Virus record (IMG/VR): IMGVR_UViG_3300046511_000114
Location: 1 to 25,166 of that record
Strand: one strand, 5' to 3'
Source of the DNA: a virus
DNA length: 25,166 nt
This document shows, one piece after another, positions 1 to 25,166 of the stretch; within the stretch, counting starts at the first letter, position 1; every line of letters begins with the position of its first letter. The notes beneath the pieces were generated by a model that saw only the letters and a program-made list of their open reading frames with translations, was not told where the DNA came from and did not search any database. Both the position numbers and the translations under genes were made by a program.

Positions 1-6
1 CTTTGA

Positions 7-178
7 TGCAGCAACGAAAATAGGCCCCTCGGCCTCTGCGCCAGCGCAGCGTCGAAGACAAGCGAAAGACAGAGTAATTATATAATACAAAAAAAAAAAT
101 AAATAATAAACAACCAACTCACTCCTTCGCTGGCCTTGGCTTCGCTTGGAGGCCGACCCCCTTGGTTTCGTTGCAGCA
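7..178. repeat. Gapped inverted repeat around an AT-rich core
   Basis: Positions 7-36 and 149-178 form an imperfect inverted repeat, about 22 of 30 bases matching by hand alignment. The best blocks are 7-19 against 166-178 (12 of 13) and an exact TCGGCCTC block at 29-36 against 149-156. The spacer holds an AT-rich island (71-112) with an 11-A run and the palindrome ATTATATAAT at 77-86. The left arm also contains two back-to-back hairpins (22-35 and 36-49). No gene is seen here. A dyad with an AT-rich core could be a replication origin or a transcription end; the sequence alone does not decide. Confidence 0.45.
16..35 (-). terminator. Candidate leftward rho-independent terminator
   Basis: Read leftward, a GC-rich hairpin (AGGCC, loop GAGG, GGCCT) is followed directly by ATTTTC. 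It is preceded by a second hairpin (CTGCG, loop CTGG, CGCAG). This would suit the end of the leftward gene cluster. The stem is only five pairs and the T-run only four bases, so the call is weak. Confidence 0.3.
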
Positions 179-190
179 CACAATAGTTAA

Positions 191-454
191 CTAAGTGATT
201 GAAAGCTTTTGCCTTAGGCGAATTAAGTTAGCGTGCGCATCTTGCGTCGTACGACGACATTTAGAGCACGTCATTGTGTAGCTAGCGCCGTGCAAGCATG
301 ACATTGCGTCACGCACTGGCGTTTCACGTTCGTTTTTACTCGGAATGCGTTTCATTTTAGAACGACGGATAACCCACGCGGCGTTTTGTTCAGCGTCACG
401 CAGGTGCTCGCGTCGTTCGATGTTGCGAATAGCTCGCTCCACATCGAATGACAT
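191..454 (-). CDS. Small hypothetical protein with possible zinc-binding cysteines (87 aa)
   Basis: I do not recognise this protein. It has a charged, probably helical N-terminal half (residues 1-45, rich in Arg and Glu), then C53, H55, C63 and C66 (CxH followed by CSKC), which could bind one zinc ion. The start at 454 is well supported: read leftward, TAGGAG lies seven bases before the ATG. The stop codon of the upstream gene is part of this ribosome site, so the two are probably translationally coupled. It is the last gene of the leftward cluster and is followed by a gene-free, repeat-rich stretch. The role is unknown; an early or regulatory function is only a guess from its position and orientation. 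Confidence 0.7.
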   Translation of the reverse strand: MSFDVERAIRNIERREHLRDAEQNAAWVIRRSKMKRIPSKNERETPVRDAMSCLHGASYTMTCSKCRRTTQDAHANLIRLRQKLSIT

Positions 455-464
455 AGTTTCACTC

Positions 465-602
465 CTATAGATAATTCGATTCGATGATATAATCCTCTAA
501 CCAATCACCGACCCACTGAATCCAAATATCGAATTCAGCGTCGAAGAGAGTATACATAAACACTCCGTCATGACGACGCCATATGCGATAGACGTGAGTC
601 AT
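465..602 (-). CDS. Small hypothetical acidic protein (45 aa)
   Basis: This short leftward frame starts MTHVYRIWRRHDG and ends in an acidic, aromatic-rich tail (WVGDWLEDYIIESNYL). A GGAGGG ribosome site lies about eight bases before its ATG at 602, overlapping the end of the 21-aa gene upstream. Its stop codon (TAG, 465-467) is built into the TAGGAG ribosome site of the next gene. The tight packing and the two ribosome sites are the main evidence that it is real. No family is recognised. It has four Trp in 45 residues, which is unusual, but there is no clear membrane segment. Confidence 0.6.
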   Translation of the reverse strand: MTHVYRIWRRHDGVFMYTLFDAEFDIWIQWVGDWLEDYIIESNYL

Positions 603-606
603 TTGT

Positions 607-672
607 TCAGCCCTCCGTTGCGAAGTAGATTACCGCTATGATTAACCAATAGACGATAAAGTCTTCTAGCAT
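607..672 (-). CDS. Tiny predicted single-pass membrane peptide (21 aa)
   Basis: Read leftward from 672, an ATG preceded by TAGGAG (five-base spacer) opens a 21-residue frame: MLEDF, then a hydrophobic run VYWLIIAVIYFA, then TEG and stop. The run is long enough for a short membrane helix with an acidic N-terminus. The next gene starts five bases after this one ends and takes its ribosome site from this gene's last codons. Small phage membrane peptides may act on host membrane proteins, but nothing in the sequence names a target. It could also be a leader peptide for the two genes behind it. Confidence 0.5.
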   Translation of the reverse strand: MLEDFIVYWLIIAVIYFATEG

Positions 673-687
673 TGGTACTCCTATTCT

Positions 688-1179
688 AGCGTAGCTTAGT
701 TTTAGCCACAGACGCCCCCGCGCTTGTTACTGAATCCCGTACTTTGCGCGGCAGTTCTGTTCAGCTTCGAAGCGGGCTTGCATACGCGCCATATAATTCG
801 GATGTTCTGGCGCGGGCACCGTGAAGAGTTTCGCAATCGTGCGCATTTCATTAGCGAACTCTTTGGTATTGCGCGTGTTCGCTGTGTACTCCCACGAACG
901 CTTCAGCGCAAGCAAACCCGTTGCGATGGCGATCTCTGCCCACTCTTGTGGCGTCATCGCTTTGCGGTTATGTTTCTCCGCAGTTTGATTAAACGCTACG
1001 AGCGTTGCTCCGAGTGGGGAACCAGATGTTATCTCGACGACTACGTTGTTCTCCGCAATCGACGCGACTATCTGTTCCTGTTCTTGCATCGCCTTGCTAT
1101 TATCTTTGCCCATAGTGCACCACCTTTCGTATCAGAATAGAATACGCGGCAGCGCCTGTGACTAAGACTAAGCTACGCT
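688..1179. repeat. 35-bp inverted repeat pair flanking a leftward gene
   Basis: Positions 688-722 read rightward and 1145-1179 read leftward match at 30 of 35 bases without gaps. Both begin AGCGTAGCTTAGT. The pair encloses the 128-aa leftward gene, giving a 492-bp unit with inward-facing repeats. No clear target-site duplication is visible outside it. The right copy sits in the 5' leader of the gene and the left copy just after its stop, so a leftward transcript could pair its own ends. Confidence 0.65.
727..1113 (-). CDS. Hypothetical soluble protein (128 aa), first gene of the leftward cluster
   Basis: The start at 1113 has a good ribosome site (AAAGGTGGT, then GCACT, then ATG). No family is recognised. 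Residues 1-60 are rich in Gln, Glu and Asn and include a hydrophobic patch (IVASIAENNVVVEITSG). Residues 60-95 look helical. The C-terminus is charged, with AEHPNYMARMQARFEAEQN before the final KYGIQ. There is no signal peptide or membrane segment. The opposite strand also has a long open frame here (724-1140) with arginine-rich, low-quality protein and no ribosome site, which I regard as a shadow. The gene lies inside the 35-bp inverted repeat and is probably made from the leftward promoter near 1478. Confidence 0.7.
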   Translation of the reverse strand: MGKDNSKAMQEQEQIVASIAENNVVVEITSGSPLGATLVAFNQTAEKHNRKAMTPQEWAEIAIATGLLALKRSWEYTANTRNTKEFANEMRTIAKLFTVPAPEHPNYMARMQARFEAEQNCRAKYGIQ

Positions 1180-1213
1180 TTATGCACTGATATGTGTCAG
1201 CGGCACGAGAGTA

Positions 1214-1259
1214 GGGCTATCCTATCTCATAGCTACGTTCCGCACGTTTTAGATAGCCC
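1214..1259 (-). promoter_or_regulatory. Long-stem hairpin in the leftward leader
   Basis: GGGCTATC at 1214-1221 pairs exactly with GATAGCCC at 1252-1259 around a 30-base loop. If leftward transcription starts near 1471, this lies in the untranslated leader of the 128-aa gene. Neither side has a T-run, so it is not a simple terminator. The rest of 1180-1470 holds no gene I can support. Confidence 0.35.
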
Positions 1260-1399
1260 GCGAGGGCCAGGCCCAAAAATGTGGAAGTGGGTGTGGATGT
1301 GTAAGGGACTCCCCGTAATTTTTTGGTATTTTCAAACTCTGGAATCTTCGATGTCTTCGACGCTTCATCCGACGAACCATTCCAAGCTTCGCTTTAGTT

Positions 1400-1416
1400 C
1401 ATTCCATTATGGAATG
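1400..1416. promoter_or_regulatory. Palindrome, TTCCATTATGGAA family, copy 1
   Basis: CATTCCAT, centre T, ATGGAATG is a perfect 8-bp inverted repeat. The 13-base core is the exact reverse complement of the core at 17294-17306. A related palindrome is at 9408-9420. All three lie outside genes. It could be a protein-binding site or an RNA hairpin. Confidence 0.45.
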
Positions 1417-1477
1417 GATTGTCGGGGCTATCGCCTTAGTGACAAGTAGAAGCGGGAGCGGAGCTATGTGTTAATCA

Positions 1478-1506
1478 ATAGTAAACTTTATCACAACGCT
1501 TCGCAA
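1478..1506 (-). promoter_or_regulatory. Candidate leftward sigma70 promoter
   Basis: Read leftward: TTGCGA (1506-1501), a 17-base spacer, then TACTAT (1483-1478). Each box matches the consensus at four of six bases and the spacing is ideal. It faces away from the much stronger rightward promoter and would give the leftward cluster a leader of about 350 bases. No better leftward promoter was found closer to 1113. Confidence 0.4.
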
Positions 1507-1514
1507 GCTTCGCT

Positions 1515-1526
1515 AGTGCAAGCACT
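1515..1526. promoter_or_regulatory. Small palindrome between divergent promoters
   Basis: AGTGC-AA-GCACT lies between the leftward -35 box (ending 1506) and the rightward -35 box (starting 1546). Two GCTTCGC copies (1498-1504 and 1507-1513) abut it and a third (1552-1558) lies in the rightward spacer. The position fits an operator, but no binding protein is known. Confidence 0.35.
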
Positions 1527-1545
1527 TAGAGTGAACAAAATAATA

Positions 1546-1574
1546 TTGACAGCTTCGCTCGGCTATGGGATAAT
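1546..1574 (+). promoter_or_regulatory. Strong rightward sigma70 promoter for the late unit
   Basis: TTGACA (1546-1551) is a perfect -35 box. A 17-base spacer leads to GATAAT (1569-1574), five of six for the -10 box, with an extended -10 TG at 1566-1567. The AT-rich stretch just upstream (AACAAAATAATA) could add strength. The start site would be near 1581, about 40 bases before the first rightward gene. All rightward genes follow with few gaps, so this probably drives the structural unit. Confidence 0.8.
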
Positions 1575-1620
1575 CGCAAGCGATCCGAGTACTCGTGGTC
1601 TATCAAGTGGAGGTAGTGAG

Positions 1621-1830
1621 ATGGAACTTCGTACTTGTGTGGTATGCGGAGCTGCTTCGCATCGGAGTGACTGGATTAACAAGTTGGGAAACGAAGTTGC
1701 GTGTGATCATCACACGAAGGAAGAAGTCGCTAAGGCTGTCGCCTTGAAAGCGCAAGCGTCTAAGGCCGTGGCCCCCGCCGCACCTGCCGCGCCGGCGACC
1801 AAAGGCGTTCCTATTCCACCGAAGAAGTAA
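1621..1830 (+). CDS. Zinc-ribbon-like mini-protein with Ala/Pro-rich tail (69 aa)
   Basis: C6, C9, C28 and H30/H31 (CVVCG, then ACDHH) suggest a small zinc-binding knuckle. After residue 33 the protein is Lys/Ala-rich and then Ala/Pro-rich, a likely flexible tail ending PIPPKK. I chose the ATG at 1621 because GGAGGT lies six bases before it. The longer in-frame start at 1468 has no ribosome site and would run across the promoter. It is the first gene of the rightward unit. A similar cysteine layout occurs in the 85-aa protein after the capsid gene (11615-11872). The function is unknown; it could be a small virion or transcription-associated protein. Confidence 0.7.
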   Translation: MELRTCVVCGAASHRSDWINKLGNEVACDHHTKEEVAKAVALKAQASKAVAPAAPAAPATKGVPIPPKK

Positions 1831-1833
1831 ACT

Positions 1834-2277
1834 ATGTGGTGCGGACTCAACGGGCGTTTCAAAAGGGCTGTGCTACGCAAGCTGGATCGGATAATCTTTC
1901 TCCTTGAAAGACTCACGATCAAGCCTGTGGCATCATTCGTTATCCTTGGAGGACCTGTGGATATTAAGCCTGGACAGTCTACTGTATTAACAGCGCAGCC
2001 GCTTGATGGGCAAACACCTCCGCAACCAACTACGTTGCCGTCGGGTGACGTTCCTACATGGAGCGTAAGTGATCCGACTAAAGTAAGCGCAAGCCCTTCT
2101 GCCGACGGGCTGTCGCTCGCGGTCACTGTGACGCCGGGGGCGGCGCCCGGAGACATCGTGTTCACGATCACCGATGCGGTCATTGCTACCGCAACTGGAT
2201 CGTTCACGCTAACGATCCCTGCGCCCGCGCCGAATCCGGTAGCGAGCTTCGCTGTCACAGCGAGCACCCCGGTTTAG
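1834..2277 (+). CDS. Ig-like (BIG2-type) domain protein (147 aa)
   Basis: After a basic, hydrophobic N-terminus (residues 1-30, including LRKLDRIIFLLERLTI) the protein looks like one bacterial Ig-like beta-sandwich: VDIKPGQSTVLTAQPLD, then WSVSDPTKVSASPSADG, then PGDIVFTITDAVIATATGSF. These resemble the strand pattern of BIG2-family repeats. A Pro/Ala linker and a second IPAPAPNPVASF start near the C-terminus suggest a truncated second repeat. In phages such domains usually decorate capsids or tails and bind cell-surface sugars; here that is inference. It starts four bases after the previous stop, with only a weak GAAG ribosome site. The N-terminal part could be a membrane anchor instead. Confidence 0.6.
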   Translation: MWCGLNGRFKRAVLRKLDRIIFLLERLTIKPVASFVILGGPVDIKPGQSTVLTAQPLDGQTPPQPTTLPSGDVPTWSVSDPTKVSASPSADGLSLAVTVTPGAAPGDIVFTITDAVIATATGSFTLTIPAPAPNPVASFAVTASTPV

Positions 2278-2282
2278 TAAAC

Positions 2283-2455
2283 GAGTTCGGGAACTCAGTG
2301 CGGCGCGAGTCATGTGGGCAGCCGGTTTCCTTGGACGGGCTTCCGGTCCACTAGGCATACTTGCACACTGAGTTCCCCATTACCTTGTCTGCGTACGGCA
2401 GACGGGAGCGCCCATGTGCAAGGCGCCTAAAAAGCCCGTCCCGAGCGAGCGAAGC
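2283..2455 (+). ncRNA. Highly structured non-coding stretch before the small terminase
   Basis: Several exact inverted repeats sit in this gap. Stem A is 2289-2300 with 2366-2377 (12 pairs). Stem B is 2333-2342 with 2432-2441 (10 pairs). Inside B are 2352-2356 with 2425-2429 (5), 2360-2367 with 2415-2422 (8) and 2387-2392 with 2398-2403 (6). B and its inner stems nest into one long hairpin of about 109 bases; A crosses them, so the two are alternatives or form a pseudoknot. 2283-2288 and 2291-2296 can also pair. GAGC-type repeats follow at 2443-2462. It may be an RNA, a leader switch, or the packaging (cos/pac) site bound by terminase. Type uncertain. Confidence 0.55.
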
Positions 2456-2471
2456 GAGCGAGCAGAACACT

Positions 2472-2939
2472 ATGACTCCAAAGGTTAAAATCCTCATTGA
2501 ACAGATCGCACGCTTACGCGTGGGTGGTATCCGTGACGGCGTCATCGCAGCAAAGCTTAATATCTCTCAGTCTGGTTTCTCTCGTATCATTGCTCTTCCC
2601 GAGTACAAAGACGTCGAAGCATGTGTGCTTAACGGAACCGTCTCGAAGATGGACGAGGCTCTCGCTGGCCGCGCAGATGCTCTCAAGGAGTACGCGAAAC
2701 AAGGTGTACCCGTAGCACTGCGTGCTCTATTAGAGGCTGCCACGCAACAACGGGACTTGCGTGCGCGCATCTCTGCGGCCAGCGAGATTCTTGACCGTGA
2801 CCCAGACAGGCTCTTCGCAAAGGGACAAGTTCGTGCGTCTGAGGATGCTCCCGCAGTAAGCGAAGCTGCGCTTAAGGCACTCGACGAAGTTGCTGATAAA
2901 ACGGCGATAGCAGCGACTCCGACACAAAGGGTGAACTGA
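2472..2939 (+). CDS. terS: Putative terminase small subunit (155 aa)
   Basis: The small subunit binds the packaging site and hands phage DNA to the large terminase. Residues 8-40 look like a helix-turn-helix (LRVGGIRDGVIAAKLNISQSG, then FSRIIALPEYK), typical of small terminases. Residues 45-115 are helical, including LKEYAKQGVPVALRALLEAA, a likely oligomer core, and the tail is acidic/Ala-rich. I chose the ATG at 2472, giving a DNA-binding domain at the N-terminus; the longer in-frame start at 2361 would translate the structured region. The ribosome site here is poor. The assignment also rests on its place two small genes before the large terminase and on the adjoining repeats. Confidence 0.7.
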   Translation: MTPKVKILIEQIARLRVGGIRDGVIAAKLNISQSGFSRIIALPEYKDVEACVLNGTVSKMDEALAGRADALKEYAKQGVPVALRALLEAATQQRDLRARISAASEILDRDPDRLFAKGQVRASEDAPAVSEAALKALDEVADKTAIAATPTQRVN

Positions 2940-2940
2940 C

Positions 2941-3213
2941 ATGTCTAGTATGTTTAAGAAGATGATCCAAGCGGGTGCTAAAGCGGCGGAAATCGCCGCA
3001 CCTATCGTTGGTGGTGCACTCGGTGGCCCCGCCGGTGCTAAGGTTGGACAAATGGCTGCTGGTGGTATTAAGAAGATTGCAAGCAGCCCTAAACTCGGTG
3101 GTGCTGGCTCGCAGGGGCAGGGAACTTTTATCCCGTCCTCGGCATCTTCGATTGGCGACGCGAGAGCGCAAGACAAATCTCGTATGAAAGATCAGTACGG
3201 GATTGAATACTAA
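2941..3213 (+). CDS. Small Gly/Ala-rich hypothetical protein (90 aa)
   Basis: A basic N-terminus (MSSMFKKMIQAGAKAAE) leads into a Gly/Ala-rich segment (residues 18-45: APIVGGALGGPAGAKVGQ, then MAAGGIKK) with small-residue spacing like glycine-zipper or membrane-inserting sequences. The C-terminal half is polar and probably flexible. It starts one base after the small terminase stop, with AGGGTGA upstream. Small proteins of this kind occur near podovirus terminase genes and may be minor virion or ejected proteins. I do not recognise a specific family. Confidence 0.6.
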   Translation: MSSMFKKMIQAGAKAAEIAAPIVGGALGGPAGAKVGQMAAGGIKKIASSPKLGGAGSQGQGTFIPSSASSIGDARAQDKSRMKDQYGIEY

Positions 3214-3215
3214 CC

Positions 3216-3485
3216 TTGGCAACCAACCACACCTCGTGGCAAGGTCGTGCTGCGCAGTCTAACTCGAAAGAGCAAGCTCGCGTAGCGAAGAAGTACAAGG
3301 GTGTCAAAAAGATTAGCGAAGGCGCTTTCAGCGACAGCGACATGGAAGCTGACCCATTCATGGAGAACGATCCGGTACTCGATACTATGGACCCTGGTCG
3401 TCGCCATGATCCGAAGCAATATGCGAAAGCCGCGTCGCTACCGTTGAAGAGAGCAAAGCAGGTTCTTAAAGAATCTGAACAGTGA
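3216..3485 (+). CDS. Small hypothetical protein, TTG start (89 aa)
   Basis: The protein is polar and charged (SKEQARVAKKYKGVKKISEG, then an acidic stretch SDSDMEADPFMENDPVLD, then a basic C-terminus). No domain is recognised. The proposed start is TTG at 3216, two bases after the previous stop, with no strong ribosome site; translation may be coupled. A later in-frame ATG at 3342 would cut it to less than half. Its stop overlaps the GTG start of the large terminase (GTGA at 3482-3485), which supports the frame as a real gene. It may assist packaging, judging only from position. Confidence 0.6.
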   Translation: MATNHTSWQGRAAQSNSKEQARVAKKYKGVKKISEGAFSDSDMEADPFMENDPVLDTMDPGRRHDPKQYAKAASLPLKRAKQVLKESEQ

Positions 3486-5164
3486 GCTACGCTTTTACCC
3501 CACTCCCGTTAACAGGCCAGCCAGCTGACGAGAAACTTCGTCGGCTGCGCTTTAACAGTCTCGGCTCACTTTTTTACTTCACTCGTGTTTGCCTCGGTCG
3601 ACGTCGTCTTACAGAATCGTTCCACCTTCCTTTTTGTTTAAGTCTCGAACGCGAGTTTCTCAAAGACGTCTACGAAATTCCTCGTGATCATTTCAAGTCT
3701 ACAATCTGTAGTGAAGCTCTTCCGATGTGGCTCACGCTCCCATTCATGCAAAGCGACGAGGATGCGTTTCTAACGCAAGGCTATGGGGATGAGTACATTC
3801 GTTTTCTAAAGCGAATGCACAATCCCATGAGGAGGAACCTCCTTGTCTCTGAAAACGTTACCAATGCGGCGAAGCTTGGAAAGCGGATTGAGTACCACTT
3901 CCAGAGTAATGCAATCTTTCGAGGATGCTTTAGCGAAATCCTTCCCACAAGCTCAGAAACTTGGACTTCATATTCAATGCACGTTAACCGGGGAAAGTTC
4001 GGAGGGGCTAGTCACGGTGAAGGCTCTTTTGACTTTCTCGGAGTTGGCGGTGCTTTGCAGTCTCGGCACTACGACAATCTATTCGAAGACGACTTGATCG
4101 GACGCAAGGCGATACAGTCGCCGTCGGTGATGGATCAGTCTATCGAGTATCACAAGTTACTCATTGGCGCCTTCGACTCACAGGATGCGGAGCATGAGAA
4201 TAACGAGTTGGTTGTCGCGAACCGCTGGGGCTTTCATGATCTTAATTCCCACATTCGTGAGAACGAACCTTGGTTCGTTATCCACTCTCACTCCGCTTTG
4301 GGTGGTTGTTGCGACGCGCATCCTTCAGATACGCCGATCTTTCCAGAAGAATTCTCGTTCGAAAAGCTAATGCGTTTTAAGCAACGCCTTGGCTCGTATC
4401 ACTTCTCGTGCCAATTCTTGAATAATCCTATCTCTCCTGAAGACGCAGACTTTAAGAGTGAGTGGCTTAAGTACTACTCGTTCGAACGAGGCGACGACGG
4501 TGGCGTACGTATCCAACAGGAATCTCACGATGGTCTCCACTATAAGCCTTTCCCATACCACCACCTACAAGTCGCAATGGCAGTCGATCCTGCGCACAGC
4601 GGGAATAGTGGTGCTGGTCGTGCTCGGCACGCTATTGTGGTATGGGGGCAACTGGATGATGACTATTTTCTACTGGATGCGTGGGCGCAGCAGTGTACTC
4701 TGGGAACGTTTGTTGACAAGATATACGCACTCGCGCAAAAATGGCGGCTTCGTAAGTTTGGTGTGGAAACAGTCGCCGGGCAAATCTACCTCAAGTTTCA
4801 CCTGGATACGAAGAATGCTCAGGAGAATAACTATCTGAAGATCATTCCGTTGAAGGGTGAGGTTGAGGGACCTGATGGTACTATGACTCGTAAGAAGGAG
4901 TGGAGAATTAGAAATGTACTATCACCGCTCTTTGAGTTCGGTCACGTCTACGTCCAACGTAGGCACCAAGATTTTATTGGGGAATATAACACGTTTCCCA
5001 GGGGAAAATTCGTGGACTTGTTGGATGCTAGTGCCTATATACCGCAAATGTTACGACATGCCGGTTCCAGAACGCAAAGCACGATAATGCTCGCAAATAA
5101 CCAACAGCGAGCGCGGCTCGTGAATACTCCGTACTCTGACTCAAGTATCTTGAGGGTGAACTAA
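3482..5164 (+). CDS. terL: Terminase large subunit (560 aa)
   Basis: This is the motor that cuts concatemeric phage DNA and pumps it through the portal using ATP. The ATPase half shows a variant Walker A (PRDHFKST, residues 67-74) and a Walker B-like NLFEDD (199-204). QFLNNP (311-316) resembles the conserved motif between the two halves. The nuclease half has candidate metal-binding acids D369 (AVDPAHS), E429 (FGVETV) and D512/D515 (VDLLDASAY). The length fits the family. The GTG start at 3482 overlaps the previous stop, and the TAA overlaps the next ATG (TAATG). The Walker A lacks the usual GxGKT form; PRxHxKST variants are known in phage terminases. Confidence 0.93.
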   Translation: MSYAFTPLPLTGQPADEKLRRLRFNSLGSLFYFTRVCLGRRRLTESFHLPFCLSLEREFLKDVYEIPRDHFKSTICSEALPMWLTLPFMQSDEDAFLTQGYGDEYIRFLKRMHNPMRRNLLVSENVTNAAKLGKRIEYHFQSNAIFRGCFSEILPTSSETWTSYSMHVNRGKFGGASHGEGSFDFLGVGGALQSRHYDNLFEDDLIGRKAIQSPSVMDQSIEYHKLLIGAFDSQDAEHENNELVVANRWGFHDLNSHIRENEPWFVIHSHSALGGCCDAHPSDTPIFPEEFSFEKLMRFKQRLGSYHFSCQFLNNPISPEDADFKSEWLKYYSFERGDDGGVRIQQESHDGLHYKPFPYHHLQVAMAVDPAHSGNSGAGRARHAIVVWGQLDDDYFLLDAWAQQCTLGTFVDKIYALAQKWRLRKFGVETVAGQIYLKFHLDTKNAQENNYLKIIPLKGEVEGPDGTMTRKKEWRIRNVLSPLFEFGHVYVQRRHQDFIGEYNTFPRGKFVDLLDASAYIPQMLRHAGSRTQSTIMLANNQQRARLVNTPYSDSSILRVN

Positions 5165-5508
5165 TGTGGTCGAGGAGAGAATTTTTTCAGTCACTTTCAG
5201 TTATTCCAATTGCTATTACTGAACTTCGTTTTGATCTTTCAGTATATCACTTGGAGGTTGATTGTGATTTATCTTTGACTGCGTTGCAGTACGCAATAAA
5301 TACAGGAGTTGACAAAAAACTTGGGCGGCCGAGAACACTCATTGTTGGTCCTGAGTTGTTGTTTGTGGCGCGTGAGTTACTTTGGCGGCCTGAGTACGTG
5401 AAGGAAATTGATGATGACATAACTTACGTGATTAGGTATAATCTTCCACGTTATTTGTGGCGTCTCCAGTTTGATCACGGAGTTATAGAAAGTGGGATAG
5501 TACTGTGA
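5164..5508 (+). CDS. Hypothetical protein with capsid-like motif (114 aa)
   Basis: I do not recognise a named family. Residues 48-85 (LGRPRTLIVGPELLFVAREL, then LWRPEYVKE) resemble residues 207-238 of this phage's own capsid protein (IRPRHLIIAPPNKMIAREIL): RPR, LI, P, ARE and L align. That motif is common in Mu gpT-type and related capsid proteins. The N-terminus WSRREFFQSLSVIPIAI looks superficially like a twin-arginine signal, but the hydrophobic part is very short. The gene overlaps the terminase stop and its DNA is visibly more AT-rich than its neighbours, so it may have been acquired separately. It could be a remnant or a mini capsid-fold protein. Confidence 0.6.
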   Translation: MWSRREFFQSLSVIPIAITELRFDLSVYHLEVDCDLSLTALQYAINTGVDKKLGRPRTLIVGPELLFVARELLWRPEYVKEIDDDITYVIRYNLPRYLWRLQFDHGVIESGIVL

Positions 5509-5696
5509 GCGAAGCTAATAAGAAACCGGCTCTGCCGGGTAAGAGACGCTGGCGTCCTGAGAAGAACCCAGGTGTGGACACTCGCGACCAACGGAATGAA
5601 CATCCGAACGGGGAGACTCCGCAGAAAGAGGCTCCCGGTCTCCGACAGATTCGTGGCGTCGGTCGCGACGGGTGCTTGTGCACACATGGCAGCTAA
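5505..5696 (+). CDS. Small basic, likely disordered protein (63 aa)
   Basis: The frame opens with GTG at 5505, overlapping the stop of the previous gene (GTGA). The product is rich in Lys, Arg, Pro, Gly and Glu (PALPGKRRWRPEKNPGVD) with no obvious fold and two cysteines at the end (CLCTHGS). Its last codons overlap the start of the next small gene at 5686. No family or function is recognised. The evidence for translation is mainly the overlap pattern shared with its neighbours; the ribosome site is unclear. Confidence 0.45.
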   Translation: MSEANKKPALPGKRRWRPEKNPGVDTRDQRNEHPNGETPQKEAPGLRQIRGVGRDGCLCTHGS

Positions 5697-5838
5697 GAAG
5701 AAGCATAGCTTCCCGAAGATACCACACAAGGTCGGTGTCCGCGATCTTGTAAGCGTCCGCGACGCTCGGAAGCTGCAAGACTTACTTCCGAATAAGCGTC
5801 GAGACAGGCTTGCGAAAATCTACGGTTATAAGGCTTAA
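5686..5838 (+). CDS. Small basic protein (50 aa)
   Basis: From the ATG at 5686 the product is a basic 50-residue protein (AAKKKHSFPKIPHKVGVRDL, then VSVRDARKLQDLLPNKRRD) ending KIYGYKA. The frame is open back to 5572, but the earlier part reads as low-quality sequence out of phase with the previous gene. There is no strong ribosome site, so the start is uncertain. The KIPHKVGVRDL stretch and helical C-terminus suggest a small folded or DNA/RNA-associated protein; this is a guess. Next gene: two bases after the stop. Confidence 0.45.
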   Translation: MAAKKKHSFPKIPHKVGVRDLVSVRDARKLQDLLPNKRRDRLAKIYGYKA

Positions 5839-5840
5839 CA

Positions 5841-5975
5841 ATGCCAGCAAAGCTCATGAAATGCGTAAAGGACGTGAAAGAAGCGTCCGCGAATCGTAAG
5901 AAGAAAGTTAACCCTTGGGCTGTTTGTGTGAGTTCAACGGGGCTAAAGCCTGAACATAAGAAAGGTAAACAATGA
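5841..5975 (+). CDS. Short conserved-type phage protein (44 aa)
   Basis: This 44-residue frame reads MPAKLMKCVKDVKEASANRK, then KKVNPWAVCVSSTGLKPEHK, then KGKQ. The pattern CV-x-V...NPWAVC...STGLK is one I associate with short hypothetical proteins in many phage structural regions; their role is not known to me. AAGG lies a few bases upstream of the ATG at 5841, and the stop overlaps the next start (ATGA at 5972-5975). C8 and C29 could form a metal site together with H39, but that is speculative. Confidence 0.6.
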   Translation: MPAKLMKCVKDVKEASANRKKKVNPWAVCVSSTGLKPEHKKGKQ

Positions 5976-6226
5976 ATCCACACGAGTGGGTCGACATCGG
6001 TACGAGAGTTGTAGTTGTTTGCTCTTTGGTTCACACCTTTGCCCCACCCTGGGACGCTGATGCGCTTGCACCGTTTCCAACGATTAAGAATTACTATCGT
6101 CTTTTTATCTACATCGTAGGTTACGTCGCGTTGAATGCGCGGAGTACGGTTTACAAGAGTATCTCGGTTAACAACCCCACAGGAGTTAACGCGAACTCGA
6201 CTACAACAAACGGAGGGAAACAGTGA
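5972..6226 (+). CDS. Small predicted membrane protein, possible holin (84 aa)
   Basis: Two hydrophobic segments are visible: residues 12-23 (RVVVVCSLVHTF) and 42-55 (YYRLFIYIVGYVAL), separated by a Pro/Asp-rich turn (APPWDADALAPFP). The C-terminal tail (about 60-84) is polar and Asn/Thr-rich. This layout fits a small phage membrane protein such as a holin or lysis accessory, but no signature proves it. A good AAAGGT ribosome site lies inside the end of the previous gene. Its stop overlaps the GTG of the next gene, so the two are probably made together. Confidence 0.55.
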   Translation: MNPHEWVDIGTRVVVVCSLVHTFAPPWDADALAPFPTIKNYYRLFIYIVGYVALNARSTVYKSISVNNPTGVNANSTTTNGGKQ

Positions 6227-6615
6227 GTTTTACTAGCGTACTTAAGAAGATTGGAGTAGTGCTCCTCGACGGATCGAAGATCGCTACTGAAGTGATGGGC
6301 TTCCCGTTTATCTCACAGCTACTCGGTGGGATCAAGATTGGTACCAGCAATGTGGGTGCGGTCGCGACTACTATAACAGGTGACTTCAACACACTCGCGT
6401 CTATCGTTAGTATGACCGAGACGATGTTCTCTGGTGCACAGACTGGTCCACAAAAGCTCGCTGCGGCTACGCCTGTGGTACAGCAAGCTATTCTACTCTG
6501 GGCTAACTCGAATCTGCCCGGACATAACAAAGTTAAAGACCCAGCTCTGCTGGCAAAAGCCGCAGGCGAGATTGCTGGTGGTTTCGCGGACGCAATGAAT
6601 TCATTCGGAGCGTAG
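6223..6615 (+). CDS. Hypothetical protein paired with the membrane protein (130 aa)
   Basis: The sequence has small-residue-rich, moderately hydrophobic helices (LKKIGVVLLDGSKIATEVMG and FISQLLGGIKIGTSNVGAVA), then a helical tail (PVVQQAILLWANSNLPGHNK, then AGEIAGGFADAMNSFGA). GGAGGG lies five bases before the GTG start at 6223. Its position beside the small membrane protein and its loose similarity to LLH-type holin tails suggest a role at the membrane. It could also be a small virion protein. The GGAG near its end (6607-6610) serves as ribosome site for the portal gene. Confidence 0.5.
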   Translation: MSFTSVLKKIGVVLLDGSKIATEVMGFPFISQLLGGIKIGTSNVGAVATTITGDFNTLASIVSMTETMFSGAQTGPQKLAAATPVVQQAILLWANSNLPGHNKVKDPALLAKAAGEIAGGFADAMNSFGA

Positions 6616-6616
6616 C

Positions 6617-8536
6617 TTGTTACAACCGACTAAAGTCGAGTTCACTGGCGGAGCCTTAGAGGAAGTAAAAGGCTACCTCCACGAACGTATTCAAGCTCTC
6701 ACAGACGGCTCTCGTCAACTCTTTCAGACGAAGCTGCCCGAGTGGAGGCGTTTGTATGAATCGCGACCCCTTGAGAGGAACAGACAGTTCCCGTTTGAGA
6801 ACGCTTCTAATCTTGTCGTACCTATTATTGGTATTCATTGTGATACTCTTCATGCTCGCATTATGGCGTCACTTTGGAAAACGAAGCCATTATTCTACAC
6901 AAAGCTTTACGGAATGTACGACAAGGACATGGACCCCGTGCGTCAAGCATGGGAGGATTATCTTGTATACGAAGCCACTGAACCCGAGGAGCTTAATCTC
7001 TACGAAACTGAGTCTGAGTGGGTATCGGAGATCGTTCGATATGGAACGTCGACCCTGAAGGTTGTTAATTCACAGAGATACGAAGATTACTTCCAGCCCG
7101 CAGGCGATAGCAACGGAGGAAACTTCTTCCGTCGAACGATCTACGATGGCCCCTGCCCACAGAAGCTTGCTTATCAGGATTTCTTAATTCCTGAGAATAT
7201 ACCACACTGGCAGCAAGCGGATATTAAAATACACATCGCTCGCCTTACGTACTATGACCTCATGCAACGCAAGCAGTATGGAGTCTACGACGAAGCTGCG
7301 TTCAACGCGATTGTTTCACAGCCAGATCGGACGTCGCCCGACTACGTCGTGAAGCAGAGACAAGAAGACGCAGACGCGAGAACGAGTTCTCAGGGTTATC
7401 GAGAGTGGGATATTCACGAGTGCTGGTTCTCATGGAAGAGTGCAAATGGAGACTTCACACCTAAGGTCATCGTTTGGTACCATTTCAAATCCAACACGCT
7501 TATGCGGGCTGTCTACGACTTTTATCCCGACCAACCTTTCGTTATGGGGAGATTGTTGTATCGAGATGATTCAATTCGGGGATATGGTCTTTGCGAAACG
7601 CTCGGACAGTTCCAGGAAGAGCTGTCAGTTATCCACAACCAGCGTCGGGATAACCAGACTGTAGCGAACACTAAAGTTTGGAGAGTAGACCCGAACTCGA
7701 AGCTTCACGAAGGATACAAGGTTTACCCTGGTGCTATGCTTCCTGCGGACCAAGGTGAAATCGAGCCGCTTACGCAAGGTGAAGTCTCTCAACTGAGTAT
7801 CGAAGAAGAGCGTCTCTCAATAGACCTAGCCGAACGGCGCAGCGGCGTCAGTCCACCAATGCAAGGCATGGGCGCTGGTTCCGCCCAAGGGAAACGAGGT
7901 GTCTACAGTGCTGCGGGGACCTTATCGCTGTTGCAAGAAGGAAACAGGCGTACTGATAGTACCATCGCTGACATTCGATACGCTCACGCAAGGCTTGGAC
8001 AAATCCTTTCCAGACAATATGCGTTCCTCGGACTTGATTCTAAAAAACTTGCGTTCTTTGGTACTCAAGCAGAGCTTATTAGAGAAGCCGCAGGTTACGT
8101 TAAATCAGGTAAACTGGGTCTTACTGTCAACGCCAGTTCCGCAAGTGTGAATAAGGAGATTGAGAAGCAGAATGATTTGATGCTTACGCAAATTATCAAC
8201 AAACACTACCAGTCCATAGGACAACTAATCCAATCAATTCAAAGCGTGCAAAGCAGCCCTGCGATCAAAGATTACTTCCAACACGTCATCGACGCCTCGA
8301 ACAAGTTAATGCGTGGTATTCTACGCAACTTTGATCGAGACGACAGTGACATCCTAATACCGGAGGTGAACCTCGATGCCGGAAGGACCGGAGGTCCCGA
8401 AAACGGGAACCGCCCTGCTCTTGTCCCACCGATACAAAATTCTGCACTTGCTGGAATCGGAGGAGGGGCAAGCGCTACTGGAATGGCTCAGGGGTTGGCA
8501 GGTTTCGGCCTCCCTACGGGTCAGAAAGGGGCGTGA
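6617..8536 (+). CDS. Portal protein (639 aa)
   Basis: The portal is the dodecameric ring at one capsid vertex through which DNA enters and leaves, and it is the docking site for the terminase and tail. Supporting features: length, position between terminase and scaffold, and portal-like stretches such as LYESRPLERNRQFPFENASN near residues 48-67 and LYRDDSIRGYGLCETLGQFQ near 313. The long helical region at 500-575 fits the barrel helices, and the last 60 residues are Gly/Ala-rich and flexible. The TTG start at 6617 is chosen because GGAG lies six bases upstream and the previous gene stops one base before. The 3' end overlaps another gene by 161 bases. Confidence 0.85.
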   Translation: MLQPTKVEFTGGALEEVKGYLHERIQALTDGSRQLFQTKLPEWRRLYESRPLERNRQFPFENASNLVVPIIGIHCDTLHARIMASLWKTKPLFYTKLYGMYDKDMDPVRQAWEDYLVYEATEPEELNLYETESEWVSEIVRYGTSTLKVVNSQRYEDYFQPAGDSNGGNFFRRTIYDGPCPQKLAYQDFLIPENIPHWQQADIKIHIARLTYYDLMQRKQYGVYDEAAFNAIVSQPDRTSPDYVVKQRQEDADARTSSQGYREWDIHECWFSWKSANGDFTPKVIVWYHFKSNTLMRAVYDFYPDQPFVMGRLLYRDDSIRGYGLCETLGQFQEELSVIHNQRRDNQTVANTKVWRVDPNSKLHEGYKVYPGAMLPADQGEIEPLTQGEVSQLSIEEERLSIDLAERRSGVSPPMQGMGAGSAQGKRGVYSAAGTLSLLQEGNRRTDSTIADIRYAHARLGQILSRQYAFLGLDSKKLAFFGTQAELIREAAGYVKSGKLGLTVNASSASVNKEIEKQNDLMLTQIINKHYQSIGQLIQSIQSVQSSPAIKDYFQHVIDASNKLMRGILRNFDRDDSDILIPEVNLDAGRTGGPENGNRPALVPPIQNSALAGIGGGASATGMAQGLAGFGLPTGQKGA

Positions 8537-8687
8537 TTTAGTCTCGATTCACCAAGCTCAGGGTGAGTTAGACGTACTAGAGCGAATGCTCGGACTCGAA
8601 GAGGAGTTGAAAAGCTACAACAAGCGCAAGCTTGAGGCTGATGTTGCAGAAAACGAACGTCAACGAGTAGCAAAACAAGGAGGCTAG
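8376..8687 (+). CDS. Small helical protein overlapping the portal gene (103 aa)
   Basis: A textbook ribosome site (GGAGGTGA, 8362-8369) precedes the ATG at 8376, inside the portal gene and in another frame. Residues 1-55 are encoded by DNA shared with the portal tail. Residues 20-45 (HRYKILHLLESEEGQALLEW and onward) and 57-98 (LVSIHQAQGELDVLERMLGL, then EEELKSYNKRKLEADVAE) look strongly helical, the latter like a coiled coil. The gene ends one base before the scaffold gene. A small helical protein here could assist head assembly; the function is not recognised. Confidence 0.7.
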   Translation: MPEGPEVPKTGTALLLSHRYKILHLLESEEGQALLEWLRGWQVSASLRVRKGRDLVSIHQAQGELDVLERMLGLEEELKSYNKRKLEADVAENERQRVAKQGG

Positions 8688-8688
8688 T

Positions 8689-9399
8689 ATGCCGTGGGGT
8701 AATAGAAAAGAAGAGGAATTACCGGAGTCGCTTAAGGGTAAGACTCCTGACCAGATCGCGTTCGAACTCGAAGAAGCAAAGAAGTTGAAAGAACGTTTCG
8801 ATAAACTCGAAGCTAAGGACGCGGAGCGTGATACTGCGTTTAATAGCTTCGCTTCGACGCAGACGCAGCTTGCTGATGCGTTGAAGGCGATTAACGAACG
8901 GACTACGCCGAAGCCGGTTGTGAACAATGACCCGCGTGAACCAGCAAGCTTTATCACCGATCCAGACCTCGCTTTCAACGAGCGTGTTGCCCCGCTTGCG
9001 TCTATCACGATGCAAACGGCAGCTATCACTGCGAAGCAGGAAGCGCAACGGGCGTTCTTCCGCAAGCAATCGACGGAGAAGAATAACATCGACGGAACTC
9101 TGTTCGAGAAGTTCGAAGGCGAGATTCTCGAAATGGCAAAGAACTGCACGCCACAACAGCTTGCTAACCCGGCGACGTGGGCGCATTTGTACTATAACGT
9201 CAAGGGCCGTCACACCGATGAAATCGTCTCGAATCCGAAGGCGTTCTTTACTGAAGACGCAAAGCGTCCTCCTTCGGAGGGTGGTGGTGGGAATGAACCA
9301 CAGCCGACGGATCAAGAGAAGCGTATCGCAGAGAAGATGGGTGTGCCGATTGAGAACTACATGAAGAATAAGAAAGAGGCGACGGCTTCGCCTTTCTAG
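8689..9399 (+). CDS. Putative scaffolding protein (236 aa)
   Basis: Scaffold proteins fill the procapsid and guide capsid assembly before DNA entry. This protein is highly charged and helical: residues 10-65 form a likely coiled coil (FELEEAKKLKERFDKLEAKD). A middle domain (about 80-185) follows, and the end is flexible and basic (EKRIAEKMGVPIENYMKNKK). The Asp/Glu-rich first half, charged C-terminus and location between portal and capsid genes are typical. The ribosome site AAGGAGG is strong. No protease domain is seen. Confidence 0.75.
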   Translation: MPWGNRKEEELPESLKGKTPDQIAFELEEAKKLKERFDKLEAKDAERDTAFNSFASTQTQLADALKAINERTTPKPVVNNDPREPASFITDPDLAFNERVAPLASITMQTAAITAKQEAQRAFFRKQSTEKNNIDGTLFEKFEGEILEMAKNCTPQQLANPATWAHLYYNVKGRHTDEIVSNPKAFFTEDAKRPPSEGGGGNEPQPTDQEKRIAEKMGVPIENYMKNKKEATASPF

Positions 9400-9407
9400 T
9401 AGGATCA

Positions 9408-9420
9408 TTCCAAATTGGAA
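9408..9420. promoter_or_regulatory. Palindrome, TTCCATTATGGAA family, variant copy
   Basis: TTCCAA, centre A, TTGGAA is a perfect 6-bp inverted repeat in the 49-base gap between the scaffold gene and the next gene. It resembles the other two copies (near 1400 and 17291) but its inner bases differ. Confidence 0.35.
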
Positions 9421-9448
9421 CGAATTAACTCAATGAGGAGATTAGAAG

Positions 9449-10006
9449 ATGCCTGAAGACCCGAAACCACCAGTTGTTGTAGCGGCAACGCCCCCGCCGG
9501 TGAAGTCTCCAACGCCGACTATCACGTCGAAGAATCTGCCCCCGCAGATTCCACCGCCGGGGACGGTTGAAGTGGCTGCGCCAGTGATCGACGATGATGC
9601 GGACATTGTGGCGAAGCCTCTCGTTTCACCCGACTTTACCAAGCTTCAACCGACGAATCCTGCAATGTGTCTTCGTCTCGTCAACCGGCTTGCGCTAGGC
9701 GGTCAACGATTCGAAGAAGCACGTGTGCAGGGCTTCGTCGTTTGTAAACCGTCTGATGTTAAGAACTTGACAAACATCATGACGATCAAAGATGGCAATA
9801 TCACCTACGGTGATCTAATCGTAATGATGATGCCTCGTGTCGACTACATCGGCGCGATTAAACAGAATGAAATGAATGCTCGCAGGCGTGTTAGCCGAGC
9901 AGCAGTATTCGGCGCAGGCCAAGAGCATCTTGCTACGGCTCTAAACGAGGTTCCCGGCTCTCGTGAGAATAAGTCGAAGGTCAAGCTTTTTCAACCTGAT
10001 CGTTAG
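9449..10006 (+). CDS. Head-associated protein with Pro-rich N-terminus (185 aa)
   Basis: Residues 1-50 are Pro/Val/Thr-rich and likely extended (PPVVVAATPPPVKSPTPT). From about 60 the sequence becomes a compact domain (NPAMCLRLVNRLALGGQRFE, then MPRVDYIGAIKQNEMNARRR), rich in hydrophobics and Arg. No family is recognised with confidence. The gene lies in the head module, with GAGGAG upstream of its ATG. It could be a minor capsid or accessory assembly protein. It has neither signal peptide nor membrane helix. Confidence 0.6.
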   Translation: MPEDPKPPVVVAATPPPVKSPTPTITSKNLPPQIPPPGTVEVAAPVIDDDADIVAKPLVSPDFTKLQPTNPAMCLRLVNRLALGGQRFEEARVQGFVVCKPSDVKNLTNIMTIKDGNITYGDLIVMMMPRVDYIGAIKQNEMNARRRVSRAAVFGAGQEHLATALNEVPGSRENKSKVKLFQPDR

Positions 10007-10049
10007 CTTACGCTTGCGAGTATCTGTTAACTGAAAGGAGTTACCCGAA

Positions 10050-10637
10050 GTGGCGAGTATTGAAATTCACTCAGTACAGACTGTGTCTGGGAACCAGGCA
10101 AGAGTCCGCCGTATTATTGAAGACGACGGTTCGACGTTCTTGGCGGGTACCCCAGTATCAATCGAAGCTGCTGACGGTGGAGTTCAAGCTTGGGATGGGA
10201 CTACGGTTGCTTTCGGCATAGCAGGCTTTTCGTTGAGTGCTGCGAGCAATTTAACTACGACTGGTGTTCCTAAGACACTAACGTTCGGTTCCGTACCAAA
10301 CGAAGCTTCTGCTGTCAATATTCCACGCGGCGCACCGTTGAATGACGGACGCGTCGATTTTGAAACTTCCTCACAAGATACGATCTTCCGAGGTCAAGTT
10401 GGCCCCGCGCAGACGGCTCTTGCAACCGATGTCGGTGTTTCCTATGGAATGACCATCGACTCCGACAATCACTGGTACGTAGACAAGACCAAATCAACGG
10501 TGGGTGTAAACACCGTAGTGAGTATCGTGAAGCTTGATCCGACGGATCAGGGCGGGTTCCCGCTCTCTGTTCCCCCGGCCACGCCTCGCGGTGTTTACTT
10601 CCAAGTGCTGGTAGCCGCAGCCCAGGTGGTGAACTGA
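10050..10637 (+). CDS. Putative head decoration protein (195 aa)
   Basis: The sequence is beta-rich with repeated short strands and many Gly, Thr, Ser and Asp (FLAGTPVSIEAADGGVQAWD, then VAFGIAGFSLSAASNL). These features and the position directly before the capsid gene resemble capsid cement/decoration proteins. The region WDGTTVAFGIAGFS resembles the AGIAG-type strand of several such proteins. The start is GTG at 10050, with AAAGGAG upstream. It ends one base before the capsid gene, so the two are probably co-translated. It could instead be an unrelated small structural protein. Confidence 0.6.
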   Translation: MASIEIHSVQTVSGNQARVRRIIEDDGSTFLAGTPVSIEAADGGVQAWDGTTVAFGIAGFSLSAASNLTTTGVPKTLTFGSVPNEASAVNIPRGAPLNDGRVDFETSSQDTIFRGQVGPAQTALATDVGVSYGMTIDSDNHWYVDKTKSTVGVNTVVSIVKLDPTDQGGFPLSVPPATPRGVYFQVLVAAAQVVN

Positions 10638-10638
10638 T

Positions 10639-11598
10639 ATGATGGTACGTGGGCAATTCGCACAGTTGATGGCTCCGGGACTTCACGATATTTTCGTTCA
10701 CTGGCGTGATTTAACGCAACGTGAACTTGAATATCCTCATATCTTCCACGATGAAACTTCGACTATGGCTTATGAGGACGAGGTTGAGTTCTCAGGTCTA
10801 GGTCCAATGCCCGAAAAGCCCGAGGGCGAAAGCATCGCGTATCAAGACGCAATCCAGGGTGGCACCAAGAGATACCTGCACTTTACCTACGCGCTTGGTT
10901 GCAGGACTTCGTTTGAACTGTTCGAAGACGATCAGTACAAACTAATCAACCAAGTTCCGAAGGCGATTGCGCGGAGTGCAGTTTTCACTTGTGAACAGCA
11001 GAGCTGGAACGTCTTTAACCTTGGGTTCACCTCGGCGGTTACTACAACCGACGGTGTGAGCTTGTTCAACAACCAACACCCACTGCTCGGTGGCGTAGCC
11101 GCAACGAACGTCGCACCGCAGGCGGGTTTCACTGGCGTAAGCACTGCCGCAGGCACGTTCCCGAATCGGCCAGCGACTGACGTCGATCTGTCGATCTCTG
11201 CGTTGAATTTGATGGTGACGCAGTTTGAGAGCATGATCGACTCACAGGGCTTGCCGATCAAGATTCGGCCTCGTCACTTGATTATCGCCCCGCCGAACAA
11301 GATGATCGCCCGCGAAATCCTTGGTTCTCCGAATAAGCCGTATACGGGAAACAATGAAATCAACGCGATTATCGGTGAGGATTTTGACTATTTCCTCGGT
11401 CACTACCTCACGAGTGCTACAGCGTGGTTCTGCATCTCCGATATGGAGAGTCACACGCTCAAGCACTTCACCCGCCGTGCGCTTGACGAAGATTACGCAG
11501 ATGACTTCGACACGCGCTCGATCAAGCAAATCGCATTCATGCGCTTCAGCGTGGGTGCGACTTCGTGGTACGGAACGTGGGGCTCCAACGGACCCTAG
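10639..11598 (+). CDS. Major capsid protein (319 aa)
   Basis: The protein builds the phage head shell and probably has the HK97 fold. Evidence is its length, its location after the scaffold and decoration genes, and a motif shared with Mu gpT-type and related capsid proteins (RPRHLIIAPPNKMIAREILG, about 208-227), followed by a loop and EDFDYFLGHYLTSATAWF. The C-terminal SVGATSWYGTWGSNGP fits a final domain strand. The N-terminus has a long helix-rich arm (about 1-60), and I see no protease cleavage pattern. An ATG-ATG start at 10639 follows GGTGGTGA. The short gene at 5164 carries a related motif. Confidence 0.85.
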   Translation: MMVRGQFAQLMAPGLHDIFVHWRDLTQRELEYPHIFHDETSTMAYEDEVEFSGLGPMPEKPEGESIAYQDAIQGGTKRYLHFTYALGCRTSFELFEDDQYKLINQVPKAIARSAVFTCEQQSWNVFNLGFTSAVTTTDGVSLFNNQHPLLGGVAATNVAPQAGFTGVSTAAGTFPNRPATDVDLSISALNLMVTQFESMIDSQGLPIKIRPRHLIIAPPNKMIAREILGSPNKPYTGNNEINAIIGEDFDYFLGHYLTSATAWFCISDMESHTLKHFTRRALDEDYADDFDTRSIKQIAFMRFSVGATSWYGTWGSNGP

Positions 11599-11614
11599 AA
11601 ATAAGAGGTGACTT

Positions 11615-11872
11615 ATGGCTAATCAGTCACACTCAGCGATCCAGGGCGACCCTTTCTTGTACTGTCAAAGATGCGGCGCCCTGGTTCGTTCTTCGCACTT
11701 AGTAGCACAGCTCGGGCTATTGCTTTGCACGGATTTTGGTTGTGTTGATAGCTTACTTGTAATGCAACGCAGCGCGATTATGAAATCTATGATAAGCGAT
11801 GGCCCCGATGCACCACCGGCTCCGATTCTACGGGAACCCAAGTTTGAAGAGGTCGAGGATATTGAAATATAA
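11615..11872 (+). CDS. Zinc-ribbon-like mini-protein after the capsid gene (85 aa)
   Basis: C17 and C20 (YCQRCGAL) and C38 and C43 (LLCTDFGCVD) form a likely zinc-binding pair of knuckles. Between them lies LVRSSHLVAQLG, as in rubredoxin-like mini-proteins. The C-terminal half is Pro- and acid-rich (PKFEEVEDIEI). AGAGGTG precedes the ATG. Its cysteine layout resembles the 69-aa protein at 1621-1830, although the spacing is shorter. The function is unknown; small zinc-ribbon proteins next to capsid genes occur in other phages. Confidence 0.65.
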   Translation: MANQSHSAIQGDPFLYCQRCGALVRSSHLVAQLGLLLCTDFGCVDSLLVMQRSAIMKSMISDGPDAPPAPILREPKFEEVEDIEI

Positions 11873-12042
11873 AAAGCTGCGTTTCGCAACTTCGTTTCGT
11901 AAAGCGAAGCGGGAGATCGGCTCAAACGGTGCTAGCCACACCGACCTCGTTGAGTTCCCGTCCTATTGCAGAGTCGAGCATAATTAGGTCGCGTAGACGC
12001 GTAGCGAACGCAGCGAGTTTTTGATTCCTGAAAGGAGTTCTC
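11873..12042 (+). promoter_or_regulatory. Intergenic stretch with nested hairpin and possible terminator
   Basis: This is the longest gap in the late unit after 2471. Nested stems are visible: 11910-11914 with 11956-11960, 11921-11925 with 11950-11954, and 11927-11931 with 11939-11943 around a 7-base loop. An alternative pairs GAGATCGG with CCGACCTC (one mismatch). At 11989-12016 short GC stems (4+4 pairs) lead into five T (12018-12022), a weak terminator-like end. GCGAAGC and CTTCG copies lie at 11890-11910. AAAGGAG at the end is the ribosome site of the next gene. It may tune transcription between the head genes and the next module. Confidence 0.4.
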
Positions 12043-13014
12043 ATGGGTGAAATAACTGCCTTCCCAAGTGGGCTTAGTTCATTTGGGGGCGTTCTAACAC
12101 CAGGATTTCCTATCACTGGGCAAAGCCAAGTGATTTGGTGTGACAACGTCGTAGGGAATGATGGTTTTGACGGGAGTGCTCCAGATAGTGCCGTTAAAAC
12201 TGTAGCAAGGGGTTATTCACTCTTGCGCTCCGGTTTCTACGATACTCTAATCCTAGTCGGGCGTGGGACTGCGTATACGCTTACAGTTCCGCTCGTTTGG
12301 GCTAAGGATTACACGAACTTGTTCGGCTTCACCGCTCCGATTAACGTTGCTCACCGTGCTCGTATTACGTCGGGTACTGCAACGATTTCCCCGATGATTA
12401 CGTTCAGTGGCACAGGCATTAGCGTTCAGAACGTGCAGCTCGCTCAATTCGGTAGCGATGCTACGCTTTCAGCGATTGCTGTTTTGGTGAGCGGCCAGCG
12501 TTGCTTCTTCAGAGATGTTCATTTCTCTGGCGGCAACAACGCGACAGTGCGCGCAGGCACCGCGATGAGGTCATTGGTTGTTTCGGGCGTTGGTGGGAAT
12601 GGAGAGAACGTCTTCGACCATTGCTTTATCGGTAACGACGTTCAAGGAACCGCAGGTGTGAACTACGAACTAGCGTTCGACACTTTCACTCCACGCAACG
12701 CGTTTAGGGATTGCACGTTCTACAAGATTACGCTTACGGGCGGTGCTGCTGGTGGGTTCATCAGTTTCCCCGCCGGTTCTATCGACCGTTGGACGCTCTT
12801 CGAACGGTGCAATTTCATCAACGACGTTGGCGTGGCCGGTTTCACCACGCTGACCACCGCTTTCAGTGTTGTCGCTGCTGACGGGGTTATCCTAATGCGT
12901 GCTCCGATCGTGACCGGTGCTACTGGTATGACCGGTGGTTCAAAGGTTAACTTCTTGATCGACAGTATCATCGCTGCGGCCACGGGCGGTTTGGCAACAG
13001 AGACTTCGTCGTAG
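12043..13014 (+). CDS. Beta-helix-type structural protein (323 aa)
   Basis: The sequence is rich in Gly, Thr and Val in short repeated strands, with the stretch WCDNVVGNDGFDGSAPDSAV resembling N-terminal caps of right-handed beta-helix proteins, followed by repeated rungs (ISVQNVQLAQFGS, FFRDVHFSGGNNA, VFDHCFIGND, AFRDCTFYKIT, LFERCNFIND). The rungs end in short hydrophobic turns as in pectate-lyase-like folds. There is no signal peptide. In virions such proteins are spikes, fibres or decoration. It follows the capsid genes rather than lying with the tail adhesins, so a head fibre or major appendage is possible. A strong AAAGGAG site precedes the ATG. Confidence 0.6.
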   Translation: MGEITAFPSGLSSFGGVLTPGFPITGQSQVIWCDNVVGNDGFDGSAPDSAVKTVARGYSLLRSGFYDTLILVGRGTAYTLTVPLVWAKDYTNLFGFTAPINVAHRARITSGTATISPMITFSGTGISVQNVQLAQFGSDATLSAIAVLVSGQRCFFRDVHFSGGNNATVRAGTAMRSLVVSGVGGNGENVFDHCFIGNDVQGTAGVNYELAFDTFTPRNAFRDCTFYKITLTGGAAGGFISFPAGSIDRWTLFERCNFINDVGVAGFTTLTTAFSVVAADGVILMRAPIVTGATGMTGGSKVNFLIDSIIAAATGGLATETSS

Positions 13015-13028
13015 TTCGAGGAGTTGTA

Positions 13029-13367
13029 ATGTTACTCAAGGTTGGAGTGATCACCGAAGGCGTTCAACCACCTACGTGGTACGCCCTTGGTATCTTCGAG
13101 GCTTTGTATTACAAGTACGGCTACGAACTAACAGTGACCTCGCTCGTGGATGGTGTTCATCCTGATGCGAAGAACATCCACGGGCGGGGCTTCGCTGCGG
13201 ATTTGCGTACGAACGGAGTTCCTGCTGGTGTCTTATTGCAAATCGTGGGCGATGCACGCACGCTCTTATACAAGCTTGGTTTCGACATTGTCGTTGAAAC
13301 AGATCACACCCACGTTGAGTACGATCCGAAACCGGGTCGGGATGAGTGGTTGCTAAAGCACGCATGA
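13029..13367 (+). CDS. M15-type peptidase, probable endolysin (112 aa)
   Basis: The protein has the metal-binding pattern of M15-type D-Ala-D-Ala carboxypeptidases and L-Ala-D-Glu endopeptidases. H51 and D58 lie in NIHGRGFAADL; H93 and H95 lie in TDHTHVEYD; a nearby E90 may be catalytic. Such enzymes cleave the peptide part of peptidoglycan. The length fits a single-domain endolysin. There is no signal peptide and no binding domain. A GAGGAG site precedes the ATG at 13029. Its stop overlaps the next start (ATGA), so the peptidase and the ATP-grasp gene are probably co-translated. It may act in lysis or in another peptide-cleaving role with its partner. Confidence 0.75.
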   Translation: MLLKVGVITEGVQPPTWYALGIFEALYYKYGYELTVTSLVDGVHPDAKNIHGRGFAADLRTNGVPAGVLLQIVGDARTLLYKLGFDIVVETDHTHVEYDPKPGRDEWLLKHA

Positions 13368-14623
13368 AATTCTTTATCATCTCCGAAGGAGGCGACGGCG
13401 CTGGTCTCGCGCTCCGCCTTCAGGACGAAGGCCACGACGTTCGCATCTGGTTCCGCGACGGCGAAGCCGCGAATCGGTGTAAAGGACTCGTCACGGAAGA
13501 CGAAGGCTTCGTTCTCGATCACGATACTGTAATAATCTCCGATTGCACCGGCAGTGGTATCCTATGCGACAGCTACCGCGAAGCGGGGCACCCGCTCGTG
13601 GGCGGCTCCGGTATCGCAGATAAACTGGAGAACGACCGTGAATTTGCCACTCGCGTCTTCAAGGACTCAGGCGTTGAAACGCCGAAGACGAAGTTCTTTG
13701 ACGACTGGGAAGAGGCGCGAGCCTTCGTTGAAACCAGTGAAGAAAAACTTGTTTTCAAACCTGAAGGCGAGCTTTCAGGGGTTGTTCCCTCTTACGTGTC
13801 CGCTGACGCGGAAGACATGCTTGAGATGTTGGAGTTCTATAAGGGGCAACAGTCGAGAACAGTGCCCGCGTTCGCCCTTCAAGAATTTATCGAAGGAACG
13901 TGTGTAAGCAGCGAGGCTTGGTTTTGTGATGATAACTTCGTTCTTCCGTTTAATCACACTATCGAGCGGAAGCAGTTGATGAACGGTGACATCGGGCCGT
14001 CAGGCGGCTGCACTGGAAACGTAGTTTGGTCTTGTGATGATTGTGAGACTTGTCCTATTTGTAGAGCAACGCTCTGGCCTTTACAAGATTTTCTAAGGAG
14101 CATCCACTATGTCGGCCCCATCGACGTCAACGCAGTCGTGGCAGACGATGGAATCTTTGCACTTGAATTTACTCCACGCTTTGGCTACGACGCAACACCT
14201 ACGCTCCTGTGCGCGTTGCTCGCTACTCCTGTCGGTGTATTCCTCGACTCCGTGGCTCGTGGAATCTGTAGAGAAATGCCCCTATTTCCAGGCTTCGCCG
14301 CAGGCGTCCGCGTAACGGTCCCGCCGTGGCCTACGGAGAAGTTTCCGGGGCCGGAGGGTTTACCTCTTCGAGGTATCAAGAACTTTGATAAGTTCTACCC
14401 TTATGATGTAATGAAGGTCGAGGATTCGTTTTTAACCTCTGGTGGTTATGGAATCACTGGAATTGCTCTTGGTACGGGCGACACGATAGACTCAGCGTAC
14501 GCCGAGGCGGGCAAGCTCGCTAAGAAGCTGAAGCTTCCTGACAAGCAGTATCGAACTGACCTTGCTGAGGTCTGCAACAAAGATTTTAGAAAACTGAACG
14601 CGTATGCGAAGGAGCACGCGTAA
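13364..14623 (+). CDS. PurD-like ATP-grasp ligase with four-cysteine insert (419 aa)
   Basis: The protein resembles phosphoribosylamine-glycine ligase (PurD) in layout: an N-terminal Rossmann-like part (MKFFIISEGGDGAGLALRLQ), an ATP-grasp region (KLVFKPEGELSGV; ALQEFIEGTCVSSEAW) and EFTPRFGYDATP (268-279), which matches the EF-x-x-RFGD signature. Near residues 224-233 is an insert, CDDCETCPIC (C-x2-C-x2-C-x2-C), which I do not expect in PurD. ATP-grasp enzymes join a carboxylate to an amine or thiol using ATP. I chose the ATG at 13364, which overlaps the peptidase stop and fits the Rossmann start. The substrate is unknown; purine synthesis, DNA modification or peptide ligation are all possible. 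Confidence 0.75.
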   Translation: MKFFIISEGGDGAGLALRLQDEGHDVRIWFRDGEAANRCKGLVTEDEGFVLDHDTVIISDCTGSGILCDSYREAGHPLVGGSGIADKLENDREFATRVFKDSGVETPKTKFFDDWEEARAFVETSEEKLVFKPEGELSGVVPSYVSADAEDMLEMLEFYKGQQSRTVPAFALQEFIEGTCVSSEAWFCDDNFVLPFNHTIERKQLMNGDIGPSGGCTGNVVWSCDDCETCPICRATLWPLQDFLRSIHYVGPIDVNAVVADDGIFALEFTPRFGYDATPTLLCALLATPVGVFLDSVARGICREMPLFPGFAAGVRVTVPPWPTEKFPGPEGLPLRGIKNFDKFYPYDVMKVEDSFLTSGGYGITGIALGTGDTIDSAYAEAGKLAKKLKLPDKQYRTDLAEVCNKDFRKLNAYAKEHA

Positions 14624-15318
14624 TGGCGTATACAGATGTATGGGATGTTACAGCCCCGCTAGACAGCCAAGCTGCTGCGCAAGGTGCAGCCGATTTTCGG
14701 GCGACGAAGCTCGATGTGATGCAACGCATCGCGTCGTTCGGAGCGGGGCTTCTCGCAGCGAGGCCGACGCCAGAAACTACTGGAGCAACAGCTGACTGGA
14801 CTGGCGTCACGTACCTAGCAACGGACACTCGACAACTGTTTCGTTGGGACGGTACAGCTTGGGTTGACATTTCTGCCGATACACCGACAGGTGCACCAAT
14901 ACCGACACTAACACAAAAACAAGGTAGTGCAGGTGGTTCTTATACTACGTCGAGTAATACTCCAGTAGATGTTGATGCTGTTAATTTAGCTTATACGGTA
15001 AATATTCCTGTTGGTTGGAAACTCTTAATTGCTGCTTCTGGTTCGTTTTTATCATTGGGTAGTGCATTCACAGAATTTTTGGTGTCTTTATTCGATACAG
15101 CACCTGCTGTGACACTTATCAAACAAGGTGCACAGTCAAGTACTTCTGGTGCTGGTCAACCACAAGGAGCATTCGCGCTTAATTGGGTTATCACTGGTGA
15201 TGGGCTTTCGCACACTGTGAAGCTACAATTTAATAGATCGGGTAGTGGTGCTTGCAGTATTCAAAATAGTGCCGGTGATTTTCCAGTTATGACGTTTGTT
15301 TTGACTCCGTCTAATTAA
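14623..15318 (+). CDS. Appendage/adhesin-type protein (231 aa)
   Basis: Residues 1-50 are helical (PLDSQAAAQGAADFRATKLD). A short repeat-like stretch follows (YLATDTRQLFRWDGTAWVDI), typical of phage fibre linkers. From about residue 90 a beta-rich C-terminal domain begins (VDVDAVNLAYTVNIPVGWKL), similar in style to phage receptor-binding jelly-roll domains. The DNA of this last domain (from about 14,900) is clearly more AT-rich than the rest, suggesting a swapped module. The start overlaps the previous stop (TAATG). Its role as fibre or tail-hub accessory is inferred. Confidence 0.5.
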   Translation: MAYTDVWDVTAPLDSQAAAQGAADFRATKLDVMQRIASFGAGLLAARPTPETTGATADWTGVTYLATDTRQLFRWDGTAWVDISADTPTGAPIPTLTQKQGSAGGSYTTSSNTPVDVDAVNLAYTVNIPVGWKLLIAASGSFLSLGSAFTEFLVSLFDTAPAVTLIKQGAQSSTSGAGQPQGAFALNWVITGDGLSHTVKLQFNRSGSGACSIQNSAGDFPVMTFVLTPSN

Positions 15319-15319
15319 A

Positions 15320-16924
15320 ATGCCCGCTTTCATCGACAGAGCGCAGCAGAACACTTCTGAAGAACTCGACGAGTTCAGCAACGCTGGTCCGTTCGGCGGT
15401 GTGCAAGCTGAAGTTCCACAGGATCAAGTCGAGCAATTTGGGCAACTCGACGTGTTGAATATGCTTCTCTACAATAGCATAGCTCTAACACGTCCTAGTT
15501 TCACTATTCTACCCGCGTTCCCCGCTCCGACGAACGAGCAAGTTACTGGGATCGCTGATTTCTACACTAGCGCCGCTGCGCGTCTTCAAGTAGTAATGAC
15601 GCTGACGCGTTTATTACTGTGGGATAGTACGACACAGACTTTCACGAATATACCACCTGTGGCTACGCCTTTAGCCGGCGGCTCCGCCGATTTATTCACG
15701 TGGGCTGTGGTTAACAACATTCTGTGCTTCTGTCAAGGTGTGAATAACATCCAAGCGTGGGATGGGATCACGGCAACGTTCGACGCAGTCAGCGCGAATG
15801 CGAAGCCTGCGAAGTACTTAATGGAGCTAGAGACTCACCTTGTTGCTGCGTACACGATCGAAACTGCTGTTCCACATACGCAACGCGTACGCTGGAGCGG
15901 CTCTGGTGATCCTACGGATTGGACGTCTCCGTCTTCGGGTATTAACGACATTCTTGGAGACCTTGGTCCGATCACTGGTGCGGTTAAAATCTTTCAATCA
16001 GGCTATATCTTCCACCAGTGGGGAATCACACAAATGATTCCGACAGGAATCGGGACTGATCCTTTTCGCTTTGTCCCGCTCACAACGCGAGCGCGTGGGA
16101 ACACAGTTCCGTACTCACTCGCTGCCGCAGGTGAGGAGTTCGCTTGTTACGTCGGGAAAGATAACATCTATAAGTTCGATGGTACGAATAGCGAACCAAT
16201 CGGTGATCATCCGATTCAGGGGAATAAACGAGTTGGTGCGACGACTCGTATCTTTGCCGATTTGAAGAAGTGTAATCCTGCTATCGTTTCTGGTTACGTC
16301 AGTGACACGATCAACGGACAGGTCTTCCCCGCGTACTGGCTCGTGATCCCTGGTGTAGCCGTGTGGGTCTACGGTCTCGACGAGCAGAGCTGGACGAGGC
16401 TTACGTATGCACAAACGTTGTCTATAATCGGTCGCTTCTTCTTGAACAACATCGTAACGTGGGCTGACCTTGTTGGAACATGGGCTGCGCAGACGCTCGC
16501 GTGGGATGAGTTTCCAGGCGTTAACCCACTCGATGACATGCTACTTGCGTTCGTGAGTGCGGGGAACGGAGTTCTCGACTTCACCAGCGTAAGCGAGCAA
16601 GCTTGGTCGATGAGTGGTGTTTTCCTAATGGGTGACGTTCGTCACTCGAAGACAGTTCAGAAGTTTCGTATTTGCATCCAAGATAATCACCCGGTCACTT
16701 TTACCATCTCTCTGACGAATCAGTTTGGTACTACCGTGTCGGAGACAATCACGATGGGTACTGGAAGTGGTTTGGTTATCTCACAAGTGCTTTCGCTTAA
16801 GATTACTGGCATTAGAATTTATTGGTCGATTAGCGGAGCTGCGGGGCAGGAGATAACGCTCGTCGAGTTCGCGCCTATGTTTAAGACCGCCGGTGAGCAG
16901 CGCGGTGGGACGGTGGATGCGTAG
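15320..16924 (+). CDS. Tail hub / DNA-stabilisation-like beta-propeller protein (534 aa)
   Basis: The protein has blade-like repeats: FTWAVVNNILCFCQGVNNIQ-AWDG, HLVAAYTIE, RVRWSGSGDPTDWTSPSSG and ACYVGKDNIYKFDGT. This style is typical of hub proteins such as P22 gp10, which closes the channel below the portal adaptor. The assignment is by style only. Residues 440-534 form a C-terminal beta domain (FTISLTNQFGTTVSETITMG). The lack of a ribosome site and the one-base gap before the ATG suggest coupled translation. It would form the short-tail hub with the adaptor encoded at 20841. Confidence 0.65.
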   Translation: MPAFIDRAQQNTSEELDEFSNAGPFGGVQAEVPQDQVEQFGQLDVLNMLLYNSIALTRPSFTILPAFPAPTNEQVTGIADFYTSAAARLQVVMTLTRLLLWDSTTQTFTNIPPVATPLAGGSADLFTWAVVNNILCFCQGVNNIQAWDGITATFDAVSANAKPAKYLMELETHLVAAYTIETAVPHTQRVRWSGSGDPTDWTSPSSGINDILGDLGPITGAVKIFQSGYIFHQWGITQMIPTGIGTDPFRFVPLTTRARGNTVPYSLAAAGEEFACYVGKDNIYKFDGTNSEPIGDHPIQGNKRVGATTRIFADLKKCNPAIVSGYVSDTINGQVFPAYWLVIPGVAVWVYGLDEQSWTRLTYAQTLSIIGRFFLNNIVTWADLVGTWAAQTLAWDEFPGVNPLDDMLLAFVSAGNGVLDFTSVSEQAWSMSGVFLMGDVRHSKTVQKFRICIQDNHPVTFTISLTNQFGTTVSETITMGTGSGLVISQVLSLKITGIRIYWSISGAAGQEITLVEFAPMFKTAGEQRGGTVDA

Positions 16925-16926
16925 TT

Positions 16927-17289
16927 ATGCCACACGCTCTGTATACACTCGATTTTACACCTAAGCAGCCACCTGAACTAGTTGGCTACTCGAAGATGAT
17001 TCGTAAGTTGTACGAGCAACTAGTTCGGATCGTGAACGGGCAACTGTCGTTTGGAAATGGTAGCACGCCTGATAACATCGCTGGCGTGTGGGCGCATGTG
17101 CCTGATACTGGCACAGCCAATACTGATTTCACGATCACCCACAACTTGTTATACTTACCACAAGGGTGGCTTTTAGTGAGTCAGACGAAAGCTGGTGTGC
17201 TTTACCTTGGTAGCGTCGCTGCAACGAAGACACAAATTACTCTTCGGTGTAGCGTAGCAAATGATGACATTTTGATTTTCATTATTTAG
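16927..17289 (+). CDS. Small structural protein (120 aa)
   Basis: An N-terminal helix (MIRKLYEQLVRIVNGQLSFG) leads to a beta-rich region (DTGTANTDFTITHNLLYLPQ, then GWLLVSQTKAGVLYLGSVAA) resembling C-terminal fibre domains found in many phage genomes. The sequence FTITHNLLYLPQGW is like the F-x-V-x-H-x-L-x-x-x-P pattern of small tail-appendage proteins. The start follows GGTGGATG. It probably belongs with the tail hub or fibres. A palindrome (17291-17309) starts two bases after its stop. Confidence 0.6.
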   Translation: MPHALYTLDFTPKQPPELVGYSKMIRKLYEQLVRIVNGQLSFGNGSTPDNIAGVWAHVPDTGTANTDFTITHNLLYLPQGWLLVSQTKAGVLYLGSVAATKTQITLRCSVANDDILIFII

Positions 17290-17290
17290 T

Positions 17291-17309
17291 TCGTTCCATA
17301 ATGGAACGA
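17291..17309. promoter_or_regulatory. Palindrome, TTCCATTATGGAA family, copy 2
   Basis: TCGTTCCAT, centre A, ATGGAACGA is a perfect 9-bp inverted repeat in the 37-base gap between two structural genes. Its 13-base core is the reverse complement of the copy at 1402-1414. There is no T-run after it. Confidence 0.45.
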
Positions 17310-17326
17310 TCTGACGGAGGCTTCAC

Positions 17327-17593
17327 ATGGCGAATGTTCTTACAGGTCGACAGCTCTTTGCGGATACTACGGGAGTACTATTCCAAACGCCTGTTAAGAT
17401 TCTCTCGATTATTTATAGCGACGGCCTCGTTCAGGGTCACCAGGCTAACTTGACGGACTCGACAGCCCGCCCTGTGTGGCAAGGAATTATGGGCGCTGAC
17501 CTTGAGGCTGAGGACTCGGGTAAAATAGGGTGGGCACAAGGGCTTACGCTTGCGAGGATCGACTCGGGTAACGTGATCGTCTACATAGAATAA
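17327..17593 (+). CDS. Small structural protein (88 aa)
   Basis: The sequence is beta-rich (VLTGRQLFADTTGVLFQTPV, then KILSIIYSDGLVQGHQAN) and ends with VIVYIE. I associate this pattern with short proteins of unknown function found near phage appendage genes. The GGAGG site precedes the ATG at 17327. No catalytic motif, signal peptide or membrane segment is visible. It probably contributes to the tail or appendage; this rests on location and style. Confidence 0.55.
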   Translation: MANVLTGRQLFADTTGVLFQTPVKILSIIYSDGLVQGHQANLTDSTARPVWQGIMGADLEAEDSGKIGWAQGLTLARIDSGNVIVYIE

Positions 17594-17604
17594 GGGGCAC
17601 TGAC

Positions 17605-20229
17605 GTGAAAAAATTTATCTTAGCGTTAGTTTTAGCTTTGCTCGCAAGCGTAAGCGCGCAAGCGCAGCAACCGCAGGCTCGTTTCGTCTACACTAACTCA
17701 GCTATAGGCGCAAGCCCCGGCGTGCTCGAAATCGGTTCTGGCGTTCAGTTTCATCAACTTACGTGGAACGTAAGTGGGTCGGTTCCGACGTGCCAAGTGC
17801 AGCTTGACCAGTCTGCTGATAATTTAACTTGGTCAAGTCAAATCATTGCTGCGCAGACTTGTACGAGTAACGGCTTAAGTGCTGTAAGCACAGCTACGAC
17901 AGCGAACTATGTTCGTATTAACATAGTAACGAAGAGCGGAGCTGGGACGGTTACTGTAACGTACCTTGGGTATACGTCAAACCCAGGTGGAGGTGGCGGC
18001 TCCATCGGCGGAACCATCGCAGCAACACAAGTTGCCTTTGGGTCGGCAGCCAATACAATTGCTGGCGATCCGAATTTGACGTGGGACAACACTGTAAGCC
18101 ACTTAGATGTATTCTGCGATCCGACTACGGAAATGGACGGCTGCGCCAATGTTGCCAATAGCGGAACGATTGGGGCTGCAACAGCGTCGCAATTCGCGTT
18201 TCAAAGCAACAGTTTCATCACTCTAAACTCACCGAATACCAATGCCAGTCAATTTACTAGCTATTTCGGAGGAATATCAGGACTAGGCAGCGGCACATTT
18301 TCCGGCAACTTGGTCGGAGTTGATGGCTCTGCTCTTTATTCCGGCACTGGAACTGTAGCCAATCTTATCGGGGTGGCTGCGGCACCAGGGTCAAATAGCG
18401 GCGGCGGTACAGTCACTAACAACTACGGTATCTACGGAGGCGATCAGCACGGCGTCGGAGGAACGCTCAACGCAGCCTTCTTTGCCCCGAATCAAGGCAC
18501 CGGAACGAAAGACTTTGCATACTATTCGGCTGGTGGGAAAAGTCAATTAGATAAACTAAATGTGGCCTCCTTTACGCCCACAGGAACAATCTATGCAGCT
18601 TCTCCGAAGTACAACTTGCCCGCTACTGGATACAAATACTGCCTCGCAAGCTGGACGAATACTAGTCAGATCGTCACCATCGACGCCACAGAGTTTCCTT
18701 TTGCCGCGAACATGGTCGGATGGCTTGTTTTCGGTGTGCCGTTCAAATGCCAAGGCACCCTTGGAAACGCTGGGGTAGCGAATACCATTCCAGTCGGAAC
18801 GATTACTTCCGTCGATAGCGCCACGCAGATTCATGTGTCGTTGGCTGCTACCGGAACATGCACTTCCGGCGCTGGCAATTCCTGCCAGTTGGTCATAGCG
18901 CCTGCGGACTCGGCTGCTGCCTTAAACTCGGCCTGGGCCGATACTCTAGCAACCGGAACCTGCGGGACTTTGGTTCTGCCTCAAGGACTTTATTGGGTGA
19001 GTACCGCAATCACGGTAGCAGAAACGCGCTGCGGTATCGGTGGCAGTTCGGTGAACTCTTCCACTACTTTTGACGGCGCAAGCGTGATCGGGCAAGGGAT
19101 GTCCTCGACAATTCTAGTCCCTCCTCCTAGTTTCGATGGTGCAAGCTGTGTGACCCCATCGAATGCCTGTTTTTTCGGGAATAGTTCTTCCAACGGCATC
19201 CAGCTTGAGAAATTCACGATCTACGGCGCTGGATTCGGGACGGTTTTAAACGGAGCCGGAAAAATCGGAATCAATCTTCTGTATACCTCGACGATCAGAG
19301 ACGTGTCGATCTCCTATTGGGGAAACAGCGGCTCGAATACTTTCATCGGTCTTCAAACGCAAGCCGGGGTCGGAACGAACGTAACGGTGACAAACTTCCT
19401 GAATTACAACGGCGGCGGTACGCCATGCAAGTTTCTGACTTATACGACAGTAGTGAACTCGACATGCTTTAGTTTCCTGTCCACCGTTATCCTTCCGGGT
19501 GCCGCTACTTCCGTCACTTCGACAGGATCATTCTTCGGCAGCGGTTCGGGCGGTTCATTTGCAGTAATCGGACCCACGCAAGCGGGAAGCCGATGGATTT
19601 CCACAGGGGATCAATTCATCTGCGGATCAGGTCGAATCTGCATTGAGGCTGGTGGTGGGCTGACCTCCCTAAACGGCGCTATCGTGGGTGGTGGAGCATC
19701 GGCTATCACAATGAGCAATGGCGGCGCTGCTGGTCACGCATCAGTTCAGAACTCGAATCTGACAGGCCTAACAAACGCCATCACGGGCGGCGTTGCCGGA
19801 TCGACCTACAGCGATCAATGCGGCAATGTCTATTCCGGCGCACTCGTAATGACTAACATCCAGTCGATTATGAATTGCTCGGTCGCAAGTGATACGCAGC
19901 TTGCTTTGGCGGCAGGCCAAACGGCAAAGACTGTGTTTACTGTGGGAGTCAATACGGCCCTGTTTCGAGCGCATCTATCGGTAGAATGCACGACAACATC
20001 AGCGGGAGCTACGGTAACGCCCTCCATTCTTTACACGGATACCTCAGGCACGGCGCAGACAATAACAGGGACGGCAGCTACGTGCACGGCCTTGAATGCA
20101 GGAAGCAACACAAGCCAGGACGTGACTTTCCGAGCCAAGAACGCTACGACGATTCAATATCAGACAGTCATAGCCAACACGCCGACTTACGATGTCAGCG
20201 TCATGGTCGAACAGTTGAGTCTGAACTAA
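17605..20229 (+). CDS. Large spike with pectate-lyase-like domain and Sec signal peptide (874 aa)
   Basis: Probable tail spike or depolymerase that binds or cuts surface polysaccharide. Residues 1-20 (MKKFILALVLALLASVSAQA) form a classic Sec signal with an AxA cleavage site before QQP. Residues 30-125 form a beta-sandwich-like region. A Gly-rich linker near residues 130-137 precedes a long beta-rich part. From about 430, LNSAWADTLATGTCGTLVLP-QGLYWVS resembles the start of pectate-lyase-type helices, with further Gly/Ser/Asn rungs to about 750. The last 110 residues form a beta domain ending VMVEQLSLN. Catalytic acids cannot be named. The start is GTG at 17605 with AAGGGG upstream. A secreted host-derived enzyme is an alternative. 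Confidence 0.7.
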   Translation: MKKFILALVLALLASVSAQAQQPQARFVYTNSAIGASPGVLEIGSGVQFHQLTWNVSGSVPTCQVQLDQSADNLTWSSQIIAAQTCTSNGLSAVSTATTANYVRINIVTKSGAGTVTVTYLGYTSNPGGGGGSIGGTIAATQVAFGSAANTIAGDPNLTWDNTVSHLDVFCDPTTEMDGCANVANSGTIGAATASQFAFQSNSFITLNSPNTNASQFTSYFGGISGLGSGTFSGNLVGVDGSALYSGTGTVANLIGVAAAPGSNSGGGTVTNNYGIYGGDQHGVGGTLNAAFFAPNQGTGTKDFAYYSAGGKSQLDKLNVASFTPTGTIYAASPKYNLPATGYKYCLASWTNTSQIVTIDATEFPFAANMVGWLVFGVPFKCQGTLGNAGVANTIPVGTITSVDSATQIHVSLAATGTCTSGAGNSCQLVIAPADSAAALNSAWADTLATGTCGTLVLPQGLYWVSTAITVAETRCGIGGSSVNSSTTFDGASVIGQGMSSTILVPPPSFDGASCVTPSNACFFGNSSSNGIQLEKFTIYGAGFGTVLNGAGKIGINLLYTSTIRDVSISYWGNSGSNTFIGLQTQAGVGTNVTVTNFLNYNGGGTPCKFLTYTTVVNSTCFSFLSTVILPGAATSVTSTGSFFGSGSGGSFAVIGPTQAGSRWISTGDQFICGSGRICIEAGGGLTSLNGAIVGGGASAITMSNGGAAGHASVQNSNLTGLTNAITGGVAGSTYSDQCGNVYSGALVMTNIQSIMNCSVASDTQLALAAGQTAKTVFTVGVNTALFRAHLSVECTTTSAGATVTPSILYTDTSGTAQTITGTAATCTALNAGSNTSQDVTFRAKNATTIQYQTVIANTPTYDVSVMVEQLSLN

Positions 20230-20230
20230 C

Positions 20231-20821
20231 ATGAAAAAGAATCTACAACTCGCCGCGTTCCTGATGGTAGGAGTTCTCGTTGGTAATCTTTTGGGTGGAT
20301 TCGTTCACGCACAGACTTATCTAACTGCTGCCGAAGTTCCGCGTGGCACGATTCTACTGATGTCAACAGCATGTCCAGGTGGGTATGTAGAAGTAACTGC
20401 ACTCAATGGGGCGATGCCACTTGGCACGATAGCCGCGAATAATGATGTCGGCACAACCGGTGGAACGAACACGATCACGCCGACCGTGGCGAGCTTGACA
20501 GCGGCAGCGCAAACCGTGAACTCACTGACCGCAGCAGCGCAAGGCTTTACCGGAGATCCAACGACGGTTCCGGCCTTGGGTGCGGGAACGCTCGCTGATT
20601 CAACTTCCGGCAGTACGCATAAGTTATTCACATCATCCGCATCGGGTGTATCGGCTGCAACACTAACAGGATCGACTGCCGCCGGGACATTGACGCCTCT
20701 TGGTCACAACGCTAATTCGGCAGTAACGGGGACAATGAATTCATCGGCAGTAACAGGCACATTGAACAGTTTCGACAATCGCCCGGCATATGTGAAGGTG
20801 ATATTTTGCCAAAAGTCATGA
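20231..20821 (+). CDS. Tail-collar-domain protein with Sec signal peptide (196 aa)
   Basis: Residues 1-27 (MKKNLQLAAFLMVGVLVGNL, then LGGFVHA) look like a signal peptide, with cleavage after VHA. Residues 38-60 (VPRGTILLMSTACPGGYVEV, then TALNGA) resemble the start of the phage tail-collar fold, and FDNRPAYVKVIFCQKS resembles its end. Between them is low-complexity repeat: SLTAAAQTVN with SLTAAAQGF, and SAVTGTMNS with SAVTGTLNS. It starts one base after the spike stop. It may be a second tail-fibre or collar protein, possibly swapped as a unit with the spike. The signal peptide is unusual for this family. Confidence 0.65.
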   Translation: MKKNLQLAAFLMVGVLVGNLLGGFVHAQTYLTAAEVPRGTILLMSTACPGGYVEVTALNGAMPLGTIAANNDVGTTGGTNTITPTVASLTAAAQTVNSLTAAAQGFTGDPTTVPALGAGTLADSTSGSTHKLFTSSASGVSAATLTGSTAAGTLTPLGHNANSAVTGTMNSSAVTGTLNSFDNRPAYVKVIFCQKS

Positions 20822-20840
20822 ATCCCTGGTCGAGGTTACA

Positions 20841-21566
20841 GTGGCTTACACATTTAGTTCGATTGAGCAAGAAGTCTTAATTCGTATGGAGAATCGTGTT
20901 GAAGACACGTCTCGTGCAGATATTTGGCTGCGTGATTCTCTGCTCGAAATGACTTCTGATCCTAAGTTACGCGATGAGTTCGATGAACTCGAAGTCATTG
21001 GACCTACGTTTAATTTAACAGGTGGAGCGCAGGGTGTCTCCGTTCAGGAATATCCTTTTTCGAGTCTGCTCTCACCAGGTGTTTATAACACGTCCACGTT
21101 AAGCTTGCTCATTTGGACTGATCCTCCGCAGAACACTAATCGTTGGAGCGTAGCTGCTACTAATTATCAAGACGCAGACCAGATAACTCCGTTCCCCGGT
21201 TTGCCAGTTAAGTGGTATCGCTACGGCGATAGCATCGGTTTCGTGCCTACACCTGATTTGAACTATCAAGTGCAAGCACGTATTTATAAACAACATCCGA
21301 TTAATGACGCGAATTTACCTGCTACTGTCGTACTAATCGCAGATGATTGGCGAGAGGTTCTAATCCTTGCTGCGGTTATACGCGGGTACATAGAGCTTGG
21401 TGAGTTCGAAAAAGCAGCAAAGCTTAAGATTCTCTTGTACGGTGATCCTGACAAACCAGATGAGCCGGGGCTTATGTATAAGAGGAAGAAACGCCGCGAC
21501 AAAGAAATGTGGCGACGTCAGCAAGCTTTGTCTCCGCGAGTGCGTCGGTACTCGAAGTCATACTAG
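20841..21566 (+). CDS. Head-tail adaptor protein (241 aa)
   Basis: The protein resembles the adaptor under the portal of short-tailed phages (SU10-like or P22 gp4-like). Helical N-terminus (FSSIEQEVLIRMENRVED, then IWLRDSLLEMTSDP), a central beta part (RYGDSIGFVPTPDLNYQVQA, RIYKQHPINDANLPATVVLI) and a helical LILAAVIRGYIELGEFEKAA before a basic tail (KRKKRRDKEMWRRQQALSPR). The start is GTG at 20841 after GAGGTT. It may bridge portal and hub, and the basic tail could contact DNA. Its location after the spike genes rather than next to the portal is a little unusual. Confidence 0.65.
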   Translation: MAYTFSSIEQEVLIRMENRVEDTSRADIWLRDSLLEMTSDPKLRDEFDELEVIGPTFNLTGGAQGVSVQEYPFSSLLSPGVYNTSTLSLLIWTDPPQNTNRWSVAATNYQDADQITPFPGLPVKWYRYGDSIGFVPTPDLNYQVQARIYKQHPINDANLPATVVLIADDWREVLILAAVIRGYIELGEFEKAAKLKILLYGDPDKPDEPGLMYKRKKRRDKEMWRRQQALSPRVRRYSKSY

Positions 21567-21575
21567 AGGTGAAAA

Positions 21576-22703
21576 ATGGCCGCTCGATCTGATCCTTTGT
21601 TTACACCTACGGGTGCGAATCAGTATACTGACACGAGCTACGCTCTACCTGGTATGGGGGTGGGGCCGTCTAACGTAAGTGGGCGGACTGGTGGAACTGG
21701 GTTCGAGATGTTCGCTTCGCCTGCGTCGGGGATTGCTCCTGAAGGTGCTGTGCCTAGTACGCCGACTACACCACCAGGGGTAGTACCCCCGGCTAATCAA
21801 CCGATTAACACGACTGGACCTCAGATTAACCCGAAGAGCGGGAAGGGTCCGTATGATCCGACTAATCCTACTGGGCAGGTTGGGGGCGTGCTTAACGCTG
21901 GTTCGGGGAACACTACTGTTCAAACACTTTACCCCGGTTTCACGAACCAGTTCTACAACTGGCTCCAATCTCAGATGGGTCAAGGGGCTACGCCTTTTAA
22001 CCTAAGCGCACTACTGCCGTCCTCCGGAAAGGCGACTACTCCGGGGAGCTTGACAGCTCCGCTTACTGATATTAACCAAATGCTCGAACAGTTTTATAAG
22101 ACAGGCACCGGCGGTCCTGCCGGAACGGGAACGTTGGAGAGCATGTCGCAAACAGGGAATCCTACGGACGTAGGCCCCGCGTGGGATGCAATGGTTGCTG
22201 CACAACAGAAGAATATTGGTGAGAATGCTGCTAATTTACGAGAACAGTTCGCCTTTGGTGGGGACTTGAAATCGAGTCCGTTCGGGCAGGCGGCTACGGA
22301 TTTCTACTCGCAAACGGCTAAAGATCAGAATGCGTTGCTTGCGCAGATGCAACAGCAAGCTAGCGAAGCCGCGGCGGGGCGTCAGTTGAGTGCCGCAGGC
22401 GATTTGACTAGCGGAGCTACTGGCTTCGGTGGTATGCTCCAAGGACTCGATCAGCAGTCTATACAAAACATGCTTGCAGAATTCATTCGAACTCGCCCCG
22501 AGTACTCTCCGCTTCTCGGACAAGAAGGTGGGGCCGCAACTACGTTTCCGCCGACGATCAGTGGGAGTGTGGGTGTTGGTGGTATGGGCGGAGCTTTAAG
22601 CTCTGCGGGTACTGCGTTAAGCGGAATCGCTGATTTGTGGAGCACGCTTAGTAAGAGTAACACTGGTGGTGCGCAAGCTGCTTCGACACCTATTGAGATG
22701 TAA
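21576..22703 (+). CDS. Putative internal virion/ejection protein (375 aa)
   Basis: The first 150 residues are Pro/Gly/Thr-rich and probably disordered (FASPASGIAPEGAVPSTPTT). A helical core follows (about 205-275: PAWDAMVAAQQKNIGENAAN, then AKDQNALLAQMQQQASEAAA), and the C-terminus is Gly/Ser-rich and ends AASTPIEM. Such architecture and its place just before the transglycosylase gene fit a protein injected with DNA. AGAGGTG precedes its ATG. The function is inferred only from composition and position. There is no signal peptide. Confidence 0.6.
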   Translation: MAARSDPLFTPTGANQYTDTSYALPGMGVGPSNVSGRTGGTGFEMFASPASGIAPEGAVPSTPTTPPGVVPPANQPINTTGPQINPKSGKGPYDPTNPTGQVGGVLNAGSGNTTVQTLYPGFTNQFYNWLQSQMGQGATPFNLSALLPSSGKATTPGSLTAPLTDINQMLEQFYKTGTGGPAGTGTLESMSQTGNPTDVGPAWDAMVAAQQKNIGENAANLREQFAFGGDLKSSPFGQAATDFYSQTAKDQNALLAQMQQQASEAAAGRQLSAAGDLTSGATGFGGMLQGLDQQSIQNMLAEFIRTRPEYSPLLGQEGGAATTFPPTISGSVGVGGMGGALSSAGTALSGIADLWSTLSKSNTGGAQAASTPIEM

Positions 22704-22715
22704 GGAGGTACGAAA

Positions 22716-24161
22716 ATGGCTCCGTGGGATGAGGTACCACCCGGTTCTACCGGGACTGGTGTACCACAAATTGATCCGAAAGCTGCGCTGTTTGCAGCTA
22801 TGCTGTCGAAATTCGGACGGCCTCCAGCACAGGATGGTCCTGTGCAAGAACCACAACAAACGTCTGCGATAACTCCGTTAGCGAATATGCCAGGAGCACC
22901 CGGTGTACCGTCTACAGGAATGCCTGCTGGAGTACCTGGGGTATCTCCGACTAACCTTCCTGTAGGTACGGGTGCTCCTCAATCAAGACCGCTTCCAGAA
23001 CCGAACTCAATGCTCGGTGGAAGCTTCGCTTTTCCAAACAAGCAAGCGCGTAACGCAGCGGTGGTCTCGACCGGTATCGAGAACATGAGCGAAGCTATTC
23101 ATAATTTTAAGGTCGAGAAGGATCAGAACGAGTTCACTAAGGCTAAGAATACGTGGGATTTATACCAAAAAGCGGCCGCTGTTAACCCTGAGACGGGACA
23201 GCCTGTTGATCCTCACACAATGGCGATCCTCGCTAAGGACCCAAAGATTGTCAAAGGGTGGGAGAAGTATCTCAAGATGGAGTTCCCGCGTGAAGCGGGG
23301 GCGGTCGATCCGAAGACGGGTAAGCCAACTCAGGGGCCTCCGCAGATTCCTGCACCGCAAGCGCCCGCTGCCGCTCAAAGCAAGGCTCTTATAGAGCAAC
23401 GCCAGCTCGAACAGCTCCGTGCGGCCAAGGGCGAGACAGGTGGGCTTACGCCTGCCGAGGCGCATAAAGCTGCGCTTATGGAATCGGGCATTCTGCCAAA
23501 GGCACCGTCGGCAAAAGACATGAAAGAGTTTGACAAGATCGACGCGGAGATTGAGAATCTTAAATCGGAGAAGTTACAGCACGATGCTGACGTCAAGCGT
23601 TTAGATGCTGAGGCAGCTCGCCTTGGTCCGAATGACCCGCTTCGCTTAGAACAGGTCAAAGCAGAGCGTGCGTTGGCTTTTGAACGGTACGCGCAAGCGG
23701 AGAAGGACCTGAAGGGTGCACAGCAGTCGAAGACTTTGCAAGAGTTCACCGTAGGTCGTTCGAGTATCAAAGATGTTTTGAACCAACAGAGCAAAGCTCT
23801 AACGAAGATGCAATCTTCTGCGTTAGCAGCGCGTAGCAAGCTCGGGAAAGCGTTCGGAACTACGCCTGATGTAACTCCTGAACAAGAAGCACAGCAGGAA
23901 CGAGTTACTTCGTTGAATGATGCGTATACTTCGTATATCGGAATGCAAGATGATGTGACCTCTGGTCGAATCAGTCCATCGGACGCAATGTTGAAAGCAA
24001 GACGAAGTGCGAATCTCGATTCGGATTTTAACCAGTGGGGCGGTGTCCCGAGCGATGCTCCGCAGACGCCCCCGAAAGAACTACCCGAAGGCTACGCTAT
24101 GAAGAATGCCGACGGCGTCGACGTTGCTGTGAAGCAAGGTAACAAGTGGGTCGCTCCTTAG
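22716..24161 (+). CDS. Internal virion protein with coiled coil (481 aa)
   Basis: The N-terminus is Pro/Gly-rich (PGAPGVPSTGMPAGVPGVSP). Residues 130-200 are helical (NFKVEKDQNEFTKAKNTWDL) and residues 270-345 form a long coiled coil (MKEFDKIDAEIENLKSEKLQ, then HDADVKRLDAEAARLGPNDP). The tail is short, ending GYAMKNADGVDVAVKQGNKW. The strong AAGGAGG site precedes the ATG. It resembles podovirus ejection proteins that help form a DNA channel through the cell envelope. No enzymatic motif is seen. Confidence 0.6.
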   Translation: MAPWDEVPPGSTGTGVPQIDPKAALFAAMLSKFGRPPAQDGPVQEPQQTSAITPLANMPGAPGVPSTGMPAGVPGVSPTNLPVGTGAPQSRPLPEPNSMLGGSFAFPNKQARNAAVVSTGIENMSEAIHNFKVEKDQNEFTKAKNTWDLYQKAAAVNPETGQPVDPHTMAILAKDPKIVKGWEKYLKMEFPREAGAVDPKTGKPTQGPPQIPAPQAPAAAQSKALIEQRQLEQLRAAKGETGGLTPAEAHKAALMESGILPKAPSAKDMKEFDKIDAEIENLKSEKLQHDADVKRLDAEAARLGPNDPLRLEQVKAERALAFERYAQAEKDLKGAQQSKTLQEFTVGRSSIKDVLNQQSKALTKMQSSALAARSKLGKAFGTTPDVTPEQEAQQERVTSLNDAYTSYIGMQDDVTSGRISPSDAMLKARRSANLDSDFNQWGGVPSDAPQTPPKELPEGYAMKNADGVDVAVKQGNKWVAP

Positions 24162-24172
24162 AGGAGACGTAA

Positions 24173-25166
24173 GTGCCACAACAATACACATTCGGTCCCG
24201 CTGGTGGTGCTGCGGGCGTAGCCCCACCGGAGAAAAAGAAGCAAGCTTATTCTTTCGGACCCGTAGGGGGTGGGGCCACTACGACCCCACCCCCGGCTGG
24301 CGCCGATACGCCTGTGGATATTCCCGCTCTCGCGGTGAAGTACGGACTTGACCCTGAGATTATTGGAAAGCAAGTTCAGCAGGAGTCGGGTGGGAAACAA
24401 AGTGCCGTCTCGCCTAAAGGCGCTATTGGTATTATGCAGTTGATGCCAGAGACGGCAGACCGTCTCGGTGTTGATCCACATGATCCACACCAGAATGTCG
24501 AAGGCGGCGTTCGAGAGATGCAACGGTTACTTGGGAAGTATAAAGGAGATTATCGTAAGGCGCTAGCCGCGTATAATGCTGGTGAGGGTCATGTGGATAA
24601 GGCTGGTGGCGTTCCGGCTATCCCTGAGACGCAGAAGTATGTTGAAAGTATCATGGGGCCGGAGAAGCCGATTGTGGCTCCACCTCCGACACCGCCTGGA
24701 CCTCCGGTGGATAAATCGAGGATTGCTTCGCCGGGGCCGTTTTCAAGTGGCGTAGTCTCTGGCATGGGTTTCGATCCAGCGAAGCTTGAGGCGGTTACGA
24801 AGTTTAAGCTTGGAGACAAGCTGTATCCGGTGGCCCACCCTATGGTACAGCAGGGTGCGGAGATTGTTAAGCAGGCTGCTCAGGGTATGGGATCGTGGAT
24901 GGAGGCTACCGCTAAGGACCCGGCTCACATTACTGACCCACTAGACGCGATGGCTCGTGTGGTCGAGTTTCATACTGGAACGAAGTGGGACCCGTTCGGG
25001 TTGACGAAGGCGGGTATTGAGGAAACTGCGTTAGATGAGATTGGTAAGGGGATTAAAACCGGTAACACTAGCACGCTCGAACACGGAGCGGGGCGTCTCG
25101 TTGGTGGTCTATCGAACATCTTCGCGGGCGTCGAGGCACCGGAGGTTGCAGGTAAGCTACGCGCAG
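24173..25166 (+). CDS. Virion lytic transglycosylase, cut by window edge
   Basis: The frame is open from GTG 24173 to the right edge (331 codons) and is incomplete. Residues 50-160 form an SLT-type transglycosylase domain: catalytic E71 in QESGG, GIMQLMP (86-92) and AYNAG (133-137). It cleaves glycan strands of peptidoglycan, probably from inside the virion to open a path for DNA. The N-terminus has a tandem motif (YTFGPAGG at 5-12, YSFGPVGG at 26-33). After about 165 comes a Pro-rich linker and then a helical part, as in large internal virion proteins. A GAGGAG site precedes the start. Confidence 0.8.
   Translation, partial: MPQQYTFGPAGGAAGVAPPEKKKQAYSFGPVGGGATTTPPPAGADTPVDIPALAVKYGLDPEIIGKQVQQESGGKQSAVSPKGAIGIMQLMPETADRLGVDPHDPHQNVEGGVREMQRLLGKYKGDYRKALAAYNAGEGHVDKAGGVPAIPETQKYVESIMGPEKPIVAPPPTPPGPPVDKSRIASPGPFSSGVVSGMGFDPAKLEAVTKFKLGDKLYPVAHPMVQQGAEIVKQAAQGMGSWMEATAKDPAHITDPLDAMARVVEFHTGTKWDPFGLTKAGIEETALDEIGKGIKTGNTSTLEHGAGRLVGGLSNIFAGVEAPEVAGKLRA

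Follow-up and report, generated by a model that had tools for sequence, protein, structure and literature searches.

Introduction

The pRNA of phage phi29 forms an RNA ring on the portal and is required for packaging; it operates in phages with a single ATPase and without a small terminase gene (terS). Crossing helices occur in other described systems. HDV-like ribozymes, which cleave themselves just 5' of their first helix, are double pseudoknots with a 5' helix that crosses another helix closing at the 3' end. The group I intron core has the crossing order of P3, P7 and P8, and mRNA operator pseudoknots such as the T4 gene 32 leader are H-type pseudoknots beside a gene in a polycistronic phage mRNA.

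Here we describe an element found in a stretch of 25,166 nucleotides, positions 1 to 25,166 of the IMG/VR virus record IMGVR_UViG_3300046511_000114 (hereafter, the window). We consider it nearly certain that positions 2289-2441 encode a structured RNA of a new family, about 150 nt in length and folded as a five-helix double pseudoknot. Many related uncultivated phages carry one copy of it beside their DNA-packaging genes. The RNA family and its topology are new; its function could prove to be of a known kind. In ordinary tailed phages, a large pseudoknotted RNA family at the terminase genes would add a new kind of part to the packaging module or to its immediate surroundings, and it may lie behind some of the non-coding terS-terL gaps of environmental phage genomes. 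The element also provides a searchable model, made of 23 nested pairs and two crossing helices.

Results and Discussion

Comparison with described structured RNAs

The coordinates of the element, of its helices A to E and of the flanking genes are collected in Table 1.

Table 1. Positions of the element, its paired arms and the neighbouring genes in the window.
Feature	Positions	Strand	Evidence or remark
Whole element, five-helix double pseudoknot	2289-2441	+	Models R1-R3; covariation
Helix A, 5' arm	2289-2300	+	12 exact pairs with 2366-2377; in relatives; used by no model
Helix A, 3' arm	2366-2377	+	Abuts the 5' arm of C
Helix D, 5' arm (two parts, 2314-2318 and 2322-2325)	2314-2325	+	From sequence; permutation test
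Helix D, 3' arm (two parts, 2343-2346 and 2347-2351)	2343-2351	+	Immediately before E
Helix D, pairings	2314-2318/2347-2351 plus 2322-2325/2343-2346	+	
Helix B, 5' arm	2333-2342	+	Inside the loop of D; 10 exact pairs with 2432-2441; 10/10 covary
Helix B, 3' arm	2432-2441	+	Exact pairing with 2333-2342; covariation
Helix E, 5' arm	2352-2356	+	5 pairs with 2425-2429; 5/5 covary; permutation test
Helix E, 3' arm	2425-2429	+	Permutation test; covariation
Helix C, 5' arm	2360-2367	+	8 exact pairs with 2415-2422; 8/8 covary
Helix C, 3' arm	2415-2422	+	Exact pairing with 2360-2367; covariation
Local hairpin in the A-C loop	2384-2406	+	2387-2392/2398-2403, 6 exact pairs, 9 with G-U; region variable among relatives
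Ig-like small gene preceding the element	1834-2277	+	Relative in L022/L044
Putative terS	2472-2939	+	Named in the initial annotation; precedes terL; relatives found
terL	3482-5164	+	phrog_38, E 5.9e-54

The initial annotation of this locus, made from the letters alone, had compared it with the phi29 pRNA. Both are structured phage RNAs of similar size, tied to packaging genes, in which the structure is kept while the sequence varies. Membership of the pRNA family is not supported: no Rfam model matched, and the strand order, with helix A crossing B, E and C, is unlike that of pRNA, for which, to our knowledge, no internal crossing helices of this kind exist. Membership of the HDV-like ribozymes is not supported either, as no Rfam match was obtained and the order P1-P2-P3-P4 with an inner P3 hairpin was not found. 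In the element, there is no P3 hairpin between the arms matching P2 5' and P1 3', E and C crossing instead, and helix A counts 9-17 pairs, whereas HDV P1 has about 7.

The crossing order of the group I intron core is reproduced by A, C and the hairpin between them, and endonuclease-like genes are present in the same region in some relatives. However, the element is intergenic, measures about 150 nt and has long B/E/C helices versus a short P7, and no split gene was seen. A group I intron was rejected because the element sits between complete ORFs and gave no Rfam match. Compared with the T4 gene 32 leader, it is much larger and contains two sets of crossing helices, and neither the downstream gene nor the distance to it is fixed.

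For the window element, Rfam 15 gave no match at E values up to 10; none was obtained at the gathering score for 12 and 14 related loci, and three other members gave chance-level matches only, far below the gathering score. Searches of open-licence PMC papers yielded no account of an element of this kind; an earlier description elsewhere is possible.

Gene context of the element

The putative terS, two small genes and terL of the window are all transcribed rightwards, and a gap of 194 nt separates the Ig-like gene from terS. The putative terS gave no PHROG or Pfam profile match, and no relative of it was found among the bacterial genomes searched. In contigs L022 and L044, the relatives of the Ig-like gene and of terS are adjacent, 9 nt apart, without the element. 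In L164, the translation of an Ig-like small gene (2586-3074), placed beside a GIY-YIG ORF, resembles by eye that of the Ig-like gene of the window. A search for tRNA genes found none.

Crossing arms and fold of the element

Arms A, B, E and C and the local hairpin, reported in the initial annotation together with the crossing of A and a degree of pairing beyond chance, were each found at their places, and A does cross B, E and C. Crossing exact pairs summing to 22 bp, as in the window, never arose when the 194-nt gap was put through 20,000 dinucleotide shuffles, nor when the whole 25-kb window was shuffled 150 times. Among the gap shuffles, a crossing sum of at least 18 was reached in 14 of 20,000, and a single helix of at least 12 bp in 0.06%. 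When wobble pairs were allowed, none of 300 shuffles equalled the arms of the window. Chance pairing as the origin of the arms is ruled out by the gap and window shuffles, together with the pairing statistics of the relatives given below.

The strand order of the fold is A5, D5, B5, D3, E5, C5, A3, a loop, C3, E3 and B3. In addition to A, which crosses B, E and C, an additional helix that the initial annotation did not contain, helix D, crosses B. A and C abut as in a classical H-type pseudoknot, and the abutting arms suggest that D may stack on E and C on A. Across the members, an A-rich stretch ahead of D5 and pyrimidines ahead of B5 were noticed by eye. An extra hairpin often follows B3 in the relatives; none is evident in the window.

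If A and B/E/C are treated as nested folds that exclude each other, their energies in the window are nearly equal (-78.4 versus -76.3 kcal/mol), and this difference of about 2 kcal/mol is consistent with a bistable leader switch, in which the two would be alternative folds turning terS translation on or off. A leader switch for the terminase had been put forward in the initial annotation. However, A and C share just 2 nt in the window (2366-2367), so that A and B/E/C are able to coexist. In most members, the overlap of A with the B/E/C arms is 0-3 nt and the arms abut, hence they need not compete, and such almost disjoint helix bases suit simultaneous formation. Furthermore, most relatives have the element after terS or before terL and not in front of terS. 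A switch of terS translation is extremely unlikely, and this part of the initial annotation is not supported.

Relatives found by covariance models and by geometry

The covariance model R1 was built on this one sequence with the nested helices B, E and C and the local hairpin, without stem A. It matched L006 (E 3e-8) and L007 (E 8.5e-7), both in the terS-terL interval and not upstream of terS; at the same relative place, both contain a helix A of different sequence. On 29 whole records, R1 gave no match, a one-sequence model being too weak. Model R2 (three sequences) brought in L081, L106, L131, L091 and L126, then L152, L069, L027 and L119, and model R3 (twelve sequences) further added L149, L201, L141/L153 and L025. 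The iterated models reach about 17 contigs. When R3 was run on 33 whole records, 11 gave a single match each and the other 22 gave no match, which corresponds to a copy number of one in each positive record.

A geometric scan of 1.12 Mb, in which A abuts C and B encloses, gave scores from 25 to 33, while no shuffled control exceeded 24. Restricted to the region upstream of terL, the same scan gave scores of at least 33 in 13 of 78 contigs, for a control maximum of 28. Searches by DNA similarity in phage and plasmid collections yielded nothing useful for the element, and no viral or bacterial contig matched the exact patterns taken from the window. With an unbiased 16-base pattern of the L006 subtype, the only matches were the three known contigs and L210; the latter was rejected as a member, since it is a coding, unstructured chance match to this pattern.

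Covariation and independent checks

Compensatory base changes in relatives, which the initial annotation had named as support for an RNA, were found. In alignment A8 (12 sequences), all 23 pairs of B/E/C show changes on both sides. In this alignment, which was built by the model and is thus biased towards the modelled helices, 96.2% of the B/E/C cells pair, versus 63.2% in shuffles, and pairing falls to 32-42% upon a one-column slide.

Because A8 leans to the modelled helices, independent checks matter. In stem A, which was not modelled, each of the nine members outside the training set has 9-14 Watson-Crick pairs, whereas swapped arms mostly give 4-7. The stem counts 10 pairs in each of the later matches L025 and L141 and, with these two included, is present in all 11 further model-found sequences checked. 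For helices D and E, none of 5000 permutations was as good over the members; the D and E segments came from the A/B/C descriptor, in which these two helices were not required but counted in the score used to choose candidates. As several helix lists derive from a descriptor that demands pairing of A, B and C, the independent support is limited to the model-found A helices and to D and E.

Covariation in all proposed helices, a general criterion for a structured RNA, was observed for B/E/C, for A, and for D and E. In these phages, the element is conserved, covaries, forms a pseudoknot and is specific to the packaging region. Since its sequence varies freely while the interlocked folds stay, the element must do something.

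Few B/E/C cells hold G-U pairs (2 cells), and wobble pairs favour neither strand (a few hand-entered helices, off register, counted little). These two observations, as well as the location adjoining terS and terL, are consistent with a packaging or replication site at the DNA level (cos, pac or similar), whose arms would act in single-stranded DNA or as protein-binding sites. However, a fold accounts for five different interleaved helices of constant geometry with abutting arms, whereas duplex binding sites do not, and we regard a DNA site as quite improbable.

Position of the element and proposed role

Every copy detected is located in the terminase region and has the same sense as the packaging genes. 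Most stand before terL (e.g. L027, L017, L142, L119, L149, L201 and L081) or directly after terS (L007, L023, L025, L009 and L091). In L006 and L106, the element follows a 127-aa gene, and the window is unusual in having it ahead of terS. The distance from the preceding stop codon to the start of the 5' arm of A is -4 to +18 nt, with the exception of L081, where an ORF overlaps the arm. The next start is found at widely varying distance, and the identity of the next gene differs. About 30 relatives showed no comparable conserved structure in the 194 nt immediately preceding terS. According to the initial annotation, relatives that keep terS and lose the arms without compensation would speak against a functional element; the arms are indeed lost directly upstream of terS, but several relatives carry them nearby, with compensation.

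No reading frame through the element is consistently open across the members. A programmed readthrough or frameshift signal was rejected because no frame is consistently open past the preceding stop codon, and an intrinsic terminator because the plus strand of the element contains no such site, i.e. no G+C-rich hairpin with a T run behind it.

The orientation and the intergenic placement suggest that the molecule is a sense-strand RNA. We give about an even chance to an action in cis, with the element serving as a domain between cistrons of the packaging mRNA. Such a domain, very stable, about 150 nt long and located in the sense (late mRNA) strand, would begin just past the stop codon of the preceding gene and would most likely act by blocking an exonuclease, by directing mRNA processing or by binding a protein of the phage or the host. 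In this way, it would set the relative expression of the flanking genes (terS, terL and the small genes). Since most copies sit before terL or just after terS, the element is not specifically a terS leader. Three observations argue against this reading of a cis-acting RNA: no fixed cis target is evident, as the next gene and its distance vary; the wobble evidence, with few G-U pairs, favours neither strand, nor RNA over single-stranded DNA; and the element is dispensable or replaceable, as described below.

A position independent of any one downstream gene, the single copy and the linkage to the terminase in every member also point to a trans-acting packaging RNA, which would be freed from the mRNA and work with the terminase or the portal, similar to phi29 pRNA in role and not in fold. 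However, phages nearly identical in terL either do without the element or have a very different version of it, which is hard to accept for an essential motor part, and no sign of a separate transcript was seen; a trans-acting RNA therefore appears improbable. The structured RNA with a packaging role suggested in the initial annotation is supported in its structure, through the double-sided changes in every modelled pair, and in its location in the terminase region; a role in packaging itself is hypothetical. There is a rather small chance that the element represents a structured RNA in packaging, or in its terminase control, in ordinary terS/terL phages, with a fold unrelated to phi29 pRNA and behaving as an interchangeable module.

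Turnover and exchange between phages

Seventeen of the 74 terL contigs were labelled element-positive, which is a floor, since L204, L009 and probably L118 were treated as negative and yet have recognisable elements. On the TerL tree (74 sequences), the positives are scattered and 11 changes are needed, versus a mean of 15.5 after shuffling, 3 of 500 shuffles being as low. L091, the sister of the window phage on this tree, is positive.

Gapped identities were calculated, and terL was compared over its first 900 nt. L006 and L009 are 99.7% identical in terL and 55% identical in their elements. Conversely, the element of L009 is 80% identical to that of L025, with terL at 68%, and the element of L006 is 87% identical to that of L106, with terL at 72%. 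L126 and L155 are about 94% identical, and in L155 the element is replaced by a small zinc-finger/HNH-like ORF (3150-3446, weak profile matches only). A GIY-YIG ORF in L164 (3037-3417, 2.4e-12) and an endonuclease-like ORF in L013 (5822-6274) occupy the region where close relatives have the element. Because near-identical terL goes with very different elements or with endonuclease-like genes, the element is exchanged as a module. Its replacement in L155, and the lack of a recognised copy in most terL contigs, whether through true absence or through divergence beyond detection, indicate that it is dispensable or replaceable. The divergence between L006 and L009 poses the question of why the RNA is exchanged or diversified so fast.

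The ORFs of L155, L164 and L013 and the identities of the L006, L009 and L025 elements would also be expected of a mobile or selfish RNA, possibly a ribozyme, without phage function, in a slot also used by homing endonuclease genes; the vicinity of phage terminases is known as a hot spot for nuclease genes (PMC10448857). However, in the records searched, the element was never present in more than one copy, outside the terminase region or in antisense, and it contains no ORF. Moreover, a useful module is also exchangeable by ordinary mosaic recombination. A mobile RNA is accordingly rather unlikely.

Other features of the window and of related leaders

A strong promoter-like site (TTGACA, 17 nt, GATAAT with TG) is located at 1546-1574 of the window, before the first gene of the packaging operon, and similar leaders are found before terS in relatives. 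In the terS leader of L003 (1345-1431), a central arm (about 1400-1409) can pair with either the upstream or the downstream ACTGGCGT copy, in an attenuator-like arrangement. The octamer GCTTCGCT/AGCGAAGC occurs 16 times in the window, versus 1.4 expected, at sites including 139, 1386, 1507, 1552, 2246 and 2448; several are in gaps, and one is just 3' of the element. Similar repeats, TTCGCT and ACTTCGT, are visible in gaps of L003, L004, L038 and L046.
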